A stretch of DNA of 64,000 nt from an uncultured Lacinutrix sp. (GTDB taxonomy: Bacteria > Bacteroidota > Bacteroidia > Flavobacteriales > Flavobacteriaceae). Position 1 is the stretch's first letter, and each line of letters opens with the position of its first letter. Both the position numbers and the translations under genes were made by a program. Location of the stretch: NCBI RefSeq assembly GCF_947500605.1, contig NZ_CANMSJ010000010.1, positions 62,001-126,000 on the forward strand, in the 5' to 3' direction. Below are positions 1 through 64,000 of this stretch, in pieces. The notes beneath the pieces were generated by a model that saw nothing but the letters and a program-made list of their open reading frames with translations, was not told the origin of the DNA and searched no databases.

Positions 1-3000
1 ACAAAGTTTAGTGGAATTTTAACGCTATTACTAGCGTTTGTTGTGCAACTCACGTTCGCACAAGGAAAAACAATTTCAGGTACCATCTCCGATGGAGACA
101 ATCTACCGTTACCTGGAGTAAATGTTCTTGTTAAAGGTACTAGCAATGGTACTACAACAGATTTTGACGGTAAATATTCAATTTCAGCAAATACAGGAGA
201 TGTTCTTGTATTCTCTTACGTTGGTAACACAGTGGAAGAGACTGTAGGTTCTGAAAGTAATATCAGCTTTATTATGCAGGAAAATGCATTAGAAGAAGTT
301 GTAATTACAGCTCTTGGTATCAAAAGGGAGAAAAAAGAACTTGCATATCAAGCAGAATCGATAAAAAGTGACGACTTGATAACTGTTAATCCAACTACTG
401 CCGCTCAAGGTTTAGTAGGTAAAATTTCTGGTTTACAGATTAATGTTCAGGATAACGGTGTAAACCCTTCTTCTCAAGTATTATTAAGAGGACTTCGTTC
501 TATTGGACAAAACAATTCAGCTTTAATTGTAATTGATGGTTCTAGAGCAACTCAAGGTGCGTTTGATGATTTAAACCCGAATGATATTCAAGACATTAAC
601 GTTCTTAAAGGTTCTACAGCTGCTGCTCTATACGGGTCAGATGCTGCAAACGGAGCTTTAATTATTACTACAAAAAAAGGTGAAAACAATTCTAAATTTA
701 AAGTTGGTCTTAGATCTACTTCTACTTTTACTGAAGTAGCTTACATGCCAGAATTCCAAACTGAGTACGGTACGGGATGGCAAGGTGAATATGACACTAT
801 AGAAAACACGAATTGGGGACCACGTTTTGACGGTGTTGTAAGACAAGTTGGTCCTACTTTTGCTGACGGAAGCTTTCAAGAGCTTGCTTATTCTCCAATT
901 GAAAACAATCTTTTAGATTTCTACGAGACTGGAACAAATTTTCAAAACACTGTTTATTTTAGTGGTGGTGATGAAAATAGCAAGTTTTACATGTCTTTAG
1001 GTGATCAAAAATCTGAAGGTATTGTAAAGAGAGATGAGTACAATAGAACTACAATAAGAGTAAATGCTTCTCAGAAATTAGGAGATGTTGAATTATCTTT
1101 AAACTCAAGTTTCTTTAGAGACAAAACTAATGTTGTAGGTGGATCTATTGGATCTCAAGACAGACCTTTATACTGGTTCGTACTTAACACACCAGCAAAC
1201 ATTCCATTATCATCTTATTCTGATTGGAGAAATGATTTATACGCATCTCCAGATGGTTACTTTAACGGATACTACCAAAACCCTTACTGGGCAATTGACA
1301 CTAACAGAGATACAGATCGTACTAATAGAGTTAACGGTAACATCCAAGCATCTTGGGAAGCTGCAGAATGGTTAAATATTACTGCTCGTTTTGGATTAAA
1401 CAATGCTTCTGGTACTGGTAAAAACTACAGAGCTGTACAAAACTATACTGGCGATTATACAAGACCTGATGCTGTTTCTTCTTTTGTTACAGATAGTGAA
1501 TTCCAATCTACTATTTATACAACTGATTTAATTGCTAATGCAGATTTTAACTTATCAGAGGATTTTACATTAAAAGCTATTGTTGGTGCTACTAACTATA
1601 CTTCTAAGTTTAGAAATAGTACTCTTACTGCAAACAACTTAAGTATTCAAGGTTTTTATGATATTTCTAATGGTACAGGAGAATTAGCTGCAACAGTTGA
1701 TGAAACTCAATCTAGAACATATGGTTTCTTTGGAGAAGCTACTATAGGATACAAAAAATTCTTATACTTAACAGCTTCAGGAAGACAAGATTACACATCT
1801 ACTCTTTCTCCTGAAAACAACAGTTATTTCTACCCAGCAATTGGTGTTTCATTTGTAGCATCGGATGCATTTCCAGCAATAAAGGACGGACCTATTGATT
1901 TACTTAAAGTTTCTGCAAATAACTCTACGGTATATAACGATTTACCTATCTACCAAATTAATGAGCGTTTTCAACAATCTGCTTCTTTCCCATTCGGAAC
2001 AACAAATGGTTTCTTTGTATCTCCAACAGCTGTTGATGCAGATATTAAGAAAGAGAAAATTAACGCAACAGAATTTGGTTTAAATGTATCTATGTTTAGA
2101 GGTCGCCTAACATTAGATGGTGCATATTCTAAAACAGTTATTACAGATAACATTGTAAGTACAACTCCTTCTGTAGCTTCAGGTTCTGGCGCTTATTTAA
2201 CAAACATTGGAGAATTAGAAAACACTTCTTTAGATTTCACTCTTGGTGCGGTTGTAATAAAAACAGATGGTGGATTTAATTGGAATACTAATATTACTTA
2301 TTCTGCTGCTGAAACTGTAGTAAATACAATTGGACAAGGAGTTTCAAGTGTAAACCTTGGTTCTAATATTTATGCAATTGAAGGTTCTGCTTTCCCACAA
2401 ATACAAGCTACTTCTTACGAAAGAGATCCTCAAGGAAGAATTATTGTAGATGCTGCAAATGGTAACCCATTAGTTGGTGGATTGAAAGAATTAGGAAAAA
2501 CAACTCCTGATTATGTTATTGGTATGACTAATGCATTTTCTTACAAAGGATTTACATTATCTGGTACTTTAGATTACAGAACTGGACATGTTTACTATTC
2601 TCAATTAGCAGATGCTATGGAATTTACAGGTAGATCTTTAGAGAGTGTTTCTAGTAACAGACAAGATTTCGTATTACCAAACTCTGTAATCAATACAGGT
2701 ACGGCTGCAAATCCAGTATATGTTGCTAACACAAACATTCCTGTAACAGGTGGTAGACAAAGTTATTGGACAGATACTTATAATGATATTAAAGAAAACT
2801 ATGTAAGAGATGCTACAGCGGTTAAATTACGTGAACTTGCATTAAACTATAGTTTACCAAGCGATATTATTAAAAATTTAAAGTTATCTAGAGTTACTAT
2901 TGGTATAGTAGGAAGAAATCTTGTTACTTGGTTACCTGCTGAAAATAGATTCTCTGATCCAGAATTTAACAACAGTAATACTAACGCAATTGGTACTGGT

Positions 3001-3060
3001 GGATATTTCCAGTCTCCTCCTACACGTTCTTACGGTGTTAACTTAAATATTGAATTCTAA
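1..3060 (+). CDS. SusC/RagA-family TonB-dependent outer-membrane receptor (5' end outside window)
   Basis: The reading frame is open from base 1, so the start codon lies upstream of the window; the GTG at 43 is inside the signal peptide and is not the start. Visible order: end of a signal peptide (hydrophobic LTLLLAFVV, cleavage near TFA-QG at residue 20), a carboxypeptidase-regulatory-like domain to about residue 95, the SusC signature LEEVVITALGIKRE, a plug domain (VLLRGLRSIG, VIDG, LKGSTAAALYG) and a long beta-barrel ending in Phe. SusC proteins import oligosaccharides or peptides across the outer membrane together with a SusD lid, powered by TonB. The SusD partner starts 10 bases downstream. 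The substrate cannot be told: no glycoside hydrolase, lyase or peptidase is adjacent in the visible part. Confidence 0.96.
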   Translation, partial: TKFSGILTLLLAFVVQLTFAQGKTISGTISDGDNLPLPGVNVLVKGTSNGTTTDFDGKYSISANTGDVLVFSYVGNTVEETVGSESNISFIMQENALEEVVITALGIKREKKELAYQAESIKSDDLITVNPTTAAQGLVGKISGLQINVQDNGVNPSSQVLLRGLRSIGQNNSALIVIDGSRATQGAFDDLNPNDIQDINVLKGSTAAALYGSDAANGALIITTKKGENNSKFKVGLRSTSTFTEVAYMPEFQTEYGTGWQGEYDTIENTNWGPRFDGVVRQVGPTFADGSFQELAYSPIENNLLDFYETGTNFQNTVYFSGGDENSKFYMSLGDQKSEGIVKRDEYNRTTIRVNASQKLGDVELSLNSSFFRDKTNVVGGSIGSQDRPLYWFVLNTPANIPLSSYSDWRNDLYASPDGYFNGYYQNPYWAIDTNRDTDRTNRVNGNIQASWEAAEWLNITARFGLNNASGTGKNYRAVQNYTGDYTRPDAVSSFVTDSEFQSTIYTTDLIANADFNLSEDFTLKAIVGATNYTSKFRNSTLTANNLSIQGFYDISNGTGELAATVDETQSRTYGFFGEATIGYKKFLYLTASGRQDYTSTLSPENNSYFYPAIGVSFVASDAFPAIKDGPIDLLKVSANNSTVYNDLPIYQINERFQQSASFPFGTTNGFFVSPTAVDADIKKEKINATEFGLNVSMFRGRLTLDGAYSKTVITDNIVSTTPSVASGSGAYLTNIGELENTSLDFTLGAVVIKTDGGFNWNTNITYSAAETVVNTIGQGVSSVNLGSNIYAIEGSAFPQIQATSYERDPQGRIIVDAANGNPLVGGLKELGKTTPDYVIGMTNAFSYKGFTLSGTLDYRTGHVYYSQLADAMEFTGRSLESVSSNRQDFVLPNSVINTGTAANPVYVANTNIPVTGGRQSYWTDTYNDIKENYVRDATAVKLRELALNYSLPSDIIKNLKLSRVTIGIVGRNLVTWLPAENRFSDPEFNNSNTNAIGTGGYFQSPPTRSYGVNLNIEF

Positions 3061-3070
3061 AAAAAAAATA

Positions 3071-4564
3071 ATGATGAAAAATATAAAGAAATTATTAATG
3101 TTATGTTTTGCTTCTGTAGCATTATACTCTTGTAGTGAAAGCTATTTAGATGTAAATACAGATCCAAACAATCCTACAGAAGTAGGTCCAGAATTAATAC
3201 TTCCGGTTGCGCAAGTATATACTGCCAATAATTTATTTGGTAATAGATCAGCGAATACGTTAGGTAACATGTTGATGTATAACTGGAGTCAAAGTGATGG
3301 TTTTTCTTGGTACTACGATGAATTCGAATACCAAGCAGATGCAACTTTTTATGGTGGAATTTTTAACCAAGCTTATGGTTCTACTTTAAAGCAATACCAT
3401 GCACTTACTACCTTAGAAGGTGCTGAATTTGCAAACTACAATGCTATTGGTGAAATCATGAAAGCGTTACAGTTTCAAATATTAGTAGATGCTTATGGTG
3501 ACATCCCTTATTCAGAAGCTTTACAAAGAGGAGAAAACCCAACTCCAAAATATGATGATGCTGAAGCAATTTACGATGATTTAATTGTAAAATTAACTCA
3601 AGCAATTGCGACTATTAATAATGCTGGTGCTTCTGCATTAGTTCCTTCTGCAGACGATACGATGTTTGGAGGAGACATGGATAACTGGAAAAAATTTGCT
3701 AATACTATTAAATTAAGAATATTAGTTAGACAATCTGGTATGGCATCTAAAGCAGCATACATTGCTACTGAAATGAATGTTATTACAAACGAAGGTTCTG
3801 GTTTTATTACTAGTGATGTTGTAAACAACCCTGGTTATTTAAATGAAGAAGGTAAACAAAGTCCGTTTTATGCTGATTTTGGTTTAACTGTTTCTGGAGA
3901 AACTCAAAACAACGGTCAAGCAACATCTGCTTCAGATTTTGCAGTAGCTACATTAGATGGTTTTAATGATGCTAGAATAGATTTCATATATGCTTTACCT
4001 GTTGATCCATTAGGAGCTCCTGGTGAACATGTTGGTGTGCCACAAGGTATCTTAAATTATCCTAGTGATAATTCTTTAGAACCTGAGCACGTTTCTCTTT
4101 TAGGACCTGGAATATTAATTGATTCTACTCAAGATGCTCCAATTTTCACACTTACTGAAGCTTTATTCTTACAGTCTGAAGCAGCTTTCAAATCTATATT
4201 AGTTGGAAATGCACAAGCTTTATATGAAGCAGGTGTTACTGCATCTTTCGAAAGATTAGGAGCTACAGGAGCAGCTACTTACTTAACTCAAGGTATTCCT
4301 AATACTGGTTGGAATGCATCTACAGATAAGTTAGAGGCTATTATCACTCAAAAGTGGATTGCTTTAAACGGAATTAACGGATTTGAGTCTTGGATAGAAT
4401 ATAACAGAACTGGATTCCCAGCTAACTTACCTGTATCTATGTTAGCAACAACTGCTGATAGACCTGTAAGATTAGCTTATCCTAATAGTGAAATATCTTC
4501 AAATTCAGGAAATTTACCATCACAGCCTAACGTATTTACAGATAAAATCTTTTGGGCTAACTAA
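3071..4564 (+). CDS. SusD/RagB-like substrate-binding lipoprotein
   Basis: Surface lipoprotein that caps the SusC receptor and captures ligand. The N-terminus has a lipoprotein signal with lipobox LYSC (C about 21) followed by SESYLDVNTDPNNP, a typical SusD opening. TPR-like helices carry the family hallmarks (KALQFQILVDAYGDIPYSEAL region near residue 140, and NWKKFANTIKLRIL). At about 497 residues it has the usual length and looks like the second SusD subfamily (SusD-like_2). ATG at 3071 or 3074 is preferred; an in-frame TTG at 3050 would overlap the SusC stop and precede the signal peptide. It is co-transcribed with susC and the next two lipoprotein genes. Confidence 0.94.
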   Translation: MMKNIKKLLMLCFASVALYSCSESYLDVNTDPNNPTEVGPELILPVAQVYTANNLFGNRSANTLGNMLMYNWSQSDGFSWYYDEFEYQADATFYGGIFNQAYGSTLKQYHALTTLEGAEFANYNAIGEIMKALQFQILVDAYGDIPYSEALQRGENPTPKYDDAEAIYDDLIVKLTQAIATINNAGASALVPSADDTMFGGDMDNWKKFANTIKLRILVRQSGMASKAAYIATEMNVITNEGSGFITSDVVNNPGYLNEEGKQSPFYADFGLTVSGETQNNGQATSASDFAVATLDGFNDARIDFIYALPVDPLGAPGEHVGVPQGILNYPSDNSLEPEHVSLLGPGILIDSTQDAPIFTLTEALFLQSEAAFKSILVGNAQALYEAGVTASFERLGATGAATYLTQGIPNTGWNASTDKLEAIITQKWIALNGINGFESWIEYNRTGFPANLPVSMLATTADRPVRLAYPNSEISSNSGNLPSQPNVFTDKIFWAN

Positions 4565-4578
4565 AAAAAAAAATCAAT

Positions 4579-5421
4579 ATGAAAAATTATAAAATATTAA
4601 GTCTATTATTATTATTCTTTGTCGCAACTTCTTGTTTAGTTGATGATGAAGTAGAATCTGATAGCTACGGAGACGCTAAAGACCTTGCAGGTTTTACATC
4701 TTCAACACGTTCTTTAAGTGGTGTTACTAATGGAGACGAATATAACTTCAACATTAACTTAGAAAGAGTTGGACCTTCTCTTACATCTGCAACAAGTAAT
4801 GTTGCAATGTCTGTAACGGTAGACCCTACTTCTACTACTGCAATAGAAGGTGTACACTATACATTAGGTGCGACTTCTACTACTTTAGAAGCAAGTAACA
4901 ACTATGTTGGAAACTTACCTATAACTATGCTTACTACTGGTATTGTAGCTCCTTTAGCTGAAAATCCAGTTTTAAAATTAAACATAGTTAGCGTAGATGG
5001 TGATTCTAACGTAATTTTAAATGGAAGTAAATCAAGTATCGAAATTACTTTTGTATACCAATGTTTCGCAGATTTATCTGGAACTTACATGGTAACAAAT
5101 GATTTCTGTGCTCCTTCATTTACAACAACTATCTCTTCAGATGGTGCTGGTGGATGGTACATAGGTAGTGCTGATGGTGGTTTCTTACACCAATGTACAG
5201 GTAATACTACTTTACTAAATGCAGGAACAATTGTAGAGTTATGTGGAGACATTCTTCCTTCAGGTGATCTTGACTTTGGTACTGGAGGTTCTGGTAACGG
5301 AATTGGAGATGTATTAGGTGGTACTTGGGATGCTGTTAATGGTGTTTTAGTATTAAATAACCAAGATGTATTTTTTACTGGTGGACCATACTTATGGACG
5401 TCAACTTACACTAGACTATAA
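4579..5421 (+). CDS. Secreted lipoprotein of a SusCD operon, function unknown
   Basis: 280-residue predicted lipoprotein (hydrophobic LLLLFFVATSC, C19, then acidic VDDEVESD). The body is beta-rich and Ser/Thr-rich. Residues about 45-165 resemble a Calx-beta-like or DUF4843-like fold (ITFVYQC at the strand end). A second half with four Cys (around YQCF, DFCA, HQCT, ELCG) could form disulfides. It starts 14 bases after the SusD stop. By position it is a SusE/SusF-like accessory surface protein that may bind substrate. I do not recognise a precise family; the role is inferred from context. Confidence 0.8.
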   Translation: MKNYKILSLLLLFFVATSCLVDDEVESDSYGDAKDLAGFTSSTRSLSGVTNGDEYNFNINLERVGPSLTSATSNVAMSVTVDPTSTTAIEGVHYTLGATSTTLEASNNYVGNLPITMLTTGIVAPLAENPVLKLNIVSVDGDSNVILNGSKSSIEITFVYQCFADLSGTYMVTNDFCAPSFTTTISSDGAGGWYIGSADGGFLHQCTGNTTLLNAGTIVELCGDILPSGDLDFGTGGSGNGIGDVLGGTWDAVNGVLVLNNQDVFFTGGPYLWTSTYTRL

Positions 5422-5444
5422 ATAAATTTAGAAAAACATTTATT

Positions 5445-6293
5445 ATGAAAAAAATTAAAAAATTATTATTCTTAACTTGTTTGTCTGTAAGTATTTTTGC
5501 TTGTGATGACGCAAGAGATACAAATCAAGAGGCAGAAGGTGTAGTTGGCTTTGACAAAAAAGCAATGGTTTCTGTTACTCCAGATGTTTTATCTGGTGAT
5601 GTTAATGAAGGTGATGTTATTACCTACACAATTAACATGGATAAGGCTGTTACAGTAAATGTTGGTTTTGTAGCTGTACTTAAAGGAGGAACTGCTGATG
5701 CAGCTGATATAACTTTAGGAAGTGCTACAATTTCGAAGTATAATACTTCTACTACAATTTCTGTATCTATAAATGATGATTCATTTCCAGAACTTGATGA
5801 AACAGCAATTATTACAATTGAAGCTGATGGTGTAACTAGTGGTTACTCTGTTCACCCAGATAGTAATATTCCTAACTATTCTTACAACATTATTAGCCCA
5901 GTTGATCCTAGCGATTTAATAGTTGGATTAGAATGGGATACTACTAGTGCTCCAGATATTGATATGGTTTCTTTTAATGGTACTACAGAATGGGATAATC
6001 AAGCTACTGGTGATCATCCAGAAGTAAAAAACTTAGTATGGGGAGTTGACCCAGATGGAACTTACTTTTTAGGTATTGATCCTTACGAAGTTGAAGCTGG
6101 TATTACTTCTTTCTCTTACAAGTGGACATTAGGACAACCTGATGGATCTATAACTGTAATCGAAGGAACTTTTGACTATGAAAATAGAGATACTGTATAC
6201 ACTACTGCTGCATCTGCTGCTTTAGGTTCTACTATTTATTTATTAGTACAAGTTGAGAAGACTGGAACTACATATGTAGCAACAGGATTATAA
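5445..6293 (+). CDS. Calx-beta-like lipoprotein, last gene of the SusCD operon
   Basis: 282-residue predicted lipoprotein: signal LTCLSVSIFAC (C20), then acidic residues DDARD. Residues about 40-130 look like a Calx-beta domain: a valine-rich first strand, NEGDVITYTINMD, GGTADAADIT, and ISVSINDDSFPELDETAIITI, a typical acidic strand pair that may bind calcium. The C-terminal half (about 150-282) has an aromatic/acidic beta pattern without a recognised family. It lies 23 bases after the previous lipoprotein and directly before a strong terminator, so it closes the operon. Likely a surface ligand-binding accessory; function inferred. Confidence 0.82.
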   Translation: MKKIKKLLFLTCLSVSIFACDDARDTNQEAEGVVGFDKKAMVSVTPDVLSGDVNEGDVITYTINMDKAVTVNVGFVAVLKGGTADAADITLGSATISKYNTSTTISVSINDDSFPELDETAIITIEADGVTSGYSVHPDSNIPNYSYNIISPVDPSDLIVGLEWDTTSAPDIDMVSFNGTTEWDNQATGDHPEVKNLVWGVDPDGTYFLGIDPYEVEAGITSFSYKWTLGQPDGSITVIEGTFDYENRDTVYTTAASAALGSTIYLLVQVEKTGTTYVATGL

Positions 6294-6315
6294 TACTTAA
6301 TTAAAATTTTATTTT

Positions 6316-6347
6316 AAAGAGCCTGATTTATATCAGGCTCTTTTTTT
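6316..6347 (+). terminator. Rho-independent terminator of the SusCD operon
   Basis: Perfect stem GAGCCTGAT / ATCAGGCTC (6319-6327 and 6332-6340), loop TTAT, followed by seven T. It lies 23 bases after the last lipoprotein stop and before rlmB. Confidence 0.93.
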
Positions 6348-6361
6348 ATACCTTTACACCA

Positions 6362-7096
6362 ATGAAAGATAATACACAAATATTTGGTTTAAGAGCTGTT
6401 ATTGAAGCTATAAATGCAAACGAAACAATAGATAAGGTGTTTTTACAGAAAGGCCTTAAAGGAGAATTATTTACAGAATTGGAAGGGCTTTTAAGACGAA
6501 AAGGAATTAACTCGTCTTATGTTCCTGTAGAGAAACTTAACAGATTAACAAAAAACAACCACCAAGGTGTTGTTGCACAAATTTCTGCAATAGAATTTCA
6601 TGACTTAGACACTTTAGTAGAAAAAACCATTGAAAGTGGTGTTACTCCCCTATTTCTTCTATTAGATCAAATTAGTGATGTTAGGAATTTTGGCGCAATA
6701 ATTAGAACCGCAGAATGTACTGGAGTACACGGTATAATTATTCAGAAAAAAGGTGGAGCTCCAGTTAATGGAGATACTATAAAAACAAGTGCTGGTGCTG
6801 TATTTAAAGTGCCAATTTGTAAGGTTGACCATATTAAAGATGCTATGTTCCATATGCAATCTTGTGGTATAAAAGTAATTGCAGCTACAGAAAAAACAGA
6901 CGATACTATTTTTGATGTTTCTTTTAAAGAGCCTTGCGCTATTATTATGGGAAGTGAAGGTCGTGGTATTAATCCTTCTGTTTTAAAACTTGTAGATGCT
7001 AAAGCTAAATTACCATTACTTGGTGAGATAGAATCCCTTAACGTTTCTGTTGCTTGTGGTGCTTTTTTATATGAAGCTGTAAGACAACGTCTATAA
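6362..7096 (+). CDS. rlmB: 23S rRNA 2'-O-ribose methyltransferase RlmB (TrmH/SpoU family)
   Basis: Uses S-adenosylmethionine to methylate the ribose of a guanosine in 23S rRNA (G2251 in E. coli). The N-terminal RNA-binding L30e-like domain (about 1-80) opens with QIFGLRAVIEAI. The knotted SpoU domain carries motif 1 NFGAIIRTAE (109-118), motif 2 GSEGRGIN (197-204) and motif 3 SLNVSVA (225-231). 244 residues is normal. A promoter-like TACCTTTA lies at 6350-6357, just after the preceding terminator, so the leader is very short. Its stop is 2 bases from the stop of the convergent rhomboid gene. Confidence 0.95.
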   Translation: MKDNTQIFGLRAVIEAINANETIDKVFLQKGLKGELFTELEGLLRRKGINSSYVPVEKLNRLTKNNHQGVVAQISAIEFHDLDTLVEKTIESGVTPLFLLLDQISDVRNFGAIIRTAECTGVHGIIIQKKGGAPVNGDTIKTSAGAVFKVPICKVDHIKDAMFHMQSCGIKVIAATEKTDDTIFDVSFKEPCAIIMGSEGRGINPSVLKLVDAKAKLPLLGEIESLNVSVACGAFLYEAVRQRL

Positions 7097-7098
7097 TT

Positions 7099-7851
7099 TT
7101 AATCTTTATTTTCTTTAAATATGTAATTTATTTCTGAAATCTCATTCGAAATTTCAGACGTTTCCGAGAACCATTCATTTACGGGAGATAATTCTATAAA
7201 GTTTCCGCTTTCATCAAAGTACTTTAAGAATTCATCTTCTTCATCATTATAGTCTGGTTCTTCCCATTTATATCGCTTTACTTTAACTATTTCTTTCCTA
7301 AAAATTAAAGCGAAAACTAGTCCTGCAATCAAACCTGCAGTATGTCCTTCCCAAGATATTTGTTCATCTATAGGAAAAGCATACATAAACATACTGCCAT
7401 AAATAAAAACTACTACTAACGACAAAGCGATTAGTTTATAATGTCTAGCAAATATGCCTTTGAAAAAGTTGAAACTGAATAACACATAAATTAAACCACT
7501 TGCTCCTATATGGTAAGATGGCCTACCTATTAACCATGTTATAAAACCTGAAAGCAAAATGCCATAGATTATCACTTTAAAAGCGATTGGTCTATAAAAA
7601 TAAAACAAAGCTGAAGACAGCACAAACAAGGGAACCGTATTGGAATATAAATGTTTAATACCTGAATGAATAAATGGACTAAACAAAATACCTCGTAATC
7701 CTTTTAAAGTTTGTGGATAGACACCGTACTTGTTAAAACGAAGAGCAAAACGAATTTCGATTGCAAATACCAACCAAATTAGAAGTACAAATAATAATGG
7801 ATACAAAAGAGTATCTGTCGAAAATGCAAAAGGTTGATGTTGTTTTTTCAT
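7099..7851 (-). CDS. Rhomboid-family intramembrane serine protease
   Basis: Multi-pass inner-membrane protease. Hallmarks: L1-loop/TM2 motif HLYSN (67-71), catalytic Ser118 in GASG and catalytic His170 in WEGHTAGLIAGL. At least six hydrophobic segments lie between residues 15 and 184. The tail after residue 185 is cytoplasmic-like and unusually acidic (EEPDYNDEEDEF, then many Glu/Ser). Substrates are unknown. It is convergent with rlmB, almost stop to stop, with no room for a terminator between them. Confidence 0.92.
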   Translation of the reverse strand: MKKQHQPFAFSTDTLLYPLLFVLLIWLVFAIEIRFALRFNKYGVYPQTLKGLRGILFSPFIHSGIKHLYSNTVPLFVLSSALFYFYRPIAFKVIIYGILLSGFITWLIGRPSYHIGASGLIYVLFSFNFFKGIFARHYKLIALSLVVVFIYGSMFMYAFPIDEQISWEGHTAGLIAGLVFALIFRKEIVKVKRYKWEEPDYNDEEDEFLKYFDESGNFIELSPVNEWFSETSEISNEISEINYIFKENKD

Positions 7852-7943
7852 ATTTTAATAAATATAGCAATTTATAATCCATTTATTAAAAATTGTAACA
7901 ATGTCAGTTGAATGAAGAATAGAAAGGTTTGTTTGAAATCGTA

Positions 7944-8013
7944 TTGCCTTTTTTTGGCAAAAGATCGAGTGATGAGAGCCTGACTTTTTTGTGAAGTATG
8001 AGCAAAAAAGGCA
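7944..8013 (+). other. Alternative T/A-tract hairpins upstream of rarA
   Basis: Three overlapping inverted repeats: TTGCC/GGCAA around seven T (7944-7960); CTTTTTTG/CAAAAAAG (7984-7991 and 8003-8010, loop 11); and a long-range pair TGCCTTTTTT/AAAAAAGGCA (7945-7954 and 8004-8013). The long-range pair excludes the other two. It ends 34 bases before the rarA start. No promoter consensus is evident, so whether it is transcribed is unknown. Confidence 0.4.
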
Positions 8014-8047
8014 CGCCATAAAACAAAAAAAAGATTAATTTTACTTT

Positions 8048-9325
8048 ATGAATATTCCTTTAGCCGAAAGATTAAGACCTAAAACATTAGAAGATTACGT
8101 TAGCCAGGCACATTTGGTTGGTGAAAACGGAACACTTACAAAACAAATTAATTTGGGCATGATTGCCTCGATGATTTTTTGGGGACCTCCAGGAATAGGA
8201 AAAACAACACTTGCAAATATTATTGCAGAAACATCTGGCAGACCATTTTATACATTAAGTGCTATTAGTTCGGGTGTAAAAGATGTGCGTGATGTAATAG
8301 AAAAAGCCAAACAAAGTGGTGGTTTGTTTACTACTAAAAACCCTATACTTTTTATAGATGAAATACACAGATTTAGCAAGTCTCAACAAGATTCTCTTTT
8401 ACAAGCTGTAGAAAAAGGATGGGTTACTTTAATTGGTGCAACTACCGAAAATCCTAGTTTCGAGGTTATTCCTGCTTTATTGTCACGCTGTCAGGTTTAC
8501 ATTCTTAAACCGTTTGATAAAAACGATTTAGAGGTGCTTTTAAAACGTGCTATAGAAACTGATGCCGAAATATCTAAGAAAAATATAAAGCTTAAAGAAA
8601 CCGATGCATTACTAAGGCTATCTGGCGGTGATGCAAGAAAATTATTAAATATTTTTGAGCTTATTGTAAATTCTGAAGCTTCTAACAAAGTAACAATTAC
8701 TAATGAGCTCGTTTTAGATAAGGTACAAAACAATACTGTGCGTTACGATAAAACTGGAGAACAGCATTATGATATCGTTTCGGCGTTTATAAAGTCTATT
8801 CGTGGTAGCGACCCAAATGCTGCCGTGTATTATTTAGCACGAATGGTTGAAGGAGGAGAAGATGTAAAATTTATTGCTAGACGTTTACTTATTTTGGCTA
8901 GTGAAGATATTGGAAATGCTAATCCTACGGCATTAGTAATGGCAAATACTACATTTCAAGCTGTTACTACTATTGGTTACCCGGAATCTCGTATAATATT
9001 GAGCCAATGTGCAACGTATTTAGCCTGTTCTCCTAAAAGTAATGCTGCGTATATGGCTATTGGTCATGCTCAACAATTAGTTAAGCAAACGGGTGATTTA
9101 TCTGTGCCATTAGCAATGCGAAATGCGCCTACCAAACTTATGAAAGAGATTGGTTATGGTGAAGATTATAAATATTCTCATGATTATGAGAACAGCTTTG
9201 CCTCTCAAGAATTTTTACCTAAAGAGATTGTTAACACAAAACTTTATAATCCTGGTGACAATGCTAGAGAAAAAGCACAGCGCGATTTTTTAAAATCGCG
9301 CTGGAAAGAAAAATATGGTTACTAG
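8048..9325 (+). CDS. rarA: Replication-associated recombination protein A (RarA/MgsA, AAA+ ATPase)
   Basis: AAA+ ATPase related to clamp-loader subunits and eukaryotic WRNIP1; it acts at stalled replication forks. Visible: Walker A GPPGIGKT (46-53), Walker B LFIDEIH (101-107), sensor 1 [11 protein letters not shown] (130-140), arginine finger region ALLSRCQV, then the MgsA C-terminal tetramerisation domain ([37 protein letters not shown]). 425 residues is the usual length. ATG at 8048 begins [11 protein letters not shown], the standard family start. Single gene between oppositely oriented neighbours. Confidence 0.97.
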
Positions 9326-9343
9326 TTTTAAATTTTATATAAA

Positions 9344-10186
9344 CTAAAACTTGATGTTTACAATTTTTGTTTGCAGGATTTCATTTTTGTAATATTCTAA
9401 TATCCAGTTTGCATCTAACTTATATAATATTGCATTTTCACCTTCAACTAAATAAACATTAGACATACCAGTTTCTTTTATATTGTAAACCACTTTTGGT
9501 GTACTATCTACTAGTTGAAATCCGTTTTCTATTTTTTGTGCATATAAAACATCTACTCTCTTAAAAGTTTCTGGCGATGGAGAAACAGCAACTATTTCTT
9601 TAGCTTTAGCCACTACTACATCTTCTACTTTAGATTCTTTAACAACTACTTCCTTTTCGTTTTTTAAGTTTTCTATTTCTTCTTTTAACATCTTAATCTC
9701 CTCTTGCTCTTTAGCTATATCTGGCGTATTACTCTTTAATAAAAGCATATTTTCGGGATTATAACTATAATTAGCACTTTCAATACTTTTAAACGCATTT
9801 CTTAACGCTTGATTATAGGCAATTTTAAAATTTTTATCTCTAGATTCACCTTCTGTACTTGTAAAAACAACTTGATTTTTACAATTTGTTAATTGTACAA
9901 CTAACTTTGTTTTAAACATTGTAGATTCCTTTAATAGATTTGCTTTTAAACCAAGACAGTTATTTTTCGCGTAGTCACTTGGTAAAACTTCATCTTCTAT
10001 TAAGGCTTCGAAATTATATTTTTCGAATAGAAATTTTGTTAATGAATTTAATCTATACTGATCTGCTTCTTTTAAGAAATCGAACTTATTTGGAATAATA
10101 ATATATTTATAATCGTTTAAGCTTTGTTGTGCTGATACTGATGTAAAAGCGATTAAAGCAAGTAAAATTAAAACTGTTTTTTTCAT
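9344..10186 (-). CDS. Secreted protein with central coiled coil, function unknown
   Basis: 280 residues with a clear Sec signal peptide (LILLALIAFTSVSAQ, cleavage near residue 19). Residues about 165-195 form a Glu/Lys coiled coil (EEIKMLKEEIENLKNE). The first half contains YKYIIIPNKFDF and FLFEKYNFEAL, features of small Flavobacteriaceae periplasmic proteins I cannot assign to a named family. The C-terminus is beta-rich (NVYLVEGENAILY, ILEYYKNEILQTKIVN). The gene is 8 bases downstream of the HAD nucleotidase and probably co-transcribed with it. Confidence 0.72.
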   Translation of the reverse strand: MKKTVLILLALIAFTSVSAQQSLNDYKYIIIPNKFDFLKEADQYRLNSLTKFLFEKYNFEALIEDEVLPSDYAKNNCLGLKANLLKESTMFKTKLVVQLTNCKNQVVFTSTEGESRDKNFKIAYNQALRNAFKSIESANYSYNPENMLLLKSNTPDIAKEQEEIKMLKEEIENLKNEKEVVVKESKVEDVVVAKAKEIVAVSPSPETFKRVDVLYAQKIENGFQLVDSTPKVVYNIKETGMSNVYLVEGENAILYKLDANWILEYYKNEILQTKIVNIKF

Positions 10187-10194
10187 AATAATAT

Positions 10195-10881
10195 TTATAA
10201 GTATTTCTTTAATTCAAGTAAGTGGTTGACTTCTTTTATTTCGTTTTCTAAATCCACATTATGGTAATTATAACAAATAGCATCTAAACCAATGTTTAAT
10301 GCTCCAAGAATGTCGGCTTCATAATTATCTCCAATCATTATGCCACTCTCTTTAGAGATATTAGCCATTTTTAAAGCATGATTAAACACTTTAGGATTTG
10401 GCTTTTTAACACCAACGGTTTCAGAACTTGTAACAGTATTGAAGTAATGTGCTATTTTAGATTTTTCTAATTTTACTTGTTGCACTTCTTCAAAACCATT
10501 TGTAATGATATGTAATTTATATTTTGATTTTAAATAGTCTAAAATTTCAATGGTACCATCGAAAACATGATTGTAAGTTGTTAAATAGTCAATATAATCT
10601 ATAGATAATTGATGTATTACATCATCTTGAACAACCATCTCCAATGCATCGAAAGAATCTTTAAGTCTTCCATAGCGCAAATTACTTTTAGAGACTTTTT
10701 CGTTTGTAAACAATTTCCAATATTTTAAATTTATTGGTTGGTAAACTTCCGAAAAACGATCTAAATCCACAACAACATTATTTTTTTCGAAAATAATTTC
10801 AAAGGTTAATGCTGAGTTTTTATCGAAATCCCAAAGTGTATGGTCTAAATCGAAAAAGACATCTGTAATTTTAGTTTTCAT
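10195..10881 (-). CDS. HAD-superfamily hydrolase, YjjG-type (d)NMP 5'-nucleotidase
   Basis: Haloacid-dehalogenase phosphatase. Motif I FDLDHT has nucleophile D11 and acid D13; motif II is HIITNGF; motif III is Lys in VGVKKPNP; motif IV is GDNYEADI. The helical cap between motifs I and II and the length of 228 residues fit the YjjG/noncanonical pyrimidine nucleotidase group, which removes phosphate from nucleotides such as dUMP or modified pyrimidine monophosphates. Substrate is inferred from family. Its start overlaps the upstream deacetylase-like gene by 11 bases, indicating translational coupling. Confidence 0.88.
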   Translation of the reverse strand: MKTKITDVFFDLDHTLWDFDKNSALTFEIIFEKNNVVVDLDRFSEVYQPINLKYWKLFTNEKVSKSNLRYGRLKDSFDALEMVVQDDVIHQLSIDYIDYLTTYNHVFDGTIEILDYLKSKYKLHIITNGFEEVQQVKLEKSKIAHYFNTVTSSETVGVKKPNPKVFNHALKMANISKESGIMIGDNYEADILGALNIGLDAICYNYHNVDLENEIKEVNHLLELKKYL

Positions 10882-12184
10882 GTGAAGAATCGAGTATTAT
10901 ATTAAAAAGTTCCTTGTAGGCTTTCCAAATTGGATAAGCGCCAAAGGTATAATTATGAAACACAGAAACAAACTCACCATTAACATTTTTAACCTCTTTA
11001 ATTATTCGGTTAAGATGCATTTTCTTATCTAAAGTAGACTGGTATTTTAATAATGCGTTATCAAGAACATGATAAGTATTTATACGTAATGGTGTTTGAA
11101 TTTCGTAATCCAAATCGTAGAAAAAGAAAGGTGTACAGGTTCCTGCACGAAAACCAATATGATTAATATAACCCATTGTGAAATCTTCTGGAATTTCTAA
11201 TTCCATTAGGTTTCTATAAGATTCTGGCAAGTTTAATTTTGAGAAAGACTGTCTAGATGCACATAAATCTTGGTTAATTATCGCTTCCATTCTCAACTTT
11301 TCGGTTTTAAGAATTGAAATATTATTTAAAGCAAAATAAGAGGCTTTTAGTCCTATTCTAGAGTAGTCTCCTACTTCTTTTATTAGGGAAATAAACTTGC
11401 TTTTTTGGGCATTTATATTTTTATCGTAAGTAGATAAATCACCAATTAAAAAGAAAAACACAAACTTATCTTTAACTTGTTTCTGCCTATTAATAATATA
11501 CTTGAAGGTATCGAAAGGATCGTGTTGAAATCCAAAAATTACAGAATATCTCTTGTATACATTTTTTAATCTAAGACGAAACAAGTCACTAAACGTACCA
11601 CCAATAGTACGCATAATTCCTTTTAATTTATAATTATATGCCATTGGCACATCTATTACTGGTGTAATTTTATACTCTCGTTCTGGAAATAAAAATTCTG
11701 GGTATTGTATCTCTAATGCTTTTCTAAATTTAAACGCCCAAATATCTACAACCGGTTGTCTTAAAAAACCATTATTAAAAGCCAAACTTTCCTCTGCTGT
11801 AAAACGACCAAACTCATCTTTTACGTGAGGTAAATATTCTTCGTAACGGCTTAATAAATAAAATGATGCTGCAAAAATATCGAATGGTAACGCGCTTTGT
11901 TCTCCATTAGCAAAAAAACATTTTGTTTCTTCCCAATCGCTTACCTTAGTTTCTACATCGCTTAAACCTTGCTCGAAAAGTAACTCTTGAGAACGAATAA
12001 AAAACTCGTTGCCTAAAGGTTGCCTTGAATAAGACATTTTCATGCTGTCGTGCGCTATAAAATCTTCTACTGTTGCAGTAAAACTCACTGGTATACCTAA
12101 AATTCGCGTACATATTTGCTTAAATGTATAGCGTAGTCTTGGTGTAATTTTATGAGTGTAAACTAATAACATAGGCAGTGACAA
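10871..12184 (-). CDS. Polysaccharide-deacetylase-like protein of the flavobacterial type
   Basis: About 437 residues (433 if ATG at 12172, giving MLLVYTHKITPR, is used, which I think likelier). It matches the pattern of cytoplasmic proteins in Flavobacteriaceae annotated as polysaccharide deacetylase family: N-terminal region with LPFDIFAASFYLLSRYEEYLP and GFLRQPVVDIWA, then a TIM-barrel-like half with KFVFFFLIGDLSTYDKN, and C-terminal HIGFRAGTC. The canonical deacetylase metal triad (Asp, HxxxH) is not obvious, so activity is uncertain. Transcribed with the downstream HAD gene (11-base overlap). Confidence 0.75.
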   Translation of the reverse strand: MSLPMLLVYTHKITPRLRYTFKQICTRILGIPVSFTATVEDFIAHDSMKMSYSRQPLGNEFFIRSQELLFEQGLSDVETKVSDWEETKCFFANGEQSALPFDIFAASFYLLSRYEEYLPHVKDEFGRFTAEESLAFNNGFLRQPVVDIWAFKFRKALEIQYPEFLFPEREYKITPVIDVPMAYNYKLKGIMRTIGGTFSDLFRLRLKNVYKRYSVIFGFQHDPFDTFKYIINRQKQVKDKFVFFFLIGDLSTYDKNINAQKSKFISLIKEVGDYSRIGLKASYFALNNISILKTEKLRMEAIINQDLCASRQSFSKLNLPESYRNLMELEIPEDFTMGYINHIGFRAGTCTPFFFYDLDYEIQTPLRINTYHVLDNALLKYQSTLDKKMHLNRIIKEVKNVNGEFVSVFHNYTFGAYPIWKAYKELFNIILDSSHEN

Positions 12185-12271
12185 ATTCTAAAAGGTTAAA
12201 AATACCAAATTCCAACCGCAATTGCTGTAAAACTATAATTGTTTAAGTAATATTAATAAGAATTTAGGATT

Positions 12272-12970
12272 CTAAAGAATACCTTCATCAGCAAAGCTAA
12301 AATAAGCGCTTTCTGTAATAATTAAATGATCGAGCACTTTAATATCTAAACTTTGGCCTGCTGTTTTTAACTTTAAAGTAAGGTCTTTGTCGGCTTGACT
12401 TGGTTTTAAGGTTCCTGAGGGATGGTTATGCGCTAATATAATACCAATAGCTCCAACTTCTAAAGCTATTTTAAGTGCCAACCGCACATCTACCAAAGTA
12501 CCAGTAATACCACCTTTACTTAATTGATTTTTTTGAATAACTTTATTAGAATTGTTTAAATACACTATCCAAAATTCTTCGTGTGGCAGCTCTCCAATTA
12601 AAGGCTGCATAAGTTCGAATACAGATTTGCTAGAAGTTATCTTTTTACGCTCTAAAGCCTCACCTCCTCTTCTACGTCTTCCCAACTCTAAAGCAGCTAC
12701 AATAGAAATGGCTTTTGCTTCGCCAATACCTTTAAATTCCATAAGTTGTTTTATGGATAGTTTACCAAGTTCGCTTAGGTTATTATCTGCGCTTGCTAGA
12801 ATACGTTTGCATAAACCAACGGCACTTTCCTCTCTATTTCCAGAACCTATTAATATGGCAACCAACTCGGCATCGCTTAAAGTTGCTTTACCTTTATCTC
12901 TTAGTTTTTCTCTAGGCTGATCGTCTTGAGACCAGTTTTTTATGGAGAATGAAGCTAATTTTTCTGTCAT
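12272..12970 (-). CDS. radC: RadC-family JAB/MPN-domain protein
   Basis: N-terminal helix-hairpin-helix (about 65-95, KGIGEAKA) plus a C-terminal JAB1/MPN-like domain with the JAMM zinc motif HNHPSG (H181, H183) and D194 in PSQAD; Glu131-132 (HEEF) provides the upstream acid. Full length at 232 residues. RadC was named for DNA repair, but its biochemical role is still unsettled; the JAMM residues imply a metal-dependent peptidase- or hydrolase-like site. The start MTEKLASFSIKNW is typical. Monocistronic by spacing. Confidence 0.95.
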   Translation of the reverse strand: MTEKLASFSIKNWSQDDQPREKLRDKGKATLSDAELVAILIGSGNREESAVGLCKRILASADNNLSELGKLSIKQLMEFKGIGEAKAISIVAALELGRRRRGGEALERKKITSSKSVFELMQPLIGELPHEEFWIVYLNNSNKVIQKNQLSKGGITGTLVDVRLALKIALEVGAIGIILAHNHPSGTLKPSQADKDLTLKLKTAGQSLDIKVLDHLIITESAYFSFADEGIL

Positions 12971-13083
12971 TTAGTAAATCTACATATTTTTAACGACTTT
13001 ATAATGAAGCACTTTCACCTCAGCACTATTAATTTATAAGTTCGTTTAATTGTTGTAAATTTCAGTTTATTATACAATAAATT

Positions 13084-13683
13084 TTGAGTTTGAAATATCC
13101 ACCAAAACATCACCAAGACAACGATAGAAATCATATTATTAATGTCATTAAAACCTATCCATTAGCAACGCTTGTTTCTGTAAAAGACAATGAGCCTATA
13201 ATTACACATTTACCATTAATTTTAAAGAATGATAAATTGGTAGGGCACATAGATATTTACAATCCACAAACCGAATTACTAAAAGGCAATAACGATGTAA
13301 CAATATTGTTTTACGGTCCGCAATGTTATATTTCTCCAAGTATTTACAGCACAACACAATTACCAACCTGGAACTATATTCGCGTACACCTAAAAGGAAA
13401 AGTAAATGCTATAGAAAGCACAGAAAATTTAAAAGAATCGCTTATAGATATGACCGAGTTTCTAGAAGCGCCCGACCATAAATATGTTTTAGGTGCAGAT
13501 AATCCAAGATTAGATGCTAACCTTAACTATATAAAAATGTTTGAGATTGAAATTGAGTCTTGGGAAGGTAAATTTAAACTCTCACAAGACAAACACCCAA
13601 AAGATATTAAAAGTGCGAGAGCCGAATTAGTTCGCGCTAACCAAGAGAGTCTTAAGGTGTTTTTGGATGGAGTCTTTGAGTGA
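13084..13683 (+). CDS. PaiB-like FMN-binding split-barrel protein
   Basis: 199 residues resembling PaiB/FMN-binding negative transcriptional regulators: N-terminal YPPKHH, then INVIKTYPLATLVS, HLPLIL, GHIDIYNPQ, PTWNYIRVHLKGK and a C-terminal helical stretch with AELVRANQES. The family folds as an FMN-binding split barrel; B. subtilis PaiB represses sporulation and protease genes, but the role here is unknown. The frame has no ATG at its start: a stop at 13078-13080 leaves TTG at 13084 (or 13090) as the likely start codon. Stands alone. Confidence 0.87.
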   Translation: MSLKYPPKHHQDNDRNHIINVIKTYPLATLVSVKDNEPIITHLPLILKNDKLVGHIDIYNPQTELLKGNNDVTILFYGPQCYISPSIYSTTQLPTWNYIRVHLKGKVNAIESTENLKESLIDMTEFLEAPDHKYVLGADNPRLDANLNYIKMFEIEIESWEGKFKLSQDKHPKDIKSARAELVRANQESLKVFLDGVFE

Positions 13684-13780
13684 TTTTCTCAACTTGACTT
13701 TGTCAAAAAAAAAGCCTGACTTCGTTTAACTTATCATATAAAACATTGAAACGATTTTATCTTTACAAAAAATTATACAA

Positions 13781-14278
13781 ATGAAAAAAAATCGATATTT
13801 ATTAATAATCCTTATTAGTTTTCTGTTACTTAACTCTTGTTCAGATGATGATGATAATGATGCTATACAAACTTGTCCTCAAACTGAAATTGCTTCAATG
13901 AAAATTAATGGAGAATTAAAACAATTTGAAATTAATGGAAGAGGAATTGATTTAGATAACGATGGCTCAGGTCACACTTTAAGTTTGTGGCTATTTACAG
14001 GTGTTTTTCAACCACAGCAAGACTCATATGCAGTAACCATAGAACTGCCATATAAAAAAACAGGCACTAACATCATTGAGGGATTTAATTATTTTAGAGT
14101 TCAAAATGCAACTTCTACAGAAGGTGATTTTGTTGAAGGTGAATTTGAAAGTAAAGTTATAGTTAATACAAATTCGTGTTTTAGCGCTTCTTTTTCAGGA
14201 CATGCAATAATAGACGGAAATGAAATTGTAATCACGGAAGGAATTGTTAAACATGTTTACGATGAACCTTTCGACTAA
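13781..14278 (+). CDS. Probable surface-exposed lipoprotein, function unknown
   Basis: 165 residues with lipoprotein signal ILISFLLLNSC (C20) followed directly by SDDDD, which matches the acidic lipoprotein export signal known in Bacteroidota to send lipoproteins to the cell surface. The mature part is beta-rich (TLSLWLFTG, DSYAVTIELPY, FSGHAIIDGNEIVIT) with no catalytic motif I recognise. Isolated gene; no neighbour suggests a role. Confidence 0.75.
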   Translation: MKKNRYLLIILISFLLLNSCSDDDDNDAIQTCPQTEIASMKINGELKQFEINGRGIDLDNDGSGHTLSLWLFTGVFQPQQDSYAVTIELPYKKTGTNIIEGFNYFRVQNATSTEGDFVEGEFESKVIVNTNSCFSASFSGHAIIDGNEIVITEGIVKHVYDEPFD

Positions 14279-14433
14279 TAATCTCATTTAAAAACGTTAT
14301 ATGACTTACGACTTGATCTTTGCTTATTTGTAAAATACTGCTAAATTTTTCAAGACCAATTTTTATTTGGGAAACTCTGTACTAAAAAAAGCAACTAACC
14401 ATACACAAAACCGTTAAACAAAAGCTTCAAAAA

Positions 14434-15789
14434 CTACCCAATAACCGCCTGCAAAGCCTCAAAATCCAATCCACCATAATTACCAGAACTCATTAATAAT
14501 AATGCTTTATCTTCAAAATTCTGAGAGAATAAAAAGTCTTTAAATTCCTCTGGATTAGTATAGATAATTAAATCGTTGCGCTCGAAAGCACTAGCTATTT
14601 GTTCTTTTGTAACTTCTTCAAGCTTTTTAATTTCTACTGCATGAGGAGAATAAAAAACAACGGCAACATCGGCAGCATCAAGTGCGCCTTTGTATTCTTT
14701 TAAAAACTCAGCATTTAAACTACTATAAGTATGTAATTCTAGACAAGCAACTAACGTACGGTTTGCGTACTGCTCTTTAACAGCATTTGTAGTCGCTTCT
14801 ACTTTACTTGGTGAGTGTGCAAAATCTTTGTAAGCAACACTGTTTTTGCTTTCTGCTATTTTCTCTAAACGTTTACTTGCACCTTTAAAAGTGGAGATTG
14901 CTTCGTAAAAATCGTCCTCATCAATTCCCATGTGTTGGCAAATCCATTTTGCTCCTGCAAGATTGTTTAAATTATGCTTCCCAAAAACCTCTATTGGCAA
15001 AGGACCTTCTGGTGTTTCTAATAATGTTTCTCCGTTTTCTACAGTATATTCTGGAGTTTGGTAAGCAATTTTTCTAATTTGGTTTTCGCTAGCTTCCACT
15101 ACTCTTTTAACCTCAGCATCTTCTTCGTTATAATTAATGCTTCCGCCTTGCACTATCGAATCTACAAAAATACTAAACTGCTCTACATAGTTTTCGTACG
15201 TTGGAAACACATTAATATGATCCCAAGCTATTCCGCTTAACAAAGCAATATTTGGTTTGTATAAATGAAATTTTGGTCGTCTATCTATTGGAGAACTTAA
15301 GTACTCGTCTCCTTCAAGAACAATAAAATCGTTCTCTTCTGTTAGTTTCACCATAACATCAAAACCTTCCAGTTGTGCACCAACCATATAATCAACATCG
15401 CGATCATGATAATGCATAACATGCAAAATCATAGAAGTAATAGTTGTTTTACCATGACTTCCACCAATTACTACTCTGGTTTTATGTTTAGACTGCTCGT
15501 ATAAAAACTCTGGGTAACTGTATATTTTTAGTCCAAGTTCTTGTGCTTTTAGCAACTCTGGATTATCCTTTTTAGCATGCATTCCTAAAACAATAGCATC
15601 TAAATTAGATGTTATTTTTTCTGGAAACCATCCAAAAGCTTCAGGCAATAAACCTTTAGTTTCTAATCGCGATTTAGAAGGCTCGAAAATAGTATCGTCA
15701 CTTCCTGTTACTTGGTATCCTTTGTTATGTAATGCTAGTGCTAGGTTGTGCATTGCACTACCGCCAATGGCTATAAAATGTACGTTCAT
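14434..15789 (-). CDS. mpl: Mpl, UDP-N-acetylmuramate:tripeptide ligase (murein recycling)
   Basis: Mur ligase that attaches recycled L-Ala-gamma-D-Glu-meso-DAP to UDP-MurNAc in the cytoplasm with ATP. Features: Rossmann-like N-domain starting MNVHFIAIGGSAMHNLAL, ATP P-loop GGSHGKTT (109-116), LEGDEYLSS and HNLNNLAGA of the Mur central domain, and DFAHSPSKV in the C-domain. 451 residues is normal. The Mpl-type N-terminus (GGSAMHNLA rather than the MurC pattern) supports Mpl over MurC. A TATCTTTG promoter box lies about 20 bases upstream. Confidence 0.93.
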   Translation of the reverse strand: MNVHFIAIGGSAMHNLALALHNKGYQVTGSDDTIFEPSKSRLETKGLLPEAFGWFPEKITSNLDAIVLGMHAKKDNPELLKAQELGLKIYSYPEFLYEQSKHKTRVVIGGSHGKTTITSMILHVMHYHDRDVDYMVGAQLEGFDVMVKLTEENDFIVLEGDEYLSSPIDRRPKFHLYKPNIALLSGIAWDHINVFPTYENYVEQFSIFVDSIVQGGSINYNEEDAEVKRVVEASENQIRKIAYQTPEYTVENGETLLETPEGPLPIEVFGKHNLNNLAGAKWICQHMGIDEDDFYEAISTFKGASKRLEKIAESKNSVAYKDFAHSPSKVEATTNAVKEQYANRTLVACLELHTYSSLNAEFLKEYKGALDAADVAVVFYSPHAVEIKKLEEVTKEQIASAFERNDLIIYTNPEEFKDFLFSQNFEDKALLLMSSGNYGGLDFEALQAVIG

Positions 15790-15808
15790 GTTCTTATTTT
15801 GAAGTATT

Positions 15809-15816
15809 CAAAGATA
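15809..15816 (-). promoter_or_regulatory. Bacteroidota-type -7 box for mpl
   Basis: Reads TATCTTTG on the minus strand, an exact TAnnTTTG match, 20 bases upstream of the mpl ATG. A clear TTG -33 element was not found. Confidence 0.55.
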
Positions 15817-15891
15817 GTAATTGATAGCTGAATTTTGAAGTGAATTTTATAGTTGTTTTATATATGAAATAAAAATATGCATTCCATGTTA

Positions 15892-15973
15892 CTTGTCATT
15901 CAGAAGGAGGAGCGACTTAAGAATCTTTAATCACCTAAACAAAGAGATTCTTCGCTGCTCTCTGAATGACAAG
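15892..15973. repeat. Hairpin repeat, array unit 1
   Basis: Outer arms CTTGTCATTCAGA (15892-15904) and TCTGAATGACAAG (15961-15973) are perfect complements of 13 bases. Inner arms GAATCTTT and AGAGATTC also pair approximately, so the whole unit is an imperfect inverted repeat. Confidence 0.9.
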
Positions 15974-16050
15974 CATTATACAAAAGTACTCTATAAATCT
16001 CAACGTAACCTCAACGAAAATAAGTGTTATAAAAACAAACTCTCATGCCA

Positions 16051-16130
16051 CTTGTCATTCAGAAGGAAGAATGACTGAAGAATCTTTAATCACCTAAAAA
16101 CAAGATTCTTCGCTGCGCTCTGAATGACAA
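16051..16130. repeat. Hairpin repeat, array unit 2
   Basis: Same unit as 15892-15973. Arms TTGTCATTCAGA (16052-16063) and TCTGAATGACAA (16119-16130) pair perfectly; inner AAGAATCTT pairs with AAGATTCTT. Confidence 0.9.
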
Positions 16131-16212
16131 AACAAAGACTACAAAAAGTACTCTGTGAATCTCTGCTTAACTTCAGCAAAACTAAGTGTTATAAAAACAA
16201 ACCCTCATGCCA

Positions 16213-16293
16213 CCTGTCATTTAGAAGGAAGAATGACTGAAGAATCTTCAACCATCTAAAAAACAAGATTCTTCCCTGCGTTCTAAATGACAG
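16213..16293. repeat. Hairpin repeat, array unit 3, with compensatory changes
   Basis: Arms CTGTCATTTAGAA (16214-16226) and TTCTAAATGACAG (16281-16293) pair perfectly. Compared with unit 2, two positions changed in the left arm (T to C, C to T), and the two partner positions in the right arm changed to match. Confidence 0.9.
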
Positions 16294-16301
16294 AACAAAG
16301 C

Positions 16302-17258
16302 CTATAAACTCTCAATCTCTTCCTTAAACGCCTTAAAAACTTCAATTTTAGGCAAACTAACTATAGCTTTATCTATCCAAACTGTAGCTTGTTCTTTATT
16401 CTTTTTATGCTTATAAATTTGTGCTAATCTGTAATATGCCCAAGCTTTCGGCACACCATCTTTAGCACTATAATTCTTGATATAAACTTTAAGGCAAAAC
16501 TCACCTTTTTCTAACTGCACATTATAATCTGCACACACCTTCCCAATTTGGTAATGCATCGCATTGCGTTTGTGCTTTAAATGTGCTGCTTCAATGTTGC
16601 TTATTGCCTCAGTAGATTTCCCTTCTTTTTCGTAAAGCTTTGTTAGCTTATCGTAACAAGTAATAGAGCCACCTTCCTCAATGGCTTTCTTATAAAATTT
16701 TTCGGCTAATTCTGGTTCGTTATCGTATTCATAAATATAACCTTTGGCCAAATAACCATCTACTTTAGATAGGTTTTCTAACTCATTGGCATACTTAAAA
16801 CTTTTGCTTTTACTACCTCCAATAATACCTGGCAATTGCATGTATAACTCTACTAATGCCCAACGTGTATCTATATGTTTAGGATCTAGTTCTGCAGCTT
16901 TTAAAAAAGCACCTTTAACATCGCCTATAATTCCTAATGCCTTTATTTTACTAATTGTTAAGGCTTTCATGCCTAAAGCACCACCATATTTATAATGATA
17001 ATTAGCCTCGTTTGGTTTTGTTTCAACTAACTTTTTATAATACACAATAGCATTGTCCCATTTTTCTTGATGTCCGTAAGCATCACCTAGTAATTCGGTT
17101 GCCTTAATATCATTAGGATTTGTTTCTAAATAAGAAATTAAACTTTTTTCGGCTTTGATAAATTGCTTATTATTCATCATTACTTCTGCTTCAGAAACAG
17201 AAGTTTGCCCTAATAAAATTAGAGGCAGAAAGAATAATACTAGCAAGATGTTTTTCAT
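16302..17258 (-). CDS. Periplasmic tetratricopeptide-repeat protein
   Basis: 318 residues with a signal peptide (LLVLFFLPLILLGQT, cleavage near 17) and several TPR units across the rest (ATELLGDAYGHQEKWDNAIVYYKKLVE, HYKYGGALGMKA, AEKFYKKAIEEGG, KAWAYYRLAQIYKHKK). TPRs mediate protein-protein contacts; no enzymatic domain is present. Its 3' end abuts the hairpin repeat array. Divergent from the macroglobulin gene. Specific partner unknown. Confidence 0.85.
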   Translation of the reverse strand: MKNILLVLFFLPLILLGQTSVSEAEVMMNNKQFIKAEKSLISYLETNPNDIKATELLGDAYGHQEKWDNAIVYYKKLVETKPNEANYHYKYGGALGMKALTISKIKALGIIGDVKGAFLKAAELDPKHIDTRWALVELYMQLPGIIGGSKSKSFKYANELENLSKVDGYLAKGYIYEYDNEPELAEKFYKKAIEEGGSITCYDKLTKLYEKEGKSTEAISNIEAAHLKHKRNAMHYQIGKVCADYNVQLEKGEFCLKVYIKNYSAKDGVPKAWAYYRLAQIYKHKKNKEQATVWIDKAIVSLPKIEVFKAFKEEIESL

Positions 17259-17432
17259 AATTTATAAGTTAGCGCTAAAATAATAATCTATTGGTATTGT
17301 TTTTGATTTCCTCAACGAAAATAAAAGCTTTACTTTTAATAACGCTTAGTTTACTCATTGAAACGTCTATGTCACACATTTAGTGTTTTCTTAATGAGAC
17401 TTCGTAATTATATTGCCTTAAAAATGTACAAA

Positions 17433-20400
17433 ATGAACAAATTAGTTTCCATATTAATGATTATCCTTTTTGCCAATACTTCTTTTTCTCAAACCAATAA
17501 TTATTCCAATTTATGGACAGACGTTGAGAATTTTGAAATTGAAGGTTTGCCAAAATCTGCATTAAAAGCTTTAGAGAAAATTAAAGCTAAGGCTAAAGCC
17601 GAAAACAATTCACCTCAACTTATTAAAATAATGCTGTTTAAAAGCAAGTTTATGCTTACGCTGGAAGAAGATGCGCAGCTTAGTATTATTAATGCTTTTA
17701 AAACTGAAATAAATAAAACTAACGCACCAACTAAAAATGTGTTAGAGAATATTTTGGCAACTTTATACTGGCAATATTTTCAGCAAAACAGATATAAATT
17801 CTACAACCGTACAAAAACGAATGAAAAAGCAGATAATGAAGATTTTAGAACTTGGGATTTAGAAACACTTTTTGAAGAAGTCCATTTACACTATAAAAAT
17901 TCTTTAGACAACGGATTGATTTTACAGCAAACCGATTTAAAAGATTTTGATGTTTTACTAAATAAAAATGAAGGTTCTAAAATTTACAGACCAACGCTAT
18001 TTGATTTTTTAGCACACAATGCGCTTATTTTCTATAAACATAAAGAAAGCCGAATCACAAAACCTGCATATAAATTTATTATTGATGATGAAGAATATTT
18101 ATCGGCTTCATATAAATATGCGAATTTAAGAATCGTATCTAAAGACACATCTTCCTTAGAGTTGAATGCGTTAAAACTATATCAAGAGCTTATCAAATTT
18201 CATTTAAAAGACAAAGAACCTTACGCTTTAGCCGATGCCAATATCGAACGTTTAAATTTTGTAAAACAATACGCTACTTTTAGTAATAAAGAAGCCGTTT
18301 ATATTGACGCCCTTAAAGCAGAAATTGAAAAACATAAAGCGCACGAGGTCTCTGCTTTATACAGTTTTCAGTTAGCCTCAATTTATAATACCCAAGGCAC
18401 ATCTTACGATGCAGAAGCAAACCCAGAGCCGCGATGGAAAATTAAAGAAGCCATTGCCATTTGCGATGCTGCTATTTCCAAATTTCCAAAAAGTAAAGGT
18501 GCAGAACAGTGTAGCGTGTTAAAGCAACACATGGAGAACCCGAATTTACAAATAATGACAGAGGCAACACTTCCTATTCAAAAAGAAGCGAGACTTTTAG
18601 TTACTTACAAAGAATTAAATGCTGTTAATCTTACGGCTTATAAACTTTCAGAAAAACAATATAACGCCTTTGCAAAAATTTATAAAAAAGACGAGCGAGA
18701 TGCCTTTATTAAGAACCTTGATCCATCTAAAAACTGGGATGCATCACTTAAAAACGACAAAGATTACCAAATTCATACTACCGAAATCCTGATGCCTAAA
18801 CTGGATAACGGTCGTTATCTAATAACCGCTAACACTTCAGCTTTAAAAGAAAACTTTACTGCATATACGTTGGTTCAGTTTACCAACATTGCAATGTTGG
18901 AACATGACGATTCAGAGAAAAAATACCTGCAATTTATTGATAGAAATAATGGTGAACCAATTGCGAATGCAAAAGTAACTATTGAATACACGTATGGAAA
19001 TGAAAAAGTTGAAACCGTTAATACAACAACCGATTCTAAAGGTAAACTAACCATTACTAAATCTAGAAAAAGAAGAAATAATGCCAATATAAAAATTGAA
19101 AAAACTGGTGATATTGCATATTATCAAAACATTTACATAAATAGTTATTATAGAGATAGAAATAGAGATGATAAACCAAGGTATAATACTTTTGTTTTTA
19201 CAGATAGAAGTATTTACAGACCAGGACAAACAGTCTTTTTTAAAGGTATTACAATAAAAACCGAAGACAACAAGTCTCAAGTTATTGCAAACAAAAAAAT
19301 AAAAGCCATCCTTTTTAATGTTAATGGCGAAACGGTAAAAGAACTCGAATTAAAAACTAACGATTATGGTTCTGTTGCCGGTGAGTTTATTTTACCAGAT
19401 GGCGGATTAACAGGTAATTTTACTGTTCGTTTACAAGGTAACAACTCACATAGTGGTTATACTAGTATTCAAGTTGAAGAATATAAACGTCCTAAATTCG
19501 AAACCAATTTTAAACCTATTACCGAAACCATAAAGGTTAACGATAGCGTAAACATTACAGGAGAAGCTTTAGCTTTTGCAGGATCGACTATTAGCGATGC
19601 AAAGGTAGTTTACCGTGTAAAACGTAATGTGCAATATCCGCGTTGGTACTATTGGAGACAACCTAACAACTCTTCAAATCAAGGACAAGAAATTACACAA
19701 GGCGAAACCACTACAGATGCTGCTGGTAATTACGAGATTACTTTTAAAGCCATTCCAGATGAAACTGCAGACAAAACAAGCTTGCCTATTTTTAACTACG
19801 AAATTACCGCAGATGTTACAGACATTAATGGAGAAACCAGAAGCACATCTACAATTGTTAATGTTGGTTATCATGCTTTAACGGCAACTATTGCTATTGG
19901 AAACAGTTTAGACAAAACAAGTAAAGATCATAAAATAGCAATCGATACACGTAATCTAAACGGTGAGTTTGTTCCTGCAAAAGGCACACTTAAAATATAT
20001 AAGCTTAATGCTCCAGATAATGTATTAAGAACAAGACCTTGGCTAGCTCCAGATTATCAAAATTTTACCGAAACCGAATTTAAACAACGTTTCCCTCACG
20101 ATGCTTATACAAACGAACACCAACCTGAAAACTGGAAAAAAGGAAAACTTGTTTTCGATAAAAAATTCGATACCGAAAAGTCTAAAACATTAGATTTAGG
20201 AAACATTAAAAAATGGAGTTCTGGTGAATACATTATACTACTAGAAACCAAAGATAAATTTGGACAAGCTGTAAAAGACGAAGCAAAAACAAGAGTGTTT
20301 AGCGAGAAAGACCAGCTATTGGCAGACAACCAATTATTCCAGATTACAACAGACAAAGAGACTTACACTACTGGTGATACCGTAAAATTAACATTAGCGA

Positions 20401-23400
20401 CTGCTGCAGATAATATTTGGGTTACTGTAGACGTAGAAAAGGATCACAAAATTATTAATACATACATCGTAAAACTAAACAAAAACAAGAAATCTATTCG
20501 TATTCCTGTAACACCAAAAGATCTTGGTGGCTTTGCAATACATTACAGTTTTGCTGCTTTTAATAGTTTCCATACTAATACGGTTAAAATAAATGTTCCG
20601 TATCCTAAAACCGATTTAGAAATTGAAACGCTAACCTTTAGAGACAAGCTTCAACCTGGAACAGACGAGACTTGGAAATTTAAAATTAAAGGCCCAAAAG
20701 GAGATAAAGTAGCAGCCGAGCTATTAGCAAGTATGTACGATGCTTCTTTAGATGAATTTAAACCTCATAACTGGAATTTTAATCCTATTTATCGTTATAC
20801 TTATTACTCTAGCTTTAGACGTAATGCTTACAAGAGTTTTTCTAATACTAATTTTAATGTGCAACGCAATACGGCTTTTAAGAACTACCCTAATTATGAA
20901 CCACAACAGTTCGACCAATTAAACTGGTTTGGCTTTAATTTAAGCAGCCCATGGATGTACGAACAATATTTATGGAAACTACAACAAAAAAAGACTATTA
21001 CTAGTTATGATAAAGACCTTAAAAAAGGAACTATTATAGGATATGTTTTTGGCATAGACAATTTGCCGCTTCCAGGAGCAAAAATATATGTTTCAGGAGA
21101 AAAAACAACAGCAACTTCAGATTTCGATGGCTACTTTTCTATTGCAGCTAAAGTAGGAGATAAAATAGTAATATTCTATGTTGGCCAAGAAACCTCCATT
21201 ACATTAGGAAAAGACAATACTTTAAAAATTTATTTACATACAAGTGAAAGTAATTTAGAAGAAGTTACAATTACTGCTTTGGGAATTAAAAGAGAAAAAG
21301 ATGAAACAACAACAGTTAATCAAGAACGAAAAATGACTCCTCCTGCAATGAAAATGGAAGATAGTGATGATAATGGAGATCCTGAATATTATTTTTACTT
21401 GAATAAAGCTAAATTAGTTCCTAACGATAAAATTTCAGCTAGTTCTGCACAAATGTTTATTTACGATGTTCCTAAAAAAACAGATTTCATTGGAGTGAAA
21501 ATCCGTAAAAACCTTCAAGAAACAGCATTTTTCTTTCCGCAATTACAAACCGATAAAAACGGAAATGTCTCATTCAGTTTCACAACGCCAGAGGCACTTA
21601 CCAAATGGAAATTACAACTGCTTGCACATACTAAAACATTAGAAAATGCAACCACATCTCTTACTACGGTAACTCAAAAAGAATTAATGGTATTACCTAA
21701 TGTGCCTCGTTTTTTACGTCAAGGTGATCAAATTAAAATATCGACTAAAATATCTAATCTAACAGATAAAGAATTAAAAGGTGTTGCAGTGCTTCAGTTG
21801 TTTAATGCCTTAACAGGAGAATCTATAGATAACGAATTGTCTAACGCTAATAACGAGTTAGGTTTTACAGTAGACGCTAAAGGCAATACAAGCGTCACTT
21901 GGGATTTAGATGTTACAGACAATGTACAAGCCATTCAATATAAAATAATAGCAAAATCTGGTAATTATAGCGATGGAGAACAAAACGCATTACCTGTGCT
22001 AACCAACAGAATGTTAGTGACAGAGAGTTTACCAATGTGGATTCGTAGTAACCAAACTAAAACATTCACTTTAGATAAGCTTAAAAACAATACCTCAACA
22101 ACACTTAAAAACCATAAGTTAACGCTAGAAATGACTAGTAATCCAGCATGGTATGCAGTACAAGCATTACCATATTTAATGGAGTATCCTTATGAATGCA
22201 ACGAGCAAACCTTCTCTCGTTTTTATGCAAACGCATTAGCTAGCCACATTGCAAACTCAAATCCTAGAATTCAAGAGGTATTTAACCAATGGAAAAACAC
22301 TGATGCTTTATTAAGCAACTTAGAGAAGAATCAAGAATTGAAATCTATTTTAATTCAGGAAACACCTTGGTTAAGAGATGCGCAAAGTGAAACCGAACAA
22401 AAAAAACGTATCGCGTTGTTATTCGATTTAAATAAAATGAATAACGAATTAGCGCGTGCTAAAAACAAGCTAAAACAAAACCAAATGTCTAATGGTGCAT
22501 GGTCTTGGTTTGGAGATTATCGTGCTAATAGATATATCACTCAACACATTATTACAGGTTTTGGACACTTAGATAAACTAAATGTCGTTAAAAGCGATAG
22601 CGAAGAATCTATGATTAATAAAGCACTAAATTATTTAGATGCCGAATTTATTAAAGAATACAAAGACATTAGAAAATACAATAAAGAGGCCGATTTAAAC
22701 ACAGACCGCTTAAGTTACACACAATTGCATTATCTATACATGCGAAGCTTCTTCCCAGAGAAGAAACCAAGTAAAGAAGTTAGTGAAATTATGGCTTATT
22801 ACCATTCTCAAATTAAAAACTATTGGTTAAAAAGACCTTTATACGCTAAAGGGATGATGGCTTTAGTAACATATAGAATGAAAGACGAAGTAACTTCTAA
22901 AAAGATTTTAAACTCTTTAAAAGAAACAAGTGTTACTAGCGAAGCATTAGGCATGTATTGGAAAGAAAACACAAATTCTTGGTATTGGTATCAAGCACCA
23001 ATTGAAACGCAAGCATTAATGATTGAAGCCTTTTCTGAAGCTGGAACTACTATACAAACTGAAGCGAAAAATCTAGAAACTATAGACGAGCTTAAAATTT
23101 GGTTACTTAAAAATAAGCAAACCAACCGTTGGAAAACAACTAAAGCAACAACAGAAGCTGTTTACGCTTTACTGCTTCAAGGAAGCGACTGGCTTAGTGT
23201 TACGGATATGGTAGAAGTTATTGTTGGCGGACAACCTATTGAACCATCAAAATTAGAAGCAGTAAAAGTAGAAGCTGGAACTGGTTATTATAAAACAGCT
23301 TGGAATGGTTCTGAAATTACACCAGAAATGGCAGAGGTTAAGATTACTAAAAAAGGAAATGGAATTGCTTGGGGAAGTTTATACTGGCAATATTTTGAGG

Positions 23401-23849
23401 ATTTAGATAAAATTACCTCAGCCGAAACACCTTTAAAACTGAAGAAGAAACTCTTCAAAAAAACAAATACAGATAAAGGTGAAGTAATAACTGATATTAC
23501 TAAAGACACTAAGCTGGAAGTTGGAGATTTAGTTCGTGTTCGTATAGAGTTACGTAGTGATCGTGCTATGGAATTTGTACACATGAAAGATATGCGTGCA
23601 GCTGGTTTAGAACCTGTAAATGTATTATCGAAATACAAATACCAAGATGGTTTAGGTTATTATGAAGCAACAAAAGATGCTTCAACCAATTTCTTTTTCG
23701 ACTATTTACCTAAAGGTATTTATGTTTTTGAATACGATTTACGTGTGAGTAATGCAGGAAATATGAGTAACGGTATTACAACAATACAAAGTATGTATGC
23801 TCCTGAATTTAGCAGTCATAGTGAAGGTACTCGTATTACTGTGGAATAA
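17433..23849 (+). CDS. Alpha-2-macroglobulin-family protein with thioester and inserted SusC-like module
   Basis: Very large (2138 residues) secreted protease-trap-like protein. ATG at 17433 gives a good signal peptide (LVSILMIILFANTSFSQ); the frame is open to an ATG at 17358 but those residues are not signal-like. Order: N-terminal helical region (20 to about 380), macroglobulin domains including MG2 (FTDRSIYRPGQTVFFKG, about 588-604), an inserted carboxypeptidase-regulatory-like module (about 1199-1290) ending LEEVTITALGIKRE, the A2M domain (FIGVKIRKN to KWKLQLLAHT, about 1352-1403), the thioester motif CNEQ (Cys1589) and an alpha-alpha toroid-like thioester domain. In bacteria such proteins are thought to entrap attacking proteases. 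No pbpC lies beside it. The inserted module is very like the start of the SusC protein at the window start. Confidence 0.92.
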   Translation: MNKLVSILMIILFANTSFSQTNNYSNLWTDVENFEIEGLPKSALKALEKIKAKAKAENNSPQLIKIMLFKSKFMLTLEEDAQLSIINAFKTEINKTNAPTKNVLENILATLYWQYFQQNRYKFYNRTKTNEKADNEDFRTWDLETLFEEVHLHYKNSLDNGLILQQTDLKDFDVLLNKNEGSKIYRPTLFDFLAHNALIFYKHKESRITKPAYKFIIDDEEYLSASYKYANLRIVSKDTSSLELNALKLYQELIKFHLKDKEPYALADANIERLNFVKQYATFSNKEAVYIDALKAEIEKHKAHEVSALYSFQLASIYNTQGTSYDAEANPEPRWKIKEAIAICDAAISKFPKSKGAEQCSVLKQHMENPNLQIMTEATLPIQKEARLLVTYKELNAVNLTAYKLSEKQYNAFAKIYKKDERDAFIKNLDPSKNWDASLKNDKDYQIHTTEILMPKLDNGRYLITANTSALKENFTAYTLVQFTNIAMLEHDDSEKKYLQFIDRNNGEPIANAKVTIEYTYGNEKVETVNTTTDSKGKLTITKSRKRRNNANIKIEKTGDIAYYQNIYINSYYRDRNRDDKPRYNTFVFTDRSIYRPGQTVFFKGITIKTEDNKSQVIANKKIKAILFNVNGETVKELELKTNDYGSVAGEFILPDGGLTGNFTVRLQGNNSHSGYTSIQVEEYKRPKFETNFKPITETIKVNDSVNITGEALAFAGSTISDAKVVYRVKRNVQYPRWYYWRQPNNSSNQGQEITQGETTTDAAGNYEITFKAIPDETADKTSLPIFNYEITADVTDINGETRSTSTIVNVGYHALTATIAIGNSLDKTSKDHKIAIDTRNLNGEFVPAKGTLKIYKLNAPDNVLRTRPWLAPDYQNFTETEFKQRFPHDAYTNEHQPENWKKGKLVFDKKFDTEKSKTLDLGNIKKWSSGEYIILLETKDKFGQAVKDEAKTRVFSEKDQLLADNQLFQITTDKETYTTGDTVKLTLATAADNIWVTVDVEKDHKIINTYIVKLNKNKKSIRIPVTPKDLGGFAIHYSFAAFNSFHTNTVKINVPYPKTDLEIETLTFRDKLQPGTDETWKFKIKGPKGDKVAAELLASMYDASLDEFKPHNWNFNPIYRYTYYSSFRRNAYKSFSNTNFNVQRNTAFKNYPNYEPQQFDQLNWFGFNLSSPWMYEQYLWKLQQKKTITSYDKDLKKGTIIGYVFGIDNLPLPGAKIYVSGEKTTATSDFDGYFSIAAKVGDKIVIFYVGQETSITLGKDNTLKIYLHTSESNLEEVTITALGIKREKDETTTVNQERKMTPPAMKMEDSDDNGDPEYYFYLNKAKLVPNDKISASSAQMFIYDVPKKTDFIGVKIRKNLQETAFFFPQLQTDKNGNVSFSFTTPEALTKWKLQLLAHTKTLENATTSLTTVTQKELMVLPNVPRFLRQGDQIKISTKISNLTDKELKGVAVLQLFNALTGESIDNELSNANNELGFTVDAKGNTSVTWDLDVTDNVQAIQYKIIAKSGNYSDGEQNALPVLTNRMLVTESLPMWIRSNQTKTFTLDKLKNNTSTTLKNHKLTLEMTSNPAWYAVQALPYLMEYPYECNEQTFSRFYANALASHIANSNPRIQEVFNQWKNTDALLSNLEKNQELKSILIQETPWLRDAQSETEQKKRIALLFDLNKMNNELARAKNKLKQNQMSNGAWSWFGDYRANRYITQHIITGFGHLDKLNVVKSDSEESMINKALNYLDAEFIKEYKDIRKYNKEADLNTDRLSYTQLHYLYMRSFFPEKKPSKEVSEIMAYYHSQIKNYWLKRPLYAKGMMALVTYRMKDEVTSKKILNSLKETSVTSEALGMYWKENTNSWYWYQAPIETQALMIEAFSEAGTTIQTEAKNLETIDELKIWLLKNKQTNRWKTTKATTEAVYALLLQGSDWLSVTDMVEVIVGGQPIEPSKLEAVKVEAGTGYYKTAWNGSEITPEMAEVKITKKGNGIAWGSLYWQYFEDLDKITSAETPLKLKKKLFKKTNTDKGEVITDITKDTKLEVGDLVRVRIELRSDRAMEFVHMKDMRAAGLEPVNVLSKYKYQDGLGYYEATKDASTNFFFDYLPKGIYVFEYDLRVSNAGNMSNGITTIQSMYAPEFSSHSEGTRITVE

Positions 23850-24151
23850 AATTCCTTTGAAAAAAGGAATCTCAGACTATGGAACCCTTATTACATACTT
23901 TCAGTTACACTGAGATTCACAGAGCTAACAAAGAGTTTACACAAAGAAAACACAGAAAGCTTTAAAATAACTCATGAACATTTGTCATTCCTGCGAAGGC
24001 AGGAATCCATTTTATCGTTATGCATTATAGATTCCTGCCTTCGCAGGAATGACAAATAGATGTAAGCTCAAACATAAGTTAACGACCAAGGAAAGCAATT
24101 AGATAGAATATAATCCTTAACTTTAAGTACTAACCAAAAACAAATAATATT
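23850..24151. other. 302-base intergenic region with hairpin, CTCTGTGAATC-like element and a REP pair
   Basis: Holds, in order: a hairpin ATTCCTTT/AAAGGAAT (23851-23870, no T-run, so a weak terminator at best); a segment around 23910-23960 whose reverse complement reads CTCTGTGAATCTCAGTGTAAC and resembles the spacers of the array at 15.9-16.3 kb; and a perfect REP-like pair (23981-24056). No promoter with both elements was identified for the downstream DoxX gene. Confidence 0.75.
23981..24056. repeat. REP-like palindromic pair, reference copy
   Basis: Left arm 23981-24007 and right arm 24030-24056 are perfect 27-base complements separated by 22 bases. The left arm starts TTTGTCATTCCTGCGAAGG and ends GAATC; the right starts GATTCCTGCC and ends GGAATGACAAA. 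Each arm is itself a small palindrome (ATTCCTGC-gaag-GCAGGAAT). This is the only full copy in the window outside the kynurenine cluster. Confidence 0.95.
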
Positions 24152-24526
24152 ATGAACTCAAAAGTATTTATGATTCTAAGAATTTTACTTGGAATCTTCG
24201 TTTTAATTTTCGGAATAAATAAATTTTTAAACTTCCTACCTGCTCCAGAAGGTATGAGTGCAGATGCAGGTGCTTATTTTGGCGCATTAGTAAACTCAAA
24301 AACTATGGTCTTAGTTGCTATAGTAGAAATAGCTGCAGGTTTAGCCTTAATCTTAAATAAGTTTGGAGCACTAATGGCTTTAATTTTAATGAGTGTATCT
24401 GTAAACGCAGTATTATTTCATGCCATTTTAGACCCTGCAAATATTGCTCCAGCACTAGCTCTATTAGCTTTAAACATTGTTGCATTAATTGGCTATAAAG
24501 ATAAATACAAAACCTTATTGAGTTAA
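24152..24526 (+). CDS. DoxX-like small integral membrane protein
   Basis: 124 residues with four hydrophobic helices (FMILRILLGIFVLIFGINKF; MVLVAIVEIAAGLALIL; FGALMALILMSVSVNAVLF; PALALLALNIVALIGY). The G-x-N-K-F motif in helix 1 and the overall pattern match the DoxX/DoxD family, whose bacterial members are poorly characterised and sometimes tied to redox stress. Followed by a terminator shared with valS. Start at the only suitable ATG. Confidence 0.8.
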   Translation: MNSKVFMILRILLGIFVLIFGINKFLNFLPAPEGMSADAGAYFGALVNSKTMVLVAIVEIAAGLALILNKFGALMALILMSVSVNAVLFHAILDPANIAPALALLALNIVALIGYKDKYKTLLS

Positions 24527-24546
24527 TTCAATAAATTACTGTATAA

Positions 24547-24577
24547 AAAAAAGGCTTCCAAATTGGAAGCCTTTTTT
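24547..24577. terminator. Bidirectional terminator between doxX-like gene and valS
   Basis: Stem GGCTTCC/GGAAGCC (24553-24559, 24565-24571) flanked by A-run and T-run, so it can work for both convergent genes. Confidence 0.9.
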
Positions 24578-24604
24578 ATTCTATATTATCTATAACTAGT
24601 AATA

Positions 24605-27241
24605 CTATTTTAAACTCGCTAAACTTGTTTTCACCGTTTCAATTTTAGCTAAAGCATCAGCTTCTTTTTTCTTTTCAGAAGCAACAACTTGCTCTGGAGC
24701 TCCTGCTACAAAACGTTCGTTAGAAAGCTTCTTTTGTACAGATTTAAGGAAACCTTCAGTATAGTTTAATTCTTCTGTTAACTTTATAATTTCTGCTTCA
24801 ACATCAATAGCACCATCCATTGGTATAAAATACTCGTTAGATTTTACTCTAAAAGTTAATGCACCATCTACAGCTTCATTTACGTACTCTATACTTTCAA
24901 GATTACCCAATTTAGATATTACTTCGTCAAAAGTAGTGTTAGACTTTTCGTTATTAATTACAGAAAAACCTATAGCATCTTTAAACGCAATATTCTTTTC
25001 TTTTCTAACTGTTCTTATTCCTGAAATAACTTCCGAAGCAAACTCAAATTGAGAAATTAATTCTTTATTTATTGGTTTAGCTTCTGGCCATTTTGCAATA
25101 ATTAAAGCTTCTTCTGGAGTACGCTCTGCAATATATTGCCAAATGTCTTCTGTTAAAAATGGCATAAAAGGATGTAATATTATCAAGTTCTCCTCGAATA
25201 TCGCCATTACTCTATTGTATGTTTTAGCATCAATAGGTTGTTGATAAGCAGGCTTAACTATTTCTAATAACCATCCACAAAAATCATCATAAATCAATTT
25301 ATAAATAGACATTAAAGCATCGCTTAAACGGTATTTACTAAAGTGATCTTCTATTTCTACTAAAGCGGTTTGAAACTTAGCTTCGTACCAATCTAAAGCA
25401 ATTTTACTTGAGTTAGGCTGCGGTATTGTATCGTTAACTTCCCATAAATTTGTTAAGTTAAAAGCATTCCAAACCTTGTTTCCAAAACCTTTCCCTTGTT
25501 GGCAAAGTGCTTCGTCAAACATTAAATCGTTTCCTGCTGCACTACTAAATAACATACCAACACGTACACCATCTGCACTATATTCTTCGATAAGCTTTAA
25601 AGCATCAGGAGAGTTTCCTAAAGATTTAGACATTTTACGTCTTTGCTTATCGCGAACTAAACCTGTTAAGTATACATTGTTAAAAGGTTTTTCGTCTTTA
25701 TACTCGTAACCTGCAATTATCATACGTGCTACCCAGAAGAATAAAATATCTGGACCAGTTACTAAATCGTTAGTAGGGTAATAATATTTAATTTCTTCGT
25801 TTTCTGGATTTCTAATACCGTCGAAAACACTCATTGGCCATAACCAAGAAGAGAACCATGTATCTAAAGCATCTGTATCTTGTTTTAAATCTTCAGCTTT
25901 TAAATCTGATTTACCTGTTACTTTCTGAGCTTTTTCTACTGCAGCTTCAATAGTTTCTGCAACTACAAAATCTTCTTTTCCATCTCCATAGAAATACGCA
26001 GGAATTTGTTGTCCCCAAAGTAACTGTCTAGAAATATTCCAATCGCGAATATTCTCTAACCAGTGACGATATGTGTTTTCAAACTTCTTAGGAAATAATT
26101 TAATTTCAGCATCTTCACCTAAAACAGCTTCTATTGCTGGCTTAACTAACTCTTCCATTTTTAAGAACCACTGGTCGCTTAATCTTGGTTCGATAACTGC
26201 TTTTGTTCTTTCGGAAGTTCCTACTTTATTAATATGCGTTTCAGTTTTAACTAAAACACCTGTTTCTTCTAATAATTTAGCAACATTTTTTCTTGCTACA
26301 AAACGATCTTGACCTTGAAATTGAAGTCCGAAACTATTTAAAGAAGCATCATCATTAAAAATATCGATAACCTCTAATTTATGCTTGTCTCCTAAAACTT
26401 TATCATTTTCATCGTGAGCAGGTGTTACTTTTAAACAACCTGTACCAAATTCTAAATCTACGTATTCGTCCTCTATAATAGGAATAATTCTTCCGCAGAT
26501 AGGCACAATTGCTTTCTTACCTTTTAAATGAGTAAAACGCTCATCTTCTGGATTTATACATATTGCTGAATCACCAAAAATAGTTTCTGGTCTTGTAGTA
26601 GCGATGGTTAAAGTATCGTCGCTTCCTTCAATTTTATAATTTATATAATATAGGTTTCCTTGACGCTCTTCGTGTATTACTTCTTCGTCAGATAATGTTG
26701 TTTTAGCTTCAGGATCCCAGTTTACCATACGGTAACCTCTATATATTAATCCTTTTTCGTGTAAATCGACAAAAACCTTAATTACAGCTTCAGACATATC
26801 GTCGTCCATTGTAAATTTTGTGCGTTCCCAATCGCAAGAACAACCTAATTTTTTAAGTTGATCTAAGATTACACCACCATATTCTTCGGTCCATTCCCAA
26901 GCGTGTGCTAAAAACTCATCTCTTGTTAAGTCGTTTTTATCAATACCTTGTTCTTTTAAACGCGCAACAACTTTTGCTTCGGTAGCAATAGAAGCATGAT
27001 CTGTTCCTGGTACCCAACATGCATTTTTACCTTGTAAACGTGCACGACGAATTAACACATCTTGAATTGTGTTATTAAGCATATGTCCCATGTGCAGTAC
27101 ACCTGTGACGTTTGGTGGAGGAATTACAATGGTGTAAGGTTCTCTTTCGTCTGGTGTAGAATGAAAATAATTATGCTCTGTCCAGTAGCTGTACCACTTG
27201 TCTTCTACGTTCTTTGCATCATATTTAGATGGAATGCTCAT
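24605..27241 (-). CDS. valS: Valyl-tRNA synthetase
   Basis: Class Ia synthetase charging tRNA-Val. HIGH motif is HMGH (50-53) after PPPNVTG; KMSKS lies near 535-539 in RRKMSKSLGNS; the CP1 editing domain contains TIATTRPETI and DWERTKFTMDD; WNISRQLLWGQQIP is present; the C-terminal anticodon-binding domain ends in the Val-specific coiled coil (ELNYTEGFLKSVQKKLSNERF region). 878 residues from the ATG at 27241 (MSIPSKYDAK); an in-frame ATG at 27274 overlaps the predicted -7 box and is not used. Confidence 0.98.
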   Translation of the reverse strand: MSIPSKYDAKNVEDKWYSYWTEHNYFHSTPDEREPYTIVIPPPNVTGVLHMGHMLNNTIQDVLIRRARLQGKNACWVPGTDHASIATEAKVVARLKEQGIDKNDLTRDEFLAHAWEWTEEYGGVILDQLKKLGCSCDWERTKFTMDDDMSEAVIKVFVDLHEKGLIYRGYRMVNWDPEAKTTLSDEEVIHEERQGNLYYINYKIEGSDDTLTIATTRPETIFGDSAICINPEDERFTHLKGKKAIVPICGRIIPIIEDEYVDLEFGTGCLKVTPAHDENDKVLGDKHKLEVIDIFNDDASLNSFGLQFQGQDRFVARKNVAKLLEETGVLVKTETHINKVGTSERTKAVIEPRLSDQWFLKMEELVKPAIEAVLGEDAEIKLFPKKFENTYRHWLENIRDWNISRQLLWGQQIPAYFYGDGKEDFVVAETIEAAVEKAQKVTGKSDLKAEDLKQDTDALDTWFSSWLWPMSVFDGIRNPENEEIKYYYPTNDLVTGPDILFFWVARMIIAGYEYKDEKPFNNVYLTGLVRDKQRRKMSKSLGNSPDALKLIEEYSADGVRVGMLFSSAAGNDLMFDEALCQQGKGFGNKVWNAFNLTNLWEVNDTIPQPNSSKIALDWYEAKFQTALVEIEDHFSKYRLSDALMSIYKLIYDDFCGWLLEIVKPAYQQPIDAKTYNRVMAIFEENLIILHPFMPFLTEDIWQYIAERTPEEALIIAKWPEAKPINKELISQFEFASEVISGIRTVRKEKNIAFKDAIGFSVINNEKSNTTFDEVISKLGNLESIEYVNEAVDGALTFRVKSNEYFIPMDGAIDVEAEIIKLTEELNYTEGFLKSVQKKLSNERFVAGAPEQVVASEKKKEADALAKIETVKTSLASLK

Positions 27242-27271
27242 ACTTTGGAATAGTTTTTGAATATTGATTAG

Positions 27272-27279
27272 CAAAAATA
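27272..27279 (-). promoter_or_regulatory. -7 box for valS
   Basis: Minus-strand TATTTTTG (TAnnTTTG) about 30 bases upstream of the valS ATG; supports the start at 27241 over the upstream in-frame ATG. No clear TTG partner. Confidence 0.5.
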
Positions 27280-27344
27280 CTTATATTTCTGTTTCTGCGA
27301 AATTTTAACCTGTATTAATGTATAGTTAAATGTGTTGAATGTAC

Positions 27345-27375
27345 TTGCGAGATTGTATTACATCTAATATTTTTG
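27345..27375 (+). promoter_or_regulatory. Bacteroidota promoter for the DUF1573 gene
   Basis: TTG at 27345-27347 and TATTTTTG at 27368-27375 with a 20-base spacer, a good fit to the -33/-7 consensus. Predicted leader about 45 bases. Confidence 0.65.
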
Positions 27376-27426
27376 CAGAAGGAATAAAAAGTAGTTAAAT
27401 TTACGAACATTAAAAATCAAAATAAA

Positions 27427-27855
27427 ATGAAAAATTTAATAACATTATTATTTGTAGGATTGATTACATTTTCAATTAATGCACAAGAAAAAGTAGCAAA
27501 AATTGAATTTAAAGAAACAACAATAGATTACGGTACCGTAGAGAAAGGAGCCAATGGCGTTAGAACTTTTGTATTTACAAATACTGGAGATGCTCCATTA
27601 ATTGTATCTAAAGCAAGTTCCACTTGTGGCTGTACTGTTCCTAAGGCACCTAAAGCTCCAATTATGCCAGGAATGACTGGAGAAATTGAAGTAAAATATG
27701 ACACTAAACGTGTTGCACCTATTAGAAAAACAATTACTGTTTTATCTAATGCAGTTACTCCAACAGTATCTTTAAAAATTAGAGGAGAAGTTATTGATCC
27801 TTCTAAAACAAGTGTATTAGAAAAGTCTAAGAACAAAAGCGTAATGGAGAAATAA
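27427..27855 (+). CDS. DUF1573 secreted protein
   Basis: 142 residues: signal peptide (LITLLFVGLITFSINAQ) followed by one DUF1573 immunoglobulin-like domain with hallmarks FKETTIDYGTVEKG, FVFTNTGDAPL, SSTCGCTVP and ITVLSNA. The family is common in Bacteroidota as periplasmic or surface Ig-like beta-sandwich proteins; the CGC motif is conserved but the function is not established. Preceded by its own promoter and followed by a bidirectional terminator. Confidence 0.93.
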   Translation: MKNLITLLFVGLITFSINAQEKVAKIEFKETTIDYGTVEKGANGVRTFVFTNTGDAPLIVSKASSTCGCTVPKAPKAPIMPGMTGEIEVKYDTKRVAPIRKTITVLSNAVTPTVSLKIRGEVIDPSKTSVLEKSKNKSVMEK

Positions 27856-27876
27856 TCCATTAACCTTAAATATTTT

Positions 27877-27909
27877 AAAAGCCGAAAACTTAAGTTTTCG
27901 GCTTTTTTT
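27877..27909. terminator. Bidirectional terminator
   Basis: Stem GCCGAAAACTT/AAGTTTTCGGC (27881-27891, 27892-27902) with an A-run before and seven T after; serves the DUF1573 gene (+) and the protease gene (-). Confidence 0.92.
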
Positions 27910-29242
27910 ATTTTATTAAAGATTCTAGTTTAAATTTAAACTTTATTTTTCGACCAAATCTGTCTACTACTAAATTTATTTGGTTGCCCTCTTTACCATA
28001 AAATTGATATATTAATTCCTGTAAACTACATTTTAACGTGTCATTTCCATTAACCCTAATAATTATGTCACCTATTTGGAGTCCTGCTTTAGCACCTGGA
28101 GAGTTAGCCCTAACAAAAACAATAGTGTAAGCACTTTTTACAACTAATTTTCTTGTGTTTGCAAATACAGCTTGAACATTAAGAGAATAACCATTTTTTT
28201 TGTCAGTTATATAATTTGTATTATTACTTTTATCGTACTCTGTAAAAAGCCTTACGCCTTCATTTTCGACTTCAATACCACTTTTATTATAGCTAAATTC
28301 CTTATTAAAATTAGAGTTACGCTTAAATACAACTTGAGCTTTGTTATAGTCCATGGTAATGTTAAAACGTTTTAATATTTCACCACCAATACTTCCACTT
28401 CTTCCTTTTATCTCTCTTAACAAAGATGTATATAAAGAATCTGGATAGGCGACTAAAGGTCTATTTAGGGTAAAAGATTTTAATTTAAAACCATCAATCT
28501 TAGAGCGCTTACCATGTACGCTTCCACTTAATCCATAACCTAAGAAATCGTTGAAATAATTATTTTTAGCTCCTATATCTAAACTATCATTTTCAAAAAG
28601 CCATAAAGCATCACTACTACCGGAGTCTATTAATAGTTTTACAGGAATATTTTTATCCTTAACAATAGCCGAAGCATTTAAATACGGTTTATTATTAACA
28701 AATTCCAGTTCAAAAGTTTCACATTTTTTACATGTTTTATACTTATAACTACTTGGATTACTTATTTTTATTTGTTTTTTTGAATAGTTAATATCTACCA
28801 CTAAATCCTTAAATAGATCGTATCCAATAATCCCATGAATTGGAATTCCTAATTTTGGAGCGAAATTTATTGAAGAATCAAAAACAACATAAAAATCTTG
28901 ATTATTATTTACTGCATCACCAATCTTAAAAGTGTTTCCAGAAGATTTTAAAGCAGGTAATTTAGCATTATTACCTAACCCTTTAAGAAAAATAGTTTCC
29001 GCATTTAATATTTCTAGAGAGTCTGAAGCTTTTAAAAAATTAAATATAATAGGCTTACTAACTCCAGAATCTAAAAGAAAAGACTGTTTTACACCATTAA
29101 CTTCAACTGGAATAACAATTACATTATTAATTAATTTAAAATTAATTTTATCGAAACCGCTTTTATTATCTATAACATATTTGCTTTGTGTAAAACAAAA
29201 AAGCGGTAACCATACTAAAATAAAAAATAAATTAATTTTCAT
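27908..29242 (-). CDS. Retropepsin-like aspartyl protease with C-terminal PDZ domain
   Basis: 444 residues from ATG at 29242, which gives a clean signal peptide (INLFFILVWLPLFCFTQ); the frame extends to 29272 but adds a non-signal segment. Two retropepsin-like halves each carry a catalytic-type Asp: LLDSG (D58) and LIDSG (D206), so one chain can form the active site that viral retropepsins make as dimers. A PDZ domain occupies about 365-440 (RANSPGAKAGLQIGDIIIRVNG). Proteins of this layout are common in Bacteroidota and predicted periplasmic; substrate unknown. Confidence 0.9.
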   Translation of the reverse strand: MKINLFFILVWLPLFCFTQSKYVIDNKSGFDKINFKLINNVIVIPVEVNGVKQSFLLDSGVSKPIIFNFLKASDSLEILNAETIFLKGLGNNAKLPALKSSGNTFKIGDAVNNNQDFYVVFDSSINFAPKLGIPIHGIIGYDLFKDLVVDINYSKKQIKISNPSSYKYKTCKKCETFELEFVNNKPYLNASAIVKDKNIPVKLLIDSGSSDALWLFENDSLDIGAKNNYFNDFLGYGLSGSVHGKRSKIDGFKLKSFTLNRPLVAYPDSLYTSLLREIKGRSGSIGGEILKRFNITMDYNKAQVVFKRNSNFNKEFSYNKSGIEVENEGVRLFTEYDKSNNTNYITDKKNGYSLNVQAVFANTRKLVVKSAYTIVFVRANSPGAKAGLQIGDIIIRVNGNDTLKCSLQELIYQFYGKEGNQINLVVDRFGRKIKFKFKLESLIK

Positions 29243-29318
29243 AGCAAAGGAAGTTAAAAAATTTAATAACACAATTTAGACTTTTTTTTTGCAACTTTGT
29301 TTTTTAAAATACAATCAT

Positions 29319-30509
29319 ATGCCATCGATTTCTAAAAAAGGGCTATCAATGCCTGAATCTCCAATAAGAAAGCTTGTTCCATTTGCAGAAAAAGCATCTA
29401 AACAAGGGAAAAGTATTTACCATTTAAATATTGGACAACCTGATATTAAAACACCTCAAATAGCTTTAGACGCTGTAAAAAACAACTCTTTAGAGATTTT
29501 AGCTTATACTAGATCTGAAGGTTCTGAAACTTACAGACAAAAAATAGCAGACTATTATGCTAAAAATGATATTAATGTAAAACATGATGACATTATTGTT
29601 ACTACTGGAGGAAGTGAAGCACTTTTATTTGCCTTTGGAAGTATTATGGATGTCGATGATGAAGTTATTATTCCAGAACCATTTTATGCAAACTACAATG
29701 GTTTTTCAACAGCATCTGGAGTAAAAGTTGTTCCTGTGATTTCTAAAATTGAAAATAATTTTGCACTACCTCCTATAGAAGAGTTCGAAAAATTAATTAC
29801 GCCAAAAACTAAAGCGATTTTAATTTGTAACCCAGGAAACCCTACAGGTTATTTATACTCTAAAGAAGAAATTAAAAAACTAGCAGACATTGTAAAAAAG
29901 CATGATTTGTTTTTAATTGCTGACGAAGTTTATAGAGAATTCGCTTACGATGGTGCTAAACATTATTCTATTTTACAAGAAGAAGGGTTAGACGATTATG
30001 CAATAGTAATCGATTCTGTTTCTAAACGTTATAGCATGTGTGGCGCTAGAATTGGTTGTTTAGTTTCAAAAAACAAACAAGTAATAAAAACGGCTTTAAA
30101 ATTTGCTCAAGCAAGATTAAGTCCGCCTACATTAGCACAAATTGCAAGTGAAGCTGCTTTAGAAACTCCACAAAGTTATTTTGATGATGTTATTGAGGAA
30201 TATGTAGAAAGAAGAAACACTTTAATTACAGAATTAAATAAAATAGAAGGCGTTAAAGTTGGCAATCCAAAAGGTGCTTTTTACTGTATAGCAGAGCTAC
30301 CTATAAAAAACAGCGATAAATTTGCACAATGGCTTTTAGAAGAGTTTGATGTAGACGGAGAAACAATAATGGTTGCTCCTGCTGCAGGTTTCTACTCTAC
30401 TCCTGGCGTTGGTTTAAATCAAATTAGAATTGCGTATGTATTAAATAAAGAAAGTTTAATTAAATCTGTAAATATTCTTAAAGAAGCATTAAAAATTTAT
30501 AAAGACTAG
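29319..30509 (+). CDS. PLP-dependent class I/II aminotransferase
   Basis: 396-residue fold-type I aminotransferase, aspartate aminotransferase-like. Start ATG 29319 (MPSISKKGL). Substrate/cofactor motifs: GQPD (39-42), YTRSEGSE (63-70), TGGSEAL (96-102), NPGNPTG (171-177), Schiff-base Lys236 in SVSKRYSMCGARIG, and the C-terminal Arg region QIRIAYV. Amino-acid specificity cannot be read from sequence. Its stop overlaps the GTG start of murB by one base, so the two are translated as a coupled pair. Confidence 0.92.
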   Translation: MPSISKKGLSMPESPIRKLVPFAEKASKQGKSIYHLNIGQPDIKTPQIALDAVKNNSLEILAYTRSEGSETYRQKIADYYAKNDINVKHDDIIVTTGGSEALLFAFGSIMDVDDEVIIPEPFYANYNGFSTASGVKVVPVISKIENNFALPPIEEFEKLITPKTKAILICNPGNPTGYLYSKEEIKKLADIVKKHDLFLIADEVYREFAYDGAKHYSILQEEGLDDYAIVIDSVSKRYSMCGARIGCLVSKNKQVIKTALKFAQARLSPPTLAQIASEAALETPQSYFDDVIEEYVERRNTLITELNKIEGVKVGNPKGAFYCIAELPIKNSDKFAQWLLEEFDVDGETIMVAPAAGFYSTPGVGLNQIRIAYVLNKESLIKSVNILKEALKIYKD

Positions 30510-31522
30510 TGCGAATTTCACACAACATATCTTTAAAAGACTATAATACATTTGGTATTGATGCAAAAGCCAGACATTTTATTTCTGTGAATAATTTTCC
30601 TGAGTTAATTTCTGTTTTGCAACTTAAAGACTATCCTAATAAATTAATTCTTGGTGGAGGCAGTAATATACTTCTAACTAAAGATGTAGATGCACTAGTA
30701 ATACATATTAATTTAAAAGGAGCCACAATTATTAACGAGGACACCAATCATGCATTTATTAAAGCAAGTGCAGGAGAAAACTGGCACGAGTTTGTACTTT
30801 GGTGTTTAGATAATAATTTTGGAGGTTTAGAGAACATGTCTTTAATCCCAGGAAATGTTGGCACATCTCCAATACAAAATATTGGAGCTTATGGTGTAGA
30901 ATTAAAAGATCATTTTGTGTCTTGCGAAGCACTAAATCTTGATACTTTAGAAATTGAAATTTTTAAAAATGAAGACTGTAATTTTGGTTATAGAAATTCA
31001 ATTTTTAAAAATGAAGCTAAAAACAAATACATAATACTAAGTGTTGTCTTTAAGCTAACTAAAAAGGAACACCAATTACATACTAATTATGGTGCTATTA
31101 TTTCGCAACTAGAAGAGATGCAAATAAAAGCACCAACAATTAAAGATGTTTCTAACGCAGTTATAGCGATAAGACAAAGTAAACTTCCGGATCCCAAAAA
31201 AATTGGCAATAGTGGTAGCTTCTTTAAAAACCCAGTTATTTCTATTGACGTTTTCAACAAGCTAAAGGAGAATTTCCCTAAAGCACCTAGCTATCCTGTT
31301 ACAGAGAATACGGTAAAAATTCCAGCGGGTTGGTTAATTGAAACTGCAGGTTTTAAAGGCAAAACTTTTGGTAATTATGGTGTACATAAAAACCAAGCGC
31401 TTGTGCTTGTAAATTATGGAGGCGCAAAAGGAAAAGACATTCTTGAGCTTTCTAAACTAATTCAAAAAACAATTTATCGTATCTTTAATATCTCGATTGA
31501 AGCCGAGGTAAATATATTATAA
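30509..31522 (+). CDS. murB: UDP-N-acetylenolpyruvoylglucosamine reductase MurB
   Basis: FAD- and NADPH-dependent second step of peptidoglycan precursor synthesis, making UDP-MurNAc. E. coli-like (type I) by length (337 residues) and opening SLKDYNTFGIDAKA. FAD-binding motifs LGGGSNILL, GENWHEFV, NIGAYGVEL; catalytic Ser in GNSGSFFKNPV; C-terminal glutamate region FNISIEAEVNIL. Start is GTG at 30509, overlapping the preceding TAG. Confidence 0.97.
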   Translation: MRISHNISLKDYNTFGIDAKARHFISVNNFPELISVLQLKDYPNKLILGGGSNILLTKDVDALVIHINLKGATIINEDTNHAFIKASAGENWHEFVLWCLDNNFGGLENMSLIPGNVGTSPIQNIGAYGVELKDHFVSCEALNLDTLEIEIFKNEDCNFGYRNSIFKNEAKNKYIILSVVFKLTKKEHQLHTNYGAIISQLEEMQIKAPTIKDVSNAVIAIRQSKLPDPKKIGNSGSFFKNPVISIDVFNKLKENFPKAPSYPVTENTVKIPAGWLIETAGFKGKTFGNYGVHKNQALVLVNYGGAKGKDILELSKLIQKTIYRIFNISIEAEVNIL

Positions 31523-31526
31523 GCAA

Positions 31527-31534
31527 TAAGTTTG
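31527..31534 (+). promoter_or_regulatory. -7 box upstream of ECF sigma gene
   Basis: TAAGTTTG matches TAnnTTTG 44 bases before the TTG start of the sigma factor gene; no convincing -33 TTG at the right distance. Confidence 0.4.
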
Positions 31535-31577
31535 CAATCGTAAAGTTAAACTAACTAATAAAAGACACCAACATAGT

Positions 31578-32108
31578 TTGAGTACTTCAATTGAACAAGA
31601 TATTATAGCATTATTAGAAGAAGGCGATAAAAAGGCCATTTCGCTATTATACGAGCACTACTCTGGTGCTCTATTAGGTGTTGTTAAAAAAGTAATTTCA
31701 GACGATGATATTGCTCAAGATGTACTACAAGAAAGTTTTATAAAAGTTTGGAAAAAAGGCAAAACTTACGATGCCTCTAAAGCTAAGCTATTTACATGGC
31801 TATATCGTATTTTTTACAATTCAGCAATAGATAAAGTCCGCTCTTTAAATAATAAAACAAACAAAGAAGTCCAGATTGAAGATTCTAACGTATATAAACT
31901 GACGACCAATAGTTTAAATCAAGACACTCTAGATATACAAAAGCATTTGAGTAGTTTAGAATTAAAATATCAGGTGGTTTTGAGCGCGCTGTTTTTTGAA
32001 GGCATGACCCAACAAGAAGCAAGCGAAGAACTAAATATTCCGTTAGGAACAATTAAATCTAGATTAAAAATAGGTTTACGTGAATTGAAGAAAATTTACA
32101 ACCCTTAA
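31578..32108 (+). CDS. ECF-type RNA polymerase sigma factor
   Basis: 176 residues. Region 2 (DDIAQDVLQESFIKVWKKG, TWLYRIFYNSAIDKVR, about 50-95) binds core polymerase and the -10 element; region 4 (LSALFFEGMTQQEASEELNIPLGTIKSRLKIGLRELKK) is a helix-turn-helix for -35 recognition. TTG start at 31578 (MSTSIEQD) is the only in-frame option at the right place. The next gene, 10 bases on, encodes its cognate anti-sigma factor. Confidence 0.94.
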   Translation: MSTSIEQDIIALLEEGDKKAISLLYEHYSGALLGVVKKVISDDDIAQDVLQESFIKVWKKGKTYDASKAKLFTWLYRIFYNSAIDKVRSLNNKTNKEVQIEDSNVYKLTTNSLNQDTLDIQKHLSSLELKYQVVLSALFFEGMTQQEASEELNIPLGTIKSRLKIGLRELKKIYNP

Positions 32109-32118
32109 TTGTAATGTG

Positions 32119-32916
32119 ATGACTGTTGATAAAGACACATTTTTAAAATCTGATTTGTTAGAAAGATATCTAACAGGTCTAACCAATACCCAAGAGAGTC
32201 TTGAGGTAGAAAACTATATAAATAAGTTTCCAGAAGTTAAGGAAGCCTATAATATTCTTGAAAGCAAACTACAGCTAGTAGCCTTTGCAAATGCAGAAGA
32301 AGCTCCAACTCACCTACTAGGTTCTATATTAGAATCTTTAGATGAGAAACCTGTTATTGCTCTAAAAGCAAAACCAAAAAAATCAAGATTTAACTTTGGA
32401 ATTGCAGCAAGCGTAGCAGCATTAGTATTTGCTGGAAGCTCTATGTATTTCTATTTACAGAATCAAGACTTACTAAATGAGAATCAAGTAATTGTTGATG
32501 AACTATATGATTTAAGAAGCGATATAGACCAAAATAATTCAAAACTTGAAGCTTTAGCCGAACAATTTTCTCAGTTAAATAATCCTGAAACGGAAAAATA
32601 TATTTTAAATGGGAATCGTCGTGCTAAAAACTTAAAAACTATAGCCTATATAAACCCTAAAGAAAAAACCTCCATGATAGATGTTGTTTCTCTACCAACT
32701 TTACCAGATAATCAAGAATATCAAATATGGGCAGACTTACAAGACAAACAAGTTAATTTGGGTATCCTAAGTGTTAGAGATAGACGCTTACAGCAAATAC
32801 CTTATACTAAAGATGCTTTAGGTTTAAGTATTACAATCGAACAAAAAGGCATAAAACGAAATGACAATTCTGCAGACACTCCTGTTGCGGAAATAGAATT
32901 AAAACTTGAAGATTAA
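32119..32916 (+). CDS. RskA-like transmembrane anti-sigma factor
   Basis: 265 residues. N-terminal zinc-less anti-sigma-like helical part (LLERYLTGLTNTQESLEVENYI), one transmembrane helix (FGIAASVAALVFAGSSMYFYL, about 95-115), a coiled coil (LYDLRSDIDQNNSKLEALAEQF) and a C-terminal RskA extracytoplasmic domain (LPTLPDNQEYQIWADLQDKQVNLGIL). Would hold the upstream ECF sigma at the membrane until a signal triggers release. ATG at 32119 chosen; GTG at 32116 is also possible. Terminator follows. Confidence 0.9.
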   Translation: MTVDKDTFLKSDLLERYLTGLTNTQESLEVENYINKFPEVKEAYNILESKLQLVAFANAEEAPTHLLGSILESLDEKPVIALKAKPKKSRFNFGIAASVAALVFAGSSMYFYLQNQDLLNENQVIVDELYDLRSDIDQNNSKLEALAEQFSQLNNPETEKYILNGNRRAKNLKTIAYINPKEKTSMIDVVSLPTLPDNQEYQIWADLQDKQVNLGILSVRDRRLQQIPYTKDALGLSITIEQKGIKRNDNSADTPVAEIELKLED

Positions 32917-32936
32917 TATTTACAAATAATTAAAAT

Positions 32937-32969
32937 AAAAAGAGCCTCATAATATTATGAGGCTCTTTT
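32937..32969. terminator. Bidirectional terminator after anti-sigma gene
   Basis: Stem AGAGCCTCATAA with its complement TTATGAGGCTCT, A-run before and T-run after; shared by the anti-sigma gene (+) and aquaporin gene (-). Confidence 0.92.
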
Positions 32970-32990
32970 TATTTATGAACAATATATAGC

Positions 32991-33698
32991 TTAATTACTA
33001 TTATTTGGCGCCATAAATTTATAAACGATACCTGCTAAAACAGCACCTACTATTGGAGCTACCCAAAACAACCATAATTGTCCCATAGCATTTGCTCCTG
33101 CAAATATGGCAACAGCGGTACTTCTTGCTGGATTAACAGATGTATTTGTAACTGGTATACTAATTAAATGAATTAATGTTAAAGCTAAACCAATAGCCAT
33201 ACCTCCAAAACCTGGAGAAGCATTTTTGTGAGTTGCTCCAAGAATAACAATTAAAAACATAAAGGTCATAACTACCTCAATTATTAACGCTCCTACTAAA
33301 CCGAAATTAACACCATAAACGTTAGCATCATAAAAATTTGTTGCAAAAGCACCTGGACTAGAGCCAATACCCGAAAAATCTACAGAACTACTTACAATTA
33401 AATATAATATCGCTGCACCTGCAAAACCTCCTAATACTTGAGCAATAATGTATCCTGGCAAATCTTTACCATCAAATCGGCCACCCATAAATAAACCAAT
33501 AGAAACAGCCGGATTAAAATGACCTCCAGAAATATGACCTAATGCATATGCACCGGTAAGTACCGTAAGACCAAAAGCAAGAGATACACCTACTAATCCT
33601 ATTCCAACATCTGCAACACCTGCCGCTAATACTGCGCTTCCACAACCACCTAGTACTAACCAAAAAGTACCAATAAATTCTGCTAATAGTTTTTTCAT
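32991..33698 (-). CDS. aqpZ: Aquaporin Z-type water channel
   Basis: MIP-family channel, 235 residues from ATG 33698 ([20 protein letters not shown]); an in-frame extension to 33758 is not family-like. Six transmembrane helices and the two NPA half-helices HFNPAVSIG and [10 protein letters not shown]. His in [11 protein letters not shown] and the second-NPA Arg fit the narrow water-selective filter (F-H-T-R type) rather than a glycerol channel. Monocistronic. Confidence 0.95.
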
Positions 33699-33854
33699 AA
33701 TTATAATTAATTTAAAGTTATAGCAATCAATGTATTTGATTTTAGATCTTTGAGACAAATAGCGATTGTTTTTATAAATAATTACGACTAACGGTTAATA
33801 ATACAGATAAATAAACGAGTTTTATTAAGATACTTTTATGTGGTATAAAACTAT

Positions 33855-33862
33855 TATCTTTG
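33855..33862 (+). promoter_or_regulatory. -7 box for small membrane protein gene
   Basis: TATCTTTG, exact TAnnTTTG, 28 bases before the GTG start at 33891; probably drives the membrane protein, glycosyltransferase and sigma genes as one unit. Confidence 0.55.
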
Positions 33863-33890
33863 TAACATTATTTATTAAAATTAAAATAAC

Positions 33891-34094
33891 GTGAAACTTT
33901 TACTACTTACTTTAGCATTATTAGGCATTGCAGTTGCAGGAATTGCTATTAAAATTTGGGCAAAAAAAGATGGTAAATTTGCAGGCACTTGTGCCAGCCA
34001 AAATCCTATGCTTAATAAAAATGGAGATGCTTGCGGTTTTTGTGGTAAAACTCCAGATCAATTCGATAACTGCAACGAAACACAACACTCATAA
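33891..34094 (+). CDS. Small conserved membrane-anchored Cys-rich protein
   Basis: 67 residues, GTG start. One N-terminal transmembrane helix (LLLLTLALLGIAVAGIAIKIW) and a short extracytoplasmic tail with four Cys (GTCASQN, GDACGFCGK, DNCNE) that could bind metal or form disulfides. I recognise it as a small protein common in Flavobacteriaceae, usually annotated only as membrane or secreted protein. The glycosyltransferase gene starts 6 bases downstream, implying co-transcription. Confidence 0.8.
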   Translation: MKLLLLTLALLGIAVAGIAIKIWAKKDGKFAGTCASQNPMLNKNGDACGFCGKTPDQFDNCNETQHS

Positions 34095-34100
34095 AACTTT

Positions 34101-35213
34101 ATGATTTTACTTGATGTTATTTTCTACAGCTTTGTTGTTGTAGCATCTATTCAAGTGGTATACTATGGTGTACTTTTTGGTAGTTTTTCTTTTAAAGAAG
34201 AAAAAACAAGCAAACAAAAAAGCAGTCCTGTTTCGGTATTAGTATGTGCTAAAAACGAAGCAGAAAACTTAAAACAGTTTCTCCCTTCTATTCTTAACCA
34301 AAGCTATAAGGATTTTGAAATTGTTTTAATAAATGATGCCTCTATTGATGATACATTAGAAATCATGGAAGGTTTTGCCGAAAAGCATGACAATATAAAA
34401 ATTGTTAATGTAAAAAATATCGAAGCCTTTTGGGCAAACAAAAAATACGCACTCACACTGGGAATTAAAGCTGCAAAACATGATCATTTATTGTTTACAG
34501 ATGCCGATTGCCAACCTGTCTCAAACCATTGGATTAGTGAAATGGCTTCACATTTTAGTAATGAGAACACCATAGTTTTAGGGTATGGAGCTTATAATAA
34601 AATTAAAAACTCATTTCTAAATAAAATAATACGTTACGAAACACTATTAACAGCAATTCAGTATTTTTCGTTTGCAAAATTAGGCATACCATTTATGGGT
34701 GTTGGCCGTAATTTAGCATACAGTAGAGAGGAGTTTTTTAAAACAAATGGTTTTATAAAACACATAGACATTAGATCTGGAGACGACGATTTATTTATTA
34801 ATGAAGCTGCAAATTCTAAAAACACATCTATTTGTTATACAAAAGATAGCTTTACAACCTCTAATCCTAAAACAACTTTTAATCAATGGTTTCGCCAAAA
34901 GCGTCGCCATATTTCTACGGCAAATAACTATAAATTTATACATAAAGCTTTACTCGCTTTATTCTATATTTCCCAAATTTTATTTTGGACACTATTAACC
35001 ATATTGTTAATTAATCAATCTTATTGGCAATTTACTTTAAGCTTATTAGCGTTTAGATTAATAATTCAATATCTATCTATTGGCTTTTCAGCAAAAAAAC
35101 TAAATGAAATAGATGTATTGTATCTACTCCCTTTACTAGAACTGTTTTTAATTGGTTTTCAATTAACTATATTTATCGCAAATCTTATATCAAAACCTAA
35201 ATATTGGAAATAG
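34101..35213 (+). CDS. Membrane-bound family 2 glycosyltransferase
   Basis: 370 residues. An N-terminal hydrophobic helix (IFYSFVVVASIQVVYYGVLF), then a GT-A domain: VSVLVCAKNEAENL, INDASIDDT, metal-binding DADCQP, and acceptor region SGDDDLFINEAA with QKRRHIS (a QxxRW-like motif), and two or three C-terminal helices. Processive or surface glycan synthesis at the inner membrane is the usual role; the sugar is unknown. Its 3' end overlaps the next sigma factor gene by 10 bases. Confidence 0.9.
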   Translation: MILLDVIFYSFVVVASIQVVYYGVLFGSFSFKEEKTSKQKSSPVSVLVCAKNEAENLKQFLPSILNQSYKDFEIVLINDASIDDTLEIMEGFAEKHDNIKIVNVKNIEAFWANKKYALTLGIKAAKHDHLLFTDADCQPVSNHWISEMASHFSNENTIVLGYGAYNKIKNSFLNKIIRYETLLTAIQYFSFAKLGIPFMGVGRNLAYSREEFFKTNGFIKHIDIRSGDDDLFINEAANSKNTSICYTKDSFTTSNPKTTFNQWFRQKRRHISTANNYKFIHKALLALFYISQILFWTLLTILLINQSYWQFTLSLLAFRLIIQYLSIGFSAKKLNEIDVLYLLPLLELFLIGFQLTIFIANLISKPKYWK

Positions 35214-35749
35214 AAGAAGCTATTGCAAAAGCAAAACAGAATAACCAAAAAGCGTTCAATTTTTTATTGGACGAATATTGGGATTATGTTTATGGATTTC
35301 AGTTAAAGCGCGTTACAAACGAATATGATGCTGAAGATATAACCATACAAACCTTTTCTAAAGCTTTTGATAAAATTGATAAGTTTGATGAAAAATACGC
35401 CTTTAAAACATGGCTTATTACCATTTCTAAAAACATACACATAGATTTAGTTAGAAAAGAGAAAAGCTCTATCTACTCTAAAATAACAGACCATCAAGAC
35501 GATAAAATTTACCGTGTTCAAGACGATTCACCTTCTCCTGAAGACAAGTTAATTACCGAGCAAAATTTAGCAAAATTACTTCGAGATATAAAAAAGTTAA
35601 AACCACATTATCAAGATGTAATTAACCTGCGTTATTTTCAAGAATTAAGCTACTCCGAAATTAGCCAAGAGCTTAACGAACCAATGAATAATGTAAAAGT
35701 AAAATTGCTTCGTGCTAAAAAATTATTAGCAGAAATTATTAAAAGATAA
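35204..35749 (+). CDS. Sigma-70-family (ECF-like) RNA polymerase sigma factor
   Basis: 181 residues starting at TTG 35204 (MEIEEAIAKAKQNNQ). Region 2: EYDAEDITIQTFSKAFDKIDKF, FKTWLITISKNIHIDLVRK; region 4: HYQDVINLRYFQELSYSEISQELNEPMNNVKVKLLRAKKLL. Overlap of 10 bases with the glycosyltransferase gene suggests coupled translation. Unlike the sigma factor at 31578, no anti-sigma gene follows. Target genes unknown. Confidence 0.93.
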   Translation: MEIEEAIAKAKQNNQKAFNFLLDEYWDYVYGFQLKRVTNEYDAEDITIQTFSKAFDKIDKFDEKYAFKTWLITISKNIHIDLVRKEKSSIYSKITDHQDDKIYRVQDDSPSPEDKLITEQNLAKLLRDIKKLKPHYQDVINLRYFQELSYSEISQELNEPMNNVKVKLLRAKKLLAEIIKR

Positions 35750-35788
35750 TAGATAAAGTTAGCACTTACTATTTTATAGAATACTTCG

Positions 35789-35796
35789 TATCTTTG
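35789..35796 (+). promoter_or_regulatory. -7 box for lipA-gapA
   Basis: TATCTTTG 18 bases before the lipA ATG; exact TAnnTTTG, short leader typical of Flavobacteriaceae. Confidence 0.6.
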
Positions 35797-35814
35797 TAGC
35801 TCGAAAGAAAACCT

Positions 35815-36696
35815 ATGAGCACAGAAACTCCTTCAACTATAGTTACAAAAGAAAGACAACCAAAACCAAAATGGCTACGTGTAAAACTGCCTACAGGAAA
35901 GAAATACACAGAGCTTCGCGGTTTAGTAGATAAATACAAGTTAAATACAATTTGCGCCTCTGGTAGCTGCCCTAACATGGGTGAATGCTGGGGAGAAGGC
36001 ACAGCTACTTTCATGATATTAGGTAATGTTTGTACACGATCTTGTGGTTTTTGTGGTGTAAAAACTGGAAGACCAGAAACTGTAGACTGGGACGAACCAG
36101 AAAAAGTATCGCGTTCAATTAAAATAATGAAAATTAAACACGCCGTACTTACAAGTGTAGATCGTGATGATTTAAAAGACATGGGAAGTATAATGTGGGC
36201 AGAAACTGTAAAAGCTGTTCGTAGAATGAATCCTGATACGACGCTTGAAACATTAATTCCAGATTTTCAAGGTATAGAAAAACATATTGATAGAATTATA
36301 GATGTTGCTCCAGAAGTAGTATCACACAATATAGAAACAGTAAAACGTTTAACGCGAGAAGTTAGAATTCAAGCAAAATACGAACGTAGTTTAGGTGTTT
36401 TAAAATATTTAAAACAACAAGGACAACGCAGAACTAAATCTGGTATTATGCTAGGTTTAGGCGAAACTCGAGAAGAAGTTATAGAAACTTTACACGATTT
36501 ACGTAATAGCGATGTAGATGTTGTTACTATTGGGCAATACCTTCAGCCAAGTAAAAAACATTTACCGGTTAAAGAGTTTATTACGCCTGAACAGTTTAAA
36601 GAATACGAAGAAATTGGATTAGCTTTAGGTTTTCGTCATGTAGAAAGTAGTGCATTAGTGCGCTCTTCTTACAAAGCTCAAAAACACATAAACTAA
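35815..36696 (+). CDS. lipA: Lipoyl synthase LipA
   Basis: Radical-SAM enzyme that inserts two sulfurs into octanoyl groups on E2/H proteins. Auxiliary cluster Cys47, Cys52, Cys58 (CASGSCPNMGEC), radical-SAM cluster Cys73, Cys77, Cys80 (CTRSCGFC) and the C-terminal RSSY that ligates the sacrificial cluster. 293 residues is full length. gapA starts on the very next base after its stop. Confidence 0.98.
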   Translation: MSTETPSTIVTKERQPKPKWLRVKLPTGKKYTELRGLVDKYKLNTICASGSCPNMGECWGEGTATFMILGNVCTRSCGFCGVKTGRPETVDWDEPEKVSRSIKIMKIKHAVLTSVDRDDLKDMGSIMWAETVKAVRRMNPDTTLETLIPDFQGIEKHIDRIIDVAPEVVSHNIETVKRLTREVRIQAKYERSLGVLKYLKQQGQRRTKSGIMLGLGETREEVIETLHDLRNSDVDVVTIGQYLQPSKKHLPVKEFITPEQFKEYEEIGLALGFRHVESSALVRSSYKAQKHIN

Positions 36697-37710
36697 ATGA
36701 TTACAGTTACAATAAACGGTTTTGGTCGAATTGGCCGTCGTGTTTTTAGACTGTTACAAGATCATAAAAATATTAAAGTCGTTGCTATTAACGATTTGGC
36801 AGATGCCAGAACGTTAAGCCATTTACTTAAATACGATAGTATTCATGGTGTTAATAATGCTGAAATTTCTAATACAGAAAATAGCATTATAGTTAACACT
36901 AATGAAGTTATTCTATTAAATCAAAAACATCCAAAAAACATAGATTGGAAACCTTTTAGTCCGGACTTTGTTATTGAAGCCACAGGGAAATTTAAAACTA
37001 CAGAGGATTTAGAATACCATTTAAAAAATGGCGCTAAACGTGTAATTTTAAGTGTTCCTCCAATAGATGACACTATAAAAACCATTGTATTAGGAACCAA
37101 CGAAAACATTTTAGATGGTACCGAAACAATAATTTCTAACGCTTCATGTACCACAAATAATGCAGCTCCAATGATTGCTATTATTAATAAACTTTGTGGT
37201 ATTAACCAAGCCTATATTACCACTATTCACTCATATACTACAGATCAAAGTTTACACGATCAACCGCATCGAGATTTACGTCGTGCAAGAGCAGCAGGCC
37301 AATCTATAGTACCAACTACAACAGGTGCAGCAAAAGCTTTAACTAAAATTTTCCCAGAATTAGCCAACGTTATTGGTGGTTGTGGCATTAGAGTTCCAGT
37401 TGCTAATGGCTCATTAACAGACATTACTTTTAATGTTAAAGAAACAGCTACAATAGAAACCATAAATGCGGCTTTTAAGAAAGCAGCTGAAAATAAATAC
37501 AAAAACATTCTTGAATATACTGAAGATCCAATTGTGTCTATAGACATTGTTGGTAATCCACACTCTTGTATCTTCGATTCTCAAATGACTTCTGTTATAG
37601 GGAATATGGTAAAAATTATTGGCTGGTATGATAATGAAACAGGCTATTCGAGCAGAGTTATTGACTTGATTATCAATTTATCGGAAAGAAAGACACTTTT
37701 ATCGGTTTAA
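36697..37710 (+). CDS. gapA: Glyceraldehyde-3-phosphate dehydrogenase
   Basis: 337-residue glycolytic/gluconeogenic enzyme: NAD-binding NGFGRIG (7-13), INDLAD (31-36; acidic residue favours NAD), catalytic Cys151 in SNASCTTN, catalytic His in TTIHSYTTDQ, phosphate-site residues TTTGAAKA, and C-terminal WYDNETGYS. The zero-base spacing to lipA suggests a lipA-gapA transcript. Whether it is the main glycolytic or a second gap gene cannot be told from the window. Confidence 0.96.
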   Translation: MITVTINGFGRIGRRVFRLLQDHKNIKVVAINDLADARTLSHLLKYDSIHGVNNAEISNTENSIIVNTNEVILLNQKHPKNIDWKPFSPDFVIEATGKFKTTEDLEYHLKNGAKRVILSVPPIDDTIKTIVLGTNENILDGTETIISNASCTTNNAAPMIAIINKLCGINQAYITTIHSYTTDQSLHDQPHRDLRRARAAGQSIVPTTTGAAKALTKIFPELANVIGGCGIRVPVANGSLTDITFNVKETATIETINAAFKKAAENKYKNILEYTEDPIVSIDIVGNPHSCIFDSQMTSVIGNMVKIIGWYDNETGYSSRVIDLIINLSERKTLLSV

Positions 37711-37714
37711 TAAT

Positions 37715-37722
37715 TATATTTG
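37715..37722 (+). promoter_or_regulatory. -7 box for hybrid histidine kinase
   Basis: TATATTTG (TAnnTTTG) immediately after the gapA stop. It overlaps an in-frame TTG at 37720 and lies 21 bases before ATG 37744, which argues for the ATG as start. Confidence 0.55.
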
Positions 37723-37743
37723 TTATTGAAAAATCATCCTAAA

Positions 37744-39963
37744 ATGTCCCAATTCTGCAAAATACTCTGTGCTATGTTTTTGTTTCTTGGAGCACTTGCA
37801 AATGCGCAAGAGCCTACACAAGAAGAACTTGAAACGCTTCAAACACAAGTGAATGCAGAACTTTCTTTTGCTCAAAAAAGTATTGAAGACTCTCAATATC
37901 CTCAAGCCAATGCAAGTTTAGAAAATGCTTTAATTAATGCCGAAAAACTAGCAAACAAAAAGAGCTTAGGAATAATATATTCTAAATTAGGTAAAATTCA
38001 ACACTTACAAGAAAAGCACGACCAAGCAATTACTACGCTTATAAAAGCAGTAGAAGTTCAACGTTTTGCTAAAGACAACTTTAATATTGCTGAAACATAC
38101 AAAACACTTGGAGATGTTTATTTTAGCACTAATAGATATGAAAAAGCTTTAGATTATTACAAATCTGCCGAAACATTATTTAAACAAGAAGATTTACATA
38201 AATACGAAACAGAAGCTGTATTAAAAAAAGGACAAACCTTTTTAGCTTTAAACGAATTTAAAAATGCCGAAAGCACTTTTAACGAAGCCATCTCTTTATC
38301 TAGACGCTTTCAATTCGAAAAACTACTAAGCCGCAGTTTACTTCAATTAGGTGAAGCACAAGCAAAGAATGGAAGCTTAGGCCTAGCTTTAAAAAATGCT
38401 AACGAAGGCTTTAATATTGCAAAAGAAAACAAAATACTAGATGTCTTAAGCGCTGGTTATTTAACATTAAGTAATTTAAAAGAAGCAGATGGCAACTACC
38501 GTCTTGCAAATAAGTACTTAAGAGCACATTTAAAACTTTCTGATTCATTAATGACTATAAAGAGAGCATTAATCTCATCAGAAAAAACAAGCGAACTTTT
38601 AGTATCAAATCAAATTAACTACCAAAAACAAGCGCAAGCAGATTTAGAAGAAGTAGCCAGTTCTAACACATTTACTCAATTAATTACAATATTAAGTATA
38701 GCACTAATTACTATTCTTTCTCTTTTAACCTTATCACTTTACAAAAACAACAATATTAGATTAAAGTCTAACAACGTTTTACATAAAAAAAATAGCGAGT
38801 TAATAGTAAGTAAAGAAAAAGCAGAGCTAGCTTCTAAAACAAAAGCAAACTTTTTATCTACTGTAACCCACGAGCTACGCACACCATTATATGCCGTTAC
38901 AGGTTTAACAAACATGTTGTTGGATGAAAACCCAAAGCCTGAGCAGATACCGCATTTAAAATCGTTAAAATTCTCGGGAGATTACCTACTAACTTTTATT
39001 AACGACATCCTTCAAATTAATAAAATTGAAGCTAATAAAGTAGAGGTAGAAAGCGAAGTTTTTAATTTAAAAAAGAAAATCGCAAATGTTATTTCGGCAT
39101 TAAACAACTCAGCAGTTGGAAACAATGTAAAATTACATTTTGAATACGACGATAATTTACCACACAATTATAATGCCGATCAACTTAAGATATCTCAAAT
39201 ATTAATTAATCTTATTGGTAACTCGATTAAGTTTACTAAAAATGGAGATATATGGGTACGTGCTTCAAAAATTAGCGAAGAGAACGGCGTTTATAACGTT
39301 CGTTTTGAAGTTCAAGATAATGGTATTGGAATAAGCACAGAAAAGCAAGAACATATGTTCGAAAGTTTTTCTCAAGGATCTATTCAAATAAATAGAAAAT
39401 ACGGAGGAACAGGATTAGGACTTTCTATTGTTAAAGGATTAATAGATATTTTAAAAGGAAAAATATATCTTAAAAGTATGCTTGGACAAGGCTCTACATT
39501 CTTTTTCGAACTTCCGCTTCAGTTTGCTGAAGAAGCAATAGAAAAAGAACAAATAAGTTACTTTAAAGATATAAGTGAGGTGGAATTAAGCGATATTAAA
39601 ATTCTTATAGTTGAAGACAACAAAATCAACCAAATGATTACTAAGAAGATTTTAAATAAAATGAAGCTTAAATGTGAGGTTGTAGAAAACGGAGAAGATG
39701 CTGTAGAAAAAATAAAAACTAATACATACGACGTTGTATTAATGGATATTCACATGCCTGGAATTAGCGGTATCGAAGCAACTAAAATTATTAGAACCTT
39801 TAATAAAGACCTTACCATTTTTGCACTTACTGCTGTAACTATTGAAGATAAGATGGTAGAATTTGACGAGGCAGGTTTCACAGATATTATTAGCAAACCA
39901 TTTAAACAAGAAGATTTCGAAAAGAAACTATTCGATGCTTTAATTCTTAAAGAAAATGCTTAA
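37744..39963 (+). CDS. TPR-containing hybrid sensor histidine kinase/response regulator
   Basis: 739 residues from ATG 37744, giving signal peptide ILCAMFLFLGALANAQ. Periplasmic TPR array (about 40-290), one transmembrane helix (LITILSIALITILSLLTLSLY, about 312-335), HisKA with His376 (THELRTPLYAV), HATPase with N box LIGNSIKFT, DNGIGIS and GTGLGLSI, then a receiver domain (ILIVEDNKINQM, phospho-acceptor Asp668 in LMDIHMPG, SKPF). No DNA-binding output domain, so output would be via phosphotransfer or the receiver itself. Its TAA shares bases with the stop of convergent lpxK. Confidence 0.93.
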   Translation: MSQFCKILCAMFLFLGALANAQEPTQEELETLQTQVNAELSFAQKSIEDSQYPQANASLENALINAEKLANKKSLGIIYSKLGKIQHLQEKHDQAITTLIKAVEVQRFAKDNFNIAETYKTLGDVYFSTNRYEKALDYYKSAETLFKQEDLHKYETEAVLKKGQTFLALNEFKNAESTFNEAISLSRRFQFEKLLSRSLLQLGEAQAKNGSLGLALKNANEGFNIAKENKILDVLSAGYLTLSNLKEADGNYRLANKYLRAHLKLSDSLMTIKRALISSEKTSELLVSNQINYQKQAQADLEEVASSNTFTQLITILSIALITILSLLTLSLYKNNNIRLKSNNVLHKKNSELIVSKEKAELASKTKANFLSTVTHELRTPLYAVTGLTNMLLDENPKPEQIPHLKSLKFSGDYLLTFINDILQINKIEANKVEVESEVFNLKKKIANVISALNNSAVGNNVKLHFEYDDNLPHNYNADQLKISQILINLIGNSIKFTKNGDIWVRASKISEENGVYNVRFEVQDNGIGISTEKQEHMFESFSQGSIQINRKYGGTGLGLSIVKGLIDILKGKIYLKSMLGQGSTFFFELPLQFAEEAIEKEQISYFKDISEVELSDIKILIVEDNKINQMITKKILNKMKLKCEVVENGEDAVEKIKTNTYDVVLMDIHMPGISGIEATKIIRTFNKDLTIFALTAVTIEDKMVEFDEAGFTDIISKPFKQEDFEKKLFDALILKENA

Positions 39964-40964
39964 TCTTCAATTTTAGTTTTTACTAATTTATCGAAAGCCT
40001 CATTGTTATCTATTGCTACTTCTATTGGTAAATAATAGAGTTTAGAATTTAAGTTTTCTTCAGCAATTAATCTTACATAATCTTTTTCTGTAGTAATAAT
40101 CAATTCGTTTTTAGATATTGTTTCAATCTCTTTTTTAGAAAAATCATGATGATCACTATATTCTAAATGATTAAAATCTAATCCTTTGTTTCTTAAAAAA
40201 ACAACTAATGGTTTTGCATTTGCAATACCGGTAACAAGCGTAAATGTTTTTAAATTCGATAAAGCAATATTGCCTTTTAAACCAATAACTTCTTTCCCAT
40301 AAGTTATACTACTAAAAAAAACATTTTGATACGGTTTAGGCTTCAACCTGGCTTCTACCTTATTTTTTTCTTCAATAGATAAATTATTAGGACACTTAGT
40401 AACCACAATAATTTGCGCACGCTTTGCTCCTTGTCTTGGCTCTCTTAAATCACCTGTTGGCAAAACAATATCCTTGTAATATAAATTTGAGTAAGTGGTT
40501 AATAAAATATTAAGCTTCGCTTTTACTTTTCTATGCTGAAAGGCATCATCAAGAATAATTAAATTAGGTTGTTTATCGAGAGTTCTAAGATTAGAAATTC
40601 CATTTTGTCTATCCTCATCTACTGAAACTTTAATATCCGCTTTAAATTTATTATAAAACTGAAAAGGCTCATCTCCCAATGTTTGCGCAGAAGCCTCATT
40701 AGAACCTAAAACAAAACCTTTGGTTTGCCTGCCGTAACCTCTACTTAAAGTTGCTAAGCTATACTTGTTTTTTAATAACCGTATTAAATACTCTACCATT
40801 GGCGTTTTACCAGTACCTCCTGCACTCAAATTCCCAACGCAAACAACTGGAAAATCGTAAGATTTAGAAGTTTTAATATCTAAGTCATACAACTTATTAC
40901 GCAACCAAGTAATAACATAGTAAAAGGGAACAATAGGAAATAATAAGACTCTAATAAATTTCAT
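39960..40964 (-). CDS. lpxK: Tetraacyldisaccharide 4'-kinase LpxK
   Basis: Membrane-associated P-loop kinase that phosphorylates the lipid A precursor. N-terminal membrane-anchoring helix (VLLFPIVPFYYVITWLRNKLY), Walker A SAGGTGKTPMVEYL, LSRGYGRQTKG, GDEPFQFYNK and LDDAFQHRKV (catalytic Asp region). 334 residues is full length. Overlaps the convergent kinase gene by 4 bases at the stops, and is divergent from the Nif3 gene. Confidence 0.96.
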   Translation of the reverse strand: MKFIRVLLFPIVPFYYVITWLRNKLYDLDIKTSKSYDFPVVCVGNLSAGGTGKTPMVEYLIRLLKNKYSLATLSRGYGRQTKGFVLGSNEASAQTLGDEPFQFYNKFKADIKVSVDEDRQNGISNLRTLDKQPNLIILDDAFQHRKVKAKLNILLTTYSNLYYKDIVLPTGDLREPRQGAKRAQIIVVTKCPNNLSIEEKNKVEARLKPKPYQNVFFSSITYGKEVIGLKGNIALSNLKTFTLVTGIANAKPLVVFLRNKGLDFNHLEYSDHHDFSKKEIETISKNELIITTEKDYVRLIAEENLNSKLYYLPIEVAIDNNEAFDKLVKTKIED

Positions 40965-40998
40965 TAATAAGGTTTAAGCATAACGAAAGTAAAAATTT

Positions 40999-41006
40999 TA
41001 TATTTG
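40999..41006 (+). promoter_or_regulatory. -7 box for Nif3-like gene
   Basis: TATATTTG 36 bases upstream of ATG 41043; an upstream TTG in frame at 41004 overlaps the box and is unlikely to be the start. Confidence 0.5.
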
Positions 41007-41042
41007 TTAAACAGAAATTCAATTAATCAATTCCTAAAATAT

Positions 41043-42137
41043 ATGATAATTCAAGATGTTATTAATCATTTAGAAGACTTTGCTCCTTTGGCTTACGCCG
41101 AAGACTTCGATAATGTAGGCTTACTTGTAGGAGATAAAAACACAAAACTTACAGGCGTTTTAGTAACACTTGACACTTTAGAAGCCGTAGTTGACGAAGC
41201 TATTAAAAACAACTGTAACCTTATTGTTAGTTTTCATCCTATAATTTTTAAAGGATTAAAAAAGCTTACAGGTAAAACATATGTAGAACGTACTGTTCAA
41301 AAAGCAATAAAAAATGACATTGCTATTTATGCTATTCACACAGCATTAGACAACCATATAAATGGTGTAAACGATATGATTTCTGAACAATTAGGTCTTT
41401 CAAATCGAAAAATATTAATTCCACAAGCACAAACCATAAAAAAACTAACCACTTATGTTCCAAAAGATGAGGCCGAAAATTTAAGACAAGCTCTTTTTAA
41501 TAGCGGTGCTGGCACTATTGGCAATTACAGTAATTGTAGTTTTAATATTGAAGGTGTTGAAACCTATAAAGGCAACGAGAATTCTAATCCTACAAAAGGA
41601 AATAAGGAAAATATTCATTTTGAAAAAGAAACCCAGATAAATGTAACATTTGCAAAGCATTTAGAAGCTAAAATTCTAGACACTTTATTTAAAAATCATT
41701 CTTATGAAGAAGTAGCATACGAGATTACAACTCTAGAGAATAAAAACCAAAATATTGGCATGGGAATGGTTGGAGATTTAGCAAAACCAATGTCCGAAAC
41801 CGAATTTTTCGACTTCCTTAAAACTAAAATGAATACAAAAAACATTCGCCATTCAAGTTTTTTAAATAAGCCTGTTCAAAGAATTGCCGTTTTAGGTGGT
41901 TCTGGCAGTTTTGCAATTCAAGCAGCAAAGTCAGCAAAGGCTGATGTTTACGTTACTTCAGACCTAAAATATCATGACTTCTTTTCTGCAGAAAGCAATA
42001 TTATTTTGGCAGACATAGGACATTATGAAAGCGAACAATACACAAAAAATGGTTTAGTAGCGCATCTTACAAAAAAAATTAGTAATTTTGCAATCGTTTT
42101 ATCGACGACAAACACCAATCCTGTTAAGTATTTTTAA
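41043..42137 (+). CDS. Nif3-like dinuclear-metal hexameric protein
   Basis: 364 residues from ATG 41043 (MIIQDVINHLEDFAPL). GTP cyclohydrolase I type 2/NIF3 family: LLVGD near the start, metal ligands in SFHPIIF, AIHTALDN and DIGHYESEQY. An inserted PII/CutA-like domain occupies the middle (residues about 120-245, TTYVPKDEAENLRQALFNSGAG), as in longer bacterial members. Biochemical function is not settled for the family. The coiled-coil gene follows after 3 bases. Confidence 0.93.
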   Translation: MIIQDVINHLEDFAPLAYAEDFDNVGLLVGDKNTKLTGVLVTLDTLEAVVDEAIKNNCNLIVSFHPIIFKGLKKLTGKTYVERTVQKAIKNDIAIYAIHTALDNHINGVNDMISEQLGLSNRKILIPQAQTIKKLTTYVPKDEAENLRQALFNSGAGTIGNYSNCSFNIEGVETYKGNENSNPTKGNKENIHFEKETQINVTFAKHLEAKILDTLFKNHSYEEVAYEITTLENKNQNIGMGMVGDLAKPMSETEFFDFLKTKMNTKNIRHSSFLNKPVQRIAVLGGSGSFAIQAAKSAKADVYVTSDLKYHDFFSAESNIILADIGHYESEQYTKNGLVAHLTKKISNFAIVLSTTNTNPVKYF

Positions 42138-42140
42138 AAT

Positions 42141-42920
42141 ATGGCAAAGAGTAAAGAAATAAGTGTAGAACAACGTTTAAGAGCTTTATACGATTTACAA
42201 CTAATCGATTCTAGAATCGATGAAATAAGAAGTGTTCGTGGAGAACTACCTTTAGAAGTTAGCGATTTAGAAGATGAAGTCACTGGGTTAAAAACAAGAT
42301 TAGCGAAACTTGAAGACAATTTAGCGTCTACAGATTCTCAAATTAGTGAAAAAAAGAACCTAATTGAAGAAGCTAAAACGTTAATAAAAAAGTACAGCGA
42401 GCAACAAAAAAATGTTAGAAATAACAGAGAATTTAACTCGATTACTAAAGAAGTAGAGTATCAAGAACTTGAAATAGAGCTTGCTGAAAAACACATTAGA
42501 GAGTTTAAAGCACAAATTGAGCAGAAGAAAGAGGTTATTGACAAAACTAAATCTCATGCTAAGGAACGCGAAACGCACCTTAAGCACAAAAAGAATGAAT
42601 TAGATGCAATTTTAGCTGAAACTGAAAAAGAAGAAGAAGCTCTACTTAAAAAATCTGAGGATTATAAGAAGAAAATTGAAGAGCGTTTAGTAAAAGCTTA
42701 TAATAGAATACGTACTAATGTAAAGAATGGTTTAGCTGTTGTACCAATCGAAAGAGGTGCTGCTGGAGGTTCTTACTTTACAATTCCACCACAAGTACAG
42801 ATGGAAATTGCTGCTCGTAAAAAAATTATTACAGATGAGCATTCAGGACGTATTTTAGTTGATGAAGCTTTAGCTGAAGAACAAAAAGAAAAAATGGCTA
42901 AAATGTTTAAAAAACTATAA
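42141..42920 (+). CDS. Coiled-coil protein of the C4 zinc-ribbon family, all zinc Cys lost
   Basis: 259 residues: a long N-terminal coiled-coil hairpin (about 10-185) and a C-terminal segment aligned with the C4-type zinc ribbon of bacterial proteins often encoded beside Nif3. Where typical members have GACGGC and VCEHCGRIL, this has GAAGGS (near PIERGAAGGSYFTIPP) and TDEHSGRIL, so all four ligands are replaced while the surrounding fold residues stay. Translationally linked to the Nif3-like gene (3-base gap) and closed by a strong terminator. Cellular role unknown. Confidence 0.9.
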   Translation: MAKSKEISVEQRLRALYDLQLIDSRIDEIRSVRGELPLEVSDLEDEVTGLKTRLAKLEDNLASTDSQISEKKNLIEEAKTLIKKYSEQQKNVRNNREFNSITKEVEYQELEIELAEKHIREFKAQIEQKKEVIDKTKSHAKERETHLKHKKNELDAILAETEKEEEALLKKSEDYKKKIEERLVKAYNRIRTNVKNGLAVVPIERGAAGGSYFTIPPQVQMEIAARKKIITDEHSGRILVDEALAEEQKEKMAKMFKKL

Positions 42921-42942
42921 TTCCATTTTAAATTATATAATT

Positions 42943-42973
42943 AAGCCTTCATTTTTATGAAGGCTTTTTTTTT
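42943..42973 (+). terminator. Rho-independent terminator
   Basis: Stem AAGCCTTCAT/ATGAAGGCTT with TTTT loop and nine T in total at the 3' side; ends the Nif3/zinc-ribbon operon. Confidence 0.93.
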
Positions 42974-43081
42974 GCTTAATACCCAACAAAGCTAAGATAG
43001 CATTTAACAAAACTTTAAATGATTCTTTGTAAAATACACGACACTTATCCGACTTAACTAAAAACACATATTAAAGCACTT

Positions 43082-43747
43082 ATGAAAAAGATAATACTGT
43101 TAGTTGCAATAAGTTTAGCATTTAGTTGTAAAAACACTGCTCAAAATAAAGAAGACAAAACAAATAGCCAATCTGTAAAAACCGCTAAAGCTATAGAAGT
43201 TCCATTAGAAAACGGAATGGCAAAGGCTTATTTTGCAAGTGGATGTTTTTGGTGTGTAGAAGCCGTTTACGAAAGCGTTAAAGGTGTACAAGAGTCTATT
43301 AGTGGATATTCAGGCGGACATACAAAAAACCCAACTTACCAAGGTAGTAACACAGGTAGAACTGGACATGCCGAAGCTGTTGAAATAATTTATAATCCTG
43401 AGACAGTAAGTTTTGAAACTTTAGTAGACGTTTATTTTGCTTCACAAAACCCTACACAGGTTAACGGACAAGGTAATGATAGAGGTTCTCAATACCGCTC
43501 AATTATTTTTTACCAAAACGATGAGCAAAAACAAGTTATTGAAACAAAAAAAGCTGCATTAGCAAAAAAACTAGGCAAGACTATTGCTGCCGAAGTTTAT
43601 CCTTTTCAAAAGTTTTGGATTGCTGAAGACTATCATCAAGATTATGAGAAATTACACCCTAATAATTCTTACATTCAAAATGTATCTGTTCCAAGGTTAA
43701 AACGTTTTCAAGCTAAAATGCCAGAAGTTTTAAAAGAAAAACATTAG
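43082..43747 (+). CDS. msrA: Peptide-methionine (S)-S-oxide reductase MsrA, lipoprotein form
   Basis: 221 residues. The N-terminus is a lipoprotein signal (ILLVAISLAFSC, C16), so this MsrA is exported to the periplasm or outer membrane. Catalytic Cys55 in GCFWCVE; YSGGHTKNPTY, GHAEAV and FFASQNPTQ-like DVYFASQNPTQVNGQGNDRGSQYRS substrate-binding region; QKFWIAEDYHQDY. It repairs S-methionine sulfoxide in extracytoplasmic proteins. Its TAG shares bases with the stop of the convergent methyltransferase gene. Confidence 0.96.
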   Translation: MKKIILLVAISLAFSCKNTAQNKEDKTNSQSVKTAKAIEVPLENGMAKAYFASGCFWCVEAVYESVKGVQESISGYSGGHTKNPTYQGSNTGRTGHAEAVEIIYNPETVSFETLVDVYFASQNPTQVNGQGNDRGSQYRSIIFYQNDEQKQVIETKKAALAKKLGKTIAAEVYPFQKFWIAEDYHQDYEKLHPNNSYIQNVSVPRLKRFQAKMPEVLKEKH

Positions 43748-44544
43748 AGTTTAGTCGCTTTAATTTCAAAAATAAGAGGATATAATTTATCCTTTGTAAC
43801 ATAATTGCCCGATTTGGTTTCGACTAATTCGGGCAGTACGTTATATGGGCTTTCGTCATACTCGTTTAAATACTCAATTTTTAAACCAGCACTTGTTAAA
43901 GCATTTATGACTTCACTTAAACCATGATTCCAACCGTATTCTTTACTCATCATTTTTGAGTCTTGATTTGCATACGTCCCTTCATATTCCTCGTAGATTA
44001 CTTCATCTTGCATATAACCGTATTTCATAATTGGTTTGCCTTCTAAGTAATCGAACATCCAAACTATTGGATGAAATTCTACCATATAAAACGTGCCTCC
44101 CTTTTTAAGTTTCTCAGCAATCATTTGTCCCCAAGGCTTTAAATCTGGTAACCAACCTATTACACCATAACTAGTAAAAACAATATCAAAAGCACCTTCA
44201 ACATGCTTACTGGCATCTAAAACATTACAGCATACAAATTGGGCTTCTAAGTTTAATTCATCATTAAGCTGTTGCGCTAATTTTACGCCCTCATCACTTA
44301 AGTCTACACCAACACATTTGGCTCCTAACCTACTCCAACTTAAAGTGTCTTGTCCGAAATGACATTGCAAATGCAATAACGATTTACCGCTTACATCTCC
44401 TAATGCATCAAGTTCGAAACGCATTAAAGAAGTTTTCCCTTTTTTAAAAGCTTCCATTGCGTACATATCGCTTTCAGCATGCACTTTTACTTTGTCATTC
44501 CATGTTGCTTTGTTTGCACTAAAGTATTCCGAATTATTACTCAT
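43744..44544 (-). CDS. Class I SAM-dependent methyltransferase
   Basis: 266 residues. SAM-binding motif I LLHLQCHFGQDTLSWSRLGAKCVGVDLS (glycine-poor variant near residue 55), post-I acidic loop VDLSDEG, motif II/III DIVFTSYGVIGWLPDL, then KKGGTFYMVEFHP. Pattern fits a small-molecule methyltransferase group common in Bacteroidota; substrate unknown. Start MSNNSEYFSANKATWNDK. Confidence 0.88.
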   Translation of the reverse strand: MSNNSEYFSANKATWNDKVKVHAESDMYAMEAFKKGKTSLMRFELDALGDVSGKSLLHLQCHFGQDTLSWSRLGAKCVGVDLSDEGVKLAQQLNDELNLEAQFVCCNVLDASKHVEGAFDIVFTSYGVIGWLPDLKPWGQMIAEKLKKGGTFYMVEFHPIVWMFDYLEGKPIMKYGYMQDEVIYEEYEGTYANQDSKMMSKEYGWNHGLSEVINALTSAGLKIEYLNEYDESPYNVLPELVETKSGNYVTKDKLYPLIFEIKATKL

Positions 44545-44674
44545 AATCTCACAGTTGGTTTATTTCATGTGTTGCTATTCATTACTTTTTAGCGTCACAT
44601 ATTGTTCGTTATTAATCATTTCTTTTAACAATCAAATTTTGAACAAGCTCGTTTCAAAACTAATTAATATTTCT

Positions 44675-44682
44675 TAGCTTTG
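44675..44682 (+). promoter_or_regulatory. -7 box, candidate promoter of the kynurenine cluster
   Basis: TAGCTTTG matches TAnnTTTG, 17 bases before the ATG at 44700. kynU follows that lipoprotein gene by 17 bases with no other promoter-like site between, so this box may start the kynurenine operon. Confidence 0.5.
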
Positions 44683-44699
44683 AAAGAAAACCAAAAACC

Positions 44700-45350
44700 A
44701 TGTATAGATTATTAATTGTTTGCTTGCTTATTCTTTCATCTTGCAAAAAAGAAACGCCTCAAAAAGAATATACGTTAGCCGAAAAAATAGCTAATGCACA
44801 TGGTTTCGAAAACTGGGATAAAGTAAAAGAATTTCATTTTTCATTTAATGTCGATAAAGACAGTTCTCATTTTGGTCGCTCATGGATTTGGAAACCAAAA
44901 GCTAATGAAGTAACGATGCTTACAAAAAAAGATACGATTACATATAAGACCTTTAAAATTGAACAAGAAAGTTTAGAAGCAGATCGTGCTTTTGTTAATG
45001 ATAAATATTGGGCGTTATTTCCATTTCAATTAGTTTGGGATACTAGTGCAACTCTTGGAGAAACTTCTAAAACCGAAGCTCCAATAAGTAAAAAAGAACT
45101 TAATAAAGTTACGTTAACCTATCCTGTAAAAGGAGGTTATACTCCTGGTGATGCATACGATATTTATTACGACGATACTTACACTATAAAAGAATGGACT
45201 TTTAGAGAGGCGAATGCAAAAGAGCCATCTATGACTAATACTTTTGAAAACTATAAAGATTTCAACGGAATAAGTATTGCACAAGATCATAAAAAAGCTG
45301 ACGGTAATTGGAACCTCAACTTTACAAACATTAAAGTAATTACAGAATAA
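44700..45350 (+). CDS. Lipoprotein of unknown function upstream of kynU
   Basis: 216 residues with lipobox LILSSC (C15), then KKE. The mature domain is beta-rich (KVKEFHFSFNVD, RSWIWKPKANEVTML, TVSYPVKGGYTPGD-like LTYPVKGGYTPGDAYDIYYDD, GISIAQDHK). It looks like a single lipoprotein-type beta domain (a family seen widely in Flavobacteriaceae), function unknown. 17 bases before kynU, so probably the first gene of that transcript. Confidence 0.75.
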   Translation: MYRLLIVCLLILSSCKKETPQKEYTLAEKIANAHGFENWDKVKEFHFSFNVDKDSSHFGRSWIWKPKANEVTMLTKKDTITYKTFKIEQESLEADRAFVNDKYWALFPFQLVWDTSATLGETSKTEAPISKKELNKVTLTYPVKGGYTPGDAYDIYYDDTYTIKEWTFREANAKEPSMTNTFENYKDFNGISIAQDHKKADGNWNLNFTNIKVITE

Positions 45351-45367
45351 TTTATAAAACCAACCAA

Positions 45368-46636
45368 GTGTCAAACTATAATTTAGGTAGCGACTTCGCT
45401 AAGCAATTAGACAAAGAAGATAAAATTTCGCATTACAGAGATCAATTTCATATTCCAAAAGATAAAGACGGAAACGATTGGTTATACTTTACTGGTAACT
45501 CTCTTGGTTTGCAACCAAAAGCTACAAAAGAATACATTCAACAAGAATTAGACGATTGGGCAAATTTTGGTGTAGAAGGTCATTTTGAAGCCAAAAACCC
45601 TTGGATGCCTTACCATGAATTCTTAACAGAATCTATGGCGAAAGTCGTTGGCGCAAAACCTATTGAAGTAGTTATAATGAACACCTTAACTACCAATTTA
45701 CATTTGTTAATGGTTAGCTTTTATCAGCCTACAAAAACCAAATACAAAATTGTAATTGAAAGTGATGCGTTTCCTAGCGATCGTTATGCAGTACAAACAC
45801 AATTAGAATTTCATGGCTTTGATGCAAATGAAGGTGTTATAGAATGGAAGCCAAGACAAGGCGAAGAACTTTTAAACATTGAAGACTTAGAAACGATTCT
45901 TGAAGAACAAGGAGACGAAATTGCATTGTTACTTATTGGAGGTGTAAACTATTACACAGGACAATATTTAGACATAAAGAAAATTGCAGAACTTGGTCAT
46001 GCTAAAAACTGTATGGTAGGTATCGATTTAGCACATGGTGTTGGAAATATCAATCCAGATTTTCATGAGTCTGGAGTAGATTTCGCAGCTTGGTGTACAT
46101 ATAAATATTTAAATTCTGGACCAGGAAGTTTAGGAGGTCTTTTTGTGCACGAAAAACATGCACATAATAAAGACTTAAAACGCTTTGCTGGTTGGTGGAG
46201 CCATAATAAATCGACTAGATTTAATATGAGACAACCATTAGACGTTATTCCTGGAGCCGAAGGTTGGCAACTTAGTAATCCTCCAATTTTATCTATGGCA
46301 GCAATTAAGGCTTCTTTAGATATGTTTAATAACGTTGGAATGGATGCACTTCGTGAGAAGTCTGAAAAGTTAACAGGTTATTTTGAGTTTTTAATTAACG
46401 AGCTGAATAACGATAAAATTAAAATTATCACACCATCTAACCCGAAAGAAAGAGGATGTCAATTATCCATACAAGTAAAGGATGCTGATAAAAATTTACA
46501 TAAAAAATTAACCGAAGCAAATATTATTACAGACTGGAGAGAACCAGATGTAATACGTTGCGCTCCGGTGCCGCTATACAATACCTTTGAAGATGTGTAT
46601 AGAATGGTTGATAAGTTGAAAGAGATATTGAATTAA
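45368..46636 (+). CDS. kynU: Kynureninase
   Basis: PLP enzyme that cleaves kynurenine or 3-hydroxykynurenine to (3-hydroxy)anthranilate and alanine. GTG start (MSNYNLG). Motifs: FTGNSLGLQPKATKEYI, substrate loop, AHGVGN, Schiff-base Lys246 in CTYKYLNSGPG, and FAGWWSHN. 422 residues is normal. The stop codon is followed on the next base by a REP-like repeat that fills the entire gap to kmo. Confidence 0.97.
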   Translation: MSNYNLGSDFAKQLDKEDKISHYRDQFHIPKDKDGNDWLYFTGNSLGLQPKATKEYIQQELDDWANFGVEGHFEAKNPWMPYHEFLTESMAKVVGAKPIEVVIMNTLTTNLHLLMVSFYQPTKTKYKIVIESDAFPSDRYAVQTQLEFHGFDANEGVIEWKPRQGEELLNIEDLETILEEQGDEIALLLIGGVNYYTGQYLDIKKIAELGHAKNCMVGIDLAHGVGNINPDFHESGVDFAAWCTYKYLNSGPGSLGGLFVHEKHAHNKDLKRFAGWWSHNKSTRFNMRQPLDVIPGAEGWQLSNPPILSMAAIKASLDMFNNVGMDALREKSEKLTGYFEFLINELNNDKIKIITPSNPKERGCQLSIQVKDADKNLHKKLTEANIITDWREPDVIRCAPVPLYNTFEDVYRMVDKLKEILN

Positions 46637-46715
46637 TTTGTCATTCCTGCGAAGGCAGGAATCCATTATTAATGCAAACTAAAAAAAAGATTCCTGCCTT
46701 CGCAGGAATGACAAA
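46637..46715. repeat. REP-like palindromic pair filling the kynU-kmo gap
   Basis: Left arm 46637-46663 and right arm 46689-46715, 27-base perfect complements identical to those at 23981-24056, loop 25 bases. Begins on the base after the kynU stop and ends 3 bases before the kmo ATG. Confidence 0.96.
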
Positions 46716-46718
46716 AAT

Positions 46719-48116
46719 ATGAGTAAAAAAGAAAACATAGTAATCATTGGAGCTGGACTTTGTGGCTCTCTCTTAGCATTACGTTTAGCCCAAAGAGGCT
46801 ATACAGTAAACGTTTACGAAAGCAGACCAGATTTACGTACAACAGATATTTCTGCAGGACGTTCTATAAATTTAGCACTTTCGGATCGTGGCTTAAAAGC
46901 CATGCGATTAGCAGGAGTTGAGGACAAAGTAAAACCATTGTGCATACCAATGTATGGTCGTTTAATACATGATATTGAAGGCAATACGTTTCCTTCAAAT
47001 TATTCTGGAAGAGATAACGAATACATTAACTCTATTTCGCGTGGAGAACTTAATGGCTTGTTATTAACTGAAGCCGACTCATATGATAACTTAACCATTC
47101 ATTTCAACAAAAAATGTAATGGAATAGATATAGAAAACAATACTGCGCTTTTATACGATTACAGAACCAAAACAGAATTTGAAGTAAAAGGCGATGTTCT
47201 TTTTGGTACAGATGGCGCAGGTTCTTCATTAAGAAAAAGCTATTATTTAGAACGCAAATTCTTGTTTAGCTACTCGCAAAATTACTTAACTCACGGTTAT
47301 AAAGAATTAGAAATCCCTGCTTCCGCAGATGGAAAACACCTTATAAGTAAAGATTATTTACATATTTGGCCAAGAGGAGATTACATGTTAATTGCACTTC
47401 CTAATTTAGATGGAAGCTTTACAGTAACACTATTTTTAAGTTATGAAAAAGGCAAATACAACTTCAAAAACTTAACAACAGAAGAAACCATAAACGAATT
47501 CTTTGTAACACAATTTCCAGATGCGTTAGCATTAATACCAAATATAGCAGACGAGTTTTTTAACAACCCAACTGGTGCCTTAGGAACAGTAAAATGTTCA
47601 CCTTGGCATTACAAAAACAAAAATGTTTTATTAGGAGATTCTGCACATGCTATTGTTCCTTTTTACGGACAAGGTATGAATGCATCTTTTGAAGATGTAA
47701 CCGTTTTCGATGCGATTTTAGATAAACACGAAGGCGATTGGGAAACTATTTTTAAAGTTTACGAAAAAACTAGAAAAGCAGATACAGATGCCATTGCAGA
47801 TTTAGCAATAGACAATTATTACGAAATGCGTGATCATGTTGCTAATCCTATTTTTAAAGAAAAACGTACTATTGAAATGGCTTTAGAAAAAGAATTTCCA
47901 AACGATTATTTTTCAAAATATTCTATGGTAACTTTTAAAGAAGACATTCCGTATCACGAAGCTATGACAAAAGGAAGAGCACAAGACAAAGCTATTTTAA
48001 ATTTATTAGTAAATAAAGAAATTACTACAACCGAAGATTTAAATAGTATCTTAAAAAAAGTACAAGAAGAAACCGAAGCGATTTTGCAAGATGATAAGAT
48101 TGCTGGATTGAAATAG
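46719..48116 (+). CDS. kmo: Kynurenine 3-monooxygenase
   Basis: FAD- and NADPH-dependent hydroxylase making 3-hydroxykynurenine. FAD dinucleotide motif GAGLCG (10-15) with acidic strand end VYESRPD, GRSINLALSDRG, second FAD motif GDSAHAIVPFYGQGMNASFED, and long C-terminal helices. 465 residues. The ATG lies 3 bases beyond the right arm of a REP pair, so its ribosome-binding region is inside the palindrome. Confidence 0.97.
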   Translation: MSKKENIVIIGAGLCGSLLALRLAQRGYTVNVYESRPDLRTTDISAGRSINLALSDRGLKAMRLAGVEDKVKPLCIPMYGRLIHDIEGNTFPSNYSGRDNEYINSISRGELNGLLLTEADSYDNLTIHFNKKCNGIDIENNTALLYDYRTKTEFEVKGDVLFGTDGAGSSLRKSYYLERKFLFSYSQNYLTHGYKELEIPASADGKHLISKDYLHIWPRGDYMLIALPNLDGSFTVTLFLSYEKGKYNFKNLTTEETINEFFVTQFPDALALIPNIADEFFNNPTGALGTVKCSPWHYKNKNVLLGDSAHAIVPFYGQGMNASFEDVTVFDAILDKHEGDWETIFKVYEKTRKADTDAIADLAIDNYYEMRDHVANPIFKEKRTIEMALEKEFPNDYFSKYSMVTFKEDIPYHEAMTKGRAQDKAILNLLVNKEITTTEDLNSILKKVQEETEAILQDDKIAGLK

Positions 48117-48118
48117 GC

Positions 48119-48207
48119 CTGTCATTCCTGCCTTCGCAGGAATAACAAAAAGAAAGAAGAAATTAAGCTAACATTAAAAAGATTCCTGCCTTCGCAGGAA
48201 TGACAAA
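48119..48207. repeat. REP-like pair in direct orientation between kmo and the RidA gene
   Basis: Left element 48120-48147 reads TGTCATTCCTGCCTTCGCAG and on to GAATAACA, so its centre is CCTTCG instead of the usual CGAAGG. Right element 48181-48207 is identical to the standard right arm. Both therefore carry the same orientation of the core, unlike the inverted pairs elsewhere. Starts 3 bases after the kmo stop and ends 1 base before ATG 48209. Confidence 0.9.
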
Positions 48208-48208
48208 T

Positions 48209-48613
48209 ATGGAAGGAACAAAGGTAACACCAAGAGGAGCATATCCACACGTAAAACAAGTGGGCGATTTTATTTTCGTTTCAGGAACAAGTTCTCGTAG
48301 AGCAGATAACACAATTGCTGGAGTTGATATTATCGACGAAATGGGAACAAAAAAACTAAACTCCTACACACAAACACAAGAAGTTTTAAAAAACATAGAC
48401 ACCAATCTTAAAAAAGTTGGAGCCAGTTTAAAAGACGTTGTAGATGTTACTTCATTTTTAGTAAACATGAATGACTTTGCAGATTACAACAAAGCTTACG
48501 GTGAATTTTTTGACAAAGAAACCGGGCCAACCAGAACAACTGTTGCAGTACATCAATTACCGCATCCCGATTTAGTGGTGGAGATTAAAGTTATGGCTTA
48601 TAAGAAGTCTTAA
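48209..48613 (+). CDS. RidA-family 2-aminomuconate deaminase
   Basis: 134 residues, RidA/YjgF fold ([79 protein letters not shown] with the conserved Arg and Glu). In this context it fits the 2-aminomuconate deaminase branch (AmnD/NbaF type) rather than generic enamine deaminase, converting 2-aminomuconate to 4-oxalocrotonate plus ammonia. ATG 48209 is preferred; the in-frame ATG at 48200 belongs to the repeat's GAATGACA end. Function assignment rests on context plus family. Confidence 0.88.
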
Positions 48614-48614
48614 C

Positions 48615-48639
48615 TGTCATTCCTGCGAAGGCAGGAATC
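48615..48639. repeat. Solo left REP arm after the RidA gene
   Basis: TGTCATTCCTGCGAAGGCAG then GAATC, identical to the standard left arm and 1 base after the RidA stop. There is no right arm within 100 bases; the nearest candidate is the decayed copy at 49333-49359, on the far side of a lipoprotein gene. Confidence 0.93.
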
Positions 48640-48664
48640 TCATTAACGAAACGAAATTTTTAAT

Positions 48665-49306
48665 TTGAAAATAGCTTTTAAATATTTATCTGTAATAATT
48701 CTACTGATTTCTATTTCTTGTGAAAAAGAGAAAAAGTTAGTTACTAAAGAAATTGAAACACCAATTATTACTGAAGAGTTTAAATTGAATTTTTTAGATG
48801 AGATTTTAAGTAATAAAGGAGATGAATATTTATATCCTTATGATTACAAGAACCCTTACTTAATGTTTCAGACTTTTGAATATACTGGAAATACAGATAT
48901 TATTTATCATAAACGAATGGGTAAGCCATCAACTTTTCCTGAATTCATTAATTCTTATTTCAAAAGCATTGACACAACTTTTATTATCAGTCAATTGAAA
49001 GAAAATAAAAGTTTAGATGTGTATAAACTTTCAGAAAAAGGATACAACATTATTGATTGGTCTAAAATTAATTATTATGATGGAGTAAAAGAAATTAAAT
49101 TAGTTTCTGAAGATTCAATTCAAAAATTGAGAGATGAAAATGAAAAAGAAGGACAATTGATGTTAGGTAAACCTATATTTAATAAAAAACTAAATAAAGC
49201 TTATATTTCTATGGGATATTTTATGTCTCATGGATATCAGTTACTTTATAAAAAAGAAAGTAATAAATGGATTTTAGATAAAACGATTATGGAATATGTC
49301 AATTAA
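48665..49306 (+). CDS. Lipoprotein of unknown function, placed between two REP halves
   Basis: 213 residues, TTG start at 48665 (MKIAFKYLSVIILL), lipobox SISC (C19) followed by EKEKK. Mature part is Lys/Glu/Tyr-rich with no family I recognise (YLYPYDYKNPYLMFQTFEYTG, MGYFMSHGYQLLYKKESNKWIL at the end, reminiscent of small immunity- or stress-type lipoproteins). More AT-rich than its catabolic neighbours and without obvious link to kynurenine metabolism. It interrupts the RidA-aldehyde dehydrogenase pair and looks like an insertion. Confidence 0.75.
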   Translation: MKIAFKYLSVIILLISISCEKEKKLVTKEIETPIITEEFKLNFLDEILSNKGDEYLYPYDYKNPYLMFQTFEYTGNTDIIYHKRMGKPSTFPEFINSYFKSIDTTFIISQLKENKSLDVYKLSEKGYNIIDWSKINYYDGVKEIKLVSEDSIQKLRDENEKEGQLMLGKPIFNKKLNKAYISMGYFMSHGYQLLYKKESNKWILDKTIMEYVN

Positions 49307-49315
49307 AAAACTGTC

Positions 49316-50782
49316 ATGAAAAAAGAAAATGAGATTCCTACCTTCACACGAATTAAAAACTACATAAACGGAGAATTCCACAATCCAACACAAGACAACT
49401 GGATAGACAACTATAATCCTAGTAATGGAGAAGTTTACGGACAAATTCCAAACTCGTCAAAAGAGGATGTAGAAAATGCATATATCGCTGCAAAATCTGC
49501 TTTTCCTAGTTGGTCACAAACTAGTATCGAAGAACGTAGTAGAATACTAATAAAGATTTCGGAGTTAATAGAAGCCAATTTACAACGCTTCGCGGAAGCA
49601 GAAAGTAAAGACAACGGAAAACCAATTAGCTTAGCAAAAGCAGTAGATATACCAAGAGCAGCAAGCAACTTTCGTTTCTTTGGAAATGCAATCACACAGT
49701 TCGCTAGCGAAAGTCACGAAAGCGTTGGACAAGCCATAAATTACACTTTACGCCAACCCATTGGCGTTGTAGGTTGTATTTCACCTTGGAACCTTCCACT
49801 TTATTTATTTACATGGAAAATCGCTCCAGCAATTGCAGCAGGAAATTGCGTAGTTGCTAAACCAAGCGAAGTCACACCAATGACCGCTTATTTATTAGGT
49901 GAGATTTGTAACGAAGCAGGACTCCCAAAAGGTGTTTTGAATATTGTACATGGTTTAGGAGGTTCAACTGGACAAGCCATTATAGAACATGAAGACATAA
50001 AAGCAATTAGCTTTACAGGAGGAACAGCAACAGGAGCGCATATTGCAAAAGTAGCAGCTCCAATGTTTAAAAAACTATCGTTAGAATTAGGAGGCAAAAA
50101 CCCAAACATCATTTTTGCAGATTGCGATTATAATGATATGTTAGACACAACAGTACGCTCATCATTTGCCAATCAAGGACAGATTTGTTTATGTGGCAGT
50201 CGCATTTTTGTGGAAGCATCTATTTATGAGAAGTTTAAAAAAGATTTTATTAAAAAAGTGAAGGCTTTAAAAGTTGGTCATCCATCTGAAGCGTCAACTA
50301 ATATTGGAGCATTAGTATCCAAACCACATATAGAAAAAGTAAAAGAATATATAAATATCGCTAAAGCGGAAAACGGAACAATACTCTGTGGAGGAAATGA
50401 AGTGACTGTAAAAGGTTATGAAAACGGTTACTATCTAGAGCCTACAGTTATTGAAGTTCCAAACGATGAATGCAGAGTGAACCAAGAAGAAGTTTTTGGA
50501 CCTGTAGTTACCATTATGCCTTTTAATACGGAAGACGAAGTCTTAAAAATGGCAAATAAAGTAAAGTATGGTTTGTCTGCAACACTATGGACCAACAACT
50601 TAAAACGCACCATGAAAATGAGTAACGAGTTACAAGCTGGAATAGTTTGGGTTAACACTTGGATGATGCGCGATTTGCGTACACCTTTTGGAGGTGTAAA
50701 AGCTTCTGGTGTTGGACGCGAAGGAGGTTTTGAAGCTTTACGCTTTTTTACTGAAGCTAAGAATGTTTGTATTAAATATTAG
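49316..50782 (+). CDS. 2-aminomuconate 6-semialdehyde dehydrogenase (aldehyde dehydrogenase family)
   Basis: 488-residue NAD-dependent aldehyde dehydrogenase. ISPWNLPLYLFTWKIAPA, AKPSEVTPMT, NAD loop FTGGTATG, catalytic Glu in LELGGKNPNIIF, catalytic Cys291 in NQGQICLCGSR, EVFGPVVT, and PFGGVKASGVGREGG. The CLCGSRIFVE pattern and the kynurenine context support the aminomuconate/hydroxymuconate semialdehyde subgroup. The first dozen residues (MKKENEIPTFTR) precede the usual IKNYING start and appear derived from a REP arm. Confidence 0.92.
   Translation: MKKENEIPTFTRIKNYINGEFHNPTQDNWIDNYNPSNGEVYGQIPNSSKEDVENAYIAAKSAFPSWSQTSIEERSRILIKISELIEANLQRFAEAESKDNGKPISLAKAVDIPRAASNFRFFGNAITQFASESHESVGQAINYTLRQPIGVVGCISPWNLPLYLFTWKIAPAIAAGNCVVAKPSEVTPMTAYLLGEICNEAGLPKGVLNIVHGLGGSTGQAIIEHEDIKAISFTGGTATGAHIAKVAAPMFKKLSLELGGKNPNIIFADCDYNDMLDTTVRSSFANQGQICLCGSRIFVEASIYEKFKKDFIKKVKALKVGHPSEASTNIGALVSKPHIEKVKEYINIAKAENGTILCGGNEVTVKGYENGYYLEPTVIEVPNDECRVNQEEVFGPVVTIMPFNTEDEVLKMANKVKYGLSATLWTNNLKRTMKMSNELQAGIVWVNTWMMRDLRTPFGGVKASGVGREGGFEALRFFTEAKNVCIKY
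49333..49359. repeat. Decayed right REP arm inside the aldehyde dehydrogenase start
   Basis: GATTCCTACCTTCACACGAA and seven more bases match the standard right arm at 22 of 27 positions. It lies in frame within codons 6-15 of the aldehyde dehydrogenase gene, encoding IPTFTRIK. Confidence 0.7.
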
Positions 50783-50792
50783 TCTATTAAAA

Positions 50793-52124
50793 ATGAGAAA
50801 AGTAATATTTGTATTCATACTAGTTTTATGTAGTTGCTCTAGAGAAGATAAAACAGATAAGGCGCTTTTAGAAAAAGATAAACAGGCACTTATTGAAAGC
50901 CTAGATGCAGGAAAAGTAGCAGGTTATAAGTTTGGTAAAATATTAATTAGAGCATCTGCAAAGAAGGACTCTACCTTTTATTCGCAAGAAGAAACTAAAA
51001 TAGATGCAGAAGAATTTATAAAGTTTAAAACCAACTTAGATAATACATTTAAAAAACTAGAGAAGCTAAGTAAAAATGAAGAGCTCTCAGTTTTAGAGTA
51101 TATTTCTATATATCGCGATTATAAAAAAATGCAAGATTTTATAATGGAAACAGATGAAGATTTGTTCCCAACACTAACCGAAGCATTAAATAATACATAT
51201 GGAAATTCATCTCAAAACGAACCTTATTTAACAGGACTTAAAAAGAAAGAAGCAGAGGCTTTTGAGCATGCTATTTTAAGTGCAATTGTTTTATTAAGTA
51301 AAGATTTGGGTAAAGAAGTTGCTTTATATGAATGTTCAAAAACACAACCCGAATTTTTAGCAGATTCAGAACTTAAAACACTTATTCAATATTTTAGAGG
51401 TTTTGTTTTTTTTGAAAAAGGATTAAACTACCTTTCTGAAGATGAGATTACCAGAAATATAAATTGGCTCGATGAGAATCAAGATGTAGATCTACCTTTA
51501 ACAAGAGCAATGTTTAAATGGGGAAATTTAGATAACAAACAAACGCATATTGGTTTTCATTCTATAAATCATCTATTCAGAGGTTTTGATAGACTTATGA
51601 TGGATAGAGAAATAGATGAGCAACGAGCACTTGAAGATTTTGAGGTGTTTTTATCCGATTCAAAAAAATTAGGAGTAGACAATGAAGTTGTTTGGTCTAT
51701 TGAAACTTATTTATATCTTAAAAATGAAGACAACGAAAAAGCAATAGCATCTTTACAAAAATTAAAAACAAGTGTATTTGTATCTAGTAGTGATAAAGCC
51801 AATATTGATGAGTCGATAGGCTATTTAAAAAATAGAGAACCAGACAAAGTATTAAATGGTTTTTACGATAAATATTTTTTAAGTAAAATAGCAACAAAAT
51901 ATATCTTTTCAATATTATCTGCTATTGATTGGGAAAAAGTATTAATTGAAAACGATGTTTCGCATACCAAAGAAATTTTTGAAATGATAGAGACTTTAAA
52001 AACACTATCACAAAAAATAGACGATCAATTAAGCGGTAAAGCATTAGAAGAAGCAGGTAAATCGTTAAAAGATAAAAGTAACAGCCTGTTTAATAAAGCA
52101 AAAGGACTATTTGATGATGAGTAA
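50793..52124 (+). CDS. Lipoprotein of unknown function
   Basis: 443 residues from ATG 50793, which gives a lipoprotein signal (KVIFVFILVLCSC, followed by SREDKTD); the open frame extends back to 50709 inside the dehydrogenase gene but the ATG is far better. Helix-rich, Lys/Glu-rich protein with TPR-like stretches (FRGFVFFEKGLNYLSEDE, ALEDFEVFLSDSKKLG, KNEDNEKAIASLQKLK) and an amphipathic C-terminus (EEAGKSLKDKSNSLFNKAKGLF). No named family recognised. It starts 10 bases after the dehydrogenase stop with no REP between, and a decayed REP pair follows. Confidence 0.75.
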   Translation: MRKVIFVFILVLCSCSREDKTDKALLEKDKQALIESLDAGKVAGYKFGKILIRASAKKDSTFYSQEETKIDAEEFIKFKTNLDNTFKKLEKLSKNEELSVLEYISIYRDYKKMQDFIMETDEDLFPTLTEALNNTYGNSSQNEPYLTGLKKKEAEAFEHAILSAIVLLSKDLGKEVALYECSKTQPEFLADSELKTLIQYFRGFVFFEKGLNYLSEDEITRNINWLDENQDVDLPLTRAMFKWGNLDNKQTHIGFHSINHLFRGFDRLMMDREIDEQRALEDFEVFLSDSKKLGVDNEVVWSIETYLYLKNEDNEKAIASLQKLKTSVFVSSSDKANIDESIGYLKNREPDKVLNGFYDKYFLSKIATKYIFSILSAIDWEKVLIENDVSHTKEIFEMIETLKTLSQKIDDQLSGKALEEAGKSLKDKSNSLFNKAKGLFDDE

Positions 52125-52149
52125 CTTAGTTTCTTAAATAAAACAAAAA

Positions 52150-52236
52150 TGTAACCTCCAGAATAGACGAGAGATTTACAAATAAAAAAATAATTAAATT
52201 AACATTAAACAGATTCCTGTCTACGCAGGAATGACA
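52150..52236. repeat. Diverged REP-like pair upstream of the SDR gene
   Basis: Right arm 52212-52236 (GATTCCTGTCTACGCAGGAA then TGACA) matches the standard arm with two changes. Left arm around 52150-52177 is badly decayed but keeps TGT...TAGAC, matching the TAGAC expected opposite GTCTA. The loop shares TTAACATTAAA with the 48.1 kb copy. ATG of the SDR gene is 5 bases further. Confidence 0.75.
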
Positions 52237-52241
52237 GAAAT

Positions 52242-53024
52242 ATGGATTTACAACTTAACAACAAATACGCATTAGTTTGTGGAAGTACAGCAGGAATAGG
52301 AAAAGCAACAGCAATGGCTTTAGCCGAAGAAGGTGTACAAGTAACACTTATTGCTAGAAATGAAGATAAATTAAAAGCAACATTAACCGAGTTACCTCAA
52401 CATAGAAATCACGATTACATAGTTGCAGATTTCTCTAATCCTTCGGAATTAAAATATAAAGTGTCAAAATATGCATCTAACCATCATGGCTTTCATATTT
52501 TGGTAAATAATACTGGCGGACCAAAAGGAGGACCAGTTTTTTCTGCTCACGTAGATGAATTTGAAGCAGCTTTTACACAACATTTAAAATGTAACCATGT
52601 ATTAGCACAAGCGGTTGTTCCGTTTATGAAAAGCGAAGGATTTGGTAGAATTATAAATGTAATCTCAACGTCAGTTAAACAGCCTTTAGATGGTCTTGGA
52701 GTAAGTAATACTATTCGTGGTGCAGTTGCCAATTGGAGCAAAACCTTAGCTAACGAACTTGGGCAATTTGGCATTACTGTAAACAATGTTTTACCAGGAG
52801 CTACAGGAACAGATCGTTTGGCTGAAATTATTAAAAACAAATCGGCTAAATCAGGAAATACAGAAGAGGAATCTGCAAACGCCATGAAAAGTGCCGTACC
52901 TGCAAAACGTTTTGCTAAACCAGAAGAGTTAGCAGATGCTATTACCTTTTTAGCAAGTGAACGCGCAGCTTATATTAACGGAATTAATCTTCCAGTTGAT
53001 GGAGGAAGAACGAAAAGTTTGTAA
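52242..53024 (+). CDS. SDR-superfamily protein lacking the catalytic Tyr and Lys
   Basis: 260 residues, Rossmann fold: cofactor motif CGSTAGIG (13-20), ARN (38-40), NNTGGP (89-94) and Ser142, all at SDR positions. At the catalytic spacing (Ser +13, +17) it has Ser155 and Arg159 (SNTIRG) in place of Tyr and Lys. That matches an atypical beta-ketoacyl-reductase-like SDR group, not a standard dehydrogenase. The C-terminal cofactor/lid part is intact (YINGINLPVDGG). Placed between the dehydrogenase region and the dioxygenase, it probably serves the kynurenine pathway, but its reaction is unknown. Confidence 0.9.
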   Translation: MDLQLNNKYALVCGSTAGIGKATAMALAEEGVQVTLIARNEDKLKATLTELPQHRNHDYIVADFSNPSELKYKVSKYASNHHGFHILVNNTGGPKGGPVFSAHVDEFEAAFTQHLKCNHVLAQAVVPFMKSEGFGRIINVISTSVKQPLDGLGVSNTIRGAVANWSKTLANELGQFGITVNNVLPGATGTDRLAEIIKNKSAKSGNTEEESANAMKSAVPAKRFAKPEELADAITFLASERAAYINGINLPVDGGRTKSL

Positions 53025-53081
53025 TATCAAACTTGATTTGATATCTTATAAATTGAAAAGTAATTATTAACTTTATAGCAC

Positions 53082-53154
53082 TTTGTCATTCCGCACTTGA
53101 TGCAGAATCCAAAATAAGTAAAGTGTTAACTAGATTCCTGCTTACGCAGCAATA
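53082..53154. repeat. Hybrid REP-like pair upstream of the dioxygenase gene
   Basis: Left arm 53082-53109 starts TTTGTCATTCCGCACTTGAT and ends GAATC, a different core from the others. Right arm 53133-53154 (GATTCCTGCTTACGCAGCAA) is the standard type with changes. The outer and inner ends still correspond but the cores do not pair well. Confidence 0.75.
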
Positions 53155-53169
53155 AAAAAAGATTATACG

Positions 53170-53706
53170 ATGAGTAAATTATTTCCACCTATAAATTTTA
53201 AAGCTTGGATAGAAGAAAATAGACATCTTTTAAAGCCACCTGTTGGTAACAAAGTGGTGTGGAAAGATGGTGATTTTATTGTTATGGTTGTTGGTGGACC
53301 TAATAATAGAAAAGATTATCATTATAATGAAACTCCTGAGTTTTTCCATCAAATTGAAGGTGATATTATTTTAAAAGTAATTGAAGACGGCACTCCAAAA
53401 GACATACATATAAAAGAAGGCGAAATATTTCTATTACCTCCAAAAGTACCGCACTCACCACAACGAGGAGCTAATACGGTTGGATTAGTAATTGAATATC
53501 CTAGAGACAAAGGAGTACAAGATGCATTATTGTGGTTCTGCGAAAACTGCACAACCAAATTATACGAAGAGGACTTTACTGTAAAAAATATAGAAACTGA
53601 TATGCCAAAAATATTCGATAAATATTATGGTGATCAAGACAAACGTACTTGTCCTAATTGTAGCGAAATAATGCAACCACCTTCGAAAGTTAAATTAGAT
53701 AAATAA
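53170..53706 (+). CDS. nbaC: 3-hydroxyanthranilate 3,4-dioxygenase
   Basis: 178-residue cupin opening the ring of 3-hydroxyanthranilate to ACMS (2-amino-3-carboxymuconate semialdehyde). Iron ligands His51 and Glu57 (YHYNETPEFFH) and His95 (VPHSPQR); substrate-binding Arg47 and Arg99. The C-terminal rubredoxin-like iron site is complete: Cys124-Cys127 (CENC) and Cys161-Cys164 (CPNC), as in bacterial enzymes. Followed by ACMS decarboxylase gene after 41 bases. Confidence 0.97.
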   Translation: MSKLFPPINFKAWIEENRHLLKPPVGNKVVWKDGDFIVMVVGGPNNRKDYHYNETPEFFHQIEGDIILKVIEDGTPKDIHIKEGEIFLLPPKVPHSPQRGANTVGLVIEYPRDKGVQDALLWFCENCTTKLYEEDFTVKNIETDMPKIFDKYYGDQDKRTCPNCSEIMQPPSKVKLDK

Positions 53707-53721
53707 AAACCAACCTTTAAA

Positions 53722-53744
53722 GATTCCTGACCTCTCAGGACATA
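53722..53744. repeat. Degenerate right REP arm before the ACMSD gene
   Basis: GATTCCTGACCTCTCAGGA matches the standard arm at 16 of the first 19 bases, then diverges (CATAATT). It ends 3 bases before ATG 53748. No left arm is visible in the 15 bases after the dioxygenase stop. Confidence 0.65.
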
Positions 53745-53747
53745 ATT

Positions 53748-54830
53748 ATGAAACGTAAACTTAGAATTAACGGTCACTCACATCTATTGCCTTATCCAGA
53801 GGAAATCCCTCAGTTTATGCAAGACAAAGAAATTTTTTGGGTAGATAAAGATCGAAAATTCATGCTTCAAAAAGATTGGAACAGACCAATTACAGATTCT
53901 AGTTTCTTTTTAGATGAGAAATTAGCTTGGATGGAACGTTTTAAAATTGACCATGCCGTAGTTTTAAACTTATCGCAATTATACGGTAACGGTTTACGTG
54001 TGGAAGAAATGAAGCAGGCACTTAAATTTCAAAACGATTTTAATGCCAAAGTGCAGCGCGAAAACCCAAGTAAGTTTACTTGTGGTTTTGTAGTACATCC
54101 TGGTTTTGTACGTGGTGCTTGCTGGGAAATAGAACGTTGTGTAGAAGAGTTAGGTATGCAATTACTTTGTTTGCCAACCCACTACATGGATACTATTGGA
54201 ACTTGGCGTTGTATTTTTGATGAAGAAAACGAGCCTATTTTTGAAATGGCTAACAAGTATAATTTGGCTGTAGAAATACATCCTTACGATGGTGAGAAAT
54301 TTATAAAATTAGAAAACACGTCTTGGCGTTTTCATTTAATATGGATGTTAGCACAATGTGCAGATGCATACCACTTTTTAACTTTAAACGGTTACCAAGA
54401 TAAATACCCAAATATGAGAACTTGCTTTGCTCATGGTGGACAATTAGCACAAATAAATTTAGGACGACGTATTCAAGGTTTCGATGGAAGACCAGATTTA
54501 TTTGAAGGTAAAAGTCACCCAAGAAAAGCGGTTGGACATAAAAATATCTTTTTCGATACTTTAGTACACGATACTGGAGGATTAGATTTATTATTAAAAA
54601 ACCAAGGTTCTAAACAAGTTTTAATGGGACTTGACGATCCATATCCTTTAGGAGAAATGGAAAGCGAGAAACAAAGTTCTTATCCTGGAAAAATTTTAGA
54701 TTTAGCAATAGACCGAAAAATTATTACAGAACCAGAACGTGATGCTATTTGGGAAGATAACGTAATCCAATGGTTATGCGGAGACGACCAAGCTGCTAAA
54801 GATAAATTGGTAAAACGAATTTTAGGTTAA
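53748..54830 (+). CDS. 2-amino-3-carboxymuconate-6-semialdehyde decarboxylase (amidohydrolase)
   Basis: 360-residue TIM-barrel amidohydrolase of the ACMSD type. Zinc ligands His10 and His12 (NGHSH), His178 (EIHPYD), catalytic His229 (FAHGGQ), Asp296 (GLDDPYPLGE, compare GTDYPFPLGE in known ACMSD). It decarboxylates ACMS to 2-aminomuconate semialdehyde, steering flux away from quinolinate/NAD. Adjacent to the dioxygenase and in line with the dehydrogenase and deaminase genes. Confidence 0.94.
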   Translation: MKRKLRINGHSHLLPYPEEIPQFMQDKEIFWVDKDRKFMLQKDWNRPITDSSFFLDEKLAWMERFKIDHAVVLNLSQLYGNGLRVEEMKQALKFQNDFNAKVQRENPSKFTCGFVVHPGFVRGACWEIERCVEELGMQLLCLPTHYMDTIGTWRCIFDEENEPIFEMANKYNLAVEIHPYDGEKFIKLENTSWRFHLIWMLAQCADAYHFLTLNGYQDKYPNMRTCFAHGGQLAQINLGRRIQGFDGRPDLFEGKSHPRKAVGHKNIFFDTLVHDTGGLDLLLKNQGSKQVLMGLDDPYPLGEMESEKQSSYPGKILDLAIDRKIITEPERDAIWEDNVIQWLCGDDQAAKDKLVKRILG

Positions 54831-54840
54831 TTAAAAAAAT

Positions 54841-54864
54841 AGGTGTTGTAAGGTTTTAACACCT
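54841..54864 (+). other. Hairpin between ACMSD and O-methyltransferase genes
   Basis: AGGTGTT/AACACCT stem (54841-54847, 54858-54864), loop 10, not followed by a T-run. May be a weak terminator or processing site. Confidence 0.45.
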
Positions 54865-54883
54865 TTAGATCTAGTAAATATAC

Positions 54884-55525
54884 ATGCATTTTATACCAGA
54901 AAAATTAGACGACTACGTAGTAGCGCATTCTGAAAACGAACCCGAATTACTACAACAATTAACACGCGATACTTTTAGAAAAATATTGCAACCTCGTATG
55001 TCTAGCGGACCTTATCAAGGTCGTGTTTTGAGTATGATTTCTAAATTAATTAATCCGAAACACATTCTAGAAATAGGAACCTTTACAGGTTATTCAACTT
55101 TGTGTTTGGCCGAAGGTTTGCAAACTAACGGAACTCTTGATACTATAGATATAAATGAAGAACTCTTCGATTTTCAACGTGAGTTTTTCGATAAGTCTGA
55201 ATACGGAACACAAATCAATCAGCATTTAGGTAACGCTTTAGAGATAATTCCGGAGCTTAACAAAACCTTTGATTTGGTATTTATAGATGCCGACAAGGAT
55301 AACTATGTTAACTATTTCAACTTAATTATCGATAAAATGAATCCTGGCGGAATTATATTATCTGATAATGTTTTATGGAGCGGAAAAGTAATCGAAGTGC
55401 TTAATCCTAAAGATAAAATGACGAAAGCGGTTTTAGAATATAACACGCTTTTAAAAGAAGACAAAAGAGTAGAAACGGTAGTTTTACCTATTCGTGACGG
55501 CTTAACTATTAGTAGGAAGTATTAA
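54884..55525 (+). CDS. Class I SAM-dependent O-methyltransferase
   Basis: 213 residues resembling catechol/caffeoyl-CoA O-methyltransferase-like enzymes of bacteria: ILEIGTFTGYSTLCLAEGL (motif I), DTIDINEE, FDLVFIDADKDNYVNYF (metal-binding Asp), GGIILSDNVLWSG and C-terminal RDGLTISRK. Needs a divalent cation. It could methylate a catecholic or 3-hydroxy aromatic intermediate, but no data in the sequence fix the substrate. Last gene of the kynurenine cluster on this strand before a new promoter. Confidence 0.92.
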   Translation: MHFIPEKLDDYVVAHSENEPELLQQLTRDTFRKILQPRMSSGPYQGRVLSMISKLINPKHILEIGTFTGYSTLCLAEGLQTNGTLDTIDINEELFDFQREFFDKSEYGTQINQHLGNALEIIPELNKTFDLVFIDADKDNYVNYFNLIIDKMNPGGIILSDNVLWSGKVIEVLNPKDKMTKAVLEYNTLLKEDKRVETVVLPIRDGLTISRKY

Positions 55526-55569
55526 ACGTTTAATATAATAAAAAAAAATCAAGCTTTTTGCATTAATAC

Positions 55570-55598
55570 TTGTGGGATAAATCTTATTATTATCTTTG
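55570..55598 (+). promoter_or_regulatory. Bacteroidota promoter for 55622 gene
   Basis: TTG at 55570-55572 and TATCTTTG at 55591-55598 with an 18-base spacer, 23 bases before ATG 55622. Both elements fit. Confidence 0.7.
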
Positions 55599-55621
55599 TT
55601 ATAAATACTAAACAAACCAAA

Positions 55622-56875
55622 ATGATAAAAAAAGTCCTATTCGTTTTCATCGCATTAATTAGTTTTAACTGCTATTCTCAAATCACTTATGAAAAAGGTT
55701 ATTTTATTGATAATACAAACAATAAAATAGACTGTTTGATTAAGGATTTAGACTGGAAAAATAATCCTACAGAATTTAAATATAAAATATTGCAAGATGA
55801 TGATGCAAAAACCATAACAATTAAATCTGTTGTAGAATTTGGTGTATATAATAAATCAAAATATATAAGAGAAACCATTAACATTGATCGTTCAAGTGAT
55901 TACACTAGAAAATTATCAATTGATGAAGATCCAATATTTAATCAAGAAGAATTATTTTTAAATGTTTTAATTGAAGGGAAATCGAATTTGCTTGAGTATG
56001 TAGAAGGAGATTTAAGAAGATATTTCTATACTAATAATAATTCGGAGATTGAACAATTAGTATATAAAAGATATATTAGTAATTCACCTAACAATGATGT
56101 TAATCCTTTAAATTACAATGCAGGAAAAGGAGATGGAATTTCAGAAAACAATGGTTTTAAAAAACAATTGTTTGGACTAAAATGCCCAAGTATTACGTTA
56201 AAAAACGTTAAAAACTTACATTATAAAAAAAAGGACTTAGTTAGTTTTTTTACAAAATATAATAGTTGTAATAATAATTCATTTACCTCTTTTTCTGATA
56301 AAAAGGACAGAGATTTATTTAACTTAACGCTTCGACCTCGTATAAATAGTTCGTCTTTAACGTTGGATAACTCAGTAACAGTTGATTTTGGTAATGCAAC
56401 TAGTTACGGGTTTGGGCTTGAAGCAGAATTGATTTTGAATTTTAATAAAAATAAATGGAGCATATTGTTGGAGCCAACTTATCAATACTTTAAAGCAAAA
56501 GCAATAACAGAATCAAGTACTTTTTCTGGTGGTGAAATTCATGCAGCTGTAGATTACAAATCTATTGAAATTCCTTTTGGATTAAGACATTATATGTTTA
56601 TTAATGATAATTCAAAAATTTTCATCAATGCTTCTTATATCTTTGATTTAGAACAAAAATCATCAATCGAATTGAATAGAAAAGACGGTTCTAATCATAC
56701 TTTATTAAATGTTATCTCAACATCAGATATAGCTGTAGGAATTGGATACAAACAAAATGATAAATATAGTATAGAATTGAGATATTTTAAAGGTAGAACA
56801 TTATTAAATGATTATGCATTTTGGGATTCGAATTATAAAACAGTTTCATTAATAATTGGCTATTCTATTTTATAA
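55622..56875 (+). CDS. Predicted outer-membrane beta-barrel protein, function unknown
   Basis: 417 residues: signal peptide (VLFVFIALISFNCYSQ), an N-terminal domain (about 20-190) with DFNWKNNPTEFKYKIL-like beta strands (KDLDWKNNPTEFKYKIL) seen in many Flavobacteriaceae proteins, then a C-terminal outer-membrane barrel (about 235-417: alternating strands such as VTVDFGNATSYGFGLEAELIL, KWSILLEPTYQYF, IEIPFGLRHYMF, VSLIIGYSIL). No enzymatic motif. Own promoter and terminator, so monocistronic. Confidence 0.8.
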   Translation: MIKKVLFVFIALISFNCYSQITYEKGYFIDNTNNKIDCLIKDLDWKNNPTEFKYKILQDDDAKTITIKSVVEFGVYNKSKYIRETINIDRSSDYTRKLSIDEDPIFNQEELFLNVLIEGKSNLLEYVEGDLRRYFYTNNNSEIEQLVYKRYISNSPNNDVNPLNYNAGKGDGISENNGFKKQLFGLKCPSITLKNVKNLHYKKKDLVSFFTKYNSCNNNSFTSFSDKKDRDLFNLTLRPRINSSSLTLDNSVTVDFGNATSYGFGLEAELILNFNKNKWSILLEPTYQYFKAKAITESSTFSGGEIHAAVDYKSIEIPFGLRHYMFINDNSKIFINASYIFDLEQKSSIELNRKDGSNHTLLNVISTSDIAVGIGYKQNDKYSIELRYFKGRTLLNDYAFWDSNYKTVSLIIGYSIL

Positions 56876-56883
56876 GAACAATA

Positions 56884-56915
56884 AAAAAGCCTCTTCAATA
56901 TTGAGGAGGCTTTTT
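56884..56915 (+). terminator. Terminator before the HipA-like module
   Basis: AAAAAGCCTC...GAGGCTTTTT stem around CTTCAATATTGAG, with one G-T wobble. Ends the barrel gene and shares CCTCTTCAATAT with the terminator at 58513-58543. Confidence 0.9.
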
Positions 56916-56932
56916 GAATTATAATATACATT

Positions 56933-57712
56933 ATGAGTAAACTAAACATAAGAACCGTTGATGTCACACAATACATTACGCCCTTAAGAGAAGGTGGCTC
57001 TTTACCTGCTATTGTTAAAGCTAGCGACGATTTTCTATATGTATTAAAATTTAGAGGTGCTGGTCAAGGTAAAAAAGCTTTGATTGCCGAGTTTATTGGT
57101 GGTGAATTAGCACGAGCTATTGGTTTAAAAGTACCTGAGTTGGTGTTTATGAATTTAGACAATTCCTTTAGTAAAACAGAGCCAGACGAAGAAATACAAG
57201 ACTTACTTAAATTTAGCGTAGGCTTAAATTTAGGTTTACATTATTTAAGTGGCTCAATAACCTTTGATCCATTAGCGTCTCTTGCAGATGCTAAAACAGC
57301 GTCTAAAGTTGTATTATTGGATAGTATTATTAGTAATATCGACCGAACGGCTAAAAATCCAAATGTATTAAATTGGAATAAAGAATTATGGGTTATAGAT
57401 AATGGTGCGAGTTTCTATTTTCACCATAATTGGGAAACATGGAGAAATCATTTAACAAGAACGTTTCCGTTAATTAAAGATCACGTGCTTTTAAGTCGTG
57501 CTACAGATTTGGAAAATGCATCTAAAGACATAATAAAGGCTTTGGATAAAAATACGATTGAAGAGATTATAAATACTATTCCTGAAGATTGGTTATTAAA
57601 CGAATCTGACACCTTAAAACCAAACGAAATAAGAGCTGCTTATATTGAGTATTTAAATGCTAAGTTATCGATGATTGATTCACTAGTTAAAGAGGCTCAA
57701 GATGCAAGATAA
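56933..57712 (+). CDS. HipA-like (HipA_2) kinase-fold protein
   Basis: 259 residues. Kinase-fold features: VLKFRGAGQGKKALIAEFIGGELARAIGL (N-lobe and helix C), catalytic-loop-like SIISNIDRTAKNPN, metal-binding IDNGASFYFH, C-terminal helices. Resembles the small stand-alone HipA-like family (HipA_2), usually encoded beside DUF3037, rather than full-length HipA toxins. HipA kinases phosphorylate proteins such as GltX; the target here is unknown. It overlaps the DUF3037 gene by 11 bases. Confidence 0.82.
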   Translation: MSKLNIRTVDVTQYITPLREGGSLPAIVKASDDFLYVLKFRGAGQGKKALIAEFIGGELARAIGLKVPELVFMNLDNSFSKTEPDEEIQDLLKFSVGLNLGLHYLSGSITFDPLASLADAKTASKVVLLDSIISNIDRTAKNPNVLNWNKELWVIDNGASFYFHHNWETWRNHLTRTFPLIKDHVLLSRATDLENASKDIIKALDKNTIEEIINTIPEDWLLNESDTLKPNEIRAAYIEYLNAKLSMIDSLVKEAQDAR

Positions 57713-58088
57713 AGTAACTTTTGAATACGCGATTATAAGATTAGCACCTCGAGTAGAACGCGAGGAGTTTTTTAATATTGGAGTGATTTTGTTTTCTAAA
57801 AGAAAGAAGTTTCTTGATGTTAAATACAGCATTGACAGTGCAAAATTAAATGCTTTTTCATGCGAACTCGATTTAGAAGCCTTAAATAGCTATCTAAAAT
57901 CTTGGGATTTAATTTGCAAAGGAGATAAATCGGCTGGAGTTATTGGTGCGTTTGAATTATCCGATAGGTTTAGATGGTTAGCTGCATCAAGAAGTACTGT
58001 TATACAAAGTTCTAAAACACATTCTGGTTTAACAGATAATCCGGAAAAAGAATTGAAAGATATTTTTGAAAAATACGTTTTAAACTAA
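57702..58088 (+). CDS. DUF3037 protein
   Basis: 128 residues matching the DUF3037 pattern (FEYAIIRLAPRVEREEFFNIGVILFS, LDVKYSID, GAFELSDRFRWLAASRSTVIQSSKTHSGLT). Family of unknown function, repeatedly found next to HipA-like kinases. Starts inside the end of the kinase gene, so translation is coupled. Could be a partner or antidote of the kinase, but nothing in the sequence proves that. Confidence 0.85.
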   Translation: MQDKVTFEYAIIRLAPRVEREEFFNIGVILFSKRKKFLDVKYSIDSAKLNAFSCELDLEALNSYLKSWDLICKGDKSAGVIGAFELSDRFRWLAASRSTVIQSSKTHSGLTDNPEKELKDIFEKYVLN

Positions 58089-58109
58089 CATGTAAATTAT
58101 AATTACTAA

Positions 58110-58514
58110 ATGGATTTTACTTTATCTATAGAAGAAAACGAAGATTTTTTTACTAACAGCATGATTACTTTCGAAAAAAGGTATATTCTTCAACATTACT
58201 TTAAAAATAGAATACAAATAAACGACGTTGAAAGGTCTATACTAGAAAAATGTCATTCAAATGAAATAGAACCTATTGCTTTAATTGGTTATTTATTGGG
58301 AGACAAAACGCCATTAAATGTTTTAAGGTTAAGAATTGGATCTATATTTAAAAGTGATCTTGATTTAGCCAAATGTTGCAAAGAATTAATTACAGAAGAA
58401 GATATCGCTAAAGCAGAAGCCATAATTTGTCATTATGAATATGAAGAAAAAGAACTTATAGAGAGACCTGTTGTAGACTATTATTATAATATGTTTAAAC
58501 CTCGATTTAACTAA
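58110..58514 (+). CDS. Small protein of unknown function, third gene of the HipA-like module
   Basis: 134 residues, largely alpha-helical and acidic (FEKRYILQHYFKNRI, CHSNEIEPIALIGYLLGDKT, DLDLAKCCKELITEEDIAKAEAI). No signal peptide, no known domain recognised. It starts 21 bases after DUF3037 and its stop codon forms part of the following terminator, so it belongs to the module. Confidence 0.65.
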   Translation: MDFTLSIEENEDFFTNSMITFEKRYILQHYFKNRIQINDVERSILEKCHSNEIEPIALIGYLLGDKTPLNVLRLRIGSIFKSDLDLAKCCKELITEEDIAKAEAIICHYEYEEKELIERPVVDYYYNMFKPRFN

Positions 58515-58543
58515 AAAACCTCTTCAATATGAAGAGGTTTTTT
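58513..58543. terminator. Terminator closing the HipA-like module
   Basis: Perfect 13-base stem AAAAAACCTCTTC/GAAGAGGTTTTTT, loop AATAT; overlaps the stop codon of the 58110 gene. Symmetric, so it may also act for the subtilase gene on the other strand. Confidence 0.93.
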
Positions 58544-58567
58544 AGTTTTAAATATTAAATAAAAATT

Positions 58568-60079
58568 TTATTGTACAGCTTGTAAAGCATCAATATTTCC
58601 ATAACCAAAACTTGAACTTTTGCTCGGGTATAAATCTGCCGATTGCTTTAATTTCGTTAATACTTGGTCTTTATTCCAAGTTGGATGTTTAGCCCAAACT
58701 AAAGCGGCAATACCAGCAGTAGTTGCTGTTGCTACAGACGATCCTCCTGTGTAACTTCTTTGGTTATTATAGAAACCTAAAACTGGTGGATGTTTACTAG
58801 TATTATTATAGCCTTCCATAATAATAGTAAAATCTATTTTACTTCCAGTATGGCAAACATCGCATCTTTCGTAGTTACTACCATCTGTTACTCCTGTTAC
58901 TGCAACTGTTTCACTCATAGTTGCTGGAAAAATAACACCATAACCATTTGTAAAACTTGTAGATGTACCACCTGCAGCAAAAATAAGTTTCCCTTTACTA
59001 TTTGCATATTTAACAGCATCTTTAATATTACCAATAGACCATAAATATCCAATAGACATTGAAATAATTTTAACGTCACTTCTATTTCCTAAAGCAATTA
59101 ACGCATTAGAAACACCTTTACGTTCATGATAGTCGTTTAATAACACATCTTCTGTTGCTCTATAAGCAATAAGGTTTGCATTATAAGCTACACCTACCGG
59201 CATCCCATTATCATTTCTTGGTGCAGCCATTGTTGATGCCATTGCTGTACCATGCCCACATTTATCGTGTACACCATCGTAGTTACTAGACCACCACCAA
59301 TTAGAATCTATAAACGTTCCATATTTTTGAACGTACCTTGAATTAGAAGAATAACCATCTTTAAATCCGTTTCCATTTAAAAGTGACTGAGATTGAGAAA
59401 CTCCTGTATCTATTAGCCCAATACCTATTCCAGCTCCAGTACTATAGTTCCATGCTTGAGGAATATTATGTTTATTAAAATGCCACGATATTTGTGCATT
59501 ATTCGGATTAGTAGTTGTGTAATGTGAACTATTTATAGATTCTCCACTTTTACTGCAACCAGAACTTGATTTCATAGTATAATCGGTACCAAAATGGTTA
59601 TAGCCATTTGCTTCTAGGTAACGTACATTCTTTGTAGCTCTTAACTGTCTAATGGTTTCTATGTTTTCAACCTTAACGTCAATAACATTAATAATTTCAT
59701 GTTCTACAACCGTTTCATTACTACGCTTATAATTTTCATTGGTTTCAACAATTTTTAAAAGATTATCTTTTTTAGTTTCTAATGCAGAAGAGCGCTGTTC
59801 GCTGAAGTTTTCATTTTCTGCTCCATAGCCTATTGTTAAAATATTACCGCCATGCATAACTGCACTCCATAGAAAATGATCTGATTCATTTTTCCAATCG
59901 AATGCTTCACCTTTATTGAGTTGTGATTCAATTTCGGAATTAATTTCTTGAATGGTTAATGGTTTAGATTGGTCTGTAATTTGTTGCGTTTCCTCTTGAA
60001 AATCACTAGTAGTGTCTTTTGCACATGAACTCACAAGGATAAGTGTTACTAGGAGTAACTTAATAGTGTTGGTTTTCAT
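58568..60079 (-). CDS. S8-family (subtilisin-like) peptidase lipoprotein, oxyanion Asn absent
   Basis: 503 residues, lipoprotein signal with C19 (LVSSCAKDTTSD), propeptide-like region (about 40-170), then catalytic Asp224 (GLIDTGVS), His276 (GHGTAMAS) and Ser448 (GGSSVATAT). The usual oxyanion-hole motif AAGN reads AAGG (368-371), and the GTSMA-P motif is degenerate, so activity may be altered. No C-terminal type IX sorting domain. Monocistronic, convergent with the HipA-like module. Confidence 0.88.
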   Translation of the reverse strand: MKTNTIKLLLVTLILVSSCAKDTTSDFQEETQQITDQSKPLTIQEINSEIESQLNKGEAFDWKNESDHFLWSAVMHGGNILTIGYGAENENFSEQRSSALETKKDNLLKIVETNENYKRSNETVVEHEIINVIDVKVENIETIRQLRATKNVRYLEANGYNHFGTDYTMKSSSGCSKSGESINSSHYTTTNPNNAQISWHFNKHNIPQAWNYSTGAGIGIGLIDTGVSQSQSLLNGNGFKDGYSSNSRYVQKYGTFIDSNWWWSSNYDGVHDKCGHGTAMASTMAAPRNDNGMPVGVAYNANLIAYRATEDVLLNDYHERKGVSNALIALGNRSDVKIISMSIGYLWSIGNIKDAVKYANSKGKLIFAAGGTSTSFTNGYGVIFPATMSETVAVTGVTDGSNYERCDVCHTGSKIDFTIIMEGYNNTSKHPPVLGFYNNQRSYTGGSSVATATTAGIAALVWAKHPTWNKDQVLTKLKQSADLYPSKSSSFGYGNIDALQAVQ

Positions 60080-60183
60080 TTAATATATTTTTAATGGTTA
60101 TAGCCTAAATATATTAAATATTTCACATTTTATTAACTTTTAAAATATGAAATTCATAAAAAACAATCTAAAGGAGATAGAAA

Positions 60184-60471
60184 TTACATTTTTCTACTAA
60201 TAGAACCTGTAAAATCCTCAAACTCGTCTTTTACTTTTTTAAGTTCTTCTTGCACATCTTTAGTGATGCTTGTGTCTAAGCCTTGTTTCTCGGCTGTTTT
60301 AGTGATCTCGGTTTTAATATCGTTACTAGCATCTTTTAGCATACGCATGCCTTTACCTAATCCACGAGCAATTTCGGGAATATTTTTTGCACCAAAAATC
60401 ATAACTACTGCTAGTATAATTAATATAGCTTCTTGGCCGCCTATAAATAAAAATGTTGCTAATTGTATCAC
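60184..60471 (-). CDS. tatA: Twin-arginine translocase subunit TatA/TatE
   Basis: 95 residues: N-terminal transmembrane helix (QEAILIILAVVMIF), hinge GAKNIPEIARGLGKGMR, amphipathic helix and charged tail. Forms the pore of the Tat pathway that exports folded proteins. TatC is not in the window. The -7 box lies only 5 bases upstream of the ATG, so the transcript is nearly leaderless. Confidence 0.94.
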   Translation of the reverse strand: MIQLATFLFIGGQEAILIILAVVMIFGAKNIPEIARGLGKGMRMLKDASNDIKTEITKTAEKQGLDTSITKDVQEELKKVKDEFEDFTGSISRKM

Positions 60472-60475
60472 GGTA

Positions 60476-60483
60476 CAAATATA
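60476..60483 (-). promoter_or_regulatory. -7 box for tatA
   Basis: Minus-strand TATATTTG, exact TAnnTTTG, 4 bases upstream of the tatA start codon; transcription would begin at or near the ATG. Confidence 0.5.
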
Positions 60484-60507
60484 GTAAGTAAAAACTTTTT
60501 AAATGTT

Positions 60508-60543
60508 AAAAGCCTTTCAAAAATTAAATTCTGAAAGGCTTTT
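60508..60543 (-). terminator. Terminator for ppa
   Basis: On the minus strand AAAAGCCTTTCA/TGAAAGGCTTTT stem, 12-base loop, T-run; 26 bases after the ppa stop. Confidence 0.88.
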
Positions 60544-60568
60544 ATTTTATAATATATAACGGTAAAAA

Positions 60569-61096
60569 TTATATTTTAAAATTTCCGTTAGTTTTGTGTT
60601 CACTATTCTCATAACGCTCAACACATTTGTTTAAAATCTCGTAAGCTTCTTTTGCATCTCCCCAAGCACCAATATCAACTTTCTTCTTTTCTAAGTCTTT
60701 ATACACTTGAAAGAAATGAGTGATTTCTTTTACTCTGTGTGGGTTTAAATCGCCTATGTCATTATAACTATTCCAAATAGGATCTGTAACTGGTACACAA
60801 ATTATTTTTTCGTCTGGTCCTTTTTCATCTGACATATGGAAAACTCCAATCGGCTTAACTTCTACAACACACATTGGAAATGTAGGTTCAGTTCCCATTA
60901 CTAAAACATCTAATGGATCTCCATCTAATGCTAAAGTTTCTGGAATAAAACCATAATCTCCTGGATACATCATTGAAGAAAATAACATACGGTCGAAACG
61001 AATTTTATTCAATTCGAAATCGTACTCATACTTATTTCTACTTCCTTTTGGTATTTCTATTAAAACGTCAAACGTTAATTTTCCTGCTGGACTCAT
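60569..61096 (-). CDS. ppa: Inorganic pyrophosphatase (family I)
   Basis: 175 residues, soluble family I enzyme. Conserved EIPKGSRNKYEYD, YPGDYGFIPETLALDGDPLDVLVMG (Mg-binding Asp cluster) and KEITHFFQVYKDLEKKKV. Hydrolyses PPi and pulls biosynthesis forward. A promoter with both elements sits about 100 bases upstream, with a perfect 8-base hairpin in the leader. Confidence 0.97.
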   Translation of the reverse strand: MSPAGKLTFDVLIEIPKGSRNKYEYDFELNKIRFDRMLFSSMMYPGDYGFIPETLALDGDPLDVLVMGTEPTFPMCVVEVKPIGVFHMSDEKGPDEKIICVPVTDPIWNSYNDIGDLNPHRVKEITHFFQVYKDLEKKKVDIGAWGDAKEAYEILNKCVERYENSEHKTNGNFKI

Positions 61097-61167
61097 ATTC
61101 TATTTTTTTTATTTCCTAAATTATTTAAAGATTATAAAAAGGAAAACGTGTTTCTTTTATTTTCTTT

Positions 61168-61188
61168 CGAAAAACCATTCGTTTTTCG
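61168..61188 (-). other. Perfect hairpin in the ppa leader
   Basis: CGAAAAAC/GTTTTTCG with 5-base loop, between the ppa promoter and its ATG. Not followed by a T-run; role unknown. Confidence 0.5.
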
Positions 61189-61193
61189 GGGTG

Positions 61194-61224
61194 CAAAAGT
61201 ACAAGATTATTTAGCTTTCTACAA
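61194..61224 (-). promoter_or_regulatory. Bacteroidota promoter for ppa
   Basis: On the minus strand TTG (61222-61224) and TACTTTTG (61194-61201), spacer 20 bases; fits both consensus elements. Leader of about 90 bases. Confidence 0.7.
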
Positions 61225-61288
61225 GTAAAATACAGTTAGATAACAATTTAATGAAACTAAAACGTTGTAAAATGCATAATTACTATAA

Positions 61289-61918
61289 TTAACCTTTGTA
61301 TTTAATAGGTAAGTGTACTACTTTTTTTGTTTCATAGAAATCTTCAGAATAAAAATCTGAAATATTATATATAGTTGCAGTTCTGTAATCTTGAAGCTCC
61401 TCGTCTAAATCACCTCCTTTAAGATATAAAATCCCGTTTTTAACATCGTGTTCTTGATGTTTAGATACTCTACCTTTAATCCAATGTACAAAAGTAGGCA
61501 TTGCTGCTACTGCTCTACTTATAATAAAATCGTAGGTTTCTTTAATTTCTTCAACTCTACAATGTGTCGTTTTAACATTTTCAAGACCTAAACCTTCTAC
61601 AACTTCATTAACTACTTTTAATTTTTTCGCTATACTATCTACCAAATGGAAATTACATTCTGGATATAATATTGCTAAAGGAATTCCTGGAAATCCTCCA
61701 CCTGTACCAACATCCATAATACTGGCGTCATCTTTAAAATCAATAACCTTTGCTATAGCTAGAGAATGTAATACATGGCGTAAATACAGCTCGTCAATAT
61801 CTTTTCTAGAGACTACGTTAATTTTCAAGTTCCAATCTTGATATAAAGCTTCAAGTTTTGTAAACTTTTCTATTTGATCTTGTGTTAAATTTGGGAAGTA
61901 TTTTAATATGAGTTCCAT
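61289..61918 (-). CDS. rsmG: 16S rRNA m7G527 methyltransferase RsmG
   Basis: 209 residues. MELILKYFPNLTQDQIEKF start, NVVSRKDIDELYLRHVLHSLAI, SAM-binding MDVGTGGGFPGIPLAI, HLVDSIAKKLKVV, EEIKETYDFIISRAVA. Methylates N7 of G527 in 16S rRNA; loss gives low-level streptomycin resistance in other bacteria. Own -7 box just upstream. Confidence 0.96.
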   Translation of the reverse strand: MELILKYFPNLTQDQIEKFTKLEALYQDWNLKINVVSRKDIDELYLRHVLHSLAIAKVIDFKDDASIMDVGTGGGFPGIPLAILYPECNFHLVDSIAKKLKVVNEVVEGLGLENVKTTHCRVEEIKETYDFIISRAVAAMPTFVHWIKGRVSKHQEHDVKNGILYLKGGDLDEELQDYRTATIYNISDFYSEDFYETKKVVHLPIKYKG

Positions 61919-61935
61919 AAGCTTTTGTTAATGTG

Positions 61936-61943
61936 CAAAAATA
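61936..61943 (-). promoter_or_regulatory. -7 box for rsmG
   Basis: Minus-strand TATTTTTG, 17 bases upstream of the rsmG ATG; no good -33 TTG. Confidence 0.5.
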
Positions 61944-62001
61944 GAAATTAATAGCTCATATTTTTATGAAATTCTCTATTAGTTCACTCGCAATTATTAA
62001 T

Positions 62002-62009
62002 TATCTTTG
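62002..62009 (+). promoter_or_regulatory. -7 box for desaturase
   Basis: TATCTTTG, exact TAnnTTTG, 57 bases before ATG 62067. An in-frame start at 62025 would put the box only 15 bases upstream but gives a non-conserved extension. Confidence 0.5.
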
Positions 62010-62066
62010 TATCATAAAATATGAGTGGTACATTTTTTGCACCTGTTACTATTCAAAAAAATAATT

Positions 62067-63161
62067 ATGTCAAAACAAACAATAACATTTTCAAGAACTG
62101 ATCCTGCAAAGTTTTTTAAAACACTAAACAAGCGTGTTAACAATTACTTTAAGGAGAATGAAATTAAAAAAACTGGTAATTGGAGATTATACATTAAAGC
62201 CATAGTAATGTTTACATTATTACTTGGACCTCTAGTACTATTACTAACAGTCGATTTATCTGCATGGCTTCAAATATTATCTGTAATGGTTATAGGTATA
62301 GGAATGGCCGGAGTAGGAATGAATGTTATGCATGATGCAAATCATGGTTCTTTTTCTAGTAAGAAATGGGTTAACAGATTAATGGGGAGCAGCATACACA
62401 TATTAGCTGGTAACGATTATAACTGGAAAGTACAACACAATGTATTACACCATACTTATACAAACATTGAAGGTCATGATGAGGACATCGATGCGGGTAG
62501 AATAATTCGTTTCTCTAAACATTCTGAATGGTTAAAAATCCACAAGTATCAAAAATATTATGCTTTCTTACTTTATGGCTTATTAACAGTAAACTGGGCG
62601 ATTACTACAGATTTTAAACAAACTTATATTTACTTAAAACGTAAATTGTCTTATGGAGATTTCCCTAAGCCAGCAACACAGTGGACTAAATTAATTATTG
62701 GTAAAATATTATATTACTCAATTTGGGTAGCCTTACCTTTATTTATTGGTTTTGCTTGGTGGCAAGTTTTAATAGGCTTTTTAATCATGCATTATACTGC
62801 TGGAATTATACTAAGTGTTGTTTTTCAATTAGCACACGTTATGCCTAATACAGATATGCCTATTCCTGATGAAAATGGAAATATGAAAAACACATGGGCA
62901 ATACACCAATTGTTTACTACTTCTAATTTCTCTCCTAAAAACTGGTTAGTAGAATTTTACACAGGCGGTTTGAACAGGCAAGTAGAACACCATTTATTTG
63001 CACATATTAGCCATGTACATTACAAAAACATAGCAAAGATAGTAAAAGAAACTGCTCACGAATTTAGCTTACCATATAATGAATACAACACGATGTGGAA
63101 AGCAATAGGTGAGCATTACCAACAATTAAAAGTGTTAGGTCAAAAACCTAATATGGCATAA
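62067..63161 (+). CDS. Membrane fatty acid desaturase
   Basis: 364-residue integral-membrane diiron desaturase. His boxes HDANH (89-93), HNVLHH (124-129, HxxxHH) and QVEHH (305-309). Hydrophobic pairs near 45-85 and 215-265. The Q-x-x-H-H third box groups it with acyl-lipid/front-end type desaturases rather than the H-x-x-H-H stearoyl-CoA type. It introduces a double bond into membrane acyl chains, likely for fluidity; regiospecificity cannot be read. ATG 62067 (MSKQTITFSR) is preferred to 62025. The aminotransferase gene follows after 32 bases. Confidence 0.93.
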   Translation: MSKQTITFSRTDPAKFFKTLNKRVNNYFKENEIKKTGNWRLYIKAIVMFTLLLGPLVLLLTVDLSAWLQILSVMVIGIGMAGVGMNVMHDANHGSFSSKKWVNRLMGSSIHILAGNDYNWKVQHNVLHHTYTNIEGHDEDIDAGRIIRFSKHSEWLKIHKYQKYYAFLLYGLLTVNWAITTDFKQTYIYLKRKLSYGDFPKPATQWTKLIIGKILYYSIWVALPLFIGFAWWQVLIGFLIMHYTAGIILSVVFQLAHVMPNTDMPIPDENGNMKNTWAIHQLFTTSNFSPKNWLVEFYTGGLNRQVEHHLFAHISHVHYKNIAKIVKETAHEFSLPYNEYNTMWKAIGEHYQQLKVLGQKPNMA

Positions 63162-63193
63162 CACAAATTTGTATTTTAAATAACACTTCATAC

Positions 63194-64000
63194 ATGAATC
63201 AACTTTCAGAAAGAATAACAAACATGTCTACGTCTGCCACTTTAGCAATGGCAGCAAAAGCAAGAGAACTTAGAGCAGAAGGTAAAGATATAATAGGTTT
63301 AAGTTTGGGAGAACCAGATTTTAATACTCCAGACTTTATTAAGGAAGCTGCAATACAAGCTGTAAATGACAACTACAATTCTTACTCACCGGTTGATGGT
63401 TATGTAGATTTAAAAGAAGCTGTAATTACAAAATTTAAGCGCGATAACAACTTAACATATACTTTACCTCAAATTGTAGTTTCAACTGGAGCTAAACAAT
63501 CTTTATACAACATTGCACAAGTAATGTTAAATAAAGGAGACGAGGTTATTTTACCTTGTCCATACTGGGTAAGCTATAGCGATATTGTTAAAGTTGCAGA
63601 AGGCGTTCCTGTAGAAGTAAAAACATCTATAGAAAACGATTTTAAAATGACTGCCTCACAACTTGAAGCAGCTATTACACCAAAAACAAAAATGCTTTGG
63701 TTTAGCTCTCCTTGTAACCCAAGTGGATCTTTATATAGCAAAGAAGAATTAGAAGCTTTGGCTTCTGTTTTGATAAAGCATCCTAATATTTATGTGGTTT
63801 CAGATGAAATTTACGAACACATAAACTACACAGGAAAGCCACACGCAAGTATGGCTGGTATTGATGGAATGTTTAACAACACAATAACCGTAAACGGTGT
63901 TTCTAAAGCTTTTGCTATGACAGGTTGGAGAGTTGGATTTATTGGTGCTCCAGATTGGATTGCTCGTGCTTGTAACAAAATGCAAGGACAAGTAACTAGC
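63194..64000 (+). CDS. Aspartate aminotransferase-like PLP enzyme (3' end outside window)
   Basis: First 269 codons of a class I aminotransferase, open to the window end. MNQLSERITNMSTSATLAMAAKARELRAEGKDI opening, LSLGEPDFNTPDFI, STGAKQSLYN, PCPYWVSY, SSPCNPSGSLY, SDEIYEHINY and Schiff-base Lys238 in VSKAFAMTGWRVGF. Fits the class Ib (AspC/AspB) group seen in many Bacteroidota. A second, separate aminotransferase is at 29319 in this window; they are different subgroups. Confidence 0.94.
   Translation, partial: MNQLSERITNMSTSATLAMAAKARELRAEGKDIIGLSLGEPDFNTPDFIKEAAIQAVNDNYNSYSPVDGYVDLKEAVITKFKRDNNLTYTLPQIVVSTGAKQSLYNIAQVMLNKGDEVILPCPYWVSYSDIVKVAEGVPVEVKTSIENDFKMTASQLEAAITPKTKMLWFSSPCNPSGSLYSKEELEALASVLIKHPNIYVVSDEIYEHINYTGKPHASMAGIDGMFNNTITVNGVSKAFAMTGWRVGFIGAPDWIARACNKMQGQVTS

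Follow-up and report, generated by a model that had tools for sequence, protein, structure and literature searches.

Repeats in the kynurenine operon

The stretch of DNA analyzed here (64,000 nucleotides; referred to as the window) comes from a marine flavobacterium and contains the genes of a kynurenine (kyn) operon, all on the forward strand, with open reading frames called by a simple longest-first script rather than a trained gene finder. They encode kynureninase (kynU, 45368..46636; TIGR01814, above cut-off), an FAD monooxygenase (46719..48116; consistent with PF01494, the name kmo coming from the original prediction), a RidA-family protein (48200..48613; PF01042), an aldehyde dehydrogenase (ALDH, 49316..50782; nearest to 2-hydroxymuconic semialdehyde dehydrogenase, TIGR03216, below that model's cut-off), a short-chain dehydrogenase (SDR, 52242..53024; profile match), 3-hydroxyanthranilate 3,4-dioxygenase (HAO, 53170..53706; NF009763, above cut-off) and a PF04909 amidohydrolase (53748..54830). 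The latter is called ACMSD by position, again under its earlier name; it gave no NCBIfam match at 1e-10.

Searching the window with the 25-nt arm of the repeat at ≤3 mismatches returned eight matches, six in the kyn operon and two at 23983-24054, against none in 100 dinucleotide shuffles of the window. Besides one intact and one hybrid dimer, the kyn operon has a collapsed dimer with an additional arm and two arms standing singly; all are given here on the forward strand. The kynU-kmo junction is filled by the intact dimer (46639..46713; arms 46639-46663 and 46689-46713, spacer 25 nt), which starts 2 nt past the kynU stop codon and folds at -48.5 kcal/mol (z -12.2). The kmo-RidA junction contains one hairpin flanked on both sides by tag-like ends (48120..48147), judged from its sequence to be probably a dimer shortened by deletion, and locus L089 of a relative carries a full dimer at this place. 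The same junction contains a further arm (48181..48205), the ATGACA of which overlaps the first ATG of the RidA frame (48200). A single upstream-type arm (48615..48639) lies 1 nt beyond the RidA stop codon, ahead of the lipoprotein gene, and a single downstream-type arm (52212..52236) lies between the TPR lipoprotein gene and SDR. The SDR-HAO junction holds the hybrid dimer, whose left arm (53085..53109; GTCATTCCGCACTTGATG..) belongs to another subfamily, B2, and whose right arm (53133..53153) is decayed; the fold of this junction reaches a z of only -1.1. Decay is visible in several of the window's arms.

The original prediction placed copies or remnants of one palindrome at six kyn junctions. 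The repeats are real, with two of these items to be corrected. The weak, possibly decayed arm at ALDH (49330..49353) sits within the first codons of the ALDH frame, whose best-matching family model begins only at residue 13, beyond the arm; before ALDH, a dimer is present in L032 and no remnant in L089 or L031. At HAO-ACMSD, a 22-nt hairpin (53719..53740, forward strand) lies 7 nt upstream of the ACMSD start, and the exact 22-mer occurs at the same place before ACMSD in other genera. This conservation rules out a decaying REP; the hairpin is possibly an old, captured REP arm.

REP family and distribution among operons

The window palindromes are TGTC-tagged REPs of the CGTC-1 kind, often arranged as inverted dimers of ~75 bp. 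The dimers listed start with TGTC in 28 of 36 cases, a score that is partly by construction because the tag letters belong to the search pattern. The 8-bp stem begins with AT (ATTCCTGC/GCAGGAAT) and encloses a 4-nt loop, CTTC in 31 of the 71 distinct arms; the tail at the untagged end is CCA on many upstream arms and CTA on most downstream arms. Di Nocera et al. (2013, PMC3733652) describe CGTC-1 REPs, a family that includes Neisseria dRS3, as having a terminal unpaired CGTC tag (often TGTC), an 8-bp stem from AT, a 4-nt loop and a 3-nt tail at the untagged end, mostly CCA; they occur mainly as inverted dimers ("HH") between co-directional and convergent gene pairs, and CGTC REPs lack a dedicated transposase. 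Measured against that text, the elements share the TGTC tag, the AT-closed 8-bp stem and the 4-nt loop, and they are likewise intergenic, often near the upstream stop codon, with no Y1 transposase match; a CCA tail on one arm and the inverted dimers (spacer mostly 24-30 nt) are probable further resemblances. The CGTC-1 text consulted does not mention a fixed dimer direction relative to transcription, an antisense terminator geometry, a concentration in kyn, his and trp operons, or different families taking turns at one junction. What is new, as far as the consulted portions of the literature show, is the polarity of the dimers; a search of one library by titles and the beginnings of abstracts found no prior report of dimer direction or operon preference.

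REPINs with RAYT transposases (GTAG REPs) likewise consist of short palindromes paired in inverted orientation and dispersed among genes, but the tag is TGTC here, and a PF01797 (Y1 transposase) profile search of the window's genome at E ≤ 0.01 found no match, which excludes both membership of that group and a resident Y1 transposase as driver in this genome. E. coli REP/BIME elements form intercistronic hairpins between operon genes. The present elements resemble them in lying between cistrons, some ≤15 nt from stop codons (PMC12306157), and differ in sequence and tag. Flavo-1 RNA (RF01705) is also dispersed and in relatives fills the SDR-HAO junction, where the window has the REP hybrid, but its sequence and structure are different. 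Rfam gave no gathering-score match in the window.

Outside the kyn cluster, the window contains an intact dimer (23983..24054, forward strand) and, in tandem, three members of sister family C, the third of them decayed (15894..16293, forward strand), with the same ends as the main family (TGTCATTC/GAATGACA). The claim that only one other full copy exists holds for this subfamily, the sister-family copies apart. The whole genome contains 123 arms at ≤3 mismatches, and several stretches are equally dense, for example C1:180-184 kb (his operon) and C1:377.6-379.5 kb. Of the 77 elements of this genome, 38 of them dimers with the tags outward, 44 lie between co-directional, 22 between convergent and 9 between divergent genes, and a short ORF contains the other 2. 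The kyn operon is not alone in its density, as had been supposed: tagged REPs occupy 5/7 his junctions and 5/8 kyn junctions in the same genome, and all seven his spacers have a dispersed repeat in common with another gene set.

Five operons (kyn, his for histidine, trp, ilv and atp for ATP synthase) were compared as explicit gene sets, since gap-defined runs split the kyn operon. At 71 kmo loci, 63 of 448 kyn junctions and none of 477 flanking co-directional ones contained tagged REPs; of 100 tagged arms, 94 fell within the 534 kb of kyn span and 6 within the 849 kb of flanks. The set of 19 genomes comprised the window's genome and 18 of 20 picked from the 71 kmo loci, two without a hisB match being dropped; ilv could be located in 17 of the 19. 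Tagged junctions numbered 43/133 in kyn (inflated, because several of the 20 loci were picked for tagged arms in the kyn operon), 31/129 in his, 21/115 in trp, 6/69 in ilv, 2/94 in atp and 22/871 in all flanks, counts that are non-independent across relatives because of common ancestry. Spacers of ≥25 nt with a dispersed repeat common to another gene set made up 73/103 in kyn, 55/91 in his, 38/62 in trp, 13/39 in ilv, 9/69 in atp and 89/564 in flanks. In this count, which treats the gene sets equally, kyn, his and trp (60-71%) lead, followed by ilv (33%) and, last, atp (13%). The family patterns, and the examples that define families F, Long, D and Flavo-1, were drawn from kyn, his and neighbouring loci, a choice that favours detection there. 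An equal density at most operons, which was to count against the original prediction, was seen for his and trp and was absent from atp, ilv and flanking junctions. The ilv operon is an amino-acid operon too, yet has few repeats.

Junction turnover and dimer direction

Each of the 19 kyn, his and trp junctions contained at least two repeat families across the 19 genomes, indicating that junctions are re-occupied, and at 15 of the 19 the genes overlap or abut (gap ≤5) in some genomes and are separated by a repeat in others. Filled junction states numbered 74/112 in kyn, 47/133 in his, 34/109 in trp, 9/68 in ilv and 2/88 in atp, and distinct family-by-junction combinations 23, 28, 21, 6 and 4, respectively. 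These counts largely bear out the proposal that the element built the junctions or targeted them repeatedly, and the spacer is often scarcely more than the element. Entirely different spacers in orthologous clusters, named beforehand as contrary evidence, were found in part: the spacers of relatives differ in repeat family.

All assignable dimers in co-directional spacers point with transcription, 17/17 in the window's genome, from which the rule was first derived, and 13/13 in the other genomes on which it was then tried; 2 and 5 further dimers, respectively, have no assignable direction and stand outside these counts. The dimers of G002 and G005 were also excluded. Most of them are at sites shared with the window's genome; their new assignable co-directional dimers follow the rule in 3/3 and 1/1 cases. 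G005 is probably the same genome as G104 (Lacinutrix algicola), the source of L089. In the window's genome, dimers at convergent sites are split 5:5 (3 without assignment), which does not represent ten independent sites because several are in tandem arrays, and those at divergent sites 3:0 (1 without assignment). The direction of single arms is inconsistent (18:9 in this genome, 30:53 in others); families B (33:26) and B1 (36:23) have no significant orientation, and single arms of B2 (24:1) and C (15:0) are oriented.

The 10 nt past the inner hairpin contain on average 2.2 T on the sense strand and 5.8 on the antisense strand (37 dimers). By geometry, terminator-like hairpins occur in 14/176 (8%) REP-bearing co-directional spacers in sense and 74/176 in antisense, compared with 228/1314 (17%) and 199/1314 in REP-free co-directional spacers. 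Among 82 co-directional arms of the window's genome, a terminator-like geometry occurs in sense at 7, in antisense at 19 and in neither direction at 56. The kyn operon has three REP-made terminator-like sites, all antisense, and its REPs form none on the sense strand. REPs were therefore rejected as sense-strand intrinsic terminators. The kyn region has six terminator-like sites in total, not above shuffles (4.8, sd 2.3). A general A-richness of the sense strand was dismissed as a source of artefact, the REP-free spacers of this genome being little skewed (A/T 0.38/0.36).

Persistence of the insertions

We consider it fairly probable that the CGTC-1-kind REPs are slow-turnover insertions that survive where they cause little damage, and that only the transcription-transparent dimer direction is retained. 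The sites of little harm in this clade would be the junctions within the kyn, his and trp operons, so that operon choice would reflect tolerance to insertion. The dimer is asymmetric: one strand of its spacer is rich in A, and read from the other strand the hairpin often runs into a T-run and resembles an intrinsic terminator. Insertion in this direction would sever operon transcription, and because of this cut only the transparent direction would persist, suggesting selection against termination as the cause of dimer orientation. Such a filter leaves the orientation of the single B2 and C arms unexplained; transcription-coupled insertion would be expected to give the same orientation. Together, direction, antisense terminator geometry and operon preference form a concrete, testable rule for REP survival sites. 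If selection does not keep them, the REPs would mark junctions that tolerate insertion; if it does, they would act as operon insulators that can stand in for one another. Whichever reading holds, long spacers in kyn, his and trp operons should not by default be taken for regulatory DNA.

REPs might instead be kept for their action, the RNA hairpins after stop codons slowing ribosomes, protecting mRNA or ending antisense transcripts and thereby tuning dosage in amino-acid operons, which we regard as unlikely. The first REP base lies ≤15 nt from the stop codon in 25/47 REP-bearing co-directional spacers of stretches from the window's genome, and hairpins this close reportedly stall E. coli ribosomes (cited in PMC12306157). 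The antisense terminator-like hairpins, the operon preference and the exact 22-nt hairpin before ACMSD across genera also agree with a function. However, the element at every junction varies or is missing between genomes, several window arms are decayed, and compensatory stem changes in the window's genome are few (5 observed, 1.9 expected; 31/1000 shuffles equally good), a weak signal. None of these results calls for the repeats to set the relative expression of the pathway genes, the other suggestion of the original prediction. We are doubtful of the bolder form of this idea, that flavobacterial amino-acid operons deliberately keep the dimers as one-way elements, sense-transparent and antisense-terminating at every junction, with families interchangeable because geometry alone matters and with one old arm, the 22-nt hairpin before the pathway's branch-point gene ACMSD, fully domesticated.

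Retention of insertions that cause little damage was also weighed against directed insertion, in which a mobilising enzyme acting on single strands opened by transcription or replication fixes orientation and operon choice. This would account for every assignable co-directional dimer following transcription, and IS200/IS605 elements, kin of REP transposases, move via single strands (PMC6006769). It is nevertheless quite improbable: the window's genome has no Y1 transposase match; 5/13 genomes of the genus have one, strong only in G001 (1.4e-36); and the number of arms at ≤2 mismatches does not track it (33 in G001; 99 in G000 and 83 in G005, both without a match). The atp operon, assumed to be well transcribed, is almost repeat-free, and a rule based on the replication strand would work only if all these operons ran in the direction of the fork. 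We give very little credence to the repeats as recombination seams for replacing single operon genes from other species, since the agreement of distance matrices between neighbouring genes, a comparison of low power, does not drop where repeats abound (kyn 0.51-0.78, his 0.34-0.86, trp 0.45-0.77) relative to ilv with its few repeats (0.18-0.44) and the almost repeat-free atp (0.49-0.66). A mosaic make-up, as seams would produce, is suggested by G093, where HisB is 71% identical to the protein of the window's genome, and HisG, HisH, HisA and HisF are 91-93% identical.

Tagged REPs and the operons that carry them

The repeat is a repetitive extragenic palindrome (REP) whose 25-nt arm combines a TGTC tag and a short tail with an 8-bp stem, AT at its base, capped by a 4-nt loop; two facing arms with outward tags make up a dimer. 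Judged from sequence, these features fit the published CGTC-1 REP family, which takes in dRS3 of Neisseria according to an excerpt of PMC3733652. Searching the flavobacterial own genome (3.50 Mb) at up to 3 mismatches recovered 123 arms, with none in the backwards control, and a profile search of this genome found no match to a Y1 transposase. A census of 677,933 of its bases, covering the window (G000:C10:62001-126000), stretches around listed repeats and controls, contained 115 arms grouped into 77 elements, of which 38 were dimers; by location, 44 elements were at co-directional, 22 at convergent and 9 at divergent sites, and 2 lay within a short ORF.

In the loci and genomes compared, REPs favour some operons, the kynurenine (kyn) operon among several. 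The 71 kmo loci contained 100 tagged arms, 94 inside kynU..ACMSD and 6 in the flanks, which are longer; shuffled loci yielded 1 arm. A tagged arm occupied 63/448 kyn junctions and 0/477 flanking co-directional junctions, and none of 59 co-directional junctions was occupied in five control stretches (100 kb) of the own genome. Among 19 chosen genomes, repeats were also plentiful in his and trp, few in ilv and nearly absent from atp. Kyn junction occupancy was 32% there versus 14% over all 71 loci, since these genomes were chosen partly by their kyn repeats.

Outside operons, REP dimers and arms formed tandem arrays with a period of ~190-360 bp in longer intergenic stretches, as in loci L105 (about 7614-9478), L119 (8743-9811), L123 (8972-9680), L125 (13639-14105) and L127 (7035-7486). 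A sister repeat at 15894-16293 of the window, with three tandem copies ~160 nt apart, the third decayed, shares the REP ends TGTCATTC/GAATGACA and has a different core.

Turnover at operon junctions

In the 19 genomes, 155/359 kyn, his and trp junction states were filled. All 19 of these junctions carried at least two repeat families across different genomes, and 15 of 19 were also seen with a gap of ≤5. The clearest case of turnover is the his operon, compared between Lacinutrix mariniflava (L214) and the own genome. In the former, family F (an element of about 110 nt) fills five of the seven junctions, namely G-D, D-C, B-H, A-F and F-IE; in the latter, family F is present at G-D and F-IE, and D-C, B-H and A-F hold tagged REPs. 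When kyn spacers of 25-400 nt were compared with those of other kyn junctions, 121/241 matched the spacer of a different junction (shuffled: 0, 0 and 1), supporting turnover without family definitions too.

Flavo-1 RNA (RF01705) occupies the SDR-HAO (3-hydroxyanthranilate 3,4-dioxygenase) junction in relatives (L086:16052-16132, L041:14796-14882, L048:14347-14462), and L116 holds sequences resembling it by eye (about 7802-8104 and 15635-15823). Like a dispersed repeat, it is found in either orientation in the own genome, 3 copies following transcription and 3 opposing it; an excerpt of PMC9723704 already notes its sense/antisense placement as indistinct. In his, ilv and atp operons of the 19 genomes, the identity of single genes was sharply unlike the rest of the operon (in G087, atpB 46% versus atpA 99%), a putative sign of gene-by-gene replacement.

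Direction of dimers and terminator geometry

Dimer arms differ, mostly with a C-type tail on one and a T-type on the other, and the spacer is A-rich; direction was scored from two tail bases. All assignable co-directional dimers pointed with transcription, both in the own genome (17/17, 2 unassigned) and elsewhere (13/13, 5 unassigned). The same was found in G002 (18/18) and G005 (14/14), where only 3 and 1 of these dimers, respectively, were at sites new relative to the earlier sets. Own convergent dimers, some belonging to arrays, were split 5:5 (3 unassigned), and main-family single arms had no consistent direction (own 18:9, other 30:53). With identical flanks dropped and other copies inherited by several species still counted, families Long (15:0), C (15:0) and B2 (24:1) were oriented, F (42:16) and Flavo-1 (23:5) were partly oriented, and orientation was not significant for B (33:26) and B1 (36:23).

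On the antisense strand, a T-run often comes directly after the downstream arm. Terminator-like hairpins occurred in 14/176 REP-bearing co-directional spacers in sense and 74/176 in antisense, and in 228/1314 and 199/1314 REP-free spacers, respectively. By arm, the counts were 19/82 antisense and 7/82 sense in the own genome and 80/196 and 4/196 elsewhere. When the kyn region was scanned separately, 6 terminator-like sites emerged, versus 4.8 in shuffles; three were REP-made, all on the minus strand. General base composition was rejected as the cause of the asymmetry because the REP-free own spacers have little A/T skew.

The simplest reading of these sequence patterns is that a flipped insertion would place a predicted terminator in the operon's direction and cut the operon; loss of such insertions would leave dimers pointing with transcription. 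The orientation trace expected from loss of flipped insertions would equally arise if the dimers served to stop antisense transcripts, or if transcription steered where and how they insert.

The kyn junctions of the window

Copies or remnants had been noted at six kyn junctions; REPs in various states were found at five (kynU-kmo, kmo-RidA, RidA-lipoprotein/ALDH, lipoprotein-SDR and SDR-HAO) and none at HAO-ACMSD. Kynureninase and 3-hydroxyanthranilate dioxygenase passed NCBIfam cut-offs, Pfam domains agreed with the names of RidA, the FAD monooxygenase and the amidohydrolase, and ALDH and SDR matched their respective broad families with scores below cut-offs. The kynU-kmo dimer begins 2 nt past the stop codon and has a predicted fold of -48.5 kcal/mol (z -12.2); in L031, L036 and L039 the two genes overlap, so filled and empty junctions can be compared directly. 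The collapsed hairpin at kmo-RidA probably derives from a full dimer like that at the same junction of Lacinutrix algicola (L089), a close relative whose kmo is 95% identical.

Before ACMSD, by 7 nt, lies an exact 22-nt hairpin sequence (53719-53740), found at the identical position in other genera. This 22-mer is a conserved leader: at ≤2 mismatches it occurs in 14/299 family genomes, one copy per genome, and in 12 of the 14 directly upstream of ACMSD (11 exact, one with 1 mismatch); the remaining two matches, with 2 mismatches each, are not directly before ACMSD. Differing from the REP arm at 3/22 bases, it may be a captured arm. Where the exact 22-mer precedes ACMSD, the gene start is always ATGAAACG or ATGAAGCG, and an ATGAAA start is also seen in several loci without it.

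The REP end GGAATGACA gives an in-frame ATG just upstream of the probable standard start of RidA, hisB and hisF (window 48200; L103:13089; L103:15923). Unrelated small genes (lipoproteins and other short ORFs) also lie at the kynU-kmo, RidA-ALDH and ALDH-SDR junctions of kmo loci in different species.
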